Source of the DNA: Alphaproteobacteria bacterium
Lineage (GTDB): Bacteria; Pseudomonadota; Alphaproteobacteria; Micropepsales; Micropepsaceae
Reading direction: 5' to 3'
DNA: 64,000 bases
NCBI GenBank assembly: GCA_025361185.1
Contig: JANYAR010000135.1
Coordinates: 1-64,000 of the forward strand
Shown: positions 1 to 64,000 of the stretch, piece by piece
How positions within the stretch are numbered: the stretch's first letter is position 1
Layout: every line of letters begins with the position of its first letter
The notes under the pieces: model-generated
Database searches by the model: none
What the model was told of the DNA's origin: nothing
The model's input: the letters and a program-made list of their open reading frames with translations, nothing else
Position numbers and translations under genes: made by a program

Positions 1-509
1 TCACGATACGCCCACAGCTTGGCTGCTTTTTGTTCGTCACCGCCGGCGCCCGCAGCCAGATAGGTCGCCAAGGTCCATGGCGCGCTGGCAAAACCCAGCA
101 ATGCCGTGCCGTCTGGCAACCCGGCCCGTGTCAACCGCAACGCTTCGTAGACCGGCTCGAAATAAGCCGCCCACCGGACGCGATCCTCAATGAACCCACT
201 AGCCGATGTCACCGGGCTCAGGCTGGGGCCTTCGCCCTCGGTAAAGATAACCTTCTGGCCCAGGGCTTCGGGAACCGTCAGAATATCGGAAAACAGGATT
301 GCCGCGTCAAAGCCAAACCGGCGGATGGGCTGCAGGGTAATTTCGGCCGCATATTTGGGCGTGAGCGCCATCGCCCAGAACGAACCGGCTTCTGCCCGCA
401 GCTTGCGATATTCCGGCAGATAGCGCCCAGCCTGACGCATCAACCAGACCGGCGGCGTCTTTTGCGCAGCGCCGCTTAGGACATTCATCAACTTCGAAGC
501 ACTACTCAA
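1..509 (-). CDS. hemE: Uroporphyrinogen decarboxylase (5' part only)
   Basis: HemE decarboxylates uroporphyrinogen III to coproporphyrinogen III in cytosolic haem synthesis. Only the first ~170 codons are in the window; the 3' end lies off the left edge. The translation carries the family signature PPVWLMRQAGRYLPEYR and then the conserved FDAAILFSDILTVPEALG block. The first ATG is at 488, but an AGGAG at 516-520 sits 6 nt before an in-frame TTG at 509. That start adds seven residues (MSSASKL) and brings the distance to the signature closer to other alphaproteobacterial HemE proteins, so TTG is preferred; 488 is the alternative. The gene diverges from ppsR across a gap that resembles the hemE-linked origin of other alphaproteobacteria. 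Confidence 0.93.
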   Translation of the reverse strand, partial: MSSASKLMNVLSGAAQKTPPVWLMRQAGRYLPEYRKLRAEAGSFWAMALTPKYAAEITLQPIRRFGFDAAILFSDILTVPEALGQKVIFTEGEGPSLSPVTSASGFIEDRVRWAAYFEPVYEALRLTRAGLPDGTALLGFASAPWTLATYLAAGAGGDEQKAAKLWAYR

Positions 510-786
510 ACAAGACTCCTAAGGAATCTAAGATGATGAAGATGATGTTAGGCCTGTGGGTTGTGGGCCAAACTGTGCAAGCCGTTTTGGCTTAAGCGAA
601 GGCGCGTACAGACTCAAGCACTTGGATGAAATACGGCTTTCGGGACGGCTGGCCATGCTATGTTGGCGCTTAGGGCTAAGCGTCCCCAAACCATACGGGT
701 TTGCACTTTCTTCCATTTTTCGGCATGGAGCCTGTGTCCTGTTCCCGTCTTAATCCCAGCCCTGTTGCTCAATCCGGATAACTTCT
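510..786. other. hemE-ppsR intergenic region, candidate chromosomal origin (oriC)
   Basis: This 277-bp gap lies between divergent hemE and the DUF299/RP001 homologue, the gene pair that brackets the replication origin in Caulobacter and is conserved at other alphaproteobacterial origins. It is less GC-rich than its surroundings. Visible motifs are three GANTC methylation sites (514, 524, 611) and TGTGGGTTG/TGTGGGCCA at 555-570. TGTGGACCA at 786-794 is an 8/9 match in reverse complement to the Caulobacter G-box TGATCCACA. A TCCCCA W-box core lies at 683-688. A 7-bp inverted repeat CGCTTAG-GG-CTAAGCG lies at 667-682, with a related CTTAAGCG at 592-599. No canonical TTATCCACA box was found. Origin function is inferred from gene order and weak motifs. 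Confidence 0.5.
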
Positions 787-1608
787 GTGGACCAAAAATT
801 TCACATCCACCTCGTTTCGGATTCCACCGGCGAAACCCTGCATGCCATGGCCAATGCCGCGCTGGCCCAGTTCGACGATGTGGACGTCATGGTCCACCCC
901 TACGCTTTGGTGCGGGCAGAAGCACAGTTGAGCCGAGCCCTGGATCACATCGCCATCATGCCGGGCATGGTATTTTTCACACTGGCCAACCAGGGTCTTC
1001 GCGACAGGCTTATGGCGCGCTGCCGGGATATCGAAGTGCGCTGTATCGACGTCTTGGAGGGGCCGGTCACCGCCTTGCGTCAATTCCTGGGCCAGGCGGA
1101 AACCCACAAGGTTGGCCGCCAGCATGAGGTGGACGCTCGCTATCTCGACCGGATCGAGGCCCTGAATTTCAGCATCGCCCATGATGATGGCCAGTCGCTG
1201 GACTCCATCGACGGTGCCGAAGTGATCCTGACCGGCGCCAGCCGGACATCGAAGACGCCGACCTGCGTCTATCTGGCCATTCGCGGTATTCGTGCCGCCA
1301 ATGTGCCCCTGGTGCCCGGCATGCCGGCGCCGCCGCAGCTTCTGGCTGCCCGGCGGCCGTTGATCGTGGGGCTGTGGGTGTCGCCGGACCGGCTGGTCCA
1401 GGTCAGGCGCAACCGGCTGACCAGCATGGGCGAAAACCGTCACAGCGACTATGTCGAGCCGGACGCGGTCCGGGCCGAAATTGCCGCCACCCGCCAACTG
1501 TTCGAAAACCAGGACTGGCCGACAATCGATGTGTCGCGCCGGTCCATCGAAGAAACGGCGGCGGCGGTCATGAACCTCTTGGCCGAGCGCAAGGAAGCCA
1601 ACGCGTGA
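787..1608 (+). CDS. ppsR: PEP synthase / PPDK regulatory kinase-phosphorylase (DUF299)
   Basis: The 273-residue product is a DUF299 (Kinase-PPPase) protein. The family inactivates and reactivates PEP synthase or pyruvate phosphate dikinase by ADP-dependent phosphorylation and Pi-dependent dephosphorylation of a threonine. Seen here are the N-terminal HLVSDSTGETL motif and the P-loop GASRTSKT at about residues 150-157, followed by the family-typical TPTCVYLA. Length is normal. GTG is the start; no strong ribosome binding site precedes it. The stop overlaps the GTG of maf. This is the RP001 homologue that marks the right side of alphaproteobacterial origins. Whether the target is PPDK or PEP synthase cannot be told from this window. 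Confidence 0.93.
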   Translation: MDQKFHIHLVSDSTGETLHAMANAALAQFDDVDVMVHPYALVRAEAQLSRALDHIAIMPGMVFFTLANQGLRDRLMARCRDIEVRCIDVLEGPVTALRQFLGQAETHKVGRQHEVDARYLDRIEALNFSIAHDDGQSLDSIDGAEVILTGASRTSKTPTCVYLAIRGIRAANVPLVPGMPAPPQLLAARRPLIVGLWVSPDRLVQVRRNRLTSMGENRHSDYVEPDAVRAEIAATRQLFENQDWPTIDVSRRSIEETAAAVMNLLAERKEANA

Positions 1609-2198
1609 CGCTGGTTCTGGCGTCCGGCAGCAAAAGCCGCAAGGCGCTTCTGACGGCAGCCGGCCTGTCCTTTATCGCCGATCCTGCAGACCTTGATGAA
1701 GCCGGGCTGATGGCGGACCTGCAGGCGCGCGGCAGCGATGCCGCCAGCATCGCCACTGAGCTGGCGGGCCAAAAGGCCCTGACCGTATCGCGCCGCCATT
1801 CGGGGCGCATCGTTCTGGGCGGCGACAGTGTCATAGCCTTCGGCGCCGGGCTGCTCAGCAAATGCGCCAGCCTGGACGAAGCGCGCATCCTGCTGCAGCG
1901 TCTGTCCGGACAGACCCACCTGCTGGTTTCGGCCGCGGCGCTGGCGCGCGACGGGGCTTTGCTGTGGACGCATGCCAGCCCCTGCCAAATGACGATGCGC
2001 AAATTGAGCCCGCAATTCCTGGAGGATTATCTTGCCCAGGAAGGCGAAGCTATTTTGTCCTGCGTCGGCTGTTATCATTTCGAGGGGCGCGGGGCGCAAT
2101 TGTTCGCTAAGGTGGATGGCGACTATTTTTCGGTGCTGGGACTGCCGCTGCTGGCGGTTCTGGCTCAGTTGCGCAAGGAAGGTTTTCTGGCGTCATGA
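1605..2198 (+). CDS. maf: Maf-family nucleoside triphosphate pyrophosphatase
   Basis: Maf proteins hydrolyse non-canonical or modified NTPs to NMP and pyrophosphate in the cytosol. The 197-residue protein begins VTLVLASGSKSRKALL, the family's substrate-binding N-terminus (S-x-S-R). It has the catalytic-region Asp in LGGDSVI (about residue 74), where most members have GADTVV. The GTG start overlaps the ppsR stop by three bases; the longer ORF in the track only extends upstream through ppsR. The stop overlaps the aroE start as ATGA, so the genes are probably translationally coupled. Substrate class (dTTP/UTP or m7GTP type) was not resolved. Confidence 0.9.
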   Translation: MTLVLASGSKSRKALLTAAGLSFIADPADLDEAGLMADLQARGSDAASIATELAGQKALTVSRRHSGRIVLGGDSVIAFGAGLLSKCASLDEARILLQRLSGQTHLLVSAAALARDGALLWTHASPCQMTMRKLSPQFLEDYLAQEGEAILSCVGCYHFEGRGAQLFAKVDGDYFSVLGLPLLAVLAQLRKEGFLAS

Positions 2199-3052
2199 CG
2201 CTGACGGGAAAAGCCAGGGTCGCCGGTATCATCGGTTGGCCGGTGACGCATTCGCTATCGCCGGTGCTGCATGGCCACTGGCTGAAGGAATATGGCATCG
2301 ACGGCGCCATGGTGCCGCTAGCCGCGCGGCAGGAGGATTTCGCCGCGGTGATCGATGGCGTGCGCCGTGCGGGGTTTGTGGGCGTGAACGTCACGGTGCC
2401 GCACAAGGAAGCCGCCTTTGCGCTGGCGCATCGCCTGGATGACGCAGCCAGAAGCGCGGGCGCAGCCAATCTGCTTATTTTCCATGACGACGGCACCATC
2501 GAGGGTCGCAATACGGATTCAATTGGCTTGGCAGAGTCGTTACGAGAAAACATCGGAGCACTCGATGGAAAAACTGTTGTTCTATTGGGGGCGGGCGGCG
2601 CGGCACGTGGCGCAATATTCGCTTTGGACTCTCTTGGCGCAGACACAATTCGCATCGTCAATCGCAGTCCGGATCGAGCAAGAGATCTCGCTACGAGTTT
2701 GGCCAAAGACGTTAAAAAGGCAAAGCTTGTCGCGCTGGATAATTGGGCCAGCGCCGCTGAAGGCGCGGCGCTAATCGCCAACACCACAAGCGCAGGCATG
2801 TCAGGGCAGGGGCCCCTCAACCTTGACCTAAGTGTTATTGCTGCCGGTTCTACCGTTCTAGACATTGTCTATAGTCCCCTGGAAACAAAGCTTCTGAAAG
2901 ACGCCGCCGCGCGGGGCCTTCAAACCATCGACGGCTTGGGCATGCTGATGCATCAGGCGGCGCCATCGTTCGAAGCATTTTTTGGTGTCCGGCCGCAGGT
3001 CACGCCCGCCTTGCGCGCGGCGCTCGAAAAGGTCCTGCGTGAACGCCAATAA
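2195..3052 (+). CDS. aroE: Shikimate dehydrogenase (NADP+)
   Basis: AroE reduces 3-dehydroshikimate to shikimate in aromatic amino-acid synthesis. The 285-residue protein shows the shikimate-binding SLSPVLHG loop near the N-terminus, the catalytic Lys in NVTVPHKE, NTDSIG, and the nucleotide-binding GAGGAARGA at about residues 131-139. It overlaps maf (ATGA) and coaE. Codon use changes inside the gene: about 2506-2900 is visibly less GC-rich at third positions (runs such as aaaactgttgttctat) than the first 300 bases and the last 150. The reading frame is intact across the change. Confidence 0.95.
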   Translation: MTLTGKARVAGIIGWPVTHSLSPVLHGHWLKEYGIDGAMVPLAARQEDFAAVIDGVRRAGFVGVNVTVPHKEAAFALAHRLDDAARSAGAANLLIFHDDGTIEGRNTDSIGLAESLRENIGALDGKTVVLLGAGGAARGAIFALDSLGADTIRIVNRSPDRARDLATSLAKDVKKAKLVALDNWASAAEGAALIANTTSAGMSGQGPLNLDLSVIAAGSTVLDIVYSPLETKLLKDAAARGLQTIDGLGMLMHQAAPSFEAFFGVRPQVTPALRAALEKVLRERQ

Positions 3053-3632
3053 GCCCTTTGTGATCGGCCTGACCGGTTCGATCGGCATGGGCAAAAGCGA
3101 GACCGCCAAACTCTTTGCCGCTGAAGGCGTACCGGTGTTCGACGCCGATGCCGCCATCCACGACCTCTATGCCGGCGAAGCGGCAGCGATGATCGAAGCC
3201 GCCTTTCCCGGCACGACCCGCAATGGCGTGGTCGACCGCGCCGCCTTGGCACGGCAGGTGACGGGCGATGCGGGCACCCTGGCGCGGCTGGAAAGCCTGA
3301 TCCATCCGTTGGTCGCCGATTTGAGGACCAAATTTCTCGCCCGGCATGATGTCCCCATTATGGTGCTGGACATTCCTCTGTTGCTGGAGACCGGGACCAA
3401 GGTGGATGCCGTGGTGGTGGCCACCGCGTCCGAACATGTCCAGCGCGAGCGGGTTCTGGGCCGCCCCGGTATGACGCAGGCCAAATTCGCCAGTCTTTTG
3501 GCGCGCCAGATGAGCGATGCGCAAAAGCGTGCACAGGCGCATTACCTGGTGATGACCGACAAGGGCTTGGATCATGCCCGCGAACAGGTGAAAATGATCC
3601 TGGCCGACATCAGGAATAAATTGCGTGCGTGA
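3039..3632 (+). CDS. coaE: Dephospho-CoA kinase
   Basis: CoaE phosphorylates the 3'-OH of dephospho-CoA, the last step of CoA synthesis. The 197-residue product starts MNANKPFVIGLTGSIGMGKS, with the Walker A motif GSIGMGKS at residues 13-20. It continues with the family's FDADAAIHDLY and the VLDIPLLLETG block. The GTG at 3039 was chosen because it places the P-loop at the usual distance from the N-terminus; it lies 14 nt inside aroE. The longer ORF in the track is only an upstream extension. The stop overlaps the dnaQ start. Confidence 0.93.
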   Translation: MNANKPFVIGLTGSIGMGKSETAKLFAAEGVPVFDADAAIHDLYAGEAAAMIEAAFPGTTRNGVVDRAALARQVTGDAGTLARLESLIHPLVADLRTKFLARHDVPIMVLDIPLLLETGTKVDAVVVATASEHVQRERVLGRPGMTQAKFASLLARQMSDAQKRAQAHYLVMTDKGLDHAREQVKMILADIRNKLRA

Positions 3633-4311
3633 GATCGTCTTCGACACCGAAACGACGGGGTTCGAGCCGGGCGACGGCCATCGTATCGTGGAAATCGGCT
3701 GTGTTGAGCTGATGGACCATTTCCCAACCGGCCGTACGCTGCAGTTTTACCTCAATCCCGAGCGCGACATTCCCATCGAATCCCAGCGCGTGCACGGCCT
3801 GTCAGCCGAATTCCTGGCCGACAAGGCGCTGTTTGCCAATGTGGCGGACGAGTTTTTGGAATTTCTGGGTGACGCCCAGTTGGTGATCCACAATGCCAGC
3901 TTCGATATCAAGTTCATCAATGCCGAGCTCGCCCGGGTGGGGCGCGCGCCGATTCCGCTGGCCCGCGCCGTGGACACGATCGAGATCGCCAAGCGCAAGA
4001 TCCCCGGCGCGCGCTACTCGCTGGATGAATTGTGCAAGCGGTTTGGCGTCGACCTGTCGGCCCGCACCAAGCATGGCGCCTTGCTGGACGCCCAACTGAC
4101 GGCGGAAATCTATCTGGAACTGATCGGTGGGCGGCAGAAGGGCTTGATGCTGGCGCCGGCGGAAATCGCCGCCGCGGAAACGGTCGAAACCATTCGATCC
4201 GCACGCCAACGGTCGCAGAAGCTTGCGCCAAGGATCACGGCGGCGGAGCTGGAAGCCCACACCGCCTTTGTTGCCGCCGAACTGGGAGACAAGACCCTTT
4301 GGAACGCTTAG
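3625..4311 (+). CDS. dnaQ: DNA polymerase III epsilon subunit (3'-5' proofreading exonuclease)
   Basis: This is the proofreading subunit of the replicative polymerase. The 228 residues contain Exo I (FDTETTGFEP, Asp7/Glu9), Exo II (HNASFDIKFINAEL) and Exo III with the catalytic His/Asp (HGALLDAQLTAEIYLEL). Past the nuclease domain is a short tail that would bind the polymerase alpha subunit in the family. The GTG start overlaps coaE by eight bases. The 3' end (codons DKTLWNA) lies inside a hairpin terminator, and a degenerate copy of the last codons recurs about 65 bp downstream. It ends the ppsR-maf-aroE-coaE-dnaQ operon. Confidence 0.95.
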   Translation: MREIVFDTETTGFEPGDGHRIVEIGCVELMDHFPTGRTLQFYLNPERDIPIESQRVHGLSAEFLADKALFANVADEFLEFLGDAQLVIHNASFDIKFINAELARVGRAPIPLARAVDTIEIAKRKIPGARYSLDELCKRFGVDLSARTKHGALLDAQLTAEIYLELIGGRQKGLMLAPAEIAAAETVETIRSARQRSQKLAPRITAAELEAHTAFVAAELGDKTLWNA

Positions 4312-4327
4312 CGCGGGTCTTTTTTTA
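4291..4327 (+). terminator. Rho-independent terminator after dnaQ
   Basis: AAGACCC (4291-4297) pairs with GGGTCTT (4315-4321), followed by an unbroken run of T to 4326. The left arm lies within the last dnaQ codons and the stop codon lies in the loop. It separates dnaQ from convergent secB. Confidence 0.75.
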
Positions 4328-4352
4328 GGCGGTCACGCGAACGCCGCGTGGC

Positions 4353-4371
4353 GACAAGACCCCGTGGAACG
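4353..4371 (+). repeat. Degenerate copy of the dnaQ 3' end
   Basis: Nineteen bases here match the dnaQ tail at 4288-4306 with two mismatches (GACAAGACCC..TGGAACG in both). The second copy is non-coding and abuts the end of secB. It looks like a local duplication around the terminator. Confidence 0.5.
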
Positions 4372-4376
4372 GCTGA

Positions 4377-4859
4377 TCAGGCGTTACCTTGCGGCTGCTG
4401 ACCGGCGGCCTGCGCTATGCGCGCCTGATACAGCGACATGAAATCGATCGGCTCGATCATCAAAGGCGGCATCCCGCCATCGCGCACCACGTCGGAAACG
4501 ATCCGGCGCAGAAAGGGGAACAGCATGTGCGGCGCCTGGATCAAGAGGATCATCTGCTGGGTGCCGGTGTCGGGCACATTGGTGAGGCGGAATACGCCGG
4601 CATAGGCAACCTCAAGCAGGAACAGCGGCTTGCCGTCGCTTTTGGCGTCGACGCGGATTTTCAGTTCGACTTCGAACAGGTCCTTTTCGGCCATGCGGGC
4701 GGCATTGAGGTCCACCGCCAGCTCGATCTGCGGCCGGTCGGTAAGGCTTGTGGCAACGCCAGGATTTTCGAAGGACAAATCCTTGACGTATTGGGCCACC
4801 ACCTGGAGGTTGGGCACGCCCGGCTGGCCCTGGCTGGTGGGGGTTCCTTCGCTGCTCAT
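4377..4859 (-). CDS. secB: Protein-export chaperone SecB
   Basis: SecB holds preproteins unfolded and delivers them to SecA. The 160-residue product has the family core QYVKDLSFENPGVA near the N-terminus, FEVELKIRVDA, and the conserved APHMLFPFLRRIVSDVVRDGGMPPLMIEPIDF block near the C-terminus. ATG 4859 (MSSEGTPTSQ) gives the normal family length and is preferred over the upstream ATG at 4928, which adds 23 unconserved residues. It converges on dnaQ across the terminator. secB next to dnaQ/coaE is a common alphaproteobacterial arrangement. Confidence 0.95.
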   Translation of the reverse strand: MSSEGTPTSQGQPGVPNLQVVAQYVKDLSFENPGVATSLTDRPQIELAVDLNAARMAEKDLFEVELKIRVDAKSDGKPLFLLEVAYAGVFRLTNVPDTGTQQMILLIQAPHMLFPFLRRIVSDVVRDGGMPPLMIEPIDFMSLYQARIAQAAGQQPQGNA

Positions 4860-4964
4860 AATCGGTCTTTCACTAAGAATGCGGCCATCAGATTCGGGGC
4901 CCTGAATTTTGGGATTGGGCGCTACCATGGATCACGCCGCCCTGACAAGCGAAGGGCGGCCCCG

Positions 4965-4998
4965 GGCCTTGGTAAAAGGCGCTTTTCAGCGCAAGGCC
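4965..4998. other. Stem-loop in the secB / Tim44-like gap
   Basis: GGCCTTG (4965-4971) pairs with CAAGGCC (4992-4998), and an inner AAAAG/CTTTT stem surrounds GCG. It lies in the 190-bp gap between divergent secB and the Tim44-like gene, upstream of the latter. No T-run follows. It may be a 5' leader structure or a chance hairpin. Confidence 0.3.
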
Positions 4999-5049
4999 AC
5001 AGGGTTAGGGTCAAGCGCGGGCGGGGGCGGCCATGTGCAAGGTTTTACA

Positions 5050-5616
5050 ATGCCGGATTCGCAGACACTGGGTCTTCTGATCGCCGCCATGGTGGCGGGG
5101 ATCGTCTGTTTTCGTCTTTACAGCGTATTGGGACGGCGCACCGGCCACGAGCCGCCGCCGCCGCACGCGCTGCCCCAGTCGCAGCCCGCCGTCCTGCCGC
5201 AGCCGGTACAGCAATCTGTGCCGGCTTCCAACGGACTGTTGGATATCCAATCGGCCGATCGCGGGTTCAACGCGCCCAAATTTCTGGCAGGCGCCCGTGA
5301 AGCCTATGGGCGTATCGTGACCGCATTCGCCAAGGGCGACCGCGAGGACCTGCACCCCCTATTGTCGCCGGACGTCTTTGCTGCCTTTGACGCGGGCATC
5401 GCGGCGCGGACCGGGCCGGGGACCGCCTTCGTGAAACTGCACGACGCGCGTATCAAGGCTTCGGTGCTGCATGGGCGCCAGGCCGAAATCACGGTCGCGT
5501 TCACGGCGGAATTCGCAAACGGCAACCTCATCGATGTATGGACCTTCGAGCGCAATCTGGATTCCGCCGATCCGAACTGGATACTGGTGGCGACTTCGGG
5601 TGACGGGCCCGAGTAA
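5050..5616 (+). CDS. Tim44/TimA-like membrane-anchored adaptor protein
   Basis: The 188-residue protein has one N-terminal membrane segment (about residues 6-20, LGLLIAAMVAGIVCFRLYSVLGRRTGHE). A Pro-rich linker follows, then a C-terminal Tim44-like domain starting near FLAGAREAYGRIVTAFAKGD. Bacterial members are the ancestors of mitochondrial Tim44; they are thought to be inner-membrane adaptors with the domain in the cytosol, and their partner is not established. ATG 5050 was chosen because AAGG lies about 8 nt upstream and the membrane segment follows at once; the longer track ORF adds 47 low-complexity residues. Placement beside secB and upstream of mltA is conserved in alphaproteobacteria. 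Confidence 0.85.
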   Translation: MPDSQTLGLLIAAMVAGIVCFRLYSVLGRRTGHEPPPPHALPQSQPAVLPQPVQQSVPASNGLLDIQSADRGFNAPKFLAGAREAYGRIVTAFAKGDREDLHPLLSPDVFAAFDAGIAARTGPGTAFVKLHDARIKASVLHGRQAEITVAFTAEFANGNLIDVWTFERNLDSADPNWILVATSGDGPE

Positions 5617-5626
5617 GAGATCTGCG

Positions 5627-6781
5627 ATGAAGGCGCGGCTTTTTCTGGTGCTTTTGTGCGCGGCGGCCATGGGCTGCACCGCGCCGCCGCCGCAACCGGT
5701 AGGCCTGCGCCTTGCGCGCGTCAGTTTTGCTTCCCTGCCGGAATGGAACCCAGCCGATGCGGCGCTGACCTCGTTTCAGCGCAGTTGTGCGCTGTTGATG
5801 GAAAAATCCGATGCTACGCCCTTGAGCGGCGCCGGCTATGCCGGGACTGTGGCGGACTGGCGCGGCGCCTGCGCACCCCCTTCCGGAAACAGAAGCGATG
5901 CGCGGAATTTCTTTGAGCAGAATTTCACGCCCTTTGCTGTGGAGGGCGAAGCGCTGTTTACCGGCTATTATGAGCCGGAAATCCGCGGCAGCCGCACCCG
6001 GCACGACGCTTACCAGACACCGGTCTATGGCCTGCCGTCCGATCTGGTGCGCGCCGATCTCGGCCTGTTCAATCCCAGGCTGAGAGGCGAGCATATTTCC
6101 GGCCGGGTCGAGGGCCACGCCTTACAGCCCTATGCAACCCGCGCCCAGATCAATGCAGGCGGTATCGCCCTAGCGCAGGTGCTGTTCTACACCAACGATC
6201 CGACCGCCTTTTTCTTCCTCCAGATTCAGGGCTCCGGCCGGGTGATGTTTGACGATGGTAGTACCGCGCGCATCGCCTATGCCGGCGAGAATGGCCAACC
6301 CTATACCGCCATCGGCCGCACCCTGATCGCAGAGAGCGCGCTGGCGCGTGAAGAGGTCTCACTGCAATCCATCCGCGCCTGGCTGATCGCCCATCCCGAA
6401 CGCGCGGCTGTGGTGATGGAGACCAATCGCAGCTATATCTTCTTTGCCCAAACGCCGCTGGGTGACACGGCGCTGGGCAGCACGGGCTCGCTGGGCGCAA
6501 GTCTCACGCCGCTGGCCAGCTTGGCGGTGGACAGCCGCATTCATGCGTTGGGCGCGCCGTTTTATGTCGCGGCGGCCGGGCCCGATCCGGTTCATGCCGT
6601 CATGGTGGCCCAGGATATCGGCGGTGCCATTCGCGGATCGGCGCGGGGCGATATCTTTTTCGGCTTTGGCGCGGATGCCGAACGCCGTGCCGGCGCGATG
6701 AAGGCGAGCGGGGCGCTTTATGTCCTGCTGCCCAATGCGCTGGCGGCGAAACTGGGCGAGAGACGCGTCTTTCCGCCATGA
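5627..6781 (+). CDS. mltA: Membrane-bound lytic murein transglycosylase A (lipoprotein)
   Basis: MltA cleaves peptidoglycan with formation of 1,6-anhydromuramyl ends. The 384-residue product begins with a lipoprotein signal and lipobox AMGC (Cys17). The MltA domain has FTGYYEPEIRGSR and FFLQIQGSGRV. The C-terminal 3D domain carries DIGGAIRGSARGDIFFGFG, which includes the catalytic Asp of the family. It starts 10 bases after the Tim44-like stop and overlaps smr by ATGA. The AmpG permease at 20.9-22.2 kb would take up the anhydro-muropeptides this enzyme releases. Confidence 0.94.
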   Translation: MKARLFLVLLCAAAMGCTAPPPQPVGLRLARVSFASLPEWNPADAALTSFQRSCALLMEKSDATPLSGAGYAGTVADWRGACAPPSGNRSDARNFFEQNFTPFAVEGEALFTGYYEPEIRGSRTRHDAYQTPVYGLPSDLVRADLGLFNPRLRGEHISGRVEGHALQPYATRAQINAGGIALAQVLFYTNDPTAFFFLQIQGSGRVMFDDGSTARIAYAGENGQPYTAIGRTLIAESALAREEVSLQSIRAWLIAHPERAAVVMETNRSYIFFAQTPLGDTALGSTGSLGASLTPLASLAVDSRIHALGAPFYVAAAGPDPVHAVMVAQDIGGAIRGSARGDIFFGFGADAERRAGAMKASGALYVLLPNALAAKLGERRVFPP

Positions 6782-7257
6782 CACGCAGAACCACCAGCGA
6801 GGAAGAGCGCAAACTGTTCGAGCAAACCTTCAAGGAAGGGCGCCCTGTCAAGGCGGGGATGTCCAAGGCCCCCGCGAAGAAGAAAACCGGCGCCTCCCGT
6901 CCCAGCGGCGTCAATGGGGCCACCCAGGACCGCCTCAAACGCGGCCTGATCGAACCCGATGCGCGTATCGACCTGCATGGCATGACGCAACTGGCCGCCC
7001 ATCGCACTTTGTTTGCCTGGATGACGACGGCGCATCAGCGCGGGCTGCGCCTGGCGCTGGTGGTCACCGGCAAGGGCAATCCCCGGAATGACGAAAACGC
7101 GCCCTGGATGATGTCGCCGCATGGCGTGCTCAAACAGATGGTGCCGCGCTGGCTGAATGAGCCGGAACTGGCGGCCCTGATTGCCGCAGTGCATCCCGCC
7201 CACACCAAACACGGCGGCGATGGCGCGCTTTATGTCTATTTGCGAAAGCCGCGATGA
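6778..7257 (+). CDS. Smr domain protein
   Basis: The 159-residue protein has a charged N-terminal region (residues 1-60) and a C-terminal Smr domain with the diagnostic RIDLHGMTQ and VVTGKGN motifs, ending in GDGALYVYLRKP. Smr domains bind or nick nucleic acids; in bacteria stand-alone members include ribosome-collision nucleases, but which activity applies to this short alphaproteobacterial form is not known. It overlaps mltA and the following yjbQ gene through ATGA junctions, so it is in the same operon. Confidence 0.88.
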   Translation: MTRRTTSEEERKLFEQTFKEGRPVKAGMSKAPAKKKTGASRPSGVNGATQDRLKRGLIEPDARIDLHGMTQLAAHRTLFAWMTTAHQRGLRLALVVTGKGNPRNDENAPWMMSPHGVLKQMVPRWLNEPELAALIAAVHPAHTKHGGDGALYVYLRKPR

Positions 7258-7667
7258 AACAGGCTTTCCACACCCTGAGGGTGCCAACCAAAGGACCGGG
7301 GCTCTATGAATTCACCGGCGCGGTGCAGGAATTCGCCCAAGGCGCGGGGATCGAAAACGGTTTGCTGACCTGTTTTGTTCGCCACACCTCGGCGTCATTG
7401 CTGATTCAAGAGAATGCCGATCCGGATGTGCAAAGCGATCTGCAGGATTTCTTTGCCCGCCTGGCGACCAACGGCATGAACTTTCGCCATACCGCCGAAG
7501 GGCCCGACGACATGCCTTCGCATATCCGCGCGGCGCTGACGCAAACATCCATCGGAATTCCGCTGCACAAGGGGCGGCTGGCGCTGGGCGCCTGGCAGGG
7601 GATTTATCTGTTCGAGCATCGCGACGCGCCGCACCGGCGCGAAGTGATGTTGCATTTAATTGGGTGA
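7254..7667 (+). CDS. YjbQ / UPF0047 family protein
   Basis: The 137-residue protein is a full-length UPF0047 member: LLTCFVRHTSASLLIQENADPDVQ and PSHIRAALTQTSIGIPLHKGRLALGAWQGIYLFEHRD are the conserved blocks, with the His and Glu/Asp residues of the putative active site. E. coli YjbQ has weak thiamine-phosphate-synthase activity, but the physiological role is unsettled. It overlaps smr by ATGA. Its last codon and stop (GGG TGA) are the first six bases of repeat R1. Confidence 0.88.
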   Translation: MKQAFHTLRVPTKGPGLYEFTGAVQEFAQGAGIENGLLTCFVRHTSASLLIQENADPDVQSDLQDFFARLATNGMNFRHTAEGPDDMPSHIRAALTQTSIGIPLHKGRLALGAWQGIYLFEHRDAPHRREVMLHLIG

Positions 7668-7769
7668 GAAGCGGTTCGCGAAGCGAACGGTCCGTAGCGA
7701 CAGCGTATGGACGGCCGGCGGACCATTGCGAGCGACGAACGCCCGTAGCGCAAGCGAAGGGCCGGGGAG
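7662..7769 (+). repeat. Dispersed repeat R1, copy 1
   Basis: It starts GGGTGAGAAGCGGTTCGC, supplying the Gly codon and stop of yjbQ, and ends near GGGCCGGGG just before the adenosine kinase stop. It matches the copies at 27316 (reverse) and 40895, sharing AGCGGTTCGC, GGACCATT and GCGACGAACGCC. It differs by a 20-30-bp insert between the GGTCCG and CGGACC arms. It fills the gap between convergent genes. Confidence 0.8.
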
Positions 7770-8786
7770 CTAGATCAGCCCCGCCTTCTCAGCGAGTTCC
7801 TTGAGCGAAGTCTCCGGACGCGCGCCGTAATGCGAAATCACTTCCGCTGCTGCCAGGGCGCCCAATCGCCCGCAATCGGCCAGCCCTTTGCCGCGCGTCA
7901 TGCCATAGAGGAATCCGGCGGCGAACTGGTCGCCCGCGCCGGTGGTGTCGACCACGCGCGTAACCGGCGCGGCCGCGATCTCGTGCACCATGCCTTCCTC
8001 GACAATCACGCAGCCCTTGGCCGAGCGCGTCAGCGCGGCGATGCCGCCCCATTTCTTCGCGCCCGCGATCACGCCGTCAAAATCCTCGACCCGGAACAGC
8101 GCCTTGGCCTCTTCCTCATTGGCGAACAGGATGCTCACATCCTTGTCCAGCAGATGCAGGAATTCGTCGCGGAACCTGCCGACGCAGAACGGATCCGAAA
8201 GGGTGAGGGCAATGCGCCCGCCCGCGCCCTTCACCGCCGCGATGGCCTTGCGCGAGGCCTGCTTGGCGCTCTCCTCGTCCCACAGATAGCCTTCGATATA
8301 GAGGATGCGCGCCGAGGCGACCTCCTCTTCATCCACATCGTCGGCAACCATCTCGCGGCAGGCGCCCAGGAAGGTGTTCATGCTGCGCTGGCCGTCCGGC
8401 GTCACCGCGATCATCGAGGAGGCGGTGGAGGCGCCGGCCTTGCTGCTGCCATTGTGAAACGTGACGCCTGTCGCCGCCATGGAATCGCCGAACACCTTGC
8501 CCAAGCGGTCGTCGGAGACCTTGCCCAGGAACAGGCCATTGCCACCCAGCGACGCCAGCCCCGCCATGGTATTGGCGGCGGAGCCGCCGGCCACTTCATG
8601 CAGGCTGCTCATGGTCTGCTGATTGTCGGCCAAGGCCTTGAGCAGTTCCTTGGCGCGGTACTCGTCGATCAGGGTCATCGAGCCCTTGGCGATACGGTGT
8701 GTCAGCAGAAAGCGGTCGTCCACCGAGGCGATGATGTCCACAATGGCGTTGCCCAGACTGGCGACATCATATTGCTGATGTGTCAT
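7770..8786 (-). CDS. PfkB-family sugar/adenosine kinase
   Basis: The 338-residue protein is a ribokinase/PfkB-fold kinase of the group usually annotated as adenosine kinase in alphaproteobacteria. Seen are the N-terminal GNAIVDIIA, the substrate-lid region GGSAANTMAGLASLGG, and the C-terminal signature DTTGAGDQFAAGFLYG, which contains the catalytic base Asp. It would phosphorylate adenosine to AMP, or a related nucleoside or sugar; specificity is inferred from the family only. It converges on yjbQ across repeat R1 and diverges from the small lipoprotein gene. Confidence 0.88.
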   Translation of the reverse strand: MTHQQYDVASLGNAIVDIIASVDDRFLLTHRIAKGSMTLIDEYRAKELLKALADNQQTMSSLHEVAGGSAANTMAGLASLGGNGLFLGKVSDDRLGKVFGDSMAATGVTFHNGSSKAGASTASSMIAVTPDGQRSMNTFLGACREMVADDVDEEEVASARILYIEGYLWDEESAKQASRKAIAAVKGAGGRIALTLSDPFCVGRFRDEFLHLLDKDVSILFANEEEAKALFRVEDFDGVIAGAKKWGGIAALTRSAKGCVIVEEGMVHEIAAAPVTRVVDTTGAGDQFAAGFLYGMTRGKGLADCGRLGALAAAEVISHYGARPETSLKELAEKAGLI

Positions 8787-8897
8787 GCGACCTCCGCGAG
8801 ATTGCCCGAAAAACTAGCGTCCCGCTTACACGCAGCCAGCACCTCGGCGCAAGCATTTCACTTGTCGACCAAGGCTTGCTGGTGCAGAACGCGCAGG

Positions 8898-9275
8898 ATG
8901 ACTCGGCCCCCTCGCGTCCTTTGTTTGATCATGTCCCTGCTGGCAGTGGGCTGTGCCGCCCAGCCGGCCCCGCCGCCGGCCCCACCGCCGCCGCCTTCCG
9001 CCATTCCGCCCGCACCTCCGCGCGGCGAGCCCGGCCTTTACCTCAACATGGCGGCACCGGGCTTGCAGGCGGCGTTCGGGCGGCCCGCCTTTGTGCGCAA
9101 GGACGGCGCCACCGAAATGTGGCGCTATGACGGCGCGGCCTGCCGCGCCTTTTTCTTCCTTTACGGTATGCCGTTGGCCGTGCGCCACGTTGAAACCCTG
9201 CCGCACGGCGCGCAGAACGCCGCAGATCCTGCCTGCCTTACCGCTTTACGCGTTTTGCCCGCCAAGACGTCTTGA
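8898..9275 (+). CDS. Small Pro-rich lipoprotein, unknown function
   Basis: The 125-residue product starts at ATG 8898 (MTRPPRVLCLIMSLLAVGCA). It has a short signal and lipobox AVGC, a Pro/Ala-rich stretch (PAPPPAPPPPPSAIPPAPP), then a compact C-terminal region with PGLQAAFGRPAFVRKDG..MWRYDGAACRAFFFLY. That pattern resembles small outer-membrane lipoproteins of alphaproteobacteria with a SmpA/OmlA-like folded end, but the resemblance is weak. The long track ORF merely runs upstream antisense to the kinase gene. The last 38 bases overlap the 3' end of convergent nth. Confidence 0.7.
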   Translation: MTRPPRVLCLIMSLLAVGCAAQPAPPPAPPPPPSAIPPAPPRGEPGLYLNMAAPGLQAAFGRPAFVRKDGATEMWRYDGAACRAFFFLYGMPLAVRHVETLPHGAQNAADPACLTALRVLPAKTS

Positions 9276-9942
9276 GCCTCGGCTTCTCGACCGCAAGCTC
9301 CTTCGTCTTGTCTTTGAAACGGCAAAGGTCGCGCACCACGCAGGTGGGACACAGGGGCTTGCGCGCAACGCAGGTGTAACGGCCGTGCAGGATCAGCCAG
9401 TGATGGGCGTGGCTCTTGTAATGATCCGGCACCGCCTTTTCCAAGCCCAGCTCCACTTCCAGCACATTCTTGCCGGGCGCCAGACCGGTGCGGTTGGACA
9501 CGCGGAAAATATGCGTGTCCACCGCAATGGTCGGCTCGCCGAAGGCTACATTCAGCACCACATTGGCGGTTTTGCGCCCGACACCCGGCAAGGCTTCCAG
9601 CGCTGCGCGGTCCTTGGGCACCTGGCCGCCATGCTGCGCGAGCAGAATTTTGGAAAGCGCAACGACGTTTTTGGCCTTGCCGCGATAAAGGCCGATGGTT
9701 TTGATGGCGTCGGCGAGTTTTTCCTCGCCCAGCGCCACCATCTGCTCCGGCCTTGTCACCGCCTTGAACAGCGGCGCCGTCGCCTTGTTGACGCTTTTGT
9801 CCGTGGCCTGGGCCGACAGCGCCACCGCCACCAGCAAGGTATAAGGATTGACGTACTGAAGTTCGGTCTTGGGCTCGGGGTCAAGTTTCTTCAGCCGGGC
9901 GAAGAAGTCTTCGACTTCGGTCTTGGAAAAGGACTTGGCCAT
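9238..9942 (-). CDS. nth: Endonuclease III (DNA glycosylase/AP lyase)
   Basis: Nth removes oxidised pyrimidines and cleaves abasic sites in base-excision repair. The 234 residues include the helix-hairpin-helix LPGVGRKTANVV with the catalytic Lys, and AVDTHIFR with the catalytic Asp. The [4Fe-4S] motif C-x6-C-x2-C-x5-C is seen as CVARKPLCPTCVVRDLC. The ATG at 9942 overlaps the dapB stop as TGATG; the track's first codon is a TTG three bases earlier. It is the last gene of hrcA-grpE-dapB-nth, and its tail overlaps the lipoprotein gene on the other strand. Confidence 0.96.
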   Translation of the reverse strand: MAKSFSKTEVEDFFARLKKLDPEPKTELQYVNPYTLLVAVALSAQATDKSVNKATAPLFKAVTRPEQMVALGEEKLADAIKTIGLYRGKAKNVVALSKILLAQHGGQVPKDRAALEALPGVGRKTANVVLNVAFGEPTIAVDTHIFRVSNRTGLAPGKNVLEVELGLEKAVPDHYKSHAHHWLILHGRYTCVARKPLCPTCVVRDLCRFKDKTKELAVEKPRLKTSWRAKRVKR

Positions 9943-10748
9943 CAAAGGCCGAGGACGTCGGTCATCGCGTAAAGACCCGGCTTCTTGCCGTGACCCCAGC
10001 GCGCCGCCGTCAATGCCCCATGCGCGAAGATGGAACGGTCTTCCGCCGAATGCGACAGGGTGATGCGCTCGCCGGTACCGGCGAAGATCACCGAATGTTC
10101 GCCCACCACGCTGCCGCCGCGCAAAGTGGCAAAGCCGATACTGTCATCGGCGCGCGGGCCTAGATTATGGCCATCGCGGGACTTGACCCAGTGCTTCTCC
10201 AGCGAAATGCCCCGGCCCTTGGCCGCAGCTTCGCCCAGCAGCAAGGCGGTGCCCGATGGCGCGTCCACCTTGTTGCGGTGATGCATTTCCAGGACTTCGA
10301 TATCGTAGTCGGCCAAGGCCTTAGCGGCGCGCTCGGCCAGCGCCGCCAGCAGATTGACGCCCATGCTCATATTGCCGGACTTCACGATCACGGCATGACG
10401 TGCCGCCGCCTTGATCCGCGCCTCACTCTTTTCGTCAAAGCCGGTGGTACCGATGACATGGACGATACGCGCCTGTGCCGCCAGATCGGCCAGCATGGTC
10501 GACACCAGCGGGGTGGTGAAATCCACCACCGCCTGGGCATGGGCCAGCAAGGGAAGCGGATCGGCGGTCAGCTTGATGCCGTTGGGCTGCATGCCGGCGA
10601 GCGTGCCGGAGTCCAGGCCAAGATTGGGATGGCCTTCCATTTCCAGCGCGCCGCACAAGGTGATGCCCGAGCCCTGTGCGATCTCGCGGATCAAGGTTCG
10701 GCCCATGCGGCCGGATGCGCCGGTGACGACGATCTTCAACTCAGACAT
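9942..10748 (-). CDS. dapB: 4-hydroxy-tetrahydrodipicolinate reductase
   Basis: DapB makes tetrahydrodipicolinate in the lysine/diaminopimelate pathway, which also feeds peptidoglycan. The 268-residue product begins [17 protein letters not shown] with the NAD(P)H-binding GASGRMGR, and has the catalytic [15 protein letters not shown] segment. ATG 10748 has a clear GAGGGG about 8 nt upstream; the 22-residue extension in the track is not conserved. It begins 13 bp after grpE and overlaps nth. Confidence 0.95.
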
Positions 10749-10761
10749 CACTTGCCCCTCT

Positions 10762-11325
10762 TCAGGCCTTAGTATCCACGCTGACGGGTGCGGCAGACAC
10801 GTCTTTTTTTGCAACCGTGACCATGGCCGGACGCAATAGCCGCTCGCCGATCATGAAGCCAGACTGCACCACATCCACGATGGCGCCCGCGGGCTTGCCA
10901 TTGCCCGGCACTTCGGCGATGGCCTGGTGCAGGTTGGGATCAAACTTGCCGTCGCTGGTGTTCACAGCCTTCACGCCATAACGCTCCAGCGTCTGAAGCA
11001 GTTGGCGGTCGGTGGCTTCCACCCCATCCAATACTGCTTGGACCTGGGGATCGGCGGCGTCGCGGACGGCGGGTGGCACAGCCGCCAGCGCGCGGGCGAA
11101 ATTGTCGGCGATACCCACCATGTCGCGGGCGAATTTGGTCACCGCATACAGGCCGGCCTCGCCCTTCTCCTTGTCGGCGCGGCGGCGGATATTTTCCACT
11201 TCGGCAAGCGCGCGCAGGCGCTGGTCCTTCAGCAATTCAACCTCGGCCTTCAGCGCCTCCAGCACGGCGAATTCGGCGGCATGCGGATTTTCCGCATCGG
11301 GGATCTGGGTCTGGTCTTCGTTCAT
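10762..11325 (-). CDS. grpE: Nucleotide exchange factor GrpE
   Basis: GrpE releases ADP from DnaK. The 187-residue protein has an acidic N-terminus, a long helix (residues 20-65, [29 protein letters not shown]) for dimerisation, and the C-terminal beta-wing block [19 protein letters not shown]. It lies 36 bp after hrcA on the same strand; dnaK and dnaJ are not in this window. No CIRCE operator was seen upstream of it. Confidence 0.95.
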
Positions 11326-11361
11326 GACATCACACTCTTTCTCGGGGCGCGTCCTTAAACC

Positions 11362-12411
11362 TTAAGCGAGCAGCCGTCCAATGACTTTGGCGGTATGGTC
11401 CACCAGGGGCACAATGCGGCCGTAATTCAGCCTGGTGGGCCCCAACACCCCGATCACCCCCACGATCTTGCCCTGGGCATTGGCATAGGGCGCGGCCACG
11501 ATCGAGGAACCCGACAGCGAAAACAGCCGGTTTTCCGAGCCGATGAAGATGCGCACCCCTTCGCCTTCGCGGGCCAGTTCCAGCAGCCGGATCAGATCGG
11601 CCTTGCGCTCGATATCGTCGAACAGCACACGAATGCGATCCAGGTCGACCTGGCTGTCCAGCAGATGCGAGGCGCCGCGCACGATCAGCACTTTTTCGGG
11701 GCCCGCCAGGGTCGCCAGACCTTCGGCCACCAATTTGGCGGTCAGCACGTCCAGCTCCATCTTGTTGCCGTCCAGCTCGGCCAGAATTTCGGCCCGGGCC
11801 GTATCGATGGTGCGGCCGCGCAGCCGGGCGCCCAGATAGTTGCTGGCCTCCGACAGGGCCGAAACCGGAAGGCCAGGCGGCGTGTCGATCACGCGGTTTT
11901 CCACTTGGCCGTCTTCGCTCACCATGATGACCAGCGCCTTGCCGGGCGCGATAGCGACGAATTCGACATCCTTCAGGGCACTGTCCTGTTTGGCCGTCAG
12001 CATCAGTCCGGCGCAGCGCGACAGGCCGGCAAGGCTCTGGGTGGCCTGTGTCAGCACGTCCTCGATGCGCTGGCCGCTGCCCGACATGCGCGCCTCAATC
12101 GCAAGGCGTTCGTCCGGCGCCAGCTCACCGATTTCCAGCAAGCCGTCGACGAAAAGCCGCAGGCCTTTTTCGGTCGGAATCCGCCCGGCGCTGGTGTGGG
12201 GGGCGTAAAGCAGGCCCATGGATTCCAGGTCGGCCATCACATTGCGGATGGAGGCAGGCGACAGGGTCAGCGGCAGGCGCTGGGACAGGGTACGCGAGCC
12301 CACCGGCTCGCCCGAAGCCAGAAAAGCCTCCACCAAATGGCGGAAAACCTCGCGCGGGCGGTCGGTAAAGCCTTGCGGCACGACCAGGGGGGAACGGGGC
12401 TCAAAGGTCAA
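11362..12411 (-). CDS. hrcA: Heat-inducible transcription repressor HrcA
   Basis: HrcA binds CIRCE operators and represses groESL/dnaK-type heat-shock genes. The 349-residue product shows the winged-helix N-terminus (REVFRHLVEAFLASGEPVGSRTLSQ..LSPASIRNVMADLESMGLL), then TSAGRIPTEKGLRLFVDGLL, and ends GVIGVLGPTRLNYGRIVPLVDHTA. No ATG fits. TTG 12411 was chosen because AAGGA lies about 11 nt upstream; an in-frame GTG 30 bases further in is the alternative. It is divergent from rph and heads the hrcA-grpE-dapB-nth group. Confidence 0.92.
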   Translation of the reverse strand: MTFEPRSPLVVPQGFTDRPREVFRHLVEAFLASGEPVGSRTLSQRLPLTLSPASIRNVMADLESMGLLYAPHTSAGRIPTEKGLRLFVDGLLEIGELAPDERLAIEARMSGSGQRIEDVLTQATQSLAGLSRCAGLMLTAKQDSALKDVEFVAIAPGKALVIMVSEDGQVENRVIDTPPGLPVSALSEASNYLGARLRGRTIDTARAEILAELDGNKMELDVLTAKLVAEGLATLAGPEKVLIVRGASHLLDSQVDLDRIRVLFDDIERKADLIRLLELAREGEGVRIFIGSENRLFSLSGSSIVAAPYANAQGKIVGVIGVLGPTRLNYGRIVPLVDHTAKVIGRLLA

Positions 12412-12509
12412 GCTATTGAAAATCCTTATGTTTTTGTGACGCGGTTGCGCCTTGCAGGCGGCTGACGCTAGGTAACGCCCCACGTTAGCAGACCGATATA
12501 TGAGGCTCC

Positions 12510-13226
12510 ATGCGCCCTTCAACTCGCGCCCACGACCAGATGCGCTCCGTTTCCCTCACTCCCGGCTTTTCCCGCCATGCCGAGGGGTCGTGCCTGGTCA
12601 AGTTCGGCGACACCCATGTGCTGGTCACCGCCAGTCTGGAGGAGAAAGCGCCGCCCTTCCTCAAAGGTTCCGGCAAGGGCTGGGTGACGGCGGAATACGG
12701 CATGCTGCCCCGCTCCACCCATGACCGGATGCGGCGCGAGGCCGCCGCCGGCAAACAGTCCGGACGCACCCAGGAGATCCAGCGCCTGGTGGGCCGGTCC
12801 TTGCGCGCGGTGTGCGATCTCTCCGCCCTGGGCGAGCGGCAGATCACCATCGACTGCGATGTGCTGCAGGCCGATGGCGGCACCCGCACCGCCGCCGTCA
12901 CTGGCGGGTTCGTGGCGTTGGCGCAATGTGTCGCCTTCATGAAAAAGACCGGCCTGGTGACGGTGCCGGTGATCAAAGATCACGTCGCGGCAGTGTCTTG
13001 CGGGATCGTCAAGGGCGAAGCTGTACTGGACCTGGATTACGACGAAGACTCCACGGCCGAGACCGATGCCAATTTCGTACTGACCGGCGCGGGTGGATTG
13101 GTCGAGATCCAGGGCACGGCCGAAGGCGCGCCCTTTAGCGAAGAACAACTGGTGGCGCTGCTGACCTTGGCGCGCAAGGGCATCGGCGAGCTGGTGGATT
13201 TGCAGAAGCAGGTGCTTGTTCGATGA
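12510..13226 (+). CDS. rph: Ribonuclease PH
   Basis: RNase PH is a phosphate-dependent 3'-5' exoribonuclease that trims tRNA precursors. The 238 residues match the family end to end: [80 protein letters not shown] and [20 protein letters not shown]. The pairing rph-rdgB-hemW, divergent from hrcA, is widespread in alphaproteobacteria. Confidence 0.97.
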
Positions 13227-13251
13227 GGACTTGTTTGAAGGAAGCTGGGGC

Positions 13252-13863
13252 GTGAGGTTGCCGCGCGGCAGCCAGCTGGTGGTTGCTTCCCACAATGCGG
13301 GCAAGGTGCGGGAGATCAAGGCGCTCTTGGGTCCGCATGGCATTGAACCGATCAGTGCGGGCAGCCTGGGATTGCCGGAGCCGGAAGAAACCGGGCTGAC
13401 CTTCGCCGCCAATGCGCAAATCAAGGCGCAGGCTTCGGCCAAGGCCAGCGGCCATGCCGCGTTGGCCGATGATTCCGGATTGTGCGTGGACGCGCTGGAC
13501 GGCGCGCCGGGAGTCTATTCGGCGCGCTGGGCGGGACCGACCAAGGATTTTCGCGTCGGCATGAACCGCATCCACGACGAGCTACGCCATAAAGGACTTT
13601 CCACCAGCGCCGCGAAATTCGTCTGCGCCCTGTGCATCGCATTGCCGTCGGGCGAAGCCCAGACCTTTGAAGGCGAAGCGCATGGCCGCCTGACCTTCCC
13701 GCCGCGCGGCGACCACGGCTTTGGTTTTGATCCGATCTTCGTCGCCAACGGCATGGAGCAGACTTTTGCGGAGATCGACCCCGCGCAAAAACATGCCATG
13801 AGCCATCGCGCCAAAGCATTCGAGAAGCTGCTGCACTCGGGCATTTTCACGGAAAGCCTTTAA
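13252..13863 (+). CDS. rdgB: Non-canonical purine NTP pyrophosphatase (RdgB/HAM1)
   Basis: RdgB hydrolyses dITP, XTP and related purine triphosphates. The 203-residue form starting at GTG 13252 has AAGGAAG at 7 nt upstream and begins [22 protein letters not shown]. The SHNAGK motif binds the triphosphate. Further in are [23 protein letters not shown] and GFGFDPIFV. The TTG upstream in the track adds 12 residues without support. Its stop TAA is followed at once by repeat R2. Confidence 0.95.
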
Positions 13864-13931
13864 TGATGGTCGCGCAACCTAACGCTGACGGTCGCACAGC
13901 TTTGCTGCGCGACCTGCCGGGCTGACGCTCC
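13861..13931 (-). repeat. Dispersed repeat R2, copy 1
   Basis: Immediately after the rdgB stop the sequence reads TTTAATGATGGTCGCGC and ends with GCCGGGCTGACGCTCC before the hemW ATG. It aligns with 42158-42211, 56610-56686 and 58738-58784, which share a TTTAAT/GGTCGCGC end and a CCGG..CGCTCC end. Its centre has a hairpin, GTCGCACAG-ctttg-CTGCGCGAC-like. Confidence 0.65.
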
Positions 13932-15068
13932 ATGCCCTTCGGCGTCTACATCCACTGGCCTTTCTGCGCCGCCAAGTGCCCCTATTGCGATTTCAATTCC
14001 CATGTCCGGGCCGCCATCGATGAAGACGGCTGGGTGGACGGCATCGTTTCGGAACTGGAATGGGTCGCGGCAAATCAGAGTGACCGCCCGGCGGTCGAAA
14101 CCATCTTCTTCGGCGGCGGCACGCCGTCATTGATGACGGGAAAATCCGTCGGCTGCATCCTGCAAAAGATCGCCGCGCTGTGGCCGATGGCCAATGATCC
14201 GGAAATCACCCTCGAAGCCAATCCCGCCAGCGCCGATGCGGCGCGCTTCGCCGACTATCGCGCTGCGGGCGTCAATCGCGTTTCGCTAGGCATTCAGGCG
14301 CTGAACGATGCCGACCTCAAAAAGCTCGGCCGGCTGCATGACAGCGCGGAAGCCAGGGCGGCACTGAACATGGCGATGAGCATTTTCGACCGGGTTTCAT
14401 TGGATTTGATCTATGCCCGCCCTGATCAAACGGACGCGCAATGGCGCGAGGAATTGAAACAGGCGCTGGCGTTCGGCACCGATCATCTGTCGCTGTATCA
14501 ACTGACCATCGAGCCGGAAACGCCCTACGCCCTGCTGCACAAAAACGGCCAGTTGCGGATTCCCGATGAAGATCTCGCGGCCGGACTTTATGAAACCACC
14601 CAGGAATTGACGCGGGCCGCCGGCCTGCCGGCCTATGAAATCTCCAATCATGCACGCTCCGGTCAGGAGAGCCGGCACAATCTGATCTATTGGCGCTATG
14701 GCGACTATGCGGGCGCCGGTCCGGGCGCGCATGGGCGTCTCAATCTGAACGGTCGGCGCACCGCCACGGCCGCGATCAAGCTGCCGGAGCGTTGGCGTGA
14801 GGCGGTGGCGAAGGGCGGCCACGGCTTTGCCGAGGTGACGCCTGTCGGCGATGATGAAGGCAGCCGCGAACATCTGCTGATGAATCTGCGCCTGGCGGAG
14901 GGCATCGACCTGGACGCTTATGAAACGCGCTGGGGCGCGGGGCTTGATCCCGGCAAGATCGCCGCCTTGGCCAAGCAAGGTTTTGTTACGCGCGAAGACG
15001 GGCGGCTGACGGCGACGCCAAGCGGCCGCCTGCTGCTCAACCGCGTGATTGAAGAACTGCTGCTTTAG
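13932..15068 (+). CDS. hemW: HemW-type radical SAM protein (haem chaperone)
   Basis: The 378-residue product starts MPFGVYIHWPFCAAKCPYCDFNSH, with the radical SAM CxxxCxxC at Cys12/16/19, followed by ETIFFGGGTPSLM and the conserved NRVSLGIQALND. Its N-terminus is short, lacking the N-terminal extension of true HemN; this and the Cys spacing place it with HemW, which binds and transfers haem, rather than with coproporphyrinogen dehydrogenase. The C-terminus has the HemW domain. It converges on the LppC-like gene, with a four-base overlap of the coding ends. Confidence 0.92.
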   Translation: MPFGVYIHWPFCAAKCPYCDFNSHVRAAIDEDGWVDGIVSELEWVAANQSDRPAVETIFFGGGTPSLMTGKSVGCILQKIAALWPMANDPEITLEANPASADAARFADYRAAGVNRVSLGIQALNDADLKKLGRLHDSAEARAALNMAMSIFDRVSLDLIYARPDQTDAQWREELKQALAFGTDHLSLYQLTIEPETPYALLHKNGQLRIPDEDLAAGLYETTQELTRAAGLPAYEISNHARSGQESRHNLIYWRYGDYAGAGPGAHGRLNLNGRRTATAAIKLPERWREAVAKGGHGFAEVTPVGDDEGSREHLLMNLRLAEGIDLDAYETRWGAGLDPGKIAALAKQGFVTREDGRLTATPSGRLLLNRVIEELLL

Positions 15069-16321
15069 GAGCTCTTCCCCAGGAACGTCGTCGGTGCGGG
15101 GCTGACCACCACGGGGCCGTTCGCGGTGACTTCCAGCACCGCCAGGCCGCGCTCGGAGGTGCCGTCGGCCTTGAAGCGGAAGATGCCATTGACGCCGGAA
15201 AAACCGTTGGGGTCGACCAGGGCGGCGCGGGTAAAGCGGTGATAGGGCTTGCCTTGCGCCAGCAATGCCACCAGCGACACCGCATCATAGGCAAGGCTCG
15301 CCAGTTGCGCGGGCGCCGCGCCGAAGGCGGCGCGGTACTTGCCGACAAATTCCGCATCGGCATTGGGGGCGGGCGCGGCATACCAGCTGCCCTGAAGACT
15401 GGCTTCCCGCATCAGCGCCGCGTCCTCGTCCCAAAGTCCGGTGCCCAAAAGCTTGACCTTGTCCCGGGTCGCGCCGTCCAGCGACAGGGTCGGCGCGATG
15501 GCTCGCAGGATGACCCCGCCTTGCGCGATCAACACCGCGTCAGCGCCACTTTTGGCCACCGCCTCGGCGGGGCCGGCGACCGCTCCGGCATTGGGGGCAT
15601 AGCGCTCCACATCCACGATCTTGGCGCGCGCGGCGGTTACAGCGTCGGTGAAGGCATCTTTCGTGACATCGCCATAGGCGGTCTGCGGCGCCAGAACCGC
15701 GAACTGGCGATGGCCATTGGCAGCGGCATAGCCGACCACGCGGCTCACTTCGTTCTGGGGCAGGAAGCTCAGCAGATAGGCGCCGTTGCCCGCCACGGTC
15801 TTCTCGGTGGAGAAGGCCAAAACCGGCACCGCGCGGTCGCGCGCGATGGGCGCCACTGCCGACACCGATGGGCCAAACAGCGGCCCCACGATTACTTCGG
15901 CGCCTTGGGCCAGAAGCTGCTGTGCGGCGCTTGCCGCACCGGCGCCGCCATTGCCCTCATCGGCCGTCATCAAAAGGATATTGGCGTTGCCGGCATCGAA
16001 CATCGCCAGCTGCGCCGCTTTTATCATCGAGGCGGCCAGGGCCCGGGTCGGCGCCGAGCTGCTGGTGAAGGGCAGGATTATCCCCACCCGAACCGGGGTC
16101 GCGTTGGCCGCCATGTCGGGCAGCCGCAGATAGCTGGGCAGGTCATTGTCCAGCGGATTGGCGGCCAGGGGCTCTTGGGGCGTGGGCGCCCTGCTGGTGA
16201 CGGGCGCGGGGGCCTGCGGCTTTGCGGTACAAGCGGCTATCGCAACAACGGCGGCAATGGCACAAAAGCGGATGCAGGAACGGTACGAAACAGATAACGA
16301 AGCTGACATCGACGAGGGCAT
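15065..16321 (-). CDS. LppC/LpoA-like penicillin-binding protein activator lipoprotein
   Basis: The 418-residue protein has a signal peptide with lipobox IAAC (about residues 26-29 from this start). A Pro-rich linker follows, then a periplasmic-binding-protein fold (VRVGIILPFTSSSAPTRALAASMIKAAQLAMFD.., EVIVGPLFGPSVSAVAPIA). That is the domain of LppC/LpoA, outer-membrane lipoproteins that activate PBP1A; a class A PBP is encoded at 56.7-58.7 kb. ATG 16321 has AAGGA at 7 nt and is preferred to the earlier in-frame codon at 16339. It diverges from rsmI with only 11 bp between start codons, a position conserved in alphaproteobacteria. Confidence 0.85.
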   Translation of the reverse strand: MPSSMSASLSVSYRSCIRFCAIAAVVAIAACTAKPQAPAPVTSRAPTPQEPLAANPLDNDLPSYLRLPDMAANATPVRVGIILPFTSSSAPTRALAASMIKAAQLAMFDAGNANILLMTADEGNGGAGAASAAQQLLAQGAEVIVGPLFGPSVSAVAPIARDRAVPVLAFSTEKTVAGNGAYLLSFLPQNEVSRVVGYAAANGHRQFAVLAPQTAYGDVTKDAFTDAVTAARAKIVDVERYAPNAGAVAGPAEAVAKSGADAVLIAQGGVILRAIAPTLSLDGATRDKVKLLGTGLWDEDAALMREASLQGSWYAAPAPNADAEFVGKYRAAFGAAPAQLASLAYDAVSLVALLAQGKPYHRFTRAALVDPNGFSGVNGIFRFKADGTSERGLAVLEVTANGPVVVSPAPTTFLGKSS

Positions 16322-16332
16322 CGGAAAATCCT

Positions 16333-17241
16333 TTGACACGCGAATTTAGGCCATTGGCGGGTGACGGTAAATCGCCCAAATCTGTAGCGCAAAATCGCGG
16401 CGATTTAGCGGCGGGGCTTTATATCCTTGCCACACCGATCGGCAATGCCCGCGATGTCTCGCTGCGGGCCCTGGAGACTTTGAAGGCCTGCGACGTGATC
16501 GCGGCCGAAGATACCCGCGTGACCTCCAAGCTTTTGGCTATTCACGGCATCTCCAGGCCGCTGATTGCCTATAACGACCACAACGCACCGCAGATGCGGC
16601 CCAAGATTCTGGCGCGGATTGAACAAGGCCAGGCCGTGGTTCTGGTGTCGGATGCGGGCACGCCTCTGGTATCGGACCCCGGTTACAAGCTGGTGCGCGA
16701 GGCAATCGCGGCCGGCGCCCCTATCGTCGCCGTGCCGGGCGCCTCGGCGGTGCTGACGGGCCTTGCCTTGAGCGGACTGCCATCCGACCGATTCCTGTTC
16801 GCGGGTTTTCTGCCGTCCAGGGCCGGCGAACGCCAAAGCGTGCTGGAGGAACTCAAGGGCCTTCGCGCCACCCTTATCTTCTTTGAGTCCGCGCAGCGTT
16901 TGGGCGAATCCCTGGCCGCGCTGGCGGATGTTCTGGGTGACCGGCAGGCGGTTGTGGCGCGCGAACTCACCAAGATGCACGAGGAAGTGCGGCGCGGAGC
17001 TTTGCGCGAACTGGCGGCGTATTATGAAAAGACGGGCGCGCCCAAGGGCGAGGTCACCCTGCTGGTGGCGCCCGCACAAGCCGCCGTACCCGACGACACA
17101 AGGATCGACGCCGCGCTCAAGGCCGCCCTGGCCTTCATGCCGGTAAAGGCGGCGGCCGAACTGATCGCCGGCCTCACCGGCGGTTCGCGCAAGCAGATCT
17201 ACGCCCGCGCGTTGGAGTTGAAAGATGCCGCCCAGCCCTAA
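16333..17241 (+). CDS. rsmI: 16S rRNA (cytidine1402-2'-O)-methyltransferase
   Basis: RsmI methylates the ribose of C1402 in 16S rRNA using SAM. The 302-residue tetrapyrrole-methylase-fold protein shows GLYILATPIGNARDVSLRAL, CDVIAAEDTRVTSKLL, VLVSDAGTPLVSDPGYKLV and GASAVLTGLALSGLPSDRFLF. No ATG or GTG is near the conserved start. TTG 16333 is chosen (GGAAA just upstream), with TTG 16354 possible. The chosen TTG overlaps the ribosome binding site of the divergent LppC-like gene, so the exact start is uncertain. It overlaps yraN. Confidence 0.92.
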   Translation: MTREFRPLAGDGKSPKSVAQNRGDLAAGLYILATPIGNARDVSLRALETLKACDVIAAEDTRVTSKLLAIHGISRPLIAYNDHNAPQMRPKILARIEQGQAVVLVSDAGTPLVSDPGYKLVREAIAAGAPIVAVPGASAVLTGLALSGLPSDRFLFAGFLPSRAGERQSVLEELKGLRATLIFFESAQRLGESLAALADVLGDRQAVVARELTKMHEEVRRGALRELAAYYEKTGAPKGEVTLLVAPAQAAVPDDTRIDAALKAALAFMPVKAAAELIAGLTGGSRKQIYARALELKDAAQP

Positions 17242-17607
17242 AAGAAACCGCCAGGCCGCGCAGCGGCGCGGCCAGCACGGCGAGAGGCTGGCGGCGTTGT
17301 GGCTGCGGCTGAAAGGCTATCGCATCCTGGCGCGGCGGCTCAAAACCCGGGCCGGGGAAATCGATCTGGTAGCCGCCGCCCCCTTCGGCCCGGTCTGTTT
17401 TATCGAGGTGAAGGCGCGCGGCGCCGCACGGTTGGCCGCGGAATCGGTGGGCCCGGCCCAACAGACTCGCATTGCCCGCGCCGCCTTCTTATATCTTGCC
17501 GGCCGCCCGGGCCTGGCCTGGCCCGGCGCGGCAGCCGTTTTGATATTGTCGCCATCGCCCCGCACTCTCTTCCCGTTCACTATCGGGATGTGTGGCGGCC
17601 GGCCTGA
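17225..17607 (+). pseudogene. yraN: YraN/UPF0102 family protein, frameshifted near the 3' end
   Basis: The first ~100 codons give a clear UPF0102 protein: RRGQHGERLAALWLRLKGYRILARR, TRAGEIDLVA with the nuclease-like Asp, and FIEVKARG. After about 17515-17538 that frame continues into an unrelated tail to 17635 (LILSPSPRTLF..). The family's expected C-terminus, RFDIVAIAPHSLPVHYRDVWRPA, appears in the +2-shifted frame (frame of 17299) and ends at 17607. One base is therefore missing, or two extra, near GCGGCAGCCGTTTTG. This is either a real mutation of a usually non-essential gene or an assembly error. It sits in the rsmI-yraN-gshB order. Confidence 0.8.
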
Positions 17608-17642
17608 GTGTTGCCGGTTTTGCATAAAAAGATGAGGCCTTC

Positions 17643-18584
17643 ATGCCGCTGACCGTCGCGATCCAGATGGACCCGATCGAGAAGATCGATATCGGCGGCA
17701 ATTCCGATTTTGCCCTGGCGCTGGAAGCGCAACGCCGCGGCCATGGCCTGCTCTATTACGGGCCGCGCGATTTAAGCTTCCGCGACGGCAAGGTAACGGC
17801 CCATGTCCGGCCGCTCAATGTGCGCGCCGTGAAAGGCGACCACTTCGCGTTTGGCGAAGCTTTTGTCTATGACCTGTCATCGGCCGATGTGGTGCTGATG
17901 CGCCAGGACCCGCCTTTCGACATGGCCTATATCACCGCCACCCATATTCTGGAGCGTATTCATCCCAAGACCTTGGTGGTCAACGATCCGGGGCAGGTGC
18001 GCAACGCGCCGGAAAAACTGTTCGTCACCGAATTCGCCGAGTTCATTCCCCCGACCTTGATCACCTCGGACCTGCGCGAGATTCGCGCCTTCCGCGACGC
18101 GCACAAGGACATCATCATCAAGCCGCTCTACGGCAATGGCGGGGCCGGCGTGTTCCGGCTGAAGCCGGATGACGAGAATTTCGGCGCGCTGATGGAGATG
18201 TTCACCCAATTCTTCCGCGAGCCGGTGATCGTGCAGCGCTATATTCCCGAGGTACGCCAGGGCGACAAGCGCATCATTCTGGTGGACGGCGATTTCGCCG
18301 GCGCCATCAACCGGGTGCCGGCCAGCGGCGAGGCGCGCTCCAACATGCATGTGGGCGGCCGCCCCGAAGCCACCGAACTAACGGCGCGGGAGCGGGCGAT
18401 ATGCGCGGCGATCGGACCAGAGTTGAAAAAACGCGGGCTGATCTTCACTGGCATAGACGTGATCGGTGACTATATGACCGAGATCAACGTCACCTCACCC
18501 ACCGGCATTCAGGAGGTCAAGCGTTTCGGCGGCGCCGATATCGCTTGCCTGGTGTGGGATGCCATAGAAAGAAGGCGCAAATGA
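17643..18584 (+). CDS. gshB: Glutathione synthetase
   Basis: GshB ligates glycine to gamma-glutamylcysteine using ATP. The 313-residue protein matches throughout: [51 protein letters not shown], and the ATP-grasp core ([38 protein letters not shown]). It ends with [22 protein letters not shown], which includes metal and substrate ligands. It follows yraN by 35 bp (from the restored stop) and overlaps the pirin gene by ATGA. Confidence 0.97.
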
Positions 18585-19279
18585 TCACCGTCCGCAAATC
18601 GGAAGACCGCGGCAAGACGCATATTGACTGGCTGGATTCCCGCCACAGTTTTTCCTTTGGCGAGTATTATGACCCGGCCCATGAAAATTTCGGGCCCTTG
18701 CGCGTCATCAACGAGGACTGGATCAGGGGCGGCGCGGGTTTTCCGCCCCACCCCCACCGCGACATGGAGATCGTCACCTACATCCTGGGCGGGGCCATCG
18801 CCCACAAGGATTCCACCGGCGGGGGCGGCACCATCCGTCCCGGCGAAATCCAGCGCATGAGCGCGGGCGCGGGCATCGTCCATGCCGAGTTCAATGCCAG
18901 CGCTACCGAAACCTGCCACTTGCTGCAGATCTGGATCATGCCGTCCCAGCGCGGCATCGCGCCCGGCTACGAACAGAAGACGATCGATCCGCAAGCCGTG
19001 CACAATCGCTTCGCCCGTATCGCCGCGTCCGATCCGGGCGAGAATGAAGTGCGGCTGGTGCAGGATGCGGAAATCTGGTCCGCCAAACTGGAGGCCGGTA
19101 TCGAGGCCATTCACAACTTGGCCCAGGGCCGCAAAGCCTGGCTGCAGGTGGCCAAAGGCGAAGTTACCGTGGACGGACAGATCTTGAAGGCTGGCGACGC
19201 GGCTGCCATCACCGACCTGCCCGAGATCGCGGTGCGATCAAACGAGCCCAGTGAAGTGCTGTTGTTTGATCTGGTCTAA
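18581..19279 (+). CDS. Pirin-family bicupin protein
   Basis: The 232-residue protein begins [31 protein letters not shown] and has [25 protein letters not shown] and [17 protein letters not shown], the metal-binding His/Glu pattern of the N-terminal cupin of YhhW/YhaK-type pirins. Relatives have quercetin dioxygenase activity in vitro, or act as redox sensors; the cellular substrate is unknown. The start at 18581 overlaps the gshB stop. It abuts convergent ridA with no spacer between the stop codons. Proximity to glutathione synthesis suggests a redox role, but that is inference. Confidence 0.88.
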
Positions 19280-19720
19280 TTATTTCTTAGCGGCGATCAC
19301 GCTGATTTCCACTTTCGCGCCGCGCAGCAGCTTGGCGACCTGGACAAAGGCGCGCGCCGGATAGGGCGGATGGAAATATGAGGCGTACATCTTGTTCACC
19401 GCCGGAAAGTCATCGACGTCGGTGACATAGACGGTGGCCGACACCACATCGTCCAATGTCAGATTGGCGGCCTTCAGTTCCAGCGCGATATTGTCGATCA
19501 CGCGCTTGGTCTGGGCGGTTACGTCCTGCTGGCTGTAGTCGATCTTGCCGTCCGGATCGAAGGGCAGGGAGCCGGACACAAAAACCAGCTTGCCGCTTTG
19601 GATCGCCTGCGAGTAAGGCCCGATCGCCTTGGGCGCGGCGGGCGATTCAATCAGGATCTTGTCAGCAAGAGCAGGCGTGCAGGCAAACGCCAAGGCCAGC
19701 GCCAGAATCGGTTTGCGCAT
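19280..19720 (-). CDS. Exported RidA-family protein
   Basis: The 146-residue product is a RidA (YjgF/UK114) protein: SPAAPKAIGPYSQAIQSGKLVFVSGSLPFDP, NIALELKAANLTLDDVVSATVYVTD, PPYPARAFVQVAKLLRGAKVEISVIA with the conserved Arg. It is preceded by a signal peptide, MRKPILALALAFACTPALA. ATG 19720 has GGAGA at about 7 nt. Cytosolic RidA deaminates reactive enamine/imine intermediates; a periplasmic member would act on another substrate, which is unknown. It is convergent with the pirin gene and is followed upstream by an intergenic hairpin repeat. Confidence 0.88.
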   Translation of the reverse strand: MRKPILALALAFACTPALADKILIESPAAPKAIGPYSQAIQSGKLVFVSGSLPFDPDGKIDYSQQDVTAQTKRVIDNIALELKAANLTLDDVVSATVYVTDVDDFPAVNKMYASYFHPPYPARAFVQVAKLLRGAKVEISVIAAKK

Positions 19721-19748
19721 GTTTCGTTCTCCATCAAGCACAGGTCAG

Positions 19749-19861
19749 CCTCCCCCTTCGCGCGCAGCGCGGCAAGGGGGAGGTGGTTTCAGCGATCGAA
19801 GGCGAAGCGGAGCGAGCCGAGAGGTGAGGTCGGCGACCAAGCCGACCGAACGAAACCGGAG
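19749..19861. repeat. Structured intergenic repeat between ridA and olsB
   Basis: CCTCCCCCTT (19749-19758) pairs perfectly with AAGGGGGAGG (19774-19783). A second stem, GGTCGGC-gaccaa-GCCGACC, follows near 19829-19848, and the stretch ends with a GGAGGGGG. It is unlike R1 and R2, and resembles the C-rich palindromic repeats seen between genes in several alphaproteobacteria. It lies downstream of olsB and upstream of ridA. Confidence 0.6.
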
Positions 19862-19872
19862 GGGGTTGGAAA

Positions 19873-20715
19873 TTATTTCACCAGCCCGAAGCGGCTTTTG
19901 TAGCGGGCGTCGAGCCCCGACATCGGGAAATAGATGAACACGTCGGTGGTGCCGAACTGGCGATCCACGACCGCGCCGTCGCCGATGCAGCAACCGGCGC
20001 GCACATAGCCCTTGAGCAGCGGCGGCAGGCTGCGCAGGCCATCGCGCACGTCAATCTGGTCCGCAGGCATGCGGTTCATGTCCACGAACAGCTCGGGGCG
20101 CGCCCTGACGGCGAGATGGCTGGGCATGGAATGGAAATGATGCAGATAGGACAGCGGCAGCGCCATCTCGCTCACATCGGTGCCCGGCAGCGAGGCGCAA
20201 CCGAACATCATGTCGATATCGAAGCGCGCGACATAGGCCAGCAGGCCTTTCCACAACAGCTGCATGGTGCCGGGACGCGCGCGATAACTTTTCAGCACGC
20301 AGCTGCGGCCCAGCTCCAGATATTTGGTGTCCGCCGCCAGCCCGTTCAGCATCGCGCTCAAATCATATTCGCCGGCGGTGTAGAAGCCGCCGGCCCTCAT
20401 CGCGTCATGTTCGCGCGTCAGCCGATAGGTGCCCACCACCAACGGCTGACCGTCTTGGTCATGGGCGTCGCGGTCCACCACCAAAAGGTGGTCGCAGACA
20501 TCGTCATATTTGTCGAAGTCGCGGCGCAACTCGCGCATCTTGGGCGAGGCAATCGCGCTCATCTCTTCATAGAAGACGGCGTAGCGCAGGCGCTGCGCCT
20601 GTTCGATTTCGTGCTCGGTCTCGGCAAGGCGCACTTCCAGCGCCCCGGAGACGGCCAATACAGGCCATTGTTCCAGGCGTCCCTCGAAAGGTCCGGCTTC
20701 GTAGATATTGACCAC
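19873..20715 (-). CDS. olsB: GNAT-family ornithine-lipid acyltransferase (OlsB-like)
   Basis: The 280-residue protein belongs to the hemolysin/OlsB acyltransferase family. Seen are the N-terminal AETEHEIEQAQRLRYAVFYEEM, VCDHLLVVD, VVGTYRL, and LELGRSCVLKSYRARPGTMQLLWKGLLAYVARF, the acyl-ACP/CoA-binding core. OlsB adds a 3-hydroxyacyl chain to ornithine in the first step of the phosphate-free membrane lipid ornithine lipid, which many alphaproteobacteria make under phosphate limitation; pstCAB lies 4 kb away. An olsA partner is not obvious; the plsC-like gene at 45.7 kb is a candidate. Specificity is inferred. Confidence 0.82.
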   Translation of the reverse strand: MVNIYEAGPFEGRLEQWPVLAVSGALEVRLAETEHEIEQAQRLRYAVFYEEMSAIASPKMRELRRDFDKYDDVCDHLLVVDRDAHDQDGQPLVVGTYRLTREHDAMRAGGFYTAGEYDLSAMLNGLAADTKYLELGRSCVLKSYRARPGTMQLLWKGLLAYVARFDIDMMFGCASLPGTDVSEMALPLSYLHHFHSMPSHLAVRARPELFVDMNRMPADQIDVRDGLRSLPPLLKGYVRAGCCIGDGAVVDRQFGTTDVFIYFPMSGLDARYKSRFGLVK

Positions 20716-20858
20716 GATCGCTTCCTGTTTGGTGCGGCTAAGTCCCCACGACTCACCGCGCCCGGCTCCTGTGCTTGGGTAACCCCCAATTGCGACAGTT
20801 TGACAATTTTACCCCAGAGCGGGGGATACTTCCAAGGCCTTGGTGAATTTTTGTTCCA

Positions 20859-22187
20859 TTACACCGGGTTAACTGTCTGCGGGGCCGGCCTGCGGGCCAG
20901 CCAGGCGAACAAAAACAGTGCAGGCAGGCCCAACACGCCACAACCGATGAAAAATGCGGCATAGGCATTCATCAGGCCGATCTTGGCCGCCAGCGCCTCC
21001 ACCGTGGCGCCGGAAAAACCTTTGAGGAATTTTCCCGCCAGCGCATAGACCGAGGACAGAAGCGCATATTGCGTGGCGGTATAGCCAAGGCTGGTCAGGC
21101 TGGACATGTAGGCGACCAGGGTGATGCCGCCGACCGCGATGCCGAACTGATCGCCCATCATGATGGCGGCGAAGGTGGTCGGGTCATGCGCGAAGGGCAC
21201 AATGGCATACAGCATCGTGCCGAAGTTCAGACAGGCCCCCCCGATCAACAGCGCCGGCGTCAATCCCAGCCGCAAGGGCAGATAGCCGCCCACTGCCACG
21301 CCTAGGAAAATGCCGACAAGCCCGAAGCTGCCGCGCATCGCGCCCACCATGTCCTTGGTCAGGCCCACATCGACATACATCGGATTGTACATCGGGCCAC
21401 TGACGAAATAGCCCAGCTGAAAAAGGCTGATCGCCACAAGGATTGGCAGTGCCCGCACGCCGTGAGCGTGAAAGAATTGGATAAATGGTCCGGCGATGGC
21501 GTCGAACAGTCCGCGCCTGGATCGCAGCGACCGGCTCCCCTCCTGCGCAACCATCTGCGCGTCCGTGCGCGCAGGTTCGTGGGCCATCAGCGTTGCGGTC
21601 AACGCCAGCGCCATGACGCAAGCATACAGAATGTAGGATTCGTTCCAACCTATGCGCTGGGCGATGGGCAGGATAACGGCCTCGCTGACGAGCAACGCGG
21701 CACGATAGCCAAATGTATAGCCCGAGGTCAGAAGCCCTAGCTCGTCGGGACTTCTCGCGCTTTCGATGCGCCAGGCATCAATCGCAATATCCTGGGTGGA
21801 AGAGGCGAAGGCGACCACAAGAGCGCAGAGCCCCAGCTGCATCAAACCGTGCTTCGTACCGGTCAGCGCCATGGCGACAAGCCCCAGCGCGATCACGATC
21901 TGCATCAATGCAATCCAGCCGCGCCGCAGTCCCAACCATCCCAGCCCTGGCGCATTCAGCCTGTCTAGAAACGGCGCCCAGAGGAATTTCAACGTATAGG
22001 CAAAGCCAACCCAGGAGAGGAAGCCGATGGCGGTAAGCGCGATGCCTTCATCGCGCAACCAATAGCCAAAGGTGTTGGCGACCAAAAGGAAGGGCAGCCC
22101 CGATGAAAAGCCTAGCCCCAGCATCACCAGAACCCGCGAATTCAGATAATCACGGAAGGTATAGCGCTTGCGCGCCGAAGCAGTCAT
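20859..22187 (-). CDS. ampG: AmpG-type muropeptide MFS permease
   Basis: The 442-residue protein has about 12 hydrophobic segments and the AmpG features FSSGLPFLLVANTFGYWLRDEGI near the N-terminus and ASSTQDIAIDAWRIE in the middle. AmpG imports GlcNAc-anhydroMurNAc peptides from the periplasm for cell-wall recycling. It is shorter than the 14-segment E. coli protein, as are many alphaproteobacterial forms. Its ATG overlaps the stop of the upstream histidine kinase gene (ATGA), suggesting co-transcription. About 140 bp without a gene separate it from olsB; these hold a CCAAGGCCTTGG palindrome (20833-20844). Confidence 0.88.
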   Translation of the reverse strand: MTASARKRYTFRDYLNSRVLVMLGLGFSSGLPFLLVANTFGYWLRDEGIALTAIGFLSWVGFAYTLKFLWAPFLDRLNAPGLGWLGLRRGWIALMQIVIALGLVAMALTGTKHGLMQLGLCALVVAFASSTQDIAIDAWRIESARSPDELGLLTSGYTFGYRAALLVSEAVILPIAQRIGWNESYILYACVMALALTATLMAHEPARTDAQMVAQEGSRSLRSRRGLFDAIAGPFIQFFHAHGVRALPILVAISLFQLGYFVSGPMYNPMYVDVGLTKDMVGAMRGSFGLVGIFLGVAVGGYLPLRLGLTPALLIGGACLNFGTMLYAIVPFAHDPTTFAAIMMGDQFGIAVGGITLVAYMSSLTSLGYTATQYALLSSVYALAGKFLKGFSGATVEALAAKIGLMNAYAAFFIGCGVLGLPALFLFAWLARRPAPQTVNPV

Positions 22188-24421
22188 GCCGCGACGATAT
22201 GCGAAGGCTCCGCGCTAGGGAACAACATCAGCAGCATTTCTTCCAGCTCGCCGGGGTCCACCGGCTTGGCCAGGAACCCGTCCATGCCCGCGTCCCGGCA
22301 GGCATGCCGGCCCGCTTCCAAAACATCGGCGGTCAGCGCGACGATGGGCGTGCGCGGCAGGCCGCCACGCGCTTCGCCCGCGCGAATGGCGCGCGCCGCC
22401 TCGATGCCGTCCATGCCGGGCATGTGTATGTCGGTGAGCAACAGGTCATAACGGCCATCCAGCATCGCTTGCACCGCGTCATTGCCGGTGGTGACTTCGG
22501 TAACTTTATGGCCACGCCGGCGCAGCAATTCGCGGATCAGCATCATGTTGATGGGATTGTCCTCGGCCAAAAGGATGTGCAGGCTGGCCGTACCGCGCGG
22601 GTCATGTCCGCTGGCGCCATGGGGCGGGTCCATGGCGGCAACTTCGGGCGCCGCCGGCGCAAGGCCGTCGCGGCACTGGATCAGCTGTGTCGCCAGCGAG
22701 GATTGGCGGACCGGCTTGACCAGATAACTGGCAAAGCCCATGGCGCGCATCTGAGGCAGGCTGCCGCGCGCATTGGGTGTCAGCATCACCAGGGTTGGAA
22801 CGCCCGGTTCGGGGCGGATCGTCAGGTCGGGGATATTGCCAGTGCCGGCGTCGGCCAGAATCGCATCGGCGTCGTCGCGGCGGTCCACCGCAATACCGCC
22901 GCAGGCCGTAATCTGCATATGCAGGCCTTCGCGAAGTGCGGCGTTCCCGGTCACAACGGCGACACGCATGCCTTGGAGAGGGGGATATTCCGGGGCTGCG
23001 GCAAATGCGTCCAAGGGCAGGGTGAACCAGAAGCAGGAACCCTGGTCGTCACCGGCGCCCGGTTGCCTGGCGTCCACGCCGATTTCGCCTCCCATCGCGT
23101 TCACCAGCCGCTTGGTGATAGCCAGTCCCAGGCCGGTGCCTCCGAACTTGCGTGCATGGCTGGAATCGGCCTGAACGAATTCCTGAAAAATCTCCTGGCG
23201 CTTGTCAGGAGCCACACCCACGCCGGTATCGCGCACTTCGACACGCAGCATGCCGTCCTCCGCCCAAGCCTCGACACAGACGCCGCCTCTTTCGGTGAAT
23301 TTGACGGCATTGCCCATCAGATTGGTGATGATCTGGCGCAAGCGCGGTTCATCGGCGCGGATGGTCTGCGGCACCTGAGGCGATATGACGGTCGCAACCT
23401 CCACGCCCTTGGCATAAGCGCGCTCGCACAAAAGCTCGGTCACGCCGCACAGCATGGCGCGCAGATCGACCTCATCTTCATCCAGGTGCAGCATTCCGGC
23501 TTCGATCTTGGAAAAATCCAGAATGTCGCCGATCAGGCTGAGCAGCGCCTCGCCGGATTGGGCGATGGCCTGCGCATAGCTGCGCTGTTCGGGGCGAAGA
23601 TCGGTTTCCAGCAGAAGGCGCCCCATACCCAAGACGCCATTCATCGGCGTGCGGATCTCATGACTCATGGTGGCCAGGAAGCCGGACTTGGCGCGGCTGG
23701 CGGCTTCGGCTCGGTCGCGCGCCTCGGTCAGCGCCCCTTCCAAGGTTTTGTGGTCGGTGATGTCGCGCCCCACGCTTTGCACTTCCACCAGCCGGCCAAG
23801 GGAATCGCGAACCGCGAAATCCTCCCAGGCGATCCAACGATAGCCATGCGCGGTTTTCACATGCTGGTCATAACGGGTGCGGTTTTGGCCCGACCCCTGG
23901 AAACTGTCGAATGTCGGCGCGCGGCTCTGCGGGTGCGGCTCGGGCGCGAATGGGTGGCCGATGGCTTTCGCCGCCTCGAGCCCGAACAACTTGAAGAATG
24001 CATCATTGCCATAGGTCAGCGCGCTGGCGCCGTCACGGCGGAAGATGGCGTCACCCTGTGCGCCTACCAATCCCTTGTAACGCGCTTCGCTCTGGTTCAG
24101 CCGCGCATTGATGGCGGCGGCATTCTTGAGCGAAGCCTCCAGGCGCGCGGCGACAGTCTTGAGTTCGGTGGCCTTGCGCGACAGAGCTTCTCCGCGGCCC
24201 CGCGCGCTGTGAAGCGCCTCCAGCAAAAAGGCCAGCGCCACAGCCAGCAGGGCGCCAAAGCTGGCCGGCGAGATCAGAGTCAGCCGGCCCAGCAGCACGA
24301 TATTGACAAGCGCAGCCAACAGCGTTGCGCCGGCCACGCCGCCCAGGACGATGCGAAGGATCCGCAGCACCGAAAAATACAAGCCTTTTGCTGGGTTTAT
24401 CCGGGCCGCAGTGTGCCGCAT
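22184..24421 (-). CDS. Hybrid histidine kinase (2 TM, PAS, HisKA, HATPase, two receivers)
   Basis: The 745-residue protein has two N-terminal membrane segments (about 18-75), a coiled linker, and a PAS domain (about 110-235, ending VQSVGRDITDHK). HisKA follows with SHEIRTPMNGVLGMG, then HATPase with NLMGNAVKFT, DTGVGV and FGGTGLGLAI. Two receiver domains follow. The first (about 485-590, MRVAVVTGNAALREGL) lacks the usual acidic pair and looks degenerate. The second (HILLAEDNPINMMLIRELL..LLLTDIHMPGMDG) has all key residues. The ligand is unknown. It is co-oriented and overlapping with ampG, and divergent from pstC; it is not PhoR-like in architecture. Confidence 0.9.
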   Translation of the reverse strand: MRHTAARINPAKGLYFSVLRILRIVLGGVAGATLLAALVNIVLLGRLTLISPASFGALLAVALAFLLEALHSARGRGEALSRKATELKTVAARLEASLKNAAAINARLNQSEARYKGLVGAQGDAIFRRDGASALTYGNDAFFKLFGLEAAKAIGHPFAPEPHPQSRAPTFDSFQGSGQNRTRYDQHVKTAHGYRWIAWEDFAVRDSLGRLVEVQSVGRDITDHKTLEGALTEARDRAEAASRAKSGFLATMSHEIRTPMNGVLGMGRLLLETDLRPEQRSYAQAIAQSGEALLSLIGDILDFSKIEAGMLHLDEDEVDLRAMLCGVTELLCERAYAKGVEVATVISPQVPQTIRADEPRLRQIITNLMGNAVKFTERGGVCVEAWAEDGMLRVEVRDTGVGVAPDKRQEIFQEFVQADSSHARKFGGTGLGLAITKRLVNAMGGEIGVDARQPGAGDDQGSCFWFTLPLDAFAAAPEYPPLQGMRVAVVTGNAALREGLHMQITACGGIAVDRRDDADAILADAGTGNIPDLTIRPEPGVPTLVMLTPNARGSLPQMRAMGFASYLVKPVRQSSLATQLIQCRDGLAPAAPEVAAMDPPHGASGHDPRGTASLHILLAEDNPINMMLIRELLRRRGHKVTEVTTGNDAVQAMLDGRYDLLLTDIHMPGMDGIEAARAIRAGEARGGLPRTPIVALTADVLEAGRHACRDAGMDGFLAKPVDPGELEEMLLMLFPSAEPSHIVAA

Positions 24422-24539
24422 CGGACCTTCAGAAACGCTTAAAGTCCGGGCGCCCGATTAACCCCGGCGCCGGGCCCTCGTCTCTGCCGGCCATCAAGAA
24501 ACATGTTTCAGATCAATGGGTTATGCCGAACTCCGGCCA

Positions 24540-24572
24540 CTGTCACAAAAGCTTTGCAAGACTGTGATGATC
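24540..24572 (+). promoter_or_regulatory. Candidate Pho box upstream of pstC
   Basis: CTGTCACAAAA, GCTTTGCAAGA and CTGTGATGATC follow one another with an 11-bp period. The first and third units match the PhoB half-site CTGTCAT at 6/7 and 5/7, while the middle one is weak. The position is 50-85 bp upstream of the chosen pstC start. The 167-bp gap to the kinase gene also holds a CCCGGCGCCGGG palindrome. Confidence 0.5.
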
Positions 24573-24624
24573 GTGGCGTTGGCGGGGTGTGAATTGCCCC
24601 GAACCACGACTGCCCGGGTGCCTT

Positions 24625-25608
24625 TTGACCGATATCAGCTTGAGCGAACCTGCCGCCTTTACCGCCCGAGTCGAAACAGCCCGCCGTGCCGGCGCCGGTG
24701 ACACGCGCTTTCGCATCATGGCGCTGGCGGCGGCGCTTCTGGTTCTGGCGATCTTCGCGGGCGTTATCGTCTCTCTTCTGGTCGGCTCGATGCCCGCCTT
24801 CAAGGCCTTTGGCTTCGGCTTCATCACCGATGAAGCCTGGCGCCCGACCCGCGAACGCTTTGGCGCTTTGGCCTCGATCTACGGCACGGTGGTGACCAGT
24901 TTGATCGCCATGATCATCGCGGTGCCGGTGGGCATCGGCGTTGCCATCTTCCTCACCGATCTTTGCCCCCGCCCTCTGCGCCGCCCCATCGGCACGGCCA
25001 TCGAACTTCTGGCAGGCATTCCCTCCATCATCTACGGCATCTGGGGCTTCTTTGTGTTTGCACCTTGGTTCCAGGGCCATGTGCAGCAGCCGGTGATCGA
25101 TGCGTTTGCCAATATTCCTGTTCTGAATGTCCTGTTCGGCGGCAATGCGTTCGGCATTGGCATCTTCACCGCCGGCTTGATCCTCTCCATCATGATCCTG
25201 CCGTTCATCTCGGCGGTGACCCGCGACGTGCTGGAAACGGTGCCCAGCGTCCTGAAGGAAGCATCCTACGGGTTGGGCGCCACCAGCTGGGAAGTGATGT
25301 GGAAAGTCTGTCTGCCTTACTGCCAGACCGGCGTGGTGGGCGGCTGCATGCTGGCGCTGGGCCGTGCCCTGGGCGAGACCATGGCCGTCACCTTCGTGAT
25401 CGGCAATGCGCACAAGATTGACCCTTCGTTGCTGGCTCCCGGTACCTCGATCTCCGCGAGCATCGCCAATGAATTCACCGAAGCGACCGGGGATCTTTAC
25501 CGCTCCTCGCTGATCGAACTGGGCCTGCTGCTCTTTGTCATCACTTTCATAGTCCTGGCGGCTGCGCAGCTGATGCTGCAGCGGATGGAACGGGGAAAGG
25601 GGAAGTAG
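24625..25608 (+). CDS. pstC: Phosphate ABC transporter permease PstC
   Basis: PstC is one of two inner-membrane channel subunits of the high-affinity phosphate importer. The 327-residue form has a first membrane segment (IMALAAALLVLAIFAGVIVSLLVG), ASIYGTVVTSLIAMIIAVPVGIG, ELLAGIPSIIYGIWGFFV, and the EAA loop LKEASYGLGATSWEVMWKVCLPY. TTG 24625 (MTDISLSEPAAF) is preferred to the GTG at 24589 because it leaves room for a promoter after the Pho box; neither has a strong ribosome binding site. It is directly followed by pstA. No pstS precedes it. Confidence 0.93.
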   Translation: MTDISLSEPAAFTARVETARRAGAGDTRFRIMALAAALLVLAIFAGVIVSLLVGSMPAFKAFGFGFITDEAWRPTRERFGALASIYGTVVTSLIAMIIAVPVGIGVAIFLTDLCPRPLRRPIGTAIELLAGIPSIIYGIWGFFVFAPWFQGHVQQPVIDAFANIPVLNVLFGGNAFGIGIFTAGLILSIMILPFISAVTRDVLETVPSVLKEASYGLGATSWEVMWKVCLPYCQTGVVGGCMLALGRALGETMAVTFVIGNAHKIDPSLLAPGTSISASIANEFTEATGDLYRSSLIELGLLLFVITFIVLAAAQLMLQRMERGKGK

Positions 25609-26481
25609 ATGGCCGTAGCCACATCAAGAAGTGGGCGCACACTCTATTTCCGCCGCCGTCTCGCCAATATGATCTTTATCGGCTTGTCCATGGGCGCAGC
25701 TTTGTTCGGCCTGGTCTGGCTGACGTTCATTCTGGGCGAACTGCTGAAGGAGGGTATTTCGGCCCTCTCGCCCACGCTGTTCACGGAAATGACGCCGCCG
25801 CCGGGCAGCAAGGGCGGGCTTGCCAACGCCATTGGCGGTAGCATCCTCATGAGCACGATTGCAGTTGCCGCCGGCACGCCCATCGGGGTGTTTGCGGGCA
25901 CCTATCTGGCGGAATATGACCGTCACGGCAAAATCGCCTTCGTGGTGCGCTTCGTCAACGACATCCTTCTGTCGGCGCCATCCATCATCATCGGCTTGTT
26001 CATCTATGAAATCCTGGTTGTGCCTATGGGGCAGTTTTCCGGCTGGGCGGGCGCCGCTGCCTTGACGGTGATCGTGATTCCGGTGGTGGTGCGCACCACC
26101 GAAAATATGCTGCTTCTGGTGCCCAATGGACTGCGCGAAGCCGCTGCCGCGCTGGGCGCGCCGCAAAATTATGTCATCAAGGCGGTGACCTGGAAGGCGG
26201 CGCGCGCCGGCATCATCACCGGTATCCTGCTGGCTGTGGCCCGTATTTCCGGCGAAACCGCGCCGCTGTTGTTCACTGCACTCGGCAATAGCGGTTGGAG
26301 TTGGAGCGCGAAGGCCATGAACGAACCCATGGCCAGCCTGCCCGGCGTAATTTTCTCTTTTGCCAACTCAGCCTATGACGATCAGCGCGCCCTGGCCTGG
26401 GCCGGCGCGCTCTTGATCACCGCCACGGTGCTGGCGCTTTCCATCATTGCCCGCCTTCTTGAAAACCAGAAACGGACCTGA
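25609..26481 (+). CDS. pstA: Phosphate ABC transporter permease PstA
   Basis: The 290-residue second permease subunit starts right after the pstC stop. It has five to six membrane segments and the family blocks [33 protein letters not shown] and [21 protein letters not shown]. The EAA loop is [22 protein letters not shown], and [15 protein letters not shown] follows. Spacing to pstB is 3 bp, so the three genes form one operon. Confidence 0.95.
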
Positions 26482-26484
26482 TCC

Positions 26485-27285
26485 ATGAATACCGCGATCC
26501 ACATGGCACCGGAGCATCACGCCGCGTTCGCGGAAAAATCCAAGGTCAATATCAAGGATCTGAATTTCTATTACGGCACGTCCAAGGCGCTCAAAAACAT
26601 CACGCTGCCGTTGATGGACCGCAAGGTGACTGCCTTTATCGGCCCGTCCGGCTGCGGCAAGTCCACCTTGCTGCGCGCCATCAACCGCATTTTCGAGCTC
26701 TATCCCAATCAGCGCGCCGAAGGTGAAATCCTGATGGACGGCGAGAACCTGCTGAAGACCAAGGACCTCAATCTGCTGCGCGCCCGCATTGGGATGGTCT
26801 TCCAGAAACCGACACCGTTCCCGATGTCCATCTATGACAATGTCGCGTTCGGCATCAAACTGTATGAGCGCATCCCGCGTTCGGAGATGGATGGCCGCGT
26901 CGAGCATGCGCTGACCCGCGCGGCGATCTGGGGCGAGGTGAAAGACAAGCTGGGCGCGTCCGGCCTGTCGCTCTCGGGCGGCCAGCAGCAGCGCCTGTGT
27001 ATCGCCCGCAGTGTGGCGACGCGGCCCGAGGTGATCTTGATGGACGAGCCCTGCTCGGCGCTGGACCCGATTTCCACCGCCAAGATCGAGGAGCTGATCG
27101 AAGAGCTGGCGGCCGAATACACTATCGTGATCGTCACCCACAATATGCAGCAGGCCAGCCGCGCCAGCGATTATACCGCCTTCATGTATCTGGGTGAGCT
27201 TGTCGAATATGGCGCGACGGAAAAGATTTTCACCGCGCCGGATAACAAGCGCACCGAGCAATATATTACGGGTCGGTTTGGTTAG
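26485..27285 (+). CDS. pstB: Phosphate ABC transporter ATP-binding protein PstB
   Basis: The 266-residue ATPase energises phosphate uptake. It has Walker [11 protein letters not shown]-loop [18 protein letters not shown], signature [14 protein letters not shown], Walker [14 protein letters not shown] and switch His in [23 protein letters not shown]. The sequence is typical in full. No phoU or phoB gene follows; the next gene is the convergent symporter beyond repeat R1. Confidence 0.97.
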
Positions 27286-27315
27286 GCGCTATGAGGTAAG
27301 TGGCGGTGGCAACAC

Positions 27316-27401
27316 CCGGCCGCTCGCCTAAGCTCGCGGCGTTCGTCGCTTGCAATGGTCCACTGGACCATTGCATTCGCTCCGCGAACCGCTCCTCACC
27401 C
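27316..27401 (-). repeat. Dispersed repeat R1, copy 2
   Basis: Read on the minus strand it begins GGGTGAGGAGCGGTTCGC, giving the last Gly codon and stop of the symporter. It contains AATGGTCCAGTGGACCATT and ends with 34 bases identical to copy 3 (GCGACGAACGCCGCGAGCTTAGG and on to CGGCCGG). It fills the gap between convergent pstB and the symporter gene. Confidence 0.85.
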
Positions 27402-28943
27402 AATATAATCCGCCGCGACCGTCTCATCGCGGCGCGGCGCCGTGGATGTCGCATTGAGGATCAGGCTGAGGGTGAAGCCCACCGCGATATTCAGCACCAG
27501 CGCGCTCAAGGCGGCATAGCAGGGGATGGTCAGCCCAAAAATATGCAGCGGGTAAATCGAGCTTTTAAGGCCCAGCTGCACCACCATCACTGTACCGGCA
27601 CCGATGCCCGCAGCCCACCCCGCCAGCAGGGCCCAGGGATTGAAGAAGCGGGTGTAAAGCGCGATCAGCACCGCAGGCAGTGTCTGGCAGATCCAGATGC
27701 CGCCCAGAAGCTGCAACTGGATGGCGTAGGAGGTCTGGAACAACAACACGAAAAACAACGCCCCCAGCTTCAGCGCCAGCGACGCCAATTTGGCGGCGCG
27801 CGCTTCTTGCGCGGGGGTGCAACCGGGCGCGATGAACTCCTTGTAGATATTGCGGGTGAACAGGTTGCCGCTGGCGATCGCCATGATCGAGGCCGGCACC
27901 AGCGCGCCAATGGCGATGGCGGCAAAGGCGACGCCCGCGAACCACGGCGGGAACATGTGCAGGAACAGCGCGGGGATCGCGAAGTTGTTGCCGAAGCTGG
28001 CAAACCCGGACGCATATTCGGGCATGCCTTTGACCCCGGCGGCAACCGCCGTGTAGCCAAGCAGCGCCAGCAGCGCCAGCGCCAGCGAATAGATGGGCAG
28101 CAGGATCGCGTTGCGCCGTATCGCCATGCTGCTGGCCGAGGACAGCAATCCCGTCAGCGAATGGGGATAGAGAAACAGCGCCAGCAGCGAGCCCACAGCC
28201 AGGCTGGCATAGGCAAAGCCCTGGCCCAGATTGTCGCCGGTCCCCGGCGTCAGAAGCAACATTTTGGGATCGATGCTGGAAAACACCTTTTCATAACCCC
28301 CCAGTTGCGACGGGATCACGACGATCGCCGTCAGCACCGTGACATAGATCAGGACATCCTTGACCACGGCGGTCAGTGCGGTCCCGCGCAATCCGCTGAC
28401 ATAGGTGTAGGCCGCCAACACCAGGAAGGCGACGATCAGCGGCAGGTTTGGAATGCCGCCCAGGGTGGTGGGAATGCCCAGCGCCGCGATCACCACCTGC
28501 ATTCCTGCGAGCTGCAACGCGACATAGGGAATGGTGGCGACGATGCCGGTAAGCGCCACGGCGAGCGCCAGCGGCCTGTTGCCGAAACGGCCGCGCACGA
28601 AGTCGGCGGCGGTGACATAGCCGTGCTTGCGGGCCACGGCCCACAGGCGCGGGAAACAGAGAAACAGTACTGGATACATCAGGATGGTGTAGGGTACCGC
28701 GAAGAACCCCGTGGCGCCCGCGCCGAACATCAGCGCCGGAACGGCGATAAAGGTGTAGGCGGTATAGAGATCGCCGCCCAGCAGGAACCAGGTGATCAAG
28801 GTGCCGAAGCTGCGCCCGCCCAGGCCCCATTCATGCAGGCTGTGCAGATCGGCCTTGCGCCAGCGGGTCGCGACAAAACCCAGGCACGCCACCAGCGCGA
28901 ACAGGCAAAGAAAGACGGCGAGCGAAACCGGATTGGCGCTCAT
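27396..28943 (-). CDS. Sodium:solute symporter (MctP-like, carboxylate uptake)
   Basis: The 515-residue protein has about 13 membrane segments and SSS-family features: GGRSFGTLITWFLLGGDLYTAYTFIAVPALMFGAG, YVTAADFVRGRFGNR and GALVPASIMAIASGNLFTRNIYKEF. The pairing with an overlapping DUF3311 gene is typical of MctP-type monocarboxylate (lactate, pyruvate, acetate) permeases. The substrate is inferred from that context. Its start overlaps the DUF3311 stop (ATGA), and its last Gly codon and stop belong to repeat R1. Confidence 0.88.
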   Translation of the reverse strand: MSANPVSLAVFLCLFALVACLGFVATRWRKADLHSLHEWGLGGRSFGTLITWFLLGGDLYTAYTFIAVPALMFGAGATGFFAVPYTILMYPVLFLCFPRLWAVARKHGYVTAADFVRGRFGNRPLALAVALTGIVATIPYVALQLAGMQVVIAALGIPTTLGGIPNLPLIVAFLVLAAYTYVSGLRGTALTAVVKDVLIYVTVLTAIVVIPSQLGGYEKVFSSIDPKMLLLTPGTGDNLGQGFAYASLAVGSLLALFLYPHSLTGLLSSASSMAIRRNAILLPIYSLALALLALLGYTAVAAGVKGMPEYASGFASFGNNFAIPALFLHMFPPWFAGVAFAAIAIGALVPASIMAIASGNLFTRNIYKEFIAPGCTPAQEARAAKLASLALKLGALFFVLLFQTSYAIQLQLLGGIWICQTLPAVLIALYTRFFNPWALLAGWAAGIGAGTVMVVQLGLKSSIYPLHIFGLTIPCYAALSALVLNIAVGFTLSLILNATSTAPRRDETVAADYIG

Positions 28944-29131
28944 TTGCGGCGTTCTTCATGGAGATAGACCGGTACGATGCACAAGGCGCCCAGCACCGTC
29001 CAAAGCATCTGGTACCAGTAAAAAAAAGGAATGCCGAGCAGCGCAGGCTCTATGCGGTTGTATAGCGGCACCCACAACAGGCACGCGAAGGGCACAGCCA
29101 GGAAAAGATAGACCGGATGGAATTTTTTCAA
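28940..29131 (-). CDS. DUF3311 small membrane protein, symporter partner
   Basis: The product is 63 residues if translated from TTG 29131, which has AAGGGGG at 7 nt upstream; the ATG at 29179 in the track adds 16 unconserved residues and lacks a site. It begins MKKFHPVYLFLAVPFACLLWVPLYNRIEP and contains IPFFYWYQMLWTVLGALC, giving two membrane segments as in DUF3311. Such proteins are encoded just before SSS-family permeases and are thought to be accessory subunits. Confidence 0.85.
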   Translation of the reverse strand: MKKFHPVYLFLAVPFACLLWVPLYNRIEPALLGIPFFYWYQMLWTVLGALCIVPVYLHEERRK

Positions 29132-29180
29132 AACAACGCCCCCTTGTTGCAATCGCCCTGGTGGACGCTCCCACAGCATG

Positions 29181-29208
29181 ACGCCGCACGGCCATGGCCG
29201 TGCGGCGT
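29181..29208. repeat. Perfect 28-bp palindrome
   Basis: ACGCCGCACGGCCA is followed immediately by its reverse complement TGGCCGTGCGGCGT. It lies between the first cupin gene and the DUF3311-symporter pair, all on the minus strand. No T-run follows on either side, so it is not a typical intrinsic terminator; an operator or attenuating hairpin is possible. Confidence 0.8.
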
Positions 29209-29224
29209 TGCTGGACCGATCTGA

Positions 29225-29770
29225 CTACTTCTTGGTGTCCGGCACGAAGTCCTGGCCCTCGGCGTCTTTTGTCGAATCCTTGGGCACATAGCGGGCAGAC
29301 GTCATCGGTCCTTCGCCCACCAGCAGCAATACGCAGGGGCCGGTCTCGGCCTTGGCGCCGTCCCAGTGGATCGTGTTCTTGATGTCGGTGACATAGGTGC
29401 CGGCCGGAATCGGATACATCTTGGCCGGGTCATAGTGGGTGCTGGAACTCACCCACCAGGTGCCGGATACGACATAGATGTAGCGGTCGGTGGAATGAAA
29501 GTGTGGCCGGGAATTGTGCCCGGGCTGCCACTGGATCAGCACGCCGTAGATGCCCGGCTTGCTGGGATCGCCGAACAGCGCCGCGCTGCGCTCACCGCTT
29601 TCGCCTTTCCAAGGAATATCCTTGCCGAAGATCATCGGGATGTGGCCCGGATCGGGCAACATCTGGCTGGTCTTGGGCGGACCCTGGTTCAGCAGCTCCG
29701 CCTGGGTTTCGGCAAACGCCGGCGCAGCCAACAAGGTGCAGGCCGCCGCGAAAGCAAGTGTCAGGCGCAT
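29225..29770 (-). CDS. Secreted single-domain cupin protein (paralogue A)
   Basis: The 181-residue product from ATG 29770 has a signal peptide (MRLTLAFAAACTLLAAPAFAE) and a cupin core with the metal-site pattern PHFHSTDRYIYVVSGTWWV and later TIHWDGAK. Translation further upstream in the track is antisense noise from the neighbouring gene. It shares the core, including VVSGTWW and IHWDGA, with the next gene, so the two are tandem paralogues. Function is unknown; the periplasmic location and the nearby carboxylate symporter suggest a small-molecule role, which is inference only. Confidence 0.8.
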   Translation of the reverse strand: MRLTLAFAAACTLLAAPAFAETQAELLNQGPPKTSQMLPDPGHIPMIFGKDIPWKGESGERSAALFGDPSKPGIYGVLIQWQPGHNSRPHFHSTDRYIYVVSGTWWVSSSTHYDPAKMYPIPAGTYVTDIKNTIHWDGAKAETGPCVLLLVGEGPMTSARYVPKDSTKDAEGQDFVPDTKK

Positions 29771-29783
29771 GGCCAATCCCCTC

Positions 29784-30323
29784 TTAGCGCGGCGGACCGC
29801 TGTCCTTGCCGTTCTCGTCCACGCCCTGGGTGGTGTTGGGGCCGGTGCCCGCCAGGACCAGCACCGCGGGTTCCTTCTCGCCGGTGCGCGCGCCATCCCA
29901 ATGGATACCCTTCAGCTTGTCGACCGCGACCGTGCCGGCATGGACCGGATAGGTGGTGCGCTCGTCATAGACTTTGCTGGTCGAAGTCCACCACGTGCCG
30001 GACACGACATAGGCGAAGCGTTCATTGTTGTGATAGTGCGGCTTGGAGAAATTGCCCGGATACCAGATGTATTTCACCATGTAAGGGCCGGGCTTGGCGG
30101 GATCGCCATAGAGATAGCACATCTGCATCTTGCCGACGGTGCCGGTGCACTTGATGTCCTTGGGCAGGGTCGCGGTGACGCTGCTCGGATCCGGCGCCGG
30201 CCCGATCGGATCATTAACCGTGGTGCCGACTTTGGGATCGTTCTGCGCCAGCGCGGCAAATCCGGCGGCGCCCAGGCCGGCGCCAACGACTACACCCAGC
30301 GCAATCTTGATCATGGAATGCAT
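29784..30323 (-). CDS. Secreted single-domain cupin protein (paralogue B)
   Basis: The 179-residue product starts MHSMIKIALGVVVGAGLGAAGFAALAQ, a signal peptide or anchor. The cupin core carries KPHYHNNERFAYVVSGTWWTSTS and GIHWDGAR, closely parallel to paralogue A 13 bp downstream. A short segment, DIKCTGTVGKMQMCYLYGD, has two Cys that could form a disulfide. No enzyme activity can be assigned. Confidence 0.8.
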   Translation of the reverse strand: MHSMIKIALGVVVGAGLGAAGFAALAQNDPKVGTTVNDPIGPAPDPSSVTATLPKDIKCTGTVGKMQMCYLYGDPAKPGPYMVKYIWYPGNFSKPHYHNNERFAYVVSGTWWTSTSKVYDERTTYPVHAGTVAVDKLKGIHWDGARTGEKEPAVLVLAGTGPNTTQGVDENGKDSGPPR

Positions 30324-30438
30324 GTTTTTCTCCCCGTGGAATTATGGACAGGATGATAGGCGCAAGTGTGTGACGCCCGCAACGCATGGCTTTGGGCCGG
30401 GCTTGCCGCCCCGCCTTCGCAATTGCAGCGAAGAACGG

Positions 30439-30660
30439 CTAGGCGCCGCGCTTGCCCGCGAAGACCAAGCCAAGCCCGGCCAGTACCGCGACCGCGCCCG
30501 CGGCGGTGGGAATCCAAATCGTATGGTCTTCCTGGGAATTAATCTGCAGCGGCCCCAGCTTCACCACCGGCTTGGTCTCGGTCCAGCCGACACGGCTGAA
30601 GAACAGGCCGGCAATGCCCAGCACGATTAAAACCACACCCAGCATCGCAATCGGCTTCAT
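30439..30660 (-). CDS. Small two-helix membrane protein (DUF3185-like)
   Basis: The 73-residue product from ATG 30660 has GGAGG 5 nt upstream. It consists of MKPIAMLGVVLIVLGIAGLFFSR, a short polar loop (TETKPVVKLGPLQINSQEDH) and a second helix (PTAAGAVAVLAGLGLVFAGKRGA). This hairpin arrangement and length match DUF3185-like proteins found across proteobacteria, whose role is unknown. The 38 upstream residues in the track are not part of it. Confidence 0.75.
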   Translation of the reverse strand: MKPIAMLGVVLIVLGIAGLFFSRVGWTETKPVVKLGPLQINSQEDHTIWIPTAAGAVAVLAGLGLVFAGKRGA

Positions 30661-30833
30661 GAATCCCTCCATTACTACAGATGTAACGGCTGGCAGGAAC
30701 CAAGGCTCCCTCGCACCGGATGGGTGCCGCGGCGATGGAACAGAGCCTTGGCGATGCGCCCGCCCCGGCGCCAATCATCAGGACGTTGCAGCCAGCGATA
30801 CAAGGCGGCGCTTCCTGCCGGACAGCGAGACAA

Positions 30834-31421
30834 TCAACTTTCGCGGCTACCGCGATAGAAGATGTGATTGCCGATCTGAGCGGTCTTCTTCAGCGTCGGA
30901 GCCCAGCTCGGCTTCACCCAGTTGGCGTGATAATGGGTGGCGCCGCCGGTGGCATTGCGCAGCGGCGCTTCGCCGGTGAGGATCTGCGCCGCGAGCTGCT
31001 CGGATTTATTCCAGGCGGACGCCTCGCGCGGACGCTGCAGGTCGCCATTGCAGGTGAACGAGAATTGGCAGCCGCGATGGCTGGAGCCCTCATAGACCAC
31101 CGCGCAGATGGAATGACCATAATGGCCCGCATTCATGCGGTGAAACACGACTTCGGCGACCGCCTGCTCACCGATGCGGCCTTCGCCGCGGGCTTCGTAA
31201 TACAGGGCCTCGGACAGGCAGCGATGTTCGGCGACCAACTGAGTCAGTATCATGTCTTGCGCGCTTTGCGGCGCGACAACGGGCGCCGCCGCCGCGGACT
31301 GGGTATTTGGGCGATAGCTCATGGCGGAGCCAAGGGTGGCGCTGACAGTGGCCAAAATAATGGCCAGGGCAGCGAACAGGACGCGGTCGGACCGCGATTG
31401 TGTGTCATTGTGGCGCATCAT
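30834..31421 (-). CDS. SleB-type cell wall hydrolase
   Basis: The 195-residue protein from ATG 31421 (AGGTG about 6 nt upstream) has one N-terminal membrane or signal segment (VLFAALAIILATVSATLGSAM). A hydrolase_2 (SleB) domain follows, with LSEALYYEARGEGRIGEQAVAEVVFHRM, which includes the catalytic Glu, then CQFSFTCNG and ATHYHANWVKPSW. These enzymes cleave peptidoglycan, probably as lytic transglycosylases or amidases, and sit in the periplasm. Upstream (31422-31592) there is no gene; the gap contains CGCAAT-AG-ATTGCG and TGTCA-CCAA-TGACA inverted repeats. Confidence 0.9.
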   Translation of the reverse strand: MMRHNDTQSRSDRVLFAALAIILATVSATLGSAMSYRPNTQSAAAAPVVAPQSAQDMILTQLVAEHRCLSEALYYEARGEGRIGEQAVAEVVFHRMNAGHYGHSICAVVYEGSSHRGCQFSFTCNGDLQRPREASAWNKSEQLAAQILTGEAPLRNATGGATHYHANWVKPSWAPTLKKTAQIGNHIFYRGSRES

Positions 31422-31592
31422 TGTTTCACCTGCGGACAGAAAGGATCTGCCCCGGGATACGCTGCACAGGCCATGCCGCTGGCCGGAATGGCGCAGATCG
31501 GCTATCGCCATGCTTAACGGCGAGATTCGTTGTCACCAATGACACGGCATCGCAATAGATTGCGCCCCGTCTGTCCCACCTGCTTCTTGACG

Positions 31593-33107
31593 TCACGCCA
31601 GATGGGTAATCCGGCGATACGACAGCGCCTCGGCGACATGCGGCTTGGCCACGGTCGCTGCACCGGCCAGGTCAGCGATGGTGCGCGCGACTTTCAAAAC
31701 CCGGTGATAGCCGCGCGCCGACAGCCGCATCCGCTCCGTCGCCTCGGTCAGAAGCTTGCCGCCCGCCGCATCCGGCGTGGCGACCTGATCCAGCAATTCA
31801 CCCTCGGCCTCGGCATTGGTGCGGATGGCATGCGCGGCGAAACGTGTGCGCTGAATCTGGCGTGCCGCCGCCACACGGCCGGCAACCTCGGCGCTGCCTT
31901 CGGCGGGCGGCGGAAGCGTGAGGTCATTGGCCGAAACACTCGCGACTTCCACATGCATGTCGATGCGGTAGAACAAGGGGCCGGAAATGCGCGACTGGTA
32001 GTCGACGGCGCATTTGGGCGCGCGCCCGCACCCCAATGCCGGATCGCCCAGATAACCGCAGCGGCAGGGATTCATCGCCGCCACCAATTGGAAGCGCGCC
32101 GGATAGCGCACATGAGCATTGGCGCGCGCCACCACCGCCTCGCCGGTCTCGATCGGCTGGCGCAGGCTGTCCAGCACGCCGCGCTGAAACTCCGGCAGCT
32201 CGTCCAGGAAAAGCACACCGAGATGTGCCAACGAGACCTCCCCGGGCTTCACTTTCAGTCCGCCGCCTACCAGCGCGGCCATCGAGGCGGAATGATGCGG
32301 ATTGCGAAACGGCCGTGTGCGCGAGATCGTGCCGCCTTCCAAGGCGCCCGCCAGGCTCTGGATCATGGAAATCTCCAGCGCCTCGCGCGCATCCAGCGGA
32401 GGCAGCAGGCCGGGCAGGCGCTGCGCCATCATCGATTTGCCCGCGCCCGGCGGACCGATCATCAGCAAGTTATGTCCGCCGGCAGCCGCGATCTCCAAGG
32501 CGCGCTTGGCGCTTTCCTGGCCTTTGACGTCGCGCAAGTCCGGCGCGGACCTGGCCGCGTCGGCCACCCGCGCCACCGGCGGCGCCAGGACACAGGCGCC
32601 TTTGACATGATTGACCAGCGCGATCAGCGACGGCGTGGCCAGTATCTCCACGGTGCCCGCGAATGCCGCTTCCGAGCCGTTGCCAACGGGACAGATCAGG
32701 CCGCGATTTTGCTCGTTGGCCGCCATGGCCGCGTTCAGCACCCCGGCCACCGGCGTTACCGCCGCATCCAGCGACAATTCTCCCAGCGCCACATAATTGG
32801 CCATCTCGCTGGCCGGCAGCACACCCATCGCTGCCAGAAGCCCCAGCGCGATGGGAAGGTCATAACGCGAGCCTTCCTTGGGAAGATCGGCGGGGGCAAG
32901 ATTGACGGTGATGCGCTTGAAGGGCAGCGCCAGGCCTATCGCCGACAAAGCGGCGCGCACCCGCTCGCGGCTTTCCGCCACCGCTTTGTCGGCCAGTCCT
33001 ACAATATTGAATAGCCCATTGCCGGAATCGCCGATGGCGACCTGCACGTCGACTTCGCGGGCTTCGATGCCTTGAAAGGCAACGGTATAGATGTGCGCGA
33101 CGGTCAT
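31593..33107 (-). CDS. YifB/ComM family Mg-chelatase-like AAA+ ATPase
   Basis: The 504-residue protein from ATG 33107 starts MTVAHIYTVAFQGIEAREVDVQV. It has the N-terminal ChlI-like domain (FNIVGLADKAVAESRERVRAAL), Walker A GPPGAGKS, Walker B VLFLDELPEF and sensor region FQLVAAMNPCRCGYLG with a Cys cluster. The C-terminal domain ends LKVARTIADLAGA. ComM in this family is a DNA branch-migration helicase used in natural transformation; whether this organism uses it so is unknown. The 81-residue extension in the track is spurious. Confidence 0.92.
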   Translation of the reverse strand: MTVAHIYTVAFQGIEAREVDVQVAIGDSGNGLFNIVGLADKAVAESRERVRAALSAIGLALPFKRITVNLAPADLPKEGSRYDLPIALGLLAAMGVLPASEMANYVALGELSLDAAVTPVAGVLNAAMAANEQNRGLICPVGNGSEAAFAGTVEILATPSLIALVNHVKGACVLAPPVARVADAARSAPDLRDVKGQESAKRALEIAAAGGHNLLMIGPPGAGKSMMAQRLPGLLPPLDAREALEISMIQSLAGALEGGTISRTRPFRNPHHSASMAALVGGGLKVKPGEVSLAHLGVLFLDELPEFQRGVLDSLRQPIETGEAVVARANAHVRYPARFQLVAAMNPCRCGYLGDPALGCGRAPKCAVDYQSRISGPLFYRIDMHVEVASVSANDLTLPPPAEGSAEVAGRVAAARQIQRTRFAAHAIRTNAEAEGELLDQVATPDAAGGKLLTEATERMRLSARGYHRVLKVARTIADLAGAATVAKPHVAEALSYRRITHLA

Positions 33108-33133
33108 CGAAATCCCGCTGGAAGTCGGGCAGC

Positions 33134-33304
33134 CTAGCGGCGGGCAAACGGATCGCGCAAGCCGCCCATGTGAGCGATCTCGGGCGCGACGCCGACGGCG
33201 CCGCCCAAGCCGAAGGCCGGCATGTCGCCACGCAAGGGGTCTGGCGGGATTTTTCCGCTGGGGTTTCCAGTGTAAGGTGCGTAAAGCACAGTGCCAAACG
33301 GCAC
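33134..33304 (-). CDS. Candidate small protein upstream of yifB
   Basis: An unlisted 56-codon frame from GTG 33304 to TAG 33134 reads VPFGTVLYAPYTGNPSGKI.. and ends ..VGVAPEIAHMGGLRDPFARR. Its second half has the G/C-rich third positions of real genes here, unlike the other frames. It ends 27 bp before the yifB ATG on the same strand. There is no clear ribosome binding site and no known homologue comes to mind, so it may be chance. Confidence 0.3.
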   Translation of the reverse strand: MPFGTVLYAPYTGNPSGKIPPDPLRGDMPAFGLGGAVGVAPEIAHMGGLRDPFARR

Positions 33305-33349
33305 GACAGTACAAATTGTCAGCCGCCTTTAATCTCGGAGGCACCAGCA

Positions 33350-34285
33350 ATGGGAATGAAACGTTTCACCGTCCTGCTGGCGGTCCTGGCGCCGGGGCTA
33401 ATCCTTGCCGCCACCGTTTCGGCGCAACAACAGACGGCGCCCCCGCCGCAGACCGCAGCGGTCGAGAACGTGATCGTTACCGCTGCGAAACTGCGGCCCG
33501 AAAAGGCGCTCGACAATTTCATCATCGCCCATGCCGCGCCCTCGCCGCTGCTGGGCAAGATCGCCCGATGGAAGACGGGCATTTGCCCCATCACTATCGG
33601 CCTGACGCCCAAACTCAATCTGTATGTCACGCAGCGCATCATCCGGGTGGCGATGATGGCCGGGGCCCCGCTGGATTCAAACGAGCCTTGCCGGCCCAAT
33701 GTCTCGGTTCTGGCGACGTCGCGGCCGCAGGAGGTGCTGGACTTGCTGCGCACCAAGCATGGAGCCTTGCTGGGCTATCATTATCTGTCGCAAGCCAAGG
33801 ATATCGCCACCATGCGCTTTCCGATCCAGGCCTGCTATAGCACCGCGACCGAGGACTTCTGGGGCTTCATACAGGCCGACGAGCCGGGCCTGCATTTCGG
33901 CAAGATCGTACCCAAGGTCGAGGGCATGAACAGCATCCTGCATGTGAGCGGCTTTCACGGGAATGATGGCCTGAAAAGCCAGTTCGCCACCGCTATCATT
34001 ATCGTGGACACACGAAAGATCGACGGCCAGGAGATCGGGCCGCTTTCCGACTACATCGCCATGCTCGCGCTGTCCCAGGTGAAATCCTATGAGGCCTGCG
34101 AGAACCTGCCGTCCATCACCAATCTGATGGCGTCCAGCTGCGGGGGCGATGCCAAGCCGAACACGCTCACCGATATCGATGTCGCGTATCTGCGCGGCCT
34201 CTACAAGATGAGCGCGGGCAGCACGTTCATCGGGGAGCGCGGCTCCATCGCCTATGAGATGAAAAAGGATCTAGGCGGCTATTAG
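33350..34285 (+). CDS. Secreted protein of unknown function
   Basis: The 311-residue product from ATG 33350 (GGAGG 8 nt upstream) has a signal peptide (MKRFTVLLAVLAPGLILAATVSAQ), a Pro/Gln linker and a globular domain. KIARWKTGICPITIGL, CRPNVSVLATSRPQEVLDLLR and, near the end, TLTDIDVAYLRGLYKMSAG stand out. Four or more Cys suggest disulfides in the periplasm. The RW..ICP and CRPNVSVL spacing recalls a large family of secreted proteins in caulobacters and sphingomonads without an assigned role. The C-terminal segment recalls zincin-like proteins, but no HExxH is present. Confidence 0.75.
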   Translation: MGMKRFTVLLAVLAPGLILAATVSAQQQTAPPPQTAAVENVIVTAAKLRPEKALDNFIIAHAAPSPLLGKIARWKTGICPITIGLTPKLNLYVTQRIIRVAMMAGAPLDSNEPCRPNVSVLATSRPQEVLDLLRTKHGALLGYHYLSQAKDIATMRFPIQACYSTATEDFWGFIQADEPGLHFGKIVPKVEGMNSILHVSGFHGNDGLKSQFATAIIIVDTRKIDGQEIGPLSDYIAMLALSQVKSYEACENLPSITNLMASSCGGDAKPNTLTDIDVAYLRGLYKMSAGSTFIGERGSIAYEMKKDLGGY

Positions 34286-34288
34286 CGC

Positions 34289-35769
<1,481 letters not shown>

Positions 35770-36081
35770 ATGCAAAATGACGCTCCCCTGAAGACAGCTC
35801 AATCCTGCGGTTCCATGACGGAATTGCGGACGGCGATCGACACACTGGATGCCCGCCTGGTGGCGCTGCTGGCGGTACGCCAGGCCTATATCGAGCGGGC
35901 GGCCGCGCTCAAGACCGGCCGCGACCAGGTGCGCGATCCCGAGCGGATTGAAGAGGTGGTGGCCAAGGTGATCGCGGAAGGGCGAAAGGCGGGCTTGAGC
36001 GCCGAAATCGCGGAGCCTGTGTGGCGCACGCTGATCGAAGCCTCAATCAGGCACGAATTCGAAGCGTTTGATAAGAGATAA
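35770..36081 (+). CDS. Chorismate mutase, AroQ type
   Basis: The 103-residue all-helical protein converts chorismate to prephenate for Phe/Tyr synthesis. Seen are LRTAIDTLDARLVALLAVRQAYIERAAALK (active-site Arg and Lys) and VRDPERIEEVVAKVIAEGRKAGLSAEIAEPVWRTLIEASIRHE, the standard AroQ pattern. Length is that of a monofunctional enzyme, not a fusion to prephenate dehydratase. It stands alone, followed by a 109-bp gap and the convergent Hpt gene. Confidence 0.92.
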   Translation: MQNDAPLKTAQSCGSMTELRTAIDTLDARLVALLAVRQAYIERAAALKTGRDQVRDPERIEEVVAKVIAEGRKAGLSAEIAEPVWRTLIEASIRHEFEAFDKR

Positions 36082-36190
36082 GCCCTGGCGTTATTATTTA
36101 ATCGACCGGTCTGGCTCACCCGGTTTCCCGCAAGGGCTAGGGCGGAGCGTTACAGAGAGCCGCGCTCCGCCTGACTTTGTAAAGCGTCGC

Positions 36191-36535
36191 TCAGGCCGCT
36201 ATATACTCTTCGATAAAGGCCTGCACAGCTTCGCCTTCGACGCGCAGCGCCTCGATCACCTCGACCGCCCGGTCAGGGCAGGTGGCGGGGTCCACCGGCT
36301 CGGCGGCGGCTGCCGCATCGCCCATGGCAAAGGCGCCCACGCCGCGCGCGGCGCCTTTCAGGGTATGGGTGACTTCGCGCCATTTGCGTCCGTCGCGCTG
36401 CTCCAGGACGCCGAGCAACTGCTCCACCATGTCGCCCAGCTGGCCATTGAACAGGCGCAGGATCTCGGTGTTCAGGGTCTTGTCGCCGCCGGTATAGCGG
36501 GCCAGGTGGGTCAGATCGACGGGTGTACCGGACAT
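36191..36535 (-). CDS. Single-domain histidine phosphotransfer (Hpt) protein
   Basis: The 114-residue helical protein contains THTLKGAARGVGAFAMGD with the phospho-accepting His57 and the conserved LKG/A that follows. Such proteins relay phosphate between hybrid kinases and response regulators; the hybrid kinase at 22-24 kb is one possible partner, by inference only. It diverges from the TipN-like gene with about 120 bp between them. Confidence 0.88.
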   Translation of the reverse strand: MSGTPVDLTHLARYTGGDKTLNTEILRLFNGQLGDMVEQLLGVLEQRDGRKWREVTHTLKGAARGVGAFAMGDAAAAAEPVDPATCPDRAVEVIEALRVEGEAVQAFIEEYIAA

Positions 36536-36655
36536 GGCGGGAAATTCCGAAAAGGCCCGGTAATCCTGCCCCCACGGCGGCTAAGGCCGCGTTAATGCGG
36601 TGCAACTAAAATGGCTTGGCAATGCTCGTCAGCCCGGAAAAATAATGCTTAAGTT

Positions 36656-38761
36656 ATGCGGGGACGGGCAAAAACTGACAGGCTGACAGCAATGGCCAGG
36701 ACATTTGGACACAGTGTTTCGCTGGAAAAGCCCCAGACGGCTAATCAGGCGACCAATAGTGCCCCGAACACTTCAAGCGCCCCGGCTGCCCCCATTCCCC
36801 GGCTGCGTCCCAGCCGCTTTGGCGCCGTCGTCCTGGTGGTGGCGGTGGTGTTGGCATTGTTCTGGATCGGTGTCGGCGGCGCCTTCCTTTGGGGCTATCT
36901 GGGGCCCCAGGGCCTGGCCGCCCTCGACCCGGCGCGCAAGGCACTGGCCGCGGCCGGCGTGTTTCTGCCTCCCTTCCTGTTTCTGGCCATGGCCACGGCA
37001 CTCGCCCGCAGCGTTGCCATGAGCGATGCCACCAAGGTGCTGCTGGCCGCCAGCGACCGGCTGTTTGCCGCCGACGATGTGGCCGCCAACAACGCTGCAC
37101 GGCTGGCGCGTGTGGTGCGTCGCGAACTGGACGGTCTCAACACCGGACTGGATGTGGCCTTCCAGCGCATGCGCACTTTGGAAGCGGTGCTGGAAAAACA
37201 GATTTCGACCCTGGACGATGCGGGCGCGCGCGCCCAGGTGCGCAGCGAGACCATCGCCGCCCGTCTTCAAAAGGAAAACACGCGCATCGAAAGCCTGGGC
37301 GATCATCTTACCGAGGCGGCGGGCCGCGCTGGCGAAAGCGTGGCGGGCCGCGCAGCCCAACTCAAGGCGACCATGGAATCGGCGGAAGGCACGCTGAAGA
37401 TGGCGACCCAGTCGCTGGACGTGCAGGCGGCGGGATTTCGCGCCGCGATCACGGCGGCGTCGGAAGCGCCGCTTCAGGCCGCCAAGTCGCTGGAAGCGCA
37501 AGCCGCCAAGATCTCGGAAGTTTCCGATGCCGCCATGGGCCGCGCCGAATTCGTGCTGGCGCGTCACGAAAAGCATCGTGGCCAGATGAACGAGTTGCTG
37601 GCGAAGCTGACAGAAGAAAGCGATAAATTCGAAAGCGTGCTGTCGCAACAGCGCAGCGGCATGCAGCACGCGATCGAAACCCTGGGCGGGGAGACCGGCA
37701 AGTTTGAAGTCGTCGCCACCGATGCGGAACAGCGCCTCGAACAGATCATGACCAGTGCGGTCGGTCACGCCCAGCAATTGACCGACGCCTTTGCGCACGA
37801 AGCCGACCGATTGAAGGAAGCGGGCGAAAGCGCCGGCACCATGCTGGCAAGCCTGTCGGCGGCCCTGACCGATGCCAGCGTCGGCGCCCAGACCCTGATC
37901 GGGGAAAGCGCCGCCCAGGCCAAGCACGACGCCCGCCTGCTGGTGGGCGAGGCGATGGCGGAATGCGAGCGGCTGCTGCGCGCCAGCGGTGAGATGAGCG
38001 CTGAAGCCAGCAAGATCCGCAACCTGCTGGCCGACACCACCCGCGACATGGAAAAGCATTTGATCCGCCTGCCGGGCCTGGCCGAGGAAGAAGCCCGCCG
38101 GGTGCGCCAGATGATGGTGACGGAGACCGAGATCATTCTGGATCTGTCGGCCCGCACGATGTCCACCCTGCATGCGCGTTCCACCGGCAAGCTCACCGCG
38201 CCGGACATGGGCGGGCCGATGAAGCCGCCGGCTGAAGCCGAAGCCGAGGGCCTCAAGGGATTGGCGCGCAAGCTGACGGCGCGCAAGCCCTCCGAGCGCG
38301 GCCGTGGCGAAGCCAAGAACTGGGAGATGAAAACCCTGCTGGCGGCGGCGGAACAGGACAGCGGCATCCGCGTCACCAAATCCGACAGGATGGGATTGGA
38401 TACTGCCGCCACCTTGGGCGCGCTGGAGCTGGCCCTGTCCGACATGGCGATCGATTTGTCGGCGCTGGACAGTGCGCAGCCTGTCGACGAGGACTGGAAG
38501 CGTTATCTGGCGGGCGACCGCGCGGTGTTCGCGCGCCGGCTGGCGGCGGCGATCGACGAACAGGCGGTGGACCGCGTTACCACACTCTATCGCGACGACA
38601 AAAGGTTCCATGACGCCGCCGACACCTATCTGGCGGAGTTCGAGAAACTGCTGACGCGGGCGCGCGAAGGCGATGGTGGCGGGCTTTTGACCTCGACCCT
38701 GCTGTCGGCGGACACCGGCAAGGTGTATCTGGCCATTGCCTATGCGCTAGGACGTTTGTGA
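36656..38761 (+). CDS. TipN-like polar-localisation protein, two TM and long coiled coil
   Basis: The 701-residue product has a short cytosolic N-terminus, two membrane segments (about 58-82 and 100-118) and a very long Ala/Glu-rich coiled coil (about 125-520, for example LDGLNTGLDVAFQRMRTLEAVLEKQISTLDDA). A conserved globular C-terminus follows (ALSDMAIDLSALD..DWKRYLAGDRAVFARRLA..REGDGGGLLTSTLLSADTGKVYLAIAYALGRL). This plan is that of the Caulobacter birth-scar/polarity marker TipN; identity is inferred from architecture and the C-terminus. ATG 36692 (MARTFGHSV) is an alternative start. The last 15 bases overlap convergent rsmB. Confidence 0.72.
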   Translation: MRGRAKTDRLTAMARTFGHSVSLEKPQTANQATNSAPNTSSAPAAPIPRLRPSRFGAVVLVVAVVLALFWIGVGGAFLWGYLGPQGLAALDPARKALAAAGVFLPPFLFLAMATALARSVAMSDATKVLLAASDRLFAADDVAANNAARLARVVRRELDGLNTGLDVAFQRMRTLEAVLEKQISTLDDAGARAQVRSETIAARLQKENTRIESLGDHLTEAAGRAGESVAGRAAQLKATMESAEGTLKMATQSLDVQAAGFRAAITAASEAPLQAAKSLEAQAAKISEVSDAAMGRAEFVLARHEKHRGQMNELLAKLTEESDKFESVLSQQRSGMQHAIETLGGETGKFEVVATDAEQRLEQIMTSAVGHAQQLTDAFAHEADRLKEAGESAGTMLASLSAALTDASVGAQTLIGESAAQAKHDARLLVGEAMAECERLLRASGEMSAEASKIRNLLADTTRDMEKHLIRLPGLAEEEARRVRQMMVTETEIILDLSARTMSTLHARSTGKLTAPDMGGPMKPPAEAEAEGLKGLARKLTARKPSERGRGEAKNWEMKTLLAAAEQDSGIRVTKSDRMGLDTAATLGALELALSDMAIDLSALDSAQPVDEDWKRYLAGDRAVFARRLAAAIDEQAVDRVTTLYRDDKRFHDAADTYLAEFEKLLTRAREGDGGGLLTSTLLSADTGKVYLAIAYALGRL

Positions 38762-40045
38762 TCGTCTGAGTCGCGCCGCATAAAATCCGTCCATGCCGCC
38801 CTTGTCGCTGAAGTGACAGGGCAGGGTGCGCAGATCGCCATCTTGTGTGATCCATTCGGTGTGGCCGAAAACGTCCTCAGTCGTGACGGGCATGCGCGTG
38901 AAATCGGGATGCGCCGACAGGAACGCCGCGATCTGCTCCTCGCCTTCCTCGCGTTCCAAGGAGCAGACGGCGAAAACCAGAACACCGCCGGGCTCGACCA
39001 TGGCCGCACCGGCTTCCAGAATTTCATAGGCCGCAGCGGCGGAAACCGTGACATCGGCGGCGCCCTTGATCCAGGGCAGGTCGGGATGGCGGCGGATGGT
39101 GCCCGTGGCGGTGCAGGGCGCATCCACCAGCACAAAGGGTGCGCGGGTTTGATAATCGCGCGCATCGCTCTGCACGATTTCGGCGGCGAGTTGGGTGCGG
39201 TCCAGATTTTCGCGGATACGCGCCGCCCGCGCCGCGTCGATTTCCACTGCGATGACGTTCGCGCCGCGCGCCGCCAGCTGCATGGTCTTGCCGCCCGGCG
39301 CGGCGCAAAGGTCGATCACCGTCTTGCCCGCGACATCGCCCAGCAGCAGGGCGGGCAGACTGGCGGCGGCGTCCTGCACCCACCAATCACCTTGGGCAAA
39401 ACCAGAAAGCTCTTCGATGCGGCCAGGATCGCTCAGCCGCCGCACAGTACCGAACAAGGCCTCGCTGGGCGGAAACGCCGCGTCCGGGGATTTCAGGATA
39501 ATGTCGACCGGGGCTGCATGCTGATGGGCGCGCGCGATCAGTCGCGCCGTGCCCGCGTCATACTGCGCCGTCCAGCGCGTCCACAGCCAATCGGGCGTGG
39601 ACAGGCGCTCGCGGTCCAACCCCGACAGAACCGCTTCGCCTTCCTTGGCAACCTTGCGCAATACCGCGTTGATCAGCGGCTTGAAGTGCATCGCCTTGGT
39701 ATCTTTCGCCGCCAGTGCGTTGGCGGCATCCACCGCGGCATGGGGCGCGACCTTCAGGATCAGCAGCTCGCAGGCCCCCAGCAGCAATATCTCGCTGGCC
39801 GCGCCCGCCTTGTGCGGCGCCAGGGGCTTGGCGACGAATTTGCGCAGCACCGCGTCCAGCGCGCCCATATGGCGCAAGGCCTCGCTGACCAGGGCGCGGG
39901 CGAAACCGGCGTCGCGTGTTTCAAGCCCCGCAAGCTGGTCCAGCCCTGCATCCAGCGGCCGGCGCTTTTGCAGAACGCCGGAAAGAATGGCGAGCGCCGC
40001 GCGCCGCGCCGCCAGTCCCTTAGCGACAAGTCCCGTGTCAGTCAT
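38747..40045 (-). CDS. rsmB: 16S rRNA (cytosine967-C5)-methyltransferase RsmB
   Basis: The 432-residue protein has an N-terminal NusB-like RNA-binding domain (about 10-140) and a C-terminal SAM-dependent m5C methyltransferase. The latter has VIDLCAAPGGKTMQLA for SAM binding, DAPCTATGTIRRHP, and the nucleophile Cys in FAVCSLEREEGE. It methylates C967 of 16S rRNA in the family's studied members. It converges with the TipN-like gene. Confidence 0.94.
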   Translation of the reverse strand: MTDTGLVAKGLAARRAALAILSGVLQKRRPLDAGLDQLAGLETRDAGFARALVSEALRHMGALDAVLRKFVAKPLAPHKAGAASEILLLGACELLILKVAPHAAVDAANALAAKDTKAMHFKPLINAVLRKVAKEGEAVLSGLDRERLSTPDWLWTRWTAQYDAGTARLIARAHQHAAPVDIILKSPDAAFPPSEALFGTVRRLSDPGRIEELSGFAQGDWWVQDAAASLPALLLGDVAGKTVIDLCAAPGGKTMQLAARGANVIAVEIDAARAARIRENLDRTQLAAEIVQSDARDYQTRAPFVLVDAPCTATGTIRRHPDLPWIKGAADVTVSAAAAYEILEAGAAMVEPGGVLVFAVCSLEREEGEEQIAAFLSAHPDFTRMPVTTEDVFGHTEWITQDGDLRTLPCHFSDKGGMDGFYAARLRRSQTS

Positions 40046-40147
40046 CGCGTCTGTTTAGAGCAAGGCCGCCGCCAGCCAAAGGCCCCTTGCGGGCGGGCGC
40101 CTGGGGGCATTATCTGCGGCTTCCACATGCCAGCGCGGGGGCAGGCC

Positions 40148-40900
40148 ATGACGGCGTTTGATCTGACGGGAAAGGTCGCTCTGGTGACGGGCGGCAATGG
40201 CGGCATCGGGCTGGGCATGGCCAAGGGGCTCGTCGATGCCGGGGCACTGGTGATGGTCGCGGGCCGCGATGCTGAAAAGAATCGGCGCGCGGTCGAAGGC
40301 CTGGGTGCCGGCGCCGATGCGATTGTGGTGGACATGGCGCAGGACAATGGCGGAAGGGACGCGGTGGCCGCGGCGGTCAAGAAATTCGGCCGCCTGGACA
40401 TCGTGGTGAACAATGCCGGCATCAACATTCGCAAGTCACCACAGGACTATTCTCTTGAGGAATGGCACAGCGTGCTGAATATCAACTTGACCAGCATGTT
40501 CGTCTGCTGCCAGGCTGCCTATCCGCACTTGCGCGCGCGCGGCGGCAAGATCATCAACATCGGCTCCATGATGTCCATTTTCGGCGCGTCCTTTGCCGCG
40601 CCCTATGGCGCCAGCAAGGGCGCGGTGGTGCAGCTGACCAAGTCGCTGGCCGCCGCCTGGGCCGCCGACAATATCCAGGTCAATGCCGTGCTGCCCGGCT
40701 GGATTGACACCGAGCTGACCAAGGGCGCGCGCGAACAGGTCCAGGGACTGCATGAAAAGGTGCTGGCGCGCACCCCAGCCGGGCGCTGGGGTCTGCCCGA
40801 TGACATGGCCGGGATCGCCGTGTTCCTGGCCAGCCACGCGTCGGACTTCATCACCGGCACGGCTATCCCGGTCGATGGCGGTTACGCGGCACAGGGGTGA
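40148..40900 (+). CDS. Short-chain dehydrogenase/reductase
   Basis: The 250-residue classical SDR from ATG 40148 starts MTAFDLTGKVALVTGGNGGIGLG (cofactor-binding TGxxxGIG). It has NNAGI, catalytic Ser in INIGSMMS, YGASKGA (Tyr and Lys), NAVLPGWIDTEL and the C-terminal FITGTAIPVDGGYAAQG. It is closest in general form to sugar-acid/gluconate 5- or 2-deoxygluconate 3-dehydrogenases, but the substrate is not determinable. The track ORF of 695 codons is an antisense extension through rsmB. The last Gly codon and stop are part of repeat R1. Confidence 0.88.
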   Translation: MTAFDLTGKVALVTGGNGGIGLGMAKGLVDAGALVMVAGRDAEKNRRAVEGLGAGADAIVVDMAQDNGGRDAVAAAVKKFGRLDIVVNNAGINIRKSPQDYSLEEWHSVLNINLTSMFVCCQAAYPHLRARGGKIINIGSMMSIFGASFAAPYGASKGAVVQLTKSLAAAWAADNIQVNAVLPGWIDTELTKGAREQVQGLHEKVLARTPAGRWGLPDDMAGIAVFLASHASDFITGTAIPVDGGYAAQG

Positions 40901-41046
40901 GGAGCGGTTCGCCGTAGGCGAACGAAATGGTCCAGTGGACCATTTCGAGCGACGAACGCCGCGAGCTTAGGCGAGCGGCCGGAGAGCTGTCGAAACCCCG
41001 CTCCGAACCCAGCGCCGGGACGCCGCGAGCTAAGGCGAACGGCCGG
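40895..41046 (+). repeat. Dispersed repeat R1, copy 3 with a partial second unit
   Basis: The full unit (40895-40982) starts GGGTGAGGAGCGGTTCGCC, giving the SDR stop. It has GTTCGCC-gta-GGCGAAC and AATGGTCCA-g-TGGACCATT hairpins and ends GCGGCCGG. A partial unit at 41019-41046 repeats GACGCCGCGAGC-TAAGGCGAACGGCCGG and abuts the htpX stop. It fills the gap between convergent genes. Confidence 0.85.
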
Positions 41047-41049
41047 CTC

Positions 41050-41922
41050 TCAGCCCCAGGGACCACGATTTACAGGCGTGGTGTCAGAACCCGCCATCGC
41101 CTTGAGCCGGGCGATGCGTTCTTCGGTGGAAGGATGAGTGGCGAACAGGCCCGAGATGCCGCCATGCAGCGGATTGATGATGAACATATGTGCCGTGGCA
41201 GGGTTGGCGTCGGCGGGATAATTCTCGATGCGCTGCGCGGCGTGTTCGATCTGGCCCAGCGCGCTCGCCAGCCACAGCGGCCGCCCGGTGATTTCCGCGC
41301 CCGCGCGGTCGGCTTCGAATTCGCGCGAGCGCGAGATCGCCGCCTGCACCAGCACGGCCGCGATGGGCGCAAGCATGGTCACCAGCAGCACGCCCACGAA
41401 CCCCAAGGGACGATCGCGGTCGCGGCTGCCGCCCATGAAGAAGGCCATATTGGCCAGCATGGAAATCGCGCCCGCGATCACCGCGGTGATGGTCATGGTC
41501 AGGGTGTCGCGATGTTTCACATGCCCCAGCTCATGCGCCAGAACGCCCGCCAGTTCTTCCTGGTTCACTTGCGCGAGCAGGCCGGAAGTGACGCAGACCG
41601 CGGCATGCTCGGGATTGCGTCCGGTGGCAAAGGCGTTGGGCTGCGGATTCTCGGTGATGAAAACCTTGGGCATGGGAAGCTGCGCCTGGGCCGCCAGCTT
41701 GGTCACCAGCTGATAGAGATCGGGTGCGCTCTGCGCGTCGACTTGGCGCGCGCCATACATGGACAACAGCACCTTGTCGGAATTCCAATAGGCAAACAGG
41801 TTGGTGGCCAGCGCAAAGGCAAAGGCGATCAAAACGCCAGTGCCGCCACCCAGGACCGCACCAACGGCCAGGAACAGGCCGGTCATTGCCGCCATCAGGA
41901 TCCCGGTTCGCAGCGTATTCAT
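41050..41922 (-). CDS. htpX: Membrane zinc metalloprotease HtpX
   Basis: HtpX degrades misfolded inner-membrane proteins. The 290-residue protein from ATG 41922 (GGAGAG upstream) starts [21 protein letters not shown]. It has two N-terminal membrane segments, the zinc motif HELGH (in [15 protein letters not shown]), two further hydrophobic segments, and the third ligand region [13 protein letters not shown]. The 15-residue track extension is not needed. It diverges from the SDHAF4-like gene with 37 bp between starts. Confidence 0.95.
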
Positions 41923-41959
41923 CGTTTCTCTCCTCGGTCCCTGAATGTAAGATCGCTCA

Positions 41960-42160
41960 ATGGCCAATCAAGCAACGCCGTCTCCGGAAGAAGTCGCCGC
42001 CCGCATCGCCCAGGCGGCCGAACGCGCCAAGGCCGAAGCCGAAGAGCGCCGTGCAAAGGAAGCTAAGAAGCAATTGCCGCCGGAATTGGGCGGACCCAAG
42101 GGCCCGGAACCCACGCGCTATGGCGACTGGGAGCGCAAGGGTATTGTCTCAGATTTTTAA
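41960..42160 (+). CDS. SDHAF4-like protein (DUF1674)
   Basis: The 66-residue protein has an Ala/Glu-rich helical N-terminus and the family's diagnostic C-terminus [23 protein letters not shown]. In mitochondria SDHAF4/Sdh8 binds flavinylated SdhA and aids succinate dehydrogenase assembly; the alphaproteobacterial homologues are presumed to do the same. No sdh genes are in the window. The stop TAA is followed at once by repeat R2. Confidence 0.88.
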
Positions 42161-42211
42161 GGAGCGACCAGCAACGCGAGCAAGGCGAGCGCCTGCCGGC
42201 GCAACCATTTA
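42158..42211. repeat. Dispersed repeat R2, copy 2
   Basis: It reads TAAGGAGCGACCAGCAACGC and ends GGCGCAACCATTTAAA. It joins the stop codons of two convergent genes (DUF1674 and DUF2239); each TAA lies at an end of the repeat. It aligns with the copies at 13861, 56610 and 58738. Confidence 0.7.
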
Positions 42212-42700
42212 AAAAGCCTCCGCCGTCATTTCCTCGAGAGTTCGGCGCACATCCACCGGCCAGGCCTCGACATGGGCGGCGAACTCCTCGCGCTGGCCCG
42301 CATACAGCGCCCGGATGGCTTCTTCATAGCCAGGTGCATTGCCGACCAGGACGGTGGCGAAGCGATAAGCGGCATCGCGCAGGGCACGCTGGCGGGCTTT
42401 GGGACTACGGCTCGCTTCCTCCACCAGCTTGCGCAGCGCGACCGAGGCGCCGCCCGGCTGTGTGGCCAGCCAGTCCCAGTGCCGGGGCAGCAAGGTGACT
42501 TCTCTTGGCGTCACCCCCAGCTTGGGCCGGCCAGGGCGCGGGCCGTCATCGCGGGGCGGGAAGCGGGGGTCAATGTCGACCACTCGGCCAGTTTCCTGCT
42601 CAAAAATCAGGGAATCCGGGGTCTGGCTGGAGACGGCATAGACCTGGGGCAGGGACCCGGAGGCTATTTGGTCAAAGCTGGAGAAGGCGAAATGGCTCAT
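42209..42700 (-). CDS. DUF2239 family protein
   Basis: The 163-residue protein begins MSHFAFSSFDQIASGSLPQVYAV. It contains the DUF2239 core FEQETGRVVDIDPRFPP and RPKLGVTPREVTLLPRHWDWLATQPGGASVALRKLVEEASR. The family is widespread in proteobacteria and has no assigned biochemical function; the conserved RPKLGV..EVTLLPRHW block looks like a helix-turn-helix or nucleic-acid-binding motif. It diverges from the nfu gene, and the gap holds a long inverted repeat that may be its operator. Confidence 0.88.
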   Translation of the reverse strand: MSHFAFSSFDQIASGSLPQVYAVSSQTPDSLIFEQETGRVVDIDPRFPPRDDGPRPGRPKLGVTPREVTLLPRHWDWLATQPGGASVALRKLVEEASRSPKARQRALRDAAYRFATVLVGNAPGYEEAIRALYAGQREEFAAHVEAWPVDVRRTLEEMTAEAF

Positions 42701-42708
42701 ATTCTCTA

Positions 42709-42750
42709 TTTACCCGGATGAAAATGATCAGTCAATATCATCCGGGTAAA
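42709..42750. promoter_or_regulatory. 12-bp inverted repeat, likely operator
   Basis: TTTACCCGGATG (42709-42720) and CATCCGGGTAAA (42739-42750) are perfect inverse copies separated by 18 bp. They lie 9 bp upstream of the DUF2239 ATG in the divergent gap to the nfu gene. Such a spacing fits two turns of DNA and a dimeric or tetrameric regulator; which one is unknown. Confidence 0.7.
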
Positions 42751-42823
42751 AGTAAATCTCTGCTTTCCCTTGATGCGGCAACGCCCAAGGTTCATCTAAG
42801 AGAGCCAATTGAAAAGCAGCGCC

Positions 42824-43381
42824 ATGTTCATCCAGACCGAATCCACCCCCAATCCCGCCACGCTGAAATTCCTGCCCGGACGCGAGGTGATGGGCGATGG
42901 CGCGGTCGCTGATTTCCCCAGTGCCGAGCAGGCCCACCGTTCGCCGCTCGCCAAAGCGCTTTTCACCATCCCCGAGGTCAGCCGCGTTTTCTTCGGTTCG
43001 GACTTCATTTCGGTCACCAAGCGCGATGGCGATTGGAAGCATCTCAAGCCCGCCATCCTTGGCGCGGTGATGGAGCATTTCACCCAAGGCTTGCCGCTGC
43101 TGGAAGGCGGCGCTGACGAAGCCGAAGAGACGTTCAGCGACGAAGACAGCGAAGTGGTGGCGCAGATAAAGGAACTGATCGAAACCCGCGTGCGTCCCGC
43201 GGTGGCGCAGGATGGAGGCGACATCATTTTCAAAGCTTTTGATGGTTCCAGCGGCGTCGTTTCCCTGCAGCTGCAAGGTTCCTGCGCGGGATGCCCATCT
43301 TCCACCATGACGCTGAAAAACGGCATCGAGAATATGCTGCGCCACTATGTGCCCGAAGTCACCGCGGTCGAATCGGTCTGA
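42824..43381 (+). CDS. Nfu-type iron-sulfur cluster carrier
   Basis: The 185-residue protein has the Nfu N-terminal domain (MFIQTESTPNPATLKFLPG, LFTIPEVSRVFFGSDFISVTK) and the C-terminal NifU domain with CAGCPSS, whose two Cys bind the cluster. It is the mitochondrial NFU1-like form, which delivers [4Fe-4S] clusters to target enzymes. ATG 42824 is the conserved start; a TTG five codons upstream is possible. It overlaps the nitroreductase gene by one base. Confidence 0.92.
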   Translation: MFIQTESTPNPATLKFLPGREVMGDGAVADFPSAEQAHRSPLAKALFTIPEVSRVFFGSDFISVTKRDGDWKHLKPAILGAVMEHFTQGLPLLEGGADEAEETFSDEDSEVVAQIKELIETRVRPAVAQDGGDIIFKAFDGSSGVVSLQLQGSCAGCPSSTMTLKNGIENMLRHYVPEVTAVESV

Positions 43382-44016
43382 TGCCAGTTCCACATTCAGA
43401 AGAAGCCTATCTCGCTGAACCCGATCACGCGATCGCCGACGCGGCGCTGGACACGATTTTCCGCGGCGCGCGCACGCTGCGCCAATGGCAGGACAAGCCG
43501 GCCTCACCCGCACTGCTGATGGCGATTTACGACCTGATGCGCTGGGGGCCGACTGAATCCAACATCACCCCCGCGCGCTTTCATTTCATCGTATCGAAGG
43601 GCGCCAAGACGCGCCTGGAACCTTTGCTGGACGAAGGCAATCGCAAACAGACCATGGCGGCGCCCGCCACCGCCATCATCGGCTATGACCTGGATTTTGC
43701 CCGGACCCTGCCCAAACTTGCGCCGCGCGCGGCAACCCGTCTTTCGGAAATTCTGGCGGCGGACCCAAACAAGGCGCGTTTCATGGCGATGCGCAGCGCA
43801 GGTCTGCAGGGCGGCTATTTCATTGTCGCCGCCCGCGCTTTGGGTCTGGATTGCGGACCTATGTCCGGCTTTGACCGGGGTGGTGTAGACAGGGAATTCT
43901 TCGCCGGCACCGCGATCAAATCCTATTTTCTTTGCAATCTCGGCTATGGCGATCCGGCAGGCTTGCGGCCGCGCAGCGACCGCCTTGGTTTCGACGAAGC
44001 CTGCAAGATTCTCTAA
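43381..44016 (+). CDS. Nitroreductase-family protein (RutE/HadB-like)
   Basis: The 211-residue flavoprotein from ATG 43381 has IFRGARTLRQWQDKPASPALLMAIYDLMRWGPTESNITPARF, the FMN-binding start of the RutE/HadB subgroup. Further in are AGLQGGYFIVAARALGLDCGPMSGFD and FLCNLGYGD. RutE reduces malonic semialdehyde in pyrimidine degradation, but no rut genes are near, so the substrate is open. It is embedded between nfu and tsaB, overlapping both by a base. Confidence 0.88.
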   Translation: MPVPHSEEAYLAEPDHAIADAALDTIFRGARTLRQWQDKPASPALLMAIYDLMRWGPTESNITPARFHFIVSKGAKTRLEPLLDEGNRKQTMAAPATAIIGYDLDFARTLPKLAPRAATRLSEILAADPNKARFMAMRSAGLQGGYFIVAARALGLDCGPMSGFDRGGVDREFFAGTAIKSYFLCNLGYGDPAGLRPRSDRLGFDEACKIL

Positions 44017-44675
44017 TGACGCTGCTGGCTGTCGATACTGCGCTCGGCGCCTGTTCGGTTGTGTTGCTGGATGGCGATGACATTCGCGCCCATATTCTTG
44101 AAGCGATGGACCGCGGCCACGCCGAACGGCTTGCGCCGATGGTTGACGAAGCAATGGCGTCGGCGGGCGCGAAATTTTCCTCTCTCCGGCGCCTGGCGGT
44201 TACCGTCGGTCCCGGCACCTTCACCGGCCAGCGGGTGGGACTGGCCTTTATGCGCGGATTGCGTCTGGCGCTTAAACAACCGCTTGTCGGCGTGACCACG
44301 CTTGAAGTCATGGCCGCCGCTGCCAGTGACGAGACGGGGATGGCAAAGGTTGCGGCCATCCATGATGCGCGCCGCGAAGAAGCCTATCTGCTGTTGAAGG
44401 ACGGCGCCGACGTGGTTTTACAACCAACAGTCATGCCCTTTGCTGATGCGCTGGCGCGCATCCGCTCTTTCGGGCCTTGCGCCCTGGCGGGGACCGGCGC
44501 GGCGATCGCATTCGATAGTCTGAGCGCGGACCATGTCCTTTCTTCCGTGCGCCAGCCCGATGCGCTTTGGGTGGCGCGGTTGGCGCAAAACCTGCCTGCG
44601 CCGCAACAGGCGCCCGGTCCGCTCTATCTGCGCGCGCCCGACGCCAAATTGCCCGGTGGTAAAGCCCTTGTCTGA
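44016..44675 (+). CDS. tsaB: tRNA t6A37 biosynthesis protein TsaB
   Basis: TsaB partners TsaD/TsaE to make threonylcarbamoyl-adenosine in ANN-decoding tRNAs. The 219-residue ASKHA-fold protein from ATG 44016 begins MTLLAVDTALGACSVVLLDGD. It has TVGPGTFTGQRVGLAFMRGLRLAL and AIHDARREEAYLLL. The stop is eight bases past the chosen rimI start. tsaB-rimI-fur is a conserved order in alphaproteobacteria. Confidence 0.93.
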   Translation: MTLLAVDTALGACSVVLLDGDDIRAHILEAMDRGHAERLAPMVDEAMASAGAKFSSLRRLAVTVGPGTFTGQRVGLAFMRGLRLALKQPLVGVTTLEVMAAAASDETGMAKVAAIHDARREEAYLLLKDGADVVLQPTVMPFADALARIRSFGPCALAGTGAAIAFDSLSADHVLSSVRQPDALWVARLAQNLPAPQQAPGPLYLRAPDAKLPGGKALV

Positions 44676-45114
44676 CATTGCGCCATTCGACCCCATCGCG
44701 GGTACACATACTTTGGCGGTCTTGCATGCCGCCTGTTTTCCCGACCCCTGGGACGCCGCTGCGATCAGCGCGTTGCTTGTCGCGCCGGACGCCTTTGCCT
44801 ACGCCCATGAGGACGGTTTTGTGCTGGCGCGGGCGGCCGGCGGCGAAGCGGAAATCCTCACCCTGGCGGTGGTCCCGCCGGCGCGGGGCCAAGGATTGGG
44901 GGCCGCCTTGCTGCGGGCCGCCATCGTCCGGGCGCAGGAACTGGGCGCCCAGACCATGTTCCTGGAAGTGGGCGCCGACAATCCGCATGCCCTGGCGCTC
45001 TATGCTGGATTGGGATTTGCCAAGGTTGGAACGCGCAAAGCCTATTATTCCGCGACTTCCGGCAATGGGGACGCGCTGGTTCTCAGGCTTTCGCTGCCCG
45101 TCAAATTCGCCTAA
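44668..45114 (+). CDS. rimI: Ribosomal-protein-alanine N-acetyltransferase (RimI-like)
   Basis: The 148-residue GNAT has ILTLAVVPPARGQGLGAALLRAAIVRAQELGAQTMFLEVGADNPHALALYAGLGFAKVGTRKAYY. This covers the acetyl-CoA-binding R-G-x-G-L-G loop and the RimI-type E-V-x-x-x-N-x-x-A-x-x-L-Y signature. TTG 44668 (GGTGG upstream) gives MSDIAPFDPIAG; GTG 44656 is an alternative. It acetylates ribosomal protein S18 in E. coli; the target here is assumed. Confidence 0.9.
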   Translation: MSDIAPFDPIAGTHTLAVLHAACFPDPWDAAAISALLVAPDAFAYAHEDGFVLARAAGGEAEILTLAVVPPARGQGLGAALLRAAIVRAQELGAQTMFLEVGADNPHALALYAGLGFAKVGTRKAYYSATSGNGDALVLRLSLPVKFA

Positions 45115-45183
45115 CCTGCTGGCGATCCCGCATAGCCAGGAGCATCGGCGAATGCCGGAGCGCGCAAAATCAAGGAGCTTTAT

Positions 45184-45603
45184 GTGACGCGGATCGAGAA
45201 AGCCTGCGTCGACAAGGGCCTTCGGATGACTGACCAGCGTCGCGTCATCGCCCGGGTTTTGTCGGACGCCGCCGATCACCCCGATGCCGAAGAACTGTAT
45301 CGCCGCGCCTCTTCCATCGACCCGCACATTTCCATCGCCACCGTCTATCGCACCGTCAAGCTGTTCGAGGATGCCGGCATATTGGAACGGCATGACTTCC
45401 GCGACGGCCGCTCGCGCTATGAGGAAGTGCCGGAGTCCCATCACGATCACCTGATCGATGTGGCGACCGGAAGCGTGATCGAATTCCGCAACGAGGATAT
45501 CGAGAAGCTGCAGCGCCGGGTGGCGGAAGAACTGGGCTTCGAGCTGATCGACCACCGTCTGGAATTGTATGGCGTGCCCAAAGGGCGCAAGCCCCAATCA
45601 TGA
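45184..45603 (+). CDS. fur: Fur-family metal-responsive repressor
   Basis: The 139-residue protein has the winged-helix DNA-binding half (LRMTDQRRVIARVLSDAADHPDAEELYRRA, ISIATVYRTVKLFEDAGILERHDF). The metal-binding HHDHLID (His86-His89) follows, and the dimerisation half. It lacks the CxxC pairs of E. coli Fur, as many alphaproteobacterial Fur/Mur proteins do. GTG 45184 has AGGAG at 6 nt. The metal, iron or manganese, cannot be told. The last 20 bases and the stop are duplicated in tandem just downstream. Confidence 0.92.
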   Translation: MTRIEKACVDKGLRMTDQRRVIARVLSDAADHPDAEELYRRASSIDPHISIATVYRTVKLFEDAGILERHDFRDGRSRYEEVPESHHDHLIDVATGSVIEFRNEDIEKLQRRVAEELGFELIDHRLELYGVPKGRKPQS

Positions 45604-45627
45604 CTTGGCGCAAGCCCCAGTCATGAC
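45584..45627 (+). repeat. Tandem duplication at the fur 3' end
   Basis: GGCGCAAGCCCCAATCATGAC (45584-45604) recurs at 45607-45627 with a single change, period 23 bp. The first copy encodes the Fur C-terminus and stop; the second is in the gap before the acyltransferase gene. Confidence 0.8.
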
Positions 45628-45656
45628 ACCGCAAAAATCCTGAAGTCAGGCACCTG

Positions 45657-46481
45657 ATGTCCCGGCTGCGCGCCGTTCTTATCCTTGCGGCTTTTCTGGC
45701 CATCACTGCGCTCGGCATGCCGGTGCAATGGCTGCTGCTGGGGCTGGGCAGCGGTGCCGCGCGTACCTTCCCCAATCGCTATCATCGCGTCGTTGCCTGG
45801 CTGTTCGGCATTCACATCCATGTGATCGGCAAGCCGGTCACGGGTGAAGGCGTGTTGATGGTGGCCAATCACACCAGTTGGGCCGATATCATCATTTTCT
45901 CGGCGGTGACGCCGCTGTCCTTTGTCGCCAAGGCCGAGGTCGCGCGCTGGCCCTTATTCGGCACCCTGGCGCGGCTGCAGCGCACCGTCTTTATCGAGCG
46001 GACGCGCCGCAGCACCACCGGCGAGGCCCGCGACGAGATCCGCGAGCGGTTGTTGGACGGCGACACCCTGATTTTGTTTCCCGAAGGCACCAGTCACACC
46101 GGCAATACGGTGCTGCCTTTCAAGAGCGCGCTTTTGGGCGCGGCGGAAGCAATACTCAAGGGCGGCCAACATGTGAAAGTGCAGCCGATTTCGGTGGCCT
46201 TCACCGGCCTGCACGGCCTGCCGATGGGGCGGGAAAATCGCCCGCTTTTTGCCTGGTATGGCGACATGGAGATGGTGCCGCATCTGTGGGAGGCGCTGCT
46301 GGCGGGCCCGCTGGATGTGGTGGTCCAGTTCCATGAACCGCTCAGCCTGGACCGCTTGGACCGCAAGACCCTGGCCCGCCGGGCGCAAGATGTGGTGCAG
46401 CAAGGCCAGGCGCAAGCCCTGATGGGCCGCCACATGGCCTTGAATTCCGATGCCCCCGCCCCGATAAACCTGCCCCAATGA
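45657..46481 (+). CDS. plsC: 1-acyl-sn-glycerol-3-phosphate acyltransferase (PlsC family)
   Basis: The 274-residue protein has an N-terminal membrane segment and the acyltransferase motifs NHTSWAD (HX4D catalytic pair), FIERTRRS and [10 protein letters not shown]. It would acylate lysophosphatidate to phosphatidate at the inner membrane; some relatives (OlsA) acylate lyso-ornithine lipid, which is notable given the OlsB-like gene at 19.9 kb. The stop overlaps the miaB start (ATGA), so it is part of the fur-distal operon. Confidence 0.9.
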
Positions 46482-47803
46482 AGAAGCTCTTCGTCAAAAC
46501 CTATGGCTGCCAGATGAACGCCTATGATTCCGCCAAGATGGCGGATCTGCTGGCGCCGCTGGGCTATGCCCGGACCGACACGCCCGAAGGCGCCGATATG
46601 GTGATCCTCAACACCTGCCACATCCGCGAAAGGGCGGCGGAAAAAGTCTATTCCGAACTGGGGCGGCTCAAGGCGTTGAAGGCCGAAAAAGCACGCGATG
46701 GCGGGCGTATGCTGCTGGCGGTGGCCGGCTGCGTCGCCCAGGCCGAAGGCGAAGAGATTGTGGCGCGCGCGCCGGTGGTGGACATGGTGGTGGGGCCGCA
46801 ATCCTATCACCGCCTGCCCGAGATGATCGCGCGCACCGCGCGCGCCGGCGGTCACGCGCTGGAAACCGATTTCCCGGCGCTGGAAAAATTCGATTCCCTG
46901 ATGCCGCCGCAAGCCAGCGGCGTCAGCGCCTTTCTCACCGTGCAGGAAGGCTGCGACAAATTCTGTACCTTCTGCGTGGTGCCCTATACGCGTGGCACCG
47001 AACAGTCCCGTCCGCCGCAGGATATCCTGCGCGAGGCGCGGCAATTGGCGGATAAAGGCGCGCGCGAGATCGTGCTACTCGGCCAGAATGTCAACGCTTA
47101 CAATGCCCAGGGTTGGTCATTGGCCAAACTGTGCGACGCCATCGCCGATATCGAATCCATCGAGCGCATCCGCTACACCACCAGTCATCCCAGGGACATG
47201 AGCGAGGATCTCATCGCCGCTCATGGCGCTAATCCCAAGCTGATGCCCTATCTGCATCTGCCGGTGCAGTCGGGCTCCGATGCCGTGCTGGAGGCTATGA
47301 ACCGCCAACATCGATGCGACGATTACCGCCGCACGATCGAACGTATCCGTGAGGTGCGGCCCGACATCGCCTTGACCTCGGATTTCATTGTCGGCTTTCC
47401 CGGCGAAAGCGATGCCGACTTTGAAGCGACACTGCAATTGGTGCGCGACATCGGCTATGCCACGGCCTTCTCTTTCAAATATTCCAAGCGGCCCGGCACG
47501 CCCGCCTCCACCATGCGCAAGCAGATACCCGAAGACGTAAAGGCCGCACGCCTGGATGTGTTGCAGAAGCTGCTTGCGACACAGCAATATGCTTTCGACG
47601 ATTCCAAGATCGGCCAGGTCTTGCCGGTTCTGTTCGAGAAGGTGGCGCGCGACCCGGGTCAGATCATGGGCCGCACGCCCTTTTCGCAGCCGGTGCATGT
47701 CCAGGCCGATGCCGCCCTGATCGGCCGGGTGGCGGAGGTGAAAATCGCACGGCGCACCGCCAACAGCCTGCATGGGACACTACTTCAGGAACAAAGCGCG
47801 TGA
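46478..47803 (+). CDS. miaB: tRNA-2-methylthio-N6-dimethylallyladenosine synthase
   Basis: MiaB adds the 2-methylthio group to i6A37 of tRNA. The 441 residues comprise the N-terminal UPF0004 domain with its cluster Cys ([31 protein letters not shown]), the radical SAM motif [15 protein letters not shown], and a C-terminal TRAM domain. All cluster ligands are present. It overlaps plsC and phoH. Confidence 0.97.
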
Positions 47804-48777
47804 GCGCCAAGAAGACCGCAGCTGCGACGTTGGAGTTTCCCGACAACAAGCTGCTGCGCGCCCTGAGCGGGCCCCATGCCAAGCATTTTGCCCGTATCGA
47901 ACAGAAGCTGAATGTCGGCATCGACATGCGCGGCAATCTGGTGTCGGTCCAGGGCAAGGACCGCGAACGCGCCGGCGCAATTTTGCGGGCGCTGTATTTG
48001 CGGCTGGTGGCCGGCGAAAGCGTGACTCAAGCGGAAGTCGATGCCGAGATCCGCTTCACCGATGAGGCGCGCAGCCATGCGCCGGGCGCGATCAAGACTG
48101 CGTCATCGCGCGCGGTCCGGCCGCGGTCTCCGACCCAGGCCGCCTATCTGGAGATGATGCGCCAATGCCCGCTGGTGTTCGGGATCGGTCCTGCGGGCAC
48201 CGGCAAGACCTATCTGGCGGCCGCCTTCGCCGCCCACATGCTGCATGAGAAGCGGGTGGAGCGGCTGATCCTGTCGCGGCCCGCACTGGAAGCGGGTGAG
48301 CGGCTGGGTTTCCTGCCGGGCGATTTGAAGGAGAAGATCGATCCTTACCTGCGCCCGCTGTATGACGCGCTATTCGATGTCCTGGGAGAAGCCGCCGGAC
48401 GGCTGATGGAACAGGGTGTGATCGAGGTGGCGCCGCTGGCCTTCATGCGCGGGCGTACCTTGAACCGGGCCTTTGTCATTCTGGACGAGGCGCAGAACAC
48501 CACGCGTGCGCAAATCCAGATGGCCCTGACCCGGCTGGGGGAAGAAAGCCACATGGTGGTCACCGGCGATCCGTCGCAAAGCGATTTGCCTGGCGGCAAG
48601 GCAGCGGGCCTGAACGAGGCGATTGCCATCCTGGAAGGGGTGGAGGGCGTGGGTATCACCCGCTTTGCCGAGAAAGACGTGGTGCGCCATCCCCTCGTCG
48701 CGCGCATCGTCGCCGCCTATAACCGCGCAGATAAATCAGCAGACAATTCAGCAGACAATTCATCTGGCAAATCATGA
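47800..48777 (+). CDS. phoH: PhoH-family ATPase (YbeZ)
   Basis: The 325-residue protein has an N-terminal region (about 1-110) and a PhoH ATPase domain with Walker [12 protein letters not shown] and Walker [26 protein letters not shown], then [16 protein letters not shown]. YbeZ works with YbeY in rRNA processing; ybeY follows with an overlap. The GTG start overlaps miaB. The C-terminus is a low-complexity tail, [18 protein letters not shown], encoded by a 12-bp tandem repeat. Confidence 0.94.
48733..48768 (+). repeat. 12-bp tandem repeat in the phoH 3' end
   Basis: AAATCAGCAGAC, AATTCAGCAGAC and AATTCATCTGGC follow one another in frame, encoding [12 protein letters not shown]. The stretch is AT-richer than its surroundings. 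Confidence 0.7.
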
Positions 48778-49223
48778 GCACGATCACCCTGCTGATCGAG
48801 GACCCGCTCTGGCGTTCGCATCGCGGCCTTCAGGCGCGGCTGAAACTGGCCGCGGACACGGCCCGGCGGGCGGCGAAATTGAAAGGTGGAATTTCCATCC
48901 TGCTGGCGGACGACAGGATGTTGCGCAGCCTCAATCGCGATTTTCGTGGATTGAACAAGGCCACCAATGTGCTTTCTTTCCCCTCCGAGGCTGCGGCCTA
49001 TCACGGCGACATTGCCATCGCCTATGGCGTGACCAGGCGCGAAGCCAAGGCCGCGGGCAAGAGTTTCGCCGACCATGCGGCCCATCTGGTGGTGCACGGC
49101 GTGCTGCATCTGGCCGGCCATGATCACGAACGCCCGAAGGACGCCAAGGTGATGGAGGCGCTGGAGGTGAAAATCCTGGCGCGGTTTGGCATCGCCGATC
49201 CCTATGCCATAATGCCGCAATGA
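48774..49223 (+). CDS. ybeY: rRNA maturation endoribonuclease YbeY
   Basis: The 149-residue metalloenzyme carries the zinc triad HGVLHLAGHDH (H-x3-H-x5-H) and the upstream LNRDFRGLNKATNVLSFP block. It takes part in 16S rRNA 3'-end processing and ribosome quality control. ATG 48774 overlaps the phoH stop and the gene overlaps corC, in the usual ybeZ-ybeY-corC-lnt order. Confidence 0.96.
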   Translation: MSTITLLIEDPLWRSHRGLQARLKLAADTARRAAKLKGGISILLADDRMLRSLNRDFRGLNKATNVLSFPSEAAAYHGDIAIAYGVTRREAKAAGKSFADHAAHLVVHGVLHLAGHDHERPKDAKVMEALEVKILARFGIADPYAIMPQ

Positions 49224-50101
49224 GCGATCACCCGCTGAAGCGCTTGCTCCGGAAGGTTACAGGCCGCGATGCCGAAGCCACCGCTATCCGCGAGAGCCTG
49301 GAAGAGGTGATCGAGGAAAGCGAGCGGGAATCCCCGGCCCTGTCGGCGCAGGAGCGGGTGATGCTGGGCAACCTGCTCAAATTCGGCGAACTGACATTGC
49401 GCGACATCATGGTCCCGCGCGCCGAAATCGTGGCCGTCGATGAAGACATCGGCCTGGCCGATCTTCTCAAGCAGTTCCGCGAGGCACAGCATTCCCGGCT
49501 GCCTGTATACAGGGAGACGCTGGACGACCCCACCGGCCTGATCCATGTGAAGGATGTGCTGGGTTTGTTGGAGGCCGAGCCGGGCGGCGCCTATTGCCTT
49601 TCGCCCCATGCGCGCATCGCCGGCCTGCGTCGTCCCATCCTGTTCGCGCCGCCGTCGATGCGCGCCCTGGACCTGTTGCTCAAGATGCAGGCCACCCATA
49701 CTCATCTGGCGCTGGTGATCGACGAATATGGCGGCACTGACGGCCTAGTTTCCATCGAGGACATCATCGAGGAAATCGTGGGCGATATCGCCGACGAGCA
49801 TGACGAGGATGCGGCCACCCTCAAGGCCGACGGCAATGGTTATATCGCCGATGCCCGCATGGACCTGGACGATTTCCGGACCCAGACCGGGCATGACCTG
49901 CTGATTGAAGCTGGTGAAGAAGATATCGGGCGCGACGTCGACAGTCTGGGCGGGCTTGTGGTCTCGCTGCTGGGGCGGGTGCCGCTGCGAGGGGAAATCG
50001 TGGCCCATCCCGATGGCACTGAGTTCCAGGTGCTGGAAGCTGACCCGCGCCGTGTCCGCAAGTTGCGCGTCACTTTGCCCAAATCCCGCGCAACAGAGTG
50101 A
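49220..50101 (+). CDS. CorC/HlyC-type CBS-domain protein
   Basis: The 293-residue soluble protein has a CBS pair (LRDIMVPRAEIVAVDEDIGLADLLKQFREAQHSRLPVYRETLDDPTGLIHVKD; HLALVIDEYGGTDGLVSIEDIIEEIVGDIADEHDE) and a C-terminal CorC_HlyC transporter-associated domain (GYIADARMDLDDF). There is no DUF21 membrane domain, so it is the short CorC type, linked to Mg2+/Co2+ efflux. It overlaps ybeY and lnt. Confidence 0.92.
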   Translation: MSDHPLKRLLRKVTGRDAEATAIRESLEEVIEESERESPALSAQERVMLGNLLKFGELTLRDIMVPRAEIVAVDEDIGLADLLKQFREAQHSRLPVYRETLDDPTGLIHVKDVLGLLEAEPGGAYCLSPHARIAGLRRPILFAPPSMRALDLLLKMQATHTHLALVIDEYGGTDGLVSIEDIIEEIVGDIADEHDEDAATLKADGNGYIADARMDLDDFRTQTGHDLLIEAGEEDIGRDVDSLGGLVVSLLGRVPLRGEIVAHPDGTEFQVLEADPRRVRKLRVTLPKSRATE

Positions 50102-51648
50102 ATGTGCTGACGCAAACCGGGGGCTGGGTTCGTGAGCTGGCCGGCTGGCGCGGATTGTTGTTCGCATTTGCAACCGGCGCGGTTTCAGCCACAGGCTTTG
50201 CGCCGCTGGAGTTCTTTCCGTCTCTGTTGCTGGGCTATGCCGCCTTGGTCCTGTTGCTGGATGGCGCGCACACCACGCCGCGGCCGGTGCGCCGCGCGGC
50301 CTGGCTGGGCTGGTCCTTCTATTTCGGCCAATTCCTGGTCGGCTGGCATTGGGTCGCCTATGCCTTCCTGATCTATCCAGGCACCAATCTGTGGCAACTG
50401 CCCTTCGCCCTCCTGTTGCCCGCCGGTGTGGCTCTGTTCGGCGCCCTGGCCTGTGGCCTGGCTGTCTTGTTCTGGCAGGATGGCCCGGGCCGCATCTTCG
50501 TTTTTGCTTTCATGGCGGCGCTGTCGGAATGGCTGCGGGGGCATCTTTTCACCGGCTTTCCCTGGAACCTGTCGGGCTATGGCTGGGGTGCGTCGCTGGC
50601 GCTGATGCAATCGGTCAGTCTGATGGGGGCCTATGGCCTGTCTTTCCTCACCATCCTGCTGGGCGCTTCCTTGGCGGAGTTGGCGGCCGCGCGCTGGCGC
50701 GCGCCCGCGGCACTGTTCGCGCTGTTCGCTCTGTTGTGGGGTTATGGCGTGTATCGCCTGTCCGCCACACCCATGCGTGATGTTCCGGGTGTAAGTCTGC
50801 GGCTGGTGCAACCGAATATTCCGCAGGCAGAAAAATATGTTCGGACCTTGATGCTGCAAAACTGGCAACGGCTGCTGGACCTTTCGATCCAGCCGCCTGT
50901 GAAGGATCAAAAAGTACCGACCCATATCATCTGGCCCGAAGCGGCGACCGGATTTCCCGTCGCCCGCTCGGCTGGAGCATTGGATCAGATCGCGCTGCTC
51001 TCGGCACGCGGACAGAGTTTGATCACCGGCTCTGACCGGGTGCTGCGCGATGCCGAGGGCATCACGGCCTACAACAGCCTTTACCTATTCAGGCCAAGTG
51101 GCGCCCCGCCGCTGATCTACGACAAATTCCATCTGGTGCCGTTCGGCGAGTATCTGCCCTTCGCCCGCGTGCTTAACCATATCGGCATCAGCCAGCTGAC
51201 GGTCGGCTCCGGTTTTGAGCCGGGCGACCATCCGCATGTGCTGGATGCCGGCATTGCGCCGCCTATGACGCCTCTGATCTGCTATGAAGTGATCTTTCCA
51301 CATGAAGTTGTCGATCCAGCGGAATCCAGGCCCGGCTGGCTGGTTAATATCACCGACGATTCCTGGTTTGGCCCCTGGGCTGGGCCGCGGCAGCATTTTC
51401 TGATCGCGCGATTTCGCGCCATCGAGGAAGGTCTACCGATCGCGCGCGCCGCCAATAGCGGCATCAGCGCAGTGATAGATCCGTTGGGGCGGGTGCGGGC
51501 CCGGCTGGATTTGAATAGGATGGGCGTCGTCGATGCAGGACTGCCTGTTGCGCTTGCGCCACCATTCTACGCACGGCTGGGCGATCTGATCTTTCTGGTC
51601 ATCATGGTTACCGGCGGATTTATCGGTTGCATGCTGGGCCGCAAATAA
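50098..51648 (+). CDS. lnt: Apolipoprotein N-acyltransferase
   Basis: Lnt adds the third acyl chain to outer-membrane lipoproteins. The 516-residue protein has about six N-terminal membrane segments, a nitrilase-like periplasmic domain and a last C-terminal segment. The catalytic triad is visible: Glu281 (IIWPEAATGFPV), Lys343 (YDKFHLVPFGEYLP) and Cys395 (PLICYEVIFPHEV). The GTG start overlaps corC. Its substrates here would include the MltA, LppC-like and DUF3576 lipoproteins. The stop codon lies inside a hairpin. Confidence 0.95.
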   Translation: MNVLTQTGGWVRELAGWRGLLFAFATGAVSATGFAPLEFFPSLLLGYAALVLLLDGAHTTPRPVRRAAWLGWSFYFGQFLVGWHWVAYAFLIYPGTNLWQLPFALLLPAGVALFGALACGLAVLFWQDGPGRIFVFAFMAALSEWLRGHLFTGFPWNLSGYGWGASLALMQSVSLMGAYGLSFLTILLGASLAELAAARWRAPAALFALFALLWGYGVYRLSATPMRDVPGVSLRLVQPNIPQAEKYVRTLMLQNWQRLLDLSIQPPVKDQKVPTHIIWPEAATGFPVARSAGALDQIALLSARGQSLITGSDRVLRDAEGITAYNSLYLFRPSGAPPLIYDKFHLVPFGEYLPFARVLNHIGISQLTVGSGFEPGDHPHVLDAGIAPPMTPLICYEVIFPHEVVDPAESRPGWLVNITDDSWFGPWAGPRQHFLIARFRAIEEGLPIARAANSGISAVIDPLGRVRARLDLNRMGVVDAGLPVALAPPFYARLGDLIFLVIMVTGGFIGCMLGRK

Positions 51649-51666
51649 CCCCTAGGTTATTGCGGC
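51638..51666. terminator. Hairpin spanning the lnt stop codon
   Basis: GCCGCA-A-ATAACC (51638-51650) pairs with GGTTAT-TGCGGC (51655-51666) around a CCTA loop, with one bulged A. No T-run follows on the plus strand (AAAATTAG), so it may be a weak or Rho-assisted terminator between lnt and the XRE gene. Confidence 0.5.
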
Positions 51667-51735
51667 AAAATTAGCTGTTTGCGTTGTACGACAGATGGGG
51701 CAAGTTCCCGCCCGACCAAGTTGCTCGAGAAACGC

Positions 51736-52143
51736 GTGCGAAAGAAACAAGCCAACCCCATCGATATACAAGTCGGCAATCGCGTGCGCATTCGCCGGAT
51801 GCTCATTGGCATGAGCCAGGAGCGGCTTGGCGATCTTTTGGGGCTGACATTTCAGCAAGTTCAAAAATACGAAAAAGGGATCAACCGCATTGGCGCAGGC
51901 CGGTTGTATGAAGTGTCGCGCATTCTCAATGTGCCGGTGAATTTCTTTTATGAAGGCGTGAGCGAAGTCACCGGCCAGCCGGGCGCCGGCGAACCGGAAG
52001 GCGCACCGGTGATGGATTTCGTTTCCAGCGGCGAAGGCCTGCAATTGTCGCTGGCGTTCATGAAGATCAAGGACGCCAAGGTGCGCAAGCGCGTGCTGGA
52101 TCTCGTCAAAAGCCTGGCCGAAGAAGAAGCCGAGAAATCCTAG
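51736..52143 (+). CDS. XRE-family HTH transcriptional regulator
   Basis: The 135-residue protein from GTG 51736 (GAGA 6 nt upstream) starts MRKKQANPIDIQVGNRVRIRRMLIGMSQERLGDLLGLTFQQVQKYEKGINRIGAGRLYEVSRILNVP, a complete helix-turn-helix. A C-terminal tail ends DLVKSLAEEEAEKS. It is the small regulator commonly found after lnt in alphaproteobacteria, where metK and trmB usually follow; here hisE follows on the other strand instead. TTG 51721 is an alternative start. Targets are unknown. Confidence 0.88.
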   Translation: MRKKQANPIDIQVGNRVRIRRMLIGMSQERLGDLLGLTFQQVQKYEKGINRIGAGRLYEVSRILNVPVNFFYEGVSEVTGQPGAGEPEGAPVMDFVSSGEGLQLSLAFMKIKDAKVRKRVLDLVKSLAEEEAEKS

Positions 52144-52171
52144 GCGCTGGCCTTTCGCGCCGGGGTCGGTG

Positions 52172-52492
52172 TCAGCCCTTGGGACGCGAGGCTTTTTCTT
52201 CCAGGCCTGACTGGCCTTCGCGCGCTTTCAGAACTGCATAGACGTCGTCCGGCGTGATGCCGCTGGCCGCCCACAACACCAGCAGGTGATACAGGACGTC
52301 GGCGGATTCCTTCGCCAGTTCGCCTTTATCCTTCTGGATGGCGGCGATCACCGCTTCGGTGGCTTCCTCGCCGAATTTCTTGGCGCACGTCTCCACCCCC
52401 GCCGCCAGAAGCTTGGCGGTGTAGGACTGGGTGGGATCGCTGCCTTTGCGGGCGGCGATGGTGGCGAAGAGCTCATCAAGTGCAGAAGACAT
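52172..52492 (-). CDS. hisE: Phosphoribosyl-ATP pyrophosphatase
   Basis: HisE hydrolyses phosphoribosyl-ATP in step 2 of histidine synthesis. The 106-residue product from ATG 52492 (AGG at about 7 nt) begins MSSALDELFATIAARKG. It has the all-alpha MazG-like core VETCAKKFGEEATEAVIAAIQKDKGELAKESADVLYHLLVLW with its acidic metal ligands. It is separate from hisI and away from other his genes in this window. Confidence 0.94.
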   Translation of the reverse strand: MSSALDELFATIAARKGSDPTQSYTAKLLAAGVETCAKKFGEEATEAVIAAIQKDKGELAKESADVLYHLLVLWAASGITPDDVYAVLKAREGQSGLEEKASRPKG

Positions 52493-52519
52493 GCTTGACC
52501 TCATAGCATAGCCTGAAAC

Positions 52520-53365
52520 CTAAAGACCAATCCTTGCCCGAATATCAGCGGGCGTTGCACCGGCCTCGCGTAGGCTCTGCAGGGTGATCGCGCCGTCGCG
52601 CTTGGAGAATTTCTTTCCCGTCTCATCCAGCACCAAGGGATGGTGGGCGTAGGCCGGCTCCGGCAGCTTGAGCAGGGCTTGCAGCAGCCGTTGGATATGG
52701 GTGGCCGTCAGCAAGTCTTCGCCGCGCGTCACCAGGCTGACCTGTTGGTGCGCGTCGTCCACCACCACCGCCAGATGATAGGAGGTCGGCAGATCCTTGC
52801 GCGCGATCACAATGTCGCCAAAGCGGAATGGATCCACGGCATGGACATGACCCGCCTCGCGGAAGGTTAGCGGTCCCGTCAGCGCGACCGCATTGGCCAC
52901 ATCCAGGCGCAAGGCATAGCTGGCGCCTGCCGCGATGCGCGCCATGCCTTCGTCCCGCGACAGCGCGCGGCAGGTGCCGGGATAGATCGGCCCCGGCGGC
53001 GCAGCCTCCAAATCGTCGGGGACGGGCCCGTGCTGGGCCTCGCCCGCGCGCGCGATTTCGGCGGCGATTTCGGCGCGGGTGCAAAAACAGGGATAGACCA
53101 GGCCGCGCGCCTTCAGATTCACCAGCGCCTCGGCATAGGCGCCCATGCGGGTGGATTGCCGCAGCGACGGTTCGTCCCAGGAAAGACCCATCCATTTCAG
53201 GTCGTAGAAAATCTCCTGAATGAATTTGTCGCGTGAGCGGCCCTTGTCGATATCCTCGATCCGCAGCAGGAAGTCGTCACCGCTTTCATGAGCGATGATG
53301 GCGGCATAGGCATGGCCCAGATGCAGCAATCCGGTTGGACTGGGTGCGAACCTTGTGACAATCAT
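52520..53365 (-). CDS. gluQ: Glutamyl-Q tRNA(Asp) synthetase
   Basis: GluQ-RS attaches glutamate to queuosine in the tRNA(Asp) anticodon. The 281-residue protein is a GluRS catalytic domain without an anticodon-binding domain: RFAPSPTGLLHLGHAYAA (HIGH-like), a Cys cluster around YPCFCTR and YPGTC, RGEDLLTATHIQRLLQALL, and KFSKRDGAI (KMSKS-like). Length agrees with the family and excludes a full GluRS. It lies 28 bp from divergent esterase. Confidence 0.93.
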   Translation of the reverse strand: MIVTRFAPSPTGLLHLGHAYAAIIAHESGDDFLLRIEDIDKGRSRDKFIQEIFYDLKWMGLSWDEPSLRQSTRMGAYAEALVNLKARGLVYPCFCTRAEIAAEIARAGEAQHGPVPDDLEAAPPGPIYPGTCRALSRDEGMARIAAGASYALRLDVANAVALTGPLTFREAGHVHAVDPFRFGDIVIARKDLPTSYHLAVVVDDAHQQVSLVTRGEDLLTATHIQRLLQALLKLPEPAYAHHPLVLDETGKKFSKRDGAITLQSLREAGATPADIRARIGL

Positions 53366-53393
53366 GATGAGGTTTTAGCGCATAGATGCACAT

Positions 53394-54080
53394 ATGGCAC
53401 TTTCTGGTCCCACACTTACTGGCCCAACTTTGGCGCCGGCAAACGGCAACGCCACCCATCTGGTGGTCCTGGTGCATGGTTATGGCGCCGACGGCCAGGA
53501 CCTGATCGGCCTGGCGCCCCACTGGCAAAGCCTGTTGCCGACGGCGGCCTTTGCCGCACCCAATGCGCCCATGCGCGTTCCCGGCGGGCCCGGCTATCAA
53601 TGGTTTCCCATCTCCCGTATCGACCCGCACGAGATGCAAAAAGGCGTCGAGGCGGCGGGCCCAGTGCTGGACGCCTATCTGGACGGCGAACTGGCGCGGC
53701 TTGGCCTGCCGCCCGAGCGGCTGGCCCTGGTGGGATTTTCGCAGGGCACCATGCTGTCTCTGCATCTGGGGCTGCGCCGCAAGGCCGCCGCGATTGTGGG
53801 ATTTTCCGGTCTACTGCCCGGAGCGCCGCCGGCTGGCGAGATGCCGCCGGTTTTGCTCACCCACGGCGACAGCGATACCGTCATTCCACCCCAGGCCATG
53901 TTCCTGGCCGCTGCCCAACTGGGACTGGCGGGAGCCCGTGTACAGTGGCATCTGGCCCCCGGCATGGGCCATGGCATCGACCCTGAAGGCATGGCGCTGG
54001 CGGGGCAATTTCTCAATCTCGCCTTGCGCGGCCTGTTGAAAAGCGAAGGCCCCGCCCACTGTGTCCTCAAAGCGTCATAG
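53394..54080 (+). CDS. Phospholipase/carboxylesterase family alpha/beta hydrolase
   Basis: The 228-residue protein has the acyl-protein-thioesterase-like fold: VVLVHGYGADGQDLIGLAP, nucleophile GFSQGTMLSL, Asp in THGDSDTVIPP and His in GMGHGID. No signal peptide is seen, so it is probably cytosolic. The substrate is unknown; small esters are likely. The next 116 bp contain a CTAGGG/CCCTAG inverted repeat but no gene. Confidence 0.88.
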   Translation: MALSGPTLTGPTLAPANGNATHLVVLVHGYGADGQDLIGLAPHWQSLLPTAAFAAPNAPMRVPGGPGYQWFPISRIDPHEMQKGVEAAGPVLDAYLDGELARLGLPPERLALVGFSQGTMLSLHLGLRRKAAAIVGFSGLLPGAPPAGEMPPVLLTHGDSDTVIPPQAMFLAAAQLGLAGARVQWHLAPGMGHGIDPEGMALAGQFLNLALRGLLKSEGPAHCVLKAS

Positions 54081-54196
54081 CGAATCGGCTAGGGTCTTGA
54101 GCGGTTGCGGGGTCAGGCCCTAGACTTTAGTAAATTCTTGGGGCCACGCCCTGGAACTTGGCAACAAAGGGGAATTGCTTTCACAGGATTTCTTCC

Positions 54197-54766
54197 GTGC
54201 TAGCCGCCGCCGTCATTCCCAGGCCAGTGCCGCATTGTCCGGCGCTGGTGCTGAACGCTGATCACCGCCCACTCAGCTATTATCCGCTCTCGCTCTGGTC
54301 ATGGCAGGACACCATCAAGGCGGTGTTCCTGGAACGGGTGAATATCCTGGAAGAATATGACCGGGTGGTGCACTCGGCCCGCTTCGAAATGCGGCTGCCT
54401 TCGGTGGTCTCGCTCAAGACCTATATCCGGCCGGCGCGCCGCCCCGCCTTCACCCGGTTCAATGTTTTTCTGCGCGATCAGTTCGAATGCCAATATTGCG
54501 GCGACCCCAAGGATCTGACCTTCGATCACGTGATCCCGCGCAGCAAGGGCGGCCGCACCACCTGGGAGAATGTCGTCACCGCTTGCAGCCCCTGCAATCT
54601 CAACAAGGGCGGGCGCATGCCCAGCCAGGCCAAGATGCATCCGCGCATCAGGCCGCATCAGCCTTCGGTGAACGAGCTGCGCGAACATGGGCGCAAATTT
54701 CCGCCGAACTATCTGCATGATTCCTGGGCGGACTATCTGTATTGGGATAGTGAACTAGAGCCGTAG
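54197..54766 (+). CDS. HNH endonuclease-fold protein
   Basis: The 189-residue protein from GTG 54197 (AGGA at 8 nt) has an N-terminal region (PALVLNADHRPLSYYPLSLWSWQDTIKAVFLERVNIL) and a zinc-binding HNH domain (CQYCGDPKDLTFDHVIPRSKGGRTTWENVVTACSPCNLNKGGR). Both CxxC pairs and the catalytic His are present. This form is chromosomally conserved in alphaproteobacteria and not part of a restriction or phage locus here; its role is unknown. The TTG at 54158 in the track is less likely. Confidence 0.88.
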   Translation: MLAAAVIPRPVPHCPALVLNADHRPLSYYPLSLWSWQDTIKAVFLERVNILEEYDRVVHSARFEMRLPSVVSLKTYIRPARRPAFTRFNVFLRDQFECQYCGDPKDLTFDHVIPRSKGGRTTWENVVTACSPCNLNKGGRMPSQAKMHPRIRPHQPSVNELREHGRKFPPNYLHDSWADYLYWDSELEP

Positions 54767-54773
54767 GGGCGCC

Positions 54774-55328
54774 CTAGATTTTTTCCGACAGCTTAATCGC
54801 CAAACGGCAGCCTGCCTTGATCGTCTCGCTCAGCAGCTTGTAGCCCGGCGCCTGTTCGGCCCCTTGCGCGAGCGCCGTGTCGCGATGGGCGGCTTCATCG
54901 GCGCGAAATTCCGTAACCGCGGATGTAAGCGCCGGATCCTTGTCTCCCAGGGCCGCGATCTGCGCGGCGTAATGCTCGTCGATCACTTCTTCCACCGCGG
55001 CGGTGCAGGCAAAGGCGGCCTTCTCGCCCAGCGCGGCGGTGGCGGCGCCCAAGGCAAACCCGGCAATACGCCACACCGGTTCCAAGGCGGTGGGGCGAAC
55101 CCGGCGTTCGTTCACCAGTGTGTCGAAGGCTTTCAGGTGGCGCTGCTCCTGCTCGGCCATGTGGGCGATGGTCTCGACGCTGGCCGCCGCGCCTTTGCGC
55201 CGTTTCAGGACCGCGAGCTGGCCTTCGTAAATACGGACCGCGCCATATTCACCGGCATGGTCCACCCGGATCATGGATTCGATATCGGCAGTCGAGCCGG
55301 GAGCTGCGGGTTTTGGTTTACGCGCCAT
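54774..55328 (-). CDS. coq7: Demethoxyubiquinone hydroxylase Coq7
   Basis: Coq7 is a di-iron monooxygenase that hydroxylates demethoxyubiquinone in ubiquinone synthesis. The 184-residue protein has the two E-x6-H type ligand sets: IRVDHAGEYGAVRIYEGQL with HMAEQEQRHLKAFD, and VEEVIDEHYAAQI with FRADEAAHRDTAL. It overlaps dsbB by 11 bases on the same strand and converges on the HNH gene. Confidence 0.94.
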   Translation of the reverse strand: MARKPKPAAPGSTADIESMIRVDHAGEYGAVRIYEGQLAVLKRRKGAAASVETIAHMAEQEQRHLKAFDTLVNERRVRPTALEPVWRIAGFALGAATAALGEKAAFACTAAVEEVIDEHYAAQIAALGDKDPALTSAVTEFRADEAAHRDTALAQGAEQAPGYKLLSETIKAGCRLAIKLSEKI

Positions 55329-55779
55329 GCTTGCGCCTCAACAGGAATGCGCCGGTGCCGGCGATCAGGAAGGAGAAGACGGCATTGTAAGCTGCCAAGG
55401 AAAGCCCGAACAGGCTCCAGGTCACGGCGTTGCAGCTGACTTGTGGCGGCGGTGCGCCCGAACCCATCACATAGGCATGGTCCACAGTGCAGGCATCAGG
55501 TCCCGGCAATAACCCCCACTGCATGCCCGTTTGATAGGCACCGATCAGGCCCGACAGCGCGACCAGCACACTGGCGGCAATCGCAAGGCTGCGCGCATCT
55601 TTCTTCCATATGGCGACACCGATAAGACCGATTACGGCTGCCGCAATATGCGGCCAGCGTTGCCAATGACACATTTCGCACGGCGCGATATGGCCCAGAT
55701 ACTGAAAGCCAAGCGCGCCGAGAATCAGCGCCAGCGCGCCGGCGCCTGTCATCCTTGCAATTTGTTCATCACGAATCAT
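55318..55779 (-). CDS. dsbB: Disulfide bond formation protein B
   Basis: DsbB reoxidises DsbA, passing electrons to ubiquinone. The 153-residue protein has four membrane segments, the first periplasmic pair CEMCHWQRWPH and the second pair in PDACTVDHAYVMG..VSCN. It overlaps coq7, so a quinone-synthesis and a quinone-using gene are together. It diverges from the metallopeptidase gene. Confidence 0.93.
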   Translation of the reverse strand: MIRDEQIARMTGAGALALILGALGFQYLGHIAPCEMCHWQRWPHIAAAVIGLIGVAIWKKDARSLAIAASVLVALSGLIGAYQTGMQWGLLPGPDACTVDHAYVMGSGAPPPQVSCNAVTWSLFGLSLAAYNAVFSFLIAGTGAFLLRRKHGA

Positions 55780-55858
55780 GTCAGGAAAAAATCTTTCGGC
55801 TGTGATGCAATCCGCGCTACAAATATCGCCGATCCGCGCAGCTTAGGCAAACCCGCCC

Positions 55859-55894
55859 GTGTTCTTTACGAAAAACATGTTCTTTACAAAAAAG
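55859..55894 (+). repeat. 18-bp tandem duplication at the metallopeptidase start
   Basis: GTGTTCTTTACGAAAAAC is followed by ATGTTCTTTACAAAAAAG, differing at three positions, so the initiation codon itself is duplicated as GTG then ATG. Confidence 0.75.
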
Positions 55895-56611
55895 CCACCT
55901 TCTCCCGCCCGCCACGAGTTGCTCAAGATCGATGGCCGCGTGCTGGAAGTGCGCGTGCGCCTCAATCCCCGTGCCCGGCGCATGATCGTCAAGGTCAATC
56001 CCGCAACGGGCGAGGTCAGCGTCACGGTGCCGTCGCGCCGCGGACTTTCGGCGGCGCTGGATTTCGCGCGCGGCGAAAAAGACTGGATCGCGCGCCAGCT
56101 GGAAAAAGCCCCGGGACCGGTGGCATTGGTGCCGGGTGCGTCCATACCATTTTGCGGCATCCGCCACGAAATCCGCGCCGCGGCACGCGGGCTTTCGCCG
56201 GTCTGGGTGCAAGATGGCGTAATCTGGGTGAGGGGACGCGAAGTCCATGCGCCGCGCCGGGTGCTGGATTTTCTCAAATGCGAGGCGCGCAAGACGTTCG
56301 AAATCCGGGCGCTGGATTACGCCGCCCGGCTGGGCGTCAAACCGTCCCGCATTGCGGTGCGCGACACGGCCAGCCGCTGGGGCTCCTGCTCATCAGGCCG
56401 CACATTGTCCTTTTCCTGGCGGCTGATCCTGGCGCCCGATTTTGTGCTGGATTATGTGGTGGCGCATGAAGTGGCGCATCTTCGCGAAATGAATCACAGC
56501 GCGCGGTTCTGGGCGCACGTGAAAAACCTGGTCGCCGATATCGATGCGCCGCAGGGCTGGCTCAAGGCGCATGGCCGCGAAATACAGCGCTATGCGGCTG
56601 GCAAGAATTGA
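55859..56611 (+). CDS. YgjP/SprT-like metallopeptidase (DUF45)
   Basis: The 250-residue protein has the DUF45 features RRMIVKVNPATGEVSVTVPSRRGLS, IAVRDTASRWGSCSSGRTLSFSWRLILAP and the zinc motif VVAHEVAHLREMNHSARFW. The physiological substrate of the family is unknown. Two start codons, GTG 55859 and ATG 55877, head two copies of an 18-bp tandem duplication (MFFTKN-MFFTKK). The stop lies next to repeat R2. Confidence 0.9.
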   Translation: MFFTKNMFFTKKPPSPARHELLKIDGRVLEVRVRLNPRARRMIVKVNPATGEVSVTVPSRRGLSAALDFARGEKDWIARQLEKAPGPVALVPGASIPFCGIRHEIRAAARGLSPVWVQDGVIWVRGREVHAPRRVLDFLKCEARKTFEIRALDYAARLGVKPSRIAVRDTASRWGSCSSGRTLSFSWRLILAPDFVLDYVVAHEVAHLREMNHSARFWAHVKNLVADIDAPQGWLKAHGREIQRYAAGKN

Positions 56612-56686
56612 GCCTGGGAGCGACCGGCAACCCGGAGCGGTTGCCGTGCAACCGCGTAGGGCCTGTCCGGCGCGACCATTAAATTA
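56610..56686. repeat. Dispersed repeat R2, copy 3
   Basis: It runs GGGAGCGACCGGCAACCCGG to GGCGCGACCATTAAAT between convergent genes, abutting the stop of the metallopeptidase gene and the TAA of the PBP gene. An inner CGGTTGC/GCAACCG hairpin is present. Confidence 0.75.
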
Positions 56687-58675
56687 CGTCCCGCCAAACA
56701 AGCCGTTGAGCAGCTTCTGTAACGCGTCCGGCTTGGATTTTTCGTCCGCCGGCGCGGCGGGCGTCTGATCCGCGTCCGGTTGTTCGGTGGATGCCATCAG
56801 GGTGGCGCCGGCCAACGGCCGCACCGGCAGGCCTTGTTCGGCGTCGGTCATGAAGACGTGAAAGATATGGGCCGGCAATGTGCCGCCCGTGGCCTTGAGC
56901 ATCGGCGCATTGTTGTCGTTGCCGATCCACACTCCGCAGACCAGGTCGGCGGTGAAACCGACAAACCAGGCGTCGTGAAAATCCTGGGTGGTTCCGGTTT
57001 TTCCAGCGGTGGGCCGCTCTTCCAGCCGTGCCGCCTTGCCGGTGCCGGTCGCGGTGACTTGCTGCAACAGCCGGGTCATCTGCATATTGTCATTGGCGCT
57101 CATCACACCGCGGGTGCTGGCGGGCTTGCGTTCGTACAGGATTTTCCCCGATCGTGTCTTGACGCGCAGCACGCCGAACGGTCTTGCGCTATTGCCGCCG
57201 TTGGCGAAGGGCGCATAGGCACCCGTCAGTTCCAGCGGTGTTACACCCGATGTGCCCAGCGCCAGCGATGAGACTTCGGCAAGCGGGGAGGCGATGCCCA
57301 GCCGCCGCGCGGTGCGCGCCACTTCCTTCGGCCCCATTTCGGCGGTCAGCTGCGCCGCCACCGAATTGGACGATTCCGCAAACGCCTGGATCAGGGGGAT
57401 TGCGCCCTTGAAATGGCCCTCAAAATCCTCCGGTTTCCAGCCGTGAATATCCACCGGCCCGTCGTTTACCGTCTCTTCCAGGGTGTGACCATGTTCCAGC
57501 GCGGTCAGATAGACGAAGGGTTTAAAGGCGCTGCCGGGCTGGCGGACCGCATCGGTGGCGCGGTTGAAGCCCGAGCCGCCATAATTTCTCCCGCCCACCA
57601 TGGCGCGGATTGCGCCGTCCGGCGTCATCGCCACCAGCGCCGCCTGGCTGGCGTGGAATCCTTCGCCCTCATCGCCAAGACCCTGTGTGACGGCGCGCTC
57701 CGCCAAAGCCTGGGTCTCGAGATCGAAACTGGTATCGACAATGACGGGTTCGGCCGATGGTCCGACAATTTCTTCCAGATGCGCCATGATCCAGTCGGTG
57801 AACCAGCCCGACCCGGGCGTGCCGTTGGCGCGCACGATTCGCGGCCGCGTCGCTTGTGCCAGGCTGCGGGTGTTTTCGTCGATGAAGCCGGCGCTCTGCA
57901 TGGCCTTGAGTACGATTTGCGCGCGTGCCAGGCCCGCGTCGGAATCCGACAGGGGGTTGTAGCGGGCCGGCGCCTTGACGCTGCCGGCGATGATCGCCGC
58001 CTCGGTCAGGCCCAGCTCGCTGGCATGCTTGCCGAAAAATTTTTCCGCCGCCGCTTCGATGCCATACACGCCGGCGCCGAAGTAAATGCGGTTAAGGTAC
58101 AAGGTGAGAATCTGGTTTTTGGAATAGCGCGACTCCAGGTACAGGGCCAGCATGGCTTCCTGCACCTTGCGGTCGAAGGTTCGGCTGGGGCCGAGGAACA
58201 AGTTCTTGGCCAGCTGCTGCGTCAGGGTCGAGCCGCCCTGAACCACATGGCCCGCCTTCATGTTCTGGAACGCCGCGCGCGCCAGCCCGATAGGATCGAT
58301 GCCGAGATGGGAGCGGAAGCGCCGGTCCTCAATGGCGATGAAGGCGCCCGAGACATAATCGGGCAAATCTTCCGCCCGCACCATCAGGCCCTGGGTCAGG
58401 CCACGCCGCGCGATCTGACGCCCGCGATCATCCAGGATGGTGACGTCCTGCGATGGTCCACTGACCATCAGGTTGCGCACATCGGGCAGGCTGGCCAGGA
58501 AATGCGAAAAGAACAGGCCGGCGAAGATCAGACCCCAGCCGCCCAGCATCACCAGGACATAGGGCCAGGTGGCGCGAGGTTTGCGCCGGGGCGCCGGCGC
58601 CGGGGTTGGCGCGCCGCCGCCCGCGCGGTTGCGCGGTCTTTGGCCGGATTTGGCGGGCTTTTTTCCCATTCCCAC
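56684..58675 (-). CDS. Class A penicillin-binding protein (PBP1A family)
   Basis: The 663-residue bifunctional enzyme polymerises and crosslinks peptidoglycan. It has a short basic cytosolic tail, one membrane anchor (about 38-60), and a GT51 glycosyltransferase with catalytic Glu in [14 protein letters not shown], plus [17 protein letters not shown]. The transpeptidase has RQPGSAFKP (SxxK), SSN ([10 protein letters not shown]) and KTGTT. A Pro/Asp-rich C-terminus is present. It is shorter than E. coli PBP1A, lacking the OB insert. GTG 58675 or ATG 58669 may be used. An LppC-like activator is encoded at 15-16.3 kb. Confidence 0.93.
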
Positions 58676-58737
58676 TGTTCTAGGACGGGGTGGTTAACGG
58701 GTATTAAACAAACCCTAAATCTCGGAACTTTGCGGTC

Positions 58738-58784
58738 AATAAGGAGCGACCGGCACGCCCTGCGCGACGATTAAATCTTACAAT
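58738..58784. repeat. Dispersed repeat R2, copy 4 (short)
   Basis: TAAGGAGCGACCGGCACGCC runs to GCGCGACGATTAAATC just downstream of the response regulator stop. It has both ends of R2 but a shorter middle than the other copies. Confidence 0.65.
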
Positions 58785-59413
58785 CAAGCGCTCAGCCGGT
58801 AGCCGCCGCCCTCGGTCAGCAGAATCTGCGCATTGGCGGGATCCAGCTCGATCTTCTTGCGCAGGCGGTAGATGTGCGTTTCCAGCGTATGGGTGGCGAC
58901 CGCCGGGCTGTAGCCCCAGACCTCGTGCAGCAGGATCTCGCGGGGAACGGTTCCGGGGCTGCCATGCAGGAACTTGAGGATATTGGTTTCCTTCTCGGTC
59001 AGCCGCACCTTGCGGCCGTCGGCCTGCAACAGCTTGGCGGAAGGATGAAATGTGTAAGGGCCGATACGGACCGCCGCCTCATCGCCCACAGAATGATGCG
59101 CATTGAGCGCATGCAGCCGCGCCAGCAGGGCGGAGAAGCGAAAGGGACGCAAAAGCGTCTCGTGCGACGGTGTTCCGTCGCCGTCGGCCAGCAGCAGGAT
59201 GGGACAGCTCATACCCTGGTCGCGCAGGGCCGCCGCGATCTGTTCGCCGTCCGCCAACCCGATGATGGCGAAGCCGAGCTGCTCGCGTGCCGCCCCGTTC
59301 GCTTCCTCGCCATTGCTTGCGGGCACAACGTCATAGCCTTCCTGCTCAAGCTGTTCGGCCAGACTGGCGCGCAGCACCGCGTCACTCTCGGCCAAAAGGA
59401 TTCGGGTCGGCAT
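58784..59413 (-). CDS. OmpR-type winged-helix regulator with degenerate receiver
   Basis: The 209-residue protein has a receiver-like N-terminus (RILLAESDAVLRASLAEQLEQEGYDVVPA) and a C-terminal Trans_reg_C domain (VRLTEKETNILKFLHGSPGTVPREILLHEVWGYSPAVATHTLETHIYRLRKKIE). The phospho-acceptor Asp is missing: where DxxLP is expected the sequence reads FAIIGLADG, and the usual Lys is Arg (LLRPFRF). It is likely phosphorylation-independent or controlled by another signal. No histidine kinase is adjacent; it sits downstream of PBP1A on the same strand. Confidence 0.88.
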   Translation of the reverse strand: MPTRILLAESDAVLRASLAEQLEQEGYDVVPASNGEEANGAAREQLGFAIIGLADGEQIAAALRDQGMSCPILLLADGDGTPSHETLLRPFRFSALLARLHALNAHHSVGDEAAVRIGPYTFHPSAKLLQADGRKVRLTEKETNILKFLHGSPGTVPREILLHEVWGYSPAVATHTLETHIYRLRKKIELDPANAQILLTEGGGYRLSA

Positions 59414-59570
59414 GATTGGCTTTACGGGTTAGGGGCCCGCAAGTTTAGCGCGCCAAAAGGCGAGTGGGCAAATATTGCCGGTCGAACCCGTGTGCCAATG
59501 GACGGAATTCCAGTAATAGGGCGGAAAACTGCCGGGAAATACTGGCGCGGGGATTGCTTCATGCTCTGGG

Positions 59571-60227
59571 ATGAGCGTCTACAGCACCCAATATCACGCC
59601 ATGGTGATGTCGCCGAGCCCGGCGAGTATCGCGGCTGTTGCCGTCTCCGCCAACAGGCTGGCTGGCCCGGGTGAAACCGGCCAGAGTTCATCCGACCAGA
59701 GTTCACCCGACCAGAGTTCATTCGATAAGGGCGAAAGCTTCTTCCATCACCTGCTGGATGTGGTCAATCCGCTGCAGCATCTGCCGGTGATCGGTACCAT
59801 CTATCGCGCCATCACCGGCGAGCATCTGGACCCCGTGGAGAAGATTGCCGGCGACACGCTGTATGGCGGGATGTGGGGCGCGATCAGCTCCGTCGCCGAT
59901 GTGGCGTTTGAAGGCATCACCGGCAAAAGCTTCGAAGATACCGTACTGTCTCTGTTCAAAAGTGACGATAAGATGCGTGTCGCCAGCGCCAGGGTTGTGG
60001 CGCCCTCCATCACCGCCAGCGGCTCGCTGCCGAGTTCCGACCTGCCTGCGTTGCCGTTCCCGGACGTCGTCGCGGCCAATGTTCCCGACGGTCTGGACGT
60101 CGCCGCTCTTACCAGCGCCCTGTCTGCCAAGGGCGTAAACGGCGACACCGCCAGCCGCGCGCTTTACGCCTATCGCCGCTCGCTCGGCTTCTCCATGCCG
60201 CAGCCGGTTCTCGCCAGCGTTCACTAG
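59571..60227 (+). CDS. Hypothetical protein with Ser/Gln-Asp repeats
   Basis: The 218-residue product is not recognised. It has a low-complexity N-terminus with a threefold 15-bp repeat encoding QSSSD-QSSPD-QSSFD, and a conserved-looking middle (HHLLDVVNPLQHLPVIGTIYRAITGEHLDPVEKIAGDTLYGGMWGAISSVADVAFEGITGKS) rich in Gly and hydrophobic residues. Its C-terminus ends ASRALYAYRRSLGFSMP. The middle block is of a type seen in uncharacterised alphaproteobacterial proteins. It is 15 bp before the L,D-transpeptidase gene and may be co-transcribed. ATG 59571 has only weak upstream signals. Confidence 0.7.
   Translation: MSVYSTQYHAMVMSPSPASIAAVAVSANRLAGPGETGQSSSDQSSPDQSSFDKGESFFHHLLDVVNPLQHLPVIGTIYRAITGEHLDPVEKIAGDTLYGGMWGAISSVADVAFEGITGKSFEDTVLSLFKSDDKMRVASARVVAPSITASGSLPSSDLPALPFPDVVAANVPDGLDVAALTSALSAKGVNGDTASRALYAYRRSLGFSMPQPVLASVH
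59682..59726 (+). repeat. 15-bp tandem repeat, three units
   Basis: CAGAGTTCATCCGAC, CAGAGTTCACCCGAC and CAGAGTTCATTCGAT lie in tandem inside the hypothetical gene, in frame. Confidence 0.85.
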
Positions 60228-60242
60228 CGCTATACATTTCCC

Positions 60243-60746
60243 ATGAACTTGATCGTAACTACAGGCCCGGATGGCGCTTGGCTGGACTGGGGCGCGGGCA
60301 AAAGGCGCGCGGCCATCGGGCCCGGCGGCATCGCTGTCAAGACTGGCGAAGGCGACGGGATTACTCCGCGCGGCACGTTTCCCGTCCGCGAAGTCTATTA
60401 TCGCCCCGACCGGGTGAAAAATCTCCAGATCGCGCTGCCGCTGCACAAGATCGCCCGCGACGATGGCTGGTGCGATGCGCCGGACGATCCCAACTACAAC
60501 CGGCTGGTGAAACTGCCCTATCCCGCCAGCGCCGAGACCATGTGGCGCGAGGATCATCTTTATGACGTAGTGGCGGTGATCGGTTTCAACGACGATCCGG
60601 CCAAGCCGGGCAAGGGCAGCGCCATTTTCCTGCATTATGCCAAACCGGATTATGCTCCGACGCAGGGCTGTGTCGGGCTGAAGCGCGAAGACCTGGTCGA
60701 GGCGCTGGAGCAACTTGAGCCGGGCGACCAGATCATCATCGACTAG
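60243..60746 (+). CDS. L,D-transpeptidase (YkuD) family protein
   Basis: The 167-residue protein has the YkuD catalytic block IFLHYAKPDYAPTQGCVGLKREDL (His, then T-x-GC-V with the nucleophile Cys), preceded by GDGITPRGTFPVREVYY. No signal peptide is evident, so it is the short DUF-like YkuD form whose location is uncertain. L,D-transpeptidases form 3-3 crosslinks or attach proteins to peptidoglycan. It converges on yggS with a four-base overlap. Confidence 0.9.
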   Translation: MNLIVTTGPDGAWLDWGAGKRRAAIGPGGIAVKTGEGDGITPRGTFPVREVYYRPDRVKNLQIALPLHKIARDDGWCDAPDDPNYNRLVKLPYPASAETMWREDHLYDVVAVIGFNDDPAKPGKGSAIFLHYAKPDYAPTQGCVGLKREDLVEALEQLEPGDQIIID

Positions 60747-61417
60747 GCTTCGGGCGAAAGCGTGCGTGCGCCGAAGATGGCGGTTCCGACCCGCACATGC
60801 GTCGCGCCGAATTTCACCGCCAGCTCGAAATCCCCGCTCATGCCCATGCTGAGATTTTTCAGACCATGATCGCGCGCCAGCTTGGCGAGAAAGGCGAAAT
60901 GGGGGGCTGCGTCGTCATCGGCAGGGGGAATGCACATCAAGCCTTCCAGCGGCAAATCCAGCTTGCGCGCATGATCGATCAGGCTTGCGGCCTCGCGCGG
61001 CATGACGCCGGCCTTCTGCGGCTCCTCGCCGGTATTGATCTGCAGGAACAGGCGGGGACATCTGCCCGACCTTTCTCGTTCCGCCGCCAGCGCGTCGGCC
61101 AGCCGGACGCGGTCCAGGGTCTGAATGACGTCGAACAAGGCGGCAGCCTCTTTGACCTTGTTGGTCTGCAAGGGGCCGATCAGGTGCAATTCCAGGCCGG
61201 GGAATTGATCCTTGAGGGTGGGATACTTGGCCTGCGCTTCCTGCACCCGGTTCTCGCCGAACAGTCTTTGGCCCGCCGCGATGGCTTCACGGATACCGGC
61301 TTCGGGCACGGTCTTGGACACGGCCACCAACCGTGTGGTGGGCGCGGGTGCGATTGCCGCCTTTCGCGCCGCTTCGATGCGCGCCAGTATGTCTGTGAGA
61401 TTCTGTGAAATCGTCAT
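60743..61417 (-). CDS. PLP homeostasis protein YggS
   Basis: The 224-residue fold-type III PLP-binding protein has LVAVSKTVPEAGIREAIAAGQRLFGENRVQEAQAK with the PLP Lys in VSK, LHLIGPLQTNK, and LSMGMSGDFELAVKFGATHVRVGTAIFG. It buffers pyridoxal phosphate and influences amino-acid metabolism. Its ATG (61417-61415) shares the tetranucleotide CATG with an in-frame upstream ATG of the opposite ThiE-like gene. Confidence 0.94.
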   Translation of the reverse strand: MTISQNLTDILARIEAARKAAIAPAPTTRLVAVSKTVPEAGIREAIAAGQRLFGENRVQEAQAKYPTLKDQFPGLELHLIGPLQTNKVKEAAALFDVIQTLDRVRLADALAAERERSGRCPRLFLQINTGEEPQKAGVMPREAASLIDHARKLDLPLEGLMCIPPADDDAAPHFAFLAKLARDHGLKNLSMGMSGDFELAVKFGATHVRVGTAIFGARTLSPEA

Positions 61418-61460
61418 GGCTGTGAACCTAGCAACCCGTCAGCAGTACCTCAATTGCGAT

Positions 61461-61970
61461 ATGCCGTTGGTGCTTATGACCGACGACCGCCGGTGCGACT
61501 GGGGTGGGGCTGCGCGCGCCCTGCCGCGCGGCAGCGTGGCGGTGGTGCGCAGGCGTGACGCCGTGCAGCGCCGGATGCTGGCGGAAGAGTTGCAGGGCCT
61601 GGCGTCCTTATTGATTGCGGACGATCCCGCTTTGGCGGCGGAGATTGGCGCGGCAGGCCTGCATCTGCCGGAACGGCGTATGCGGGAAGCTTGGCATTGG
61701 CGCGCGCGGTTTCCACACTGGATCATCACCTCATCGGCGCATTCTCTGCGGGCGCTGATGGGTGCATCCATGCTGGACGCGGTGTTTCTGTCGCCGGTCT
61801 TTGCCACCGCCAGTCACAAGCAGGCGCGCCCCCTGACGCCGGTACGCGCCGCCTTTATCGCCGCGCATGCGCCGGTGCCGGTCTATGCGCTGGGCGGCGT
61901 CACGTCCCGCAACGCCGCGCTGCTGGCGCCGGCATTCAGCGGTATTGCCGCTATTGGATCATTGATCTGA
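61461..61970 (+). CDS. Thiamine phosphate synthase-like protein
   Basis: The 169-residue TIM-barrel protein begins MPLVLMTDDRRCDWGGAARALPRGSVAVVRRR. It has LLIADDPALAAEIGAAGLHLPERR, ITSSAHSLRALMGASMLDAVFLSPVFATASH and YALGGVTSRNA, the ThiE order of motifs. It is shorter than true ThiE and several substrate residues are altered (ITSSAHS for the usual G.S.H), so it may be a divergent relative. ATG 61416 in the same frame is possible but would overlap the yggS start. Confidence 0.8.
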   Translation: MPLVLMTDDRRCDWGGAARALPRGSVAVVRRRDAVQRRMLAEELQGLASLLIADDPALAAEIGAAGLHLPERRMREAWHWRARFPHWIITSSAHSLRALMGASMLDAVFLSPVFATASHKQARPLTPVRAAFIAAHAPVPVYALGGVTSRNAALLAPAFSGIAAIGSLI

Positions 61971-63131
61971 CGTCTTAAAGGTTAGATGCAAGTACACGGC
62001 TTCTAGCTTGAGCTGCGGCGCGCCATTGAAGAACAGTCCACTGCCGCGCGAATAGGTCAGGTGCTGCCAGCCGGTGCTGAAACTGATGCTGTCGCTGATC
62101 TTGTAACCCAGCGAAGTTTCCAGGCCGCTCAAACCCAAGCGCGGCAGACCGGCCACCGCATCGGCGACGCCGTTGCCATATTCAATCCCCGCCATCCACT
62201 TCTCATACGTCACGGCCGTGGAGACATGGCCCGCGCGTGTCGTGCCCGCCTGCCAGGATTGGTTGACATCAAAGCCATGGGCATTGCTCTGGCGCCAGGC
62301 GCCGCCCAGCGACACACCAATCTCATCGGTCACGGGATAGTCGGCCTTGAGGCCCGCGCCCAGATCGCTGACCCCTTCCTGTCCCGCCAGCTTGTGCTCG
62401 GCGCGGCCTTCCGCCACCGCCCCATAGGCGATGAGCGACAGCGGCCCCACTTCGGCCTCATAGCGCAGGGCGGCTTCCCAGAAATCCACCTGCCGTCCCG
62501 GCACATGCGGTCCGGCATTCATGAAGGGAATTTGTTTTCCTTCCGACGGCGTGAAGGACAAGGCCAGTTGCACCCCGAACAGCGACGGGCTGGTATAGGC
62601 GATCTTGGCGTAGTTGCTGGATGCGCCGACCTGGGTGCGCAGGGCGAACATGTCGGTCACCGCGCGATGGGTGGTGGGATCGCGCAGCAGGCTGGTGCGC
62701 GGATCATCCAGGCTGATGCCGGGATCGACTTTGGGCCCGCCGACCGCCAGGCCATAGCCCGCGCCGTCGGTGATGCCGATCTCGATTTGGCCCAGGCCGG
62801 TGCGCGCGCTGCCCGCCAGTCGCTCGATTACATCGCCGTCATAGCGCCCGCGCGACAAGGGATCGGCCGCGGTGAAGGTGCCGCCCAATCCCAGCGACAG
62901 ACCACTATCGTAATCGCGCCGCAGTTCCGGCAGCAGCCGCAGGGCGCCGCTGGCCGGGATCCCGTGCTGGCCTCCATGCCGGTCTGGGGAATCGAACAGC
63001 GCCCCGCTGGCCTCGCCCGCCAGCCGGAACTCGGCCTGGCCCACCGGCCAGGAGGGCTGCGCAATGAGCTGGGCCTGTGCCGGGGTCGCCAAGCTCAAGG
63101 CCGCGCCTAAGATAATCTTACCAAGACGCAA
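61959..63131 (-). CDS. Outer-membrane porin-like beta-barrel protein
   Basis: The 390-residue product from TTG 63131 (GAGG at 8 nt) has a signal peptide (MRLGKIILGAALSLATPAQA) and alternating amphipathic strands typical of Gram-negative porins. These include FRLAGEASGALFDSP at the start and TSLGYKISDSISFSTGWQHLTYSRG near the end; the C-terminus reads LKLEAVYLHLTFKTSDQ. There is no terminal Phe, which many but not all porins have. The cargo is unknown. The 3' end overlaps the ThiE-like gene by 12 bases. Confidence 0.82.
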   Translation of the reverse strand: MRLGKIILGAALSLATPAQAQLIAQPSWPVGQAEFRLAGEASGALFDSPDRHGGQHGIPASGALRLLPELRRDYDSGLSLGLGGTFTAADPLSRGRYDGDVIERLAGSARTGLGQIEIGITDGAGYGLAVGGPKVDPGISLDDPRTSLLRDPTTHRAVTDMFALRTQVGASSNYAKIAYTSPSLFGVQLALSFTPSEGKQIPFMNAGPHVPGRQVDFWEAALRYEAEVGPLSLIAYGAVAEGRAEHKLAGQEGVSDLGAGLKADYPVTDEIGVSLGGAWRQSNAHGFDVNQSWQAGTTRAGHVSTAVTYEKWMAGIEYGNGVADAVAGLPRLGLSGLETSLGYKISDSISFSTGWQHLTYSRGSGLFFNGAPQLKLEAVYLHLTFKTSDQ

Positions 63132-63272
63132 TGTGGTGCCTCTTAAGTCCTTCCAGAATAAGCCAAACCCGCCCCCTGGGCGCAAGCTGTGCGCCGTTGC
63201 GCGCCTTGCCCCCCGCCGCTATAAGCCCTTGTTCGGCGCATGCCCGCCCGTCCCAGAGGAAAAGACGCCCCT

Positions 63273-63722
63273 ATGCGAGTTCTGCCCGCTTTGCTTTGTG
63301 CGCTGGTCTTGGCCGGTTGTGGCTCCTCCAATGACGGGGCCCGCGAGATGGATACCGGCACCAGTTCCATCTCCAGCGGTTCCTCGCGCATGACCCTGGG
63401 GGTGAACTCCTATCTCTGGCATGCCACGCTGGACACGCTGTCCTTCCTGCCGCTGGTTTCGGCCGATCCCTTCGGCGGCGTGATAATTTCGGAATGGTAT
63501 GTCGCTCCCTCCAGCCCGGACGAGCGGCTGAAGGTGACGGTCTACATCATGGACCGCGCCTTGCGCGCCGATGGTTTGAAGGTCGTGGTCTTCCGTCAGG
63601 TGAAGGCCGGCGCTGCCTGGCAGGAAGCCCAGCCCAGTCCCGACACCGCGCACAAGCTGGAAGACTCGATCCTCACCCGCGCCCGCGAACTCAGGCTCGC
63701 CACGCTCGGCCAGACCGGCTGA
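63273..63722 (+). CDS. DUF3576 lipoprotein
   Basis: The 149-residue protein from ATG 63273 has a signal with lipobox LAGC, a Ser/Gly-rich linker and the DUF3576 domain (LGVNSYLWHATLDTLSFLPLVSADPFGGVIISEWYVAPSSPDERLKVTVYIMDRALRADGLKV). This family of alphaproteobacterial outer-membrane lipoproteins is encoded just upstream of leuS, as here, next to the LptE/holA region. Its role is unknown. It ends 12 bp before leuS. Confidence 0.88.
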   Translation: MRVLPALLCALVLAGCGSSNDGAREMDTGTSSISSGSSRMTLGVNSYLWHATLDTLSFLPLVSADPFGGVIISEWYVAPSSPDERLKVTVYIMDRALRADGLKVVVFRQVKAGAAWQEAQPSPDTAHKLEDSILTRARELRLATLGQTG

Positions 63723-63734
63723 GGATCGGCGCAG

Positions 63735-64000
63735 ATGGCGCGCTACAACGCCAAGGAATCGGAAAAGCACTGGCAGGCGCAGTGGGATGCGCGCGCGCTG
63801 TTCGCCACGCCCGGCCACTCAGATAAGCCCAAATGCTATGTCCTGGAGATGTTCCCCTATCCGTCGGGGCGCATCCATATCGGCCATGTGCGCAACTACA
63901 CCATGGGCGATGTCATCGCCCGCTTCCGCCGCGCCCAAGGCTATAACGTGCTGCATCCCATGGGTTGGGATGCCTTCGGCCTGCCGGCCGAGAATGCGGC
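63735..64000 (+). CDS. leuS: Leucyl-tRNA synthetase (5' part only)
   Basis: The frame opens at ATG 63735 ([20 protein letters not shown]) and runs off the right edge after 88 codons. It contains [32 protein letters not shown] with the class I HIGH motif intact as HIGH, then the conserved [18 protein letters not shown]. This N-terminus is specific to LeuRS. It follows the DUF3576 lipoprotein gene, the usual alphaproteobacterial order. Confidence 0.95.

Follow-up and report, generated by a model that had tools for sequence, protein, structure and literature searches.

In Caulobacter, the chromosomal origin between hemE and the COG1806 gene is described as experimentally established, and the origin has likewise been placed there in Rickettsia (PMC1914354). 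Weak G- and W-boxes have been described for Cori, the Caulobacter origin (PMC4468827). In the basal unwinding system (BUS, made up of DnaA boxes and DnaA-trios) of Bacillus subtilis and Helicobacter pylori, boxes are reported to load DnaA onto triplets, and the rule given for this system requires a box with at most two mismatches to TTATCCACA and, no more than 16 bp from it, three or more NAN triplets (PMC8287927). In Helicobacter the middle base of the trio is described as strictly conserved, and opening is reported to stop when the trio is disrupted or its polarity reversed (PMC8235120). Trios that lack the middle adenine have already been the subject of speculation (PMC8287927).

The window analysed here covers bases 1 to 64,000 of contig C84 (total length 65,006 bp), from an assembly of 182 contigs with 3.53 Mb and 5.9% contamination. 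As the preliminary description had reported, hemE and ppsR (RP001, COG1806) diverge around a less GC-rich gap of 277 bp (510-786, with 51% GC vs 63% in the window; Table 1). Positions 510-552 have 37% GC, and the AT-rich stretch listed in the table ranks fourth in lability among the separate 40-bp segments of the 64 kb. The start codon of hemE is a TTG at 509, which is the same in most relatives. The terminal 437 bp of another contig of the assembly (C169) are 96% identical to window positions 1-437, within hemE, and represent either two strain variants or contamination of the bin.

The gap had been proposed to be the chromosomal origin, and this is supported by the conservation of a sequence block, its independence from hemE, its near-opposition to dif and a switch in KOPS polarity. 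We posit that the gap is very probably oriC, at the hemE-COG1806 position of Caulobacter. It shares with Cori of Caulobacter crescentus the flanking genes and their orientation, the AT-richness, weak candidate DnaA sites of G and W type instead of canonical boxes, and GANTC sites, with CcrM (N6_N4_Mtase plus RAMA) and GcrA encoded in the same genome. Unlike Cori, the gap contains no TTAA-N7-TTAA CtrA site (510-786, read by eye) and is not classed as a CtrA-controlled Cori; TTAA itself occurs 22 times in the 23 aligned genus gaps in which hemE adjoins ppsR, the window included, compared with 15.5+-3.8 after shuffling. The gap is also half as long as two Caulobacter gaps (531 and 533 bp), in line with the shorter length remarked on before. 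Further differences from Cori are that the genus profile has no match in Caulobacter loci, and that the boxes and the triplet tract adjoin hemE, with dnaA far away in G028, the sole single-contig genome of the genus (4,640,907 bp). Judged from its sequence, the gap appears to be a short member of the known hemE-COG1806 origin class without the CtrA signature, and it is the gap itself that is newly placed there.

Table 1. Features of the putative origin locus, given in window positions
Feature	Position	Strand	Basis or remark
hemE, 5' part	3..509	-	PF01208 (URO-D), E 9.4e-51; runs off contig start
Proposed conserved origin block, ~115 bp	510..624	+	Sequence model, once per genus genome
AT-rich, readily melted stretch, candidate DUE	511..550	.	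Nearest-neighbour stability
GANTC (CcrM target)	514..518	+	Overlaps probable hemE Shine-Dalgarno
GANTC	524..528	+	Found in part of genus
Triplet tract GATGATGAAGATGATG, trio-like	532..547	+	530-549 majority identity 0.85 in 23 gaps
Putative weak DnaA box 1 (TGTGGGTTG on the plus strand)	555..563	-	All 29 aligned blocks share the TGT core
Putative weak DnaA box 2 (TGTGGGCCA on the plus strand)	562..570	-	Most of the 29 blocks keep the core
GANTC within conserved GACTCAAG	611..615	+	Part of the second well-kept patch (610-629; majority identity 0.67)
TCCCCA, W-box-like	683..688	+	Retained in nearest relatives
ppsR / RP001 / COG1806	787..1608	+	PF03618 (Kinase-PPPase), E 7.3e-87; GTG start at 787

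The model of the block has exactly one match (E<1e-3) in each of the 37 genus genomes, and every match lies upstream of ppsR at a distance of no more than about 300 bp. Its training sequences came from 26 of these genomes. The 11 genomes outside the training set (G007, G009, G010, G018, G019, G020, G024, G025, G026, G032 and G033) all match, G009 and G025 weakly (E 2.7e-4 and 7e-6). In the 23 genus gaps the column majority is 80-85% over 510-569 and 67% at 610-629, with about 50% in the remainder. An earlier profile, built from hemE-type loci only, had no match at E<1 away from ppsR loci in 2.06 Mb of DNA. Across the class, 12 of 240 genomes match the genus model at E<=0.01, four of them from the genus, so that the model misses most of the class. 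Six loci of the eight non-genus matches were examined, and three of these lie at hemE (G080, G178 and G149, all weak matches). Two contigs titled Bordetella and Acidobacteria (L158, L165) carry a ppsR of alphaproteobacterial type and are probably mis-named bins.

CcnA lies near the Caulobacter origin. Since it is a reported Caulobacter noncoding RNA (PMC8959179), the gap could by analogy mainly encode a small RNA whose conservation is what we see, which we consider very unlikely; an Rfam search of 1-1700 gave no family near the cut-off, and its one weak match (E 0.09) lies inside ppsR.

The relation of the block to hemE can be read from a natural experiment, in which the loss of hemE with the block retained separates the origin sequence from hemE regulation. 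hemE is absent from seven of the 30 genus ppsR loci read (L012, L013, L015, L016, L019, L025 and L026), where hemH (ferrochelatase) adjoins the gap, as assigned by Pfam for three loci and by resemblance for the other four. All seven keep the block, weakly in L012 and L013, and the relocated hemE genes of these genomes lie elsewhere without it. The block stays when hemE goes and does not travel with it, and it therefore belongs to the place and not to hemE. The relocated HemE proteins (L242-L248, seven genus members) are only 54-57% identical to the window HemE, which suggests a replacement by a foreign or an old paralogous copy.

It could be argued that the block is a mere promoter or leader, serving the leftward haem operon (hemE-hemH), ppsR or both, with the origin elsewhere. 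The block still precedes hemH after the loss of hemE, as an operon promoter would, and its retention, taken alone, is compatible with a promoter for what is left of the operon. In addition, GACTCCT at 514-520 overlaps the likely Shine-Dalgarno of hemE (AGGAG, minus strand, 516-520), but in the hemH-type loci L016, L025 and L026 the GANTC at 514-518 is kept as GAATC without AGGAG. The relocated hemE genes have no block, no sigma-70-like promoter was found at 400-900, and a promoter explains neither the tandem DnaA-box cores beside the triplet tract nor the near-opposition to dif and the polarity switch in G028. We regard this explanation as very unlikely.

The genome itself is in 182 contigs, and chromosome-scale tests were therefore made on relatives. 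A dif-like site, located with a pattern that we take to be that of dif, is present in 21 of the 23 genus genomes searched, as a single copy except for two in the fragmented G005; G013 and G021 had none, and a reversed control pattern had zero matches in the 23 genomes. This candidate, around CGTATAAGTNATATTATGGGAA (L264-L266), provides a ready terminus marker for the genus. In G028, where dif lies at 1.340 Mb and the block at 3.516 Mb, the two are separated by 0.469 of the circle, that is, the locus is roughly opposite dif as in origins of the hemE/COG1806 type. In three genomes of other families the distance between dif and ppsR is 0.447, 0.475 and 0.479, with 0.411, 0.179 and 0.427, respectively, between dif and dnaA; the dif of G047, which gives the 0.179, was assigned with three mismatches and a second site of equal score.

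An origin beside dnaA, as in many bacteria, is highly improbable according to these positions. dnaA of G028 (0.910 Mb) lies only 0.093 of the circle from dif, as it does at 0.179 in G047. In favour of such an origin, there is a long AT-rich stretch upstream of dnaA in G000, and the cumulative GC skew of G028 has a local minimum at ~0.9-1.4 Mb, in the region of dnaA and also of dif (1.34 Mb). A better cluster of DnaA boxes next to dnaA had been named as a finding that would speak against the gap; of nine dnaA upstream regions, seven lack any DnaA-box-like site at up to one mismatch.

The polarity of KOPS-like motifs in G028 points to the region of the hemE-ppsR gap as well. There GGGNAGGG, the E. 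coli KOPS consensus, is directed from the block towards dif on both arms (13+/51- on one, 49+/15- on the other; Fisher p=2e-10 over 40 20-kb stretches). Switch points estimated without the block lie at about 3.6 Mb for 8-mers whose training regions were no farther than 0.9 Mb from dif and at 3.73-3.95 Mb for KOPS alone, ~80-430 kb off the block, which sets the resolution at a few hundred kb. On the partial contig of G031 the counts are 10+/25- and 22+/15- (p=0.01), and a second KOPS form tried there, GRGCAGGG, was not significant (p=0.34). Nor was polarity significant on the partial contigs of G002 (3+/23- left, 2+/5- right) and G022 (1+/2- left, 12+/5- right). Contig C1 of G029 has the opposite signs to the left of ppsR (21+/9-); this contig is rearranged relative to G028, where its parts map to distant places. 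The same contig (L202-L221) shows a flip of KOPS polarity near 1.55 Mb, from a rearrangement or a chimeric join. The window itself has 6+/1-, as expected with a rightward fork. Gene-strand bias gave no signal (p=0.52).

GC skew, which had been put forward as a check of the origin, failed in the relatives on which it was run. Its sign in G028 is opposite to the usual one (p=0.007), and it is weak elsewhere. The test is unusable in this genus and would have argued against an origin call that we hold to be correct. As a locator GC skew was rejected, being weak, wrong-signed in G028 and without a fixed-sign difference between leading and lagging strand at fourfold sites. A consistent inversion throughout the genus was also considered and dropped, as G029, G002 and G022 have no significant inversion. 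GC skew has been described as insufficient for the origin in several alphaproteobacteria (PMC1914354).

All motifs listed in the preliminary description were found at the positions it gave, and they differ in what they contribute. The three GANTC sites compare with 0.41 predicted in 277 bp from the window rate (P about 0.008). Over the 23 genus gaps, whose members are relatives and not independent, GANTC occurs 64 times (22.6+-4.4 shuffled), TCCCCA/TGGGGA 23 times (4.2+-2.0) and TCCACA/TGTGGA 20 times (3.2+-1.8). The TCCCCA noted earlier thus belongs to a motif enriched in the genus gaps, and the pair of TGTGG type is likewise present and conserved in relatives. The absence of a canonical DnaA box holds, with none within one mismatch in 510-786; the DnaA-type sites in the gap are weak G/W-type ones only, of a kind enriched across the genus gaps. 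Two further motifs exist as described and lend no support to an origin. Sites like the 8/9 G-box at 786-794 number 14 in the window, where 10.5 would be expected; this one lies across the ppsR start codon and is not conserved in relatives. The window has 54 inverted repeats of the kind seen at 667-682 (7 bp), and that one is unconserved in the alignment of relatives. Both look like chance and should be dropped from the origin argument.

The likely core of the origin is the AT-rich, GANTC-bearing stretch with the triplet tract, next to the pair of weak tandem boxes. Read on the plus strand, the order is GANTC, AT-rich entry, GATGATGAAGATGATG, a short G-bearing spacer, and TGTGGGTTG with TGTGGGCCA. 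Box 2 has two mismatches to the Caulobacter G-box TGATCCACA, and in some relatives the core of the second box is TGTGGATCG or similar, close to that G-box. The layout recurs in Azospirillum gaps, there with a perfect TGTGGATAA, and this supports the view that the conserved CTGTG is a DnaA box. DnaA has an intact DnaA-box-binding domain. We propose that DnaA would bind the two tandem boxes and oligomerise toward hemE onto the C-poor triplet tract, and that the AT-rich stretch would then be melted for helicase loading. The W-box-like sites farther right may help assembly, and CcrM methylation of the GANTC sites may tune firing to once per cycle; the sites together with the encoded CcrM and GcrA suggest methylation-linked timing. 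We hold this unwinding scheme to be reasonably probable. The genus DnaA (L182:3235-4836) scores 135 bits to the Pfam ATPase domain vs 242 in G044, with a normal DNA-binding domain, and this low score may reflect a diverged domain III.

With the Bacillus orientation of boxes relative to triplets as reference, tandem boxes, short spacer, triplet tract and AT-rich stretch follow in the same order as in BUS, and the gap may work like it. The window has a run of six triplets (an approximate length), and at least three are found in 20 of 29 genus blocks. Unlike in BUS, the triplets are AAG/ATG in a G register, not TAG, with the middle A often replaced by T, and both window boxes have three mismatches to TTATCCACA, so that the gap is not BUS by the rule as given in PMC8287927.

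The triplet pattern of the genus is periodic, with a lag-3 identity of 0.438 in the 29 blocks (0.274+-0.017 shuffled), in a tract table of which several rows were anchored at a TGT lying upstream. Run lengths are approximate for the same reason, in the row of the window as well: a G at every third base in a run of at least four occurs in 25 of the 29 blocks, against a mean of 1.9 and a maximum of 6 in shuffles; for A, runs of at least three occur in 20 of the 29, compared with 8.9+-2.3 in shuffles (maximum 16). Non-canonical middle bases are seen in ATG, TTG and TGG. Thirteen tracts from other alphaproteobacterial hemE-linked gaps have the G run in 12 cases, against a shuffle mean of 1.9 and maximum of 6, and the A run in three (shuffle mean 3.7), a comparison that is suggestive only, since most had been chosen for a C-poor tract that precedes CTGTG. 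A C-free filter applied to 64 non-genus gaps let 12 through, and ten of these were used, together with L253, L254 and L261; L162, L172 and L255 (similar to L261) were left out as near-duplicates. As 52 of the 64 gaps failed this filter, the G-phased pattern is not universal. In sampled genome DNA, 179 of 931 CTGTG sites have a G run of at least four. It is possible, if rather doubtful, that hemE-linked alphaproteobacterial origins use a DnaA-trio variant whose register is marked by the third-base G on the TGTGG strand, with the middle A, described as conserved in Bacillus and Helicobacter, left free. The titles and abstract openings surveyed contained no description of a G-phased tract for alphaproteobacteria, and the third-base G in place of the canonical middle A, here and in some other alphaproteobacterial origins, is mildly novel.

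If G-phased triplets are a real grammar of origins, the DnaA-trio rule needs widening, and the DnaA of the hemE-linked class would read the triplet register differently. Beyond this, our analysis places the very probable origin for a whole alphaproteobacterial genus that is known here mostly from metagenome bins. The genus also supplies a case of GC skew that would mislead. With the position fixed, growth-rate estimates from read depth and the numbering of genomes can be anchored at the block.
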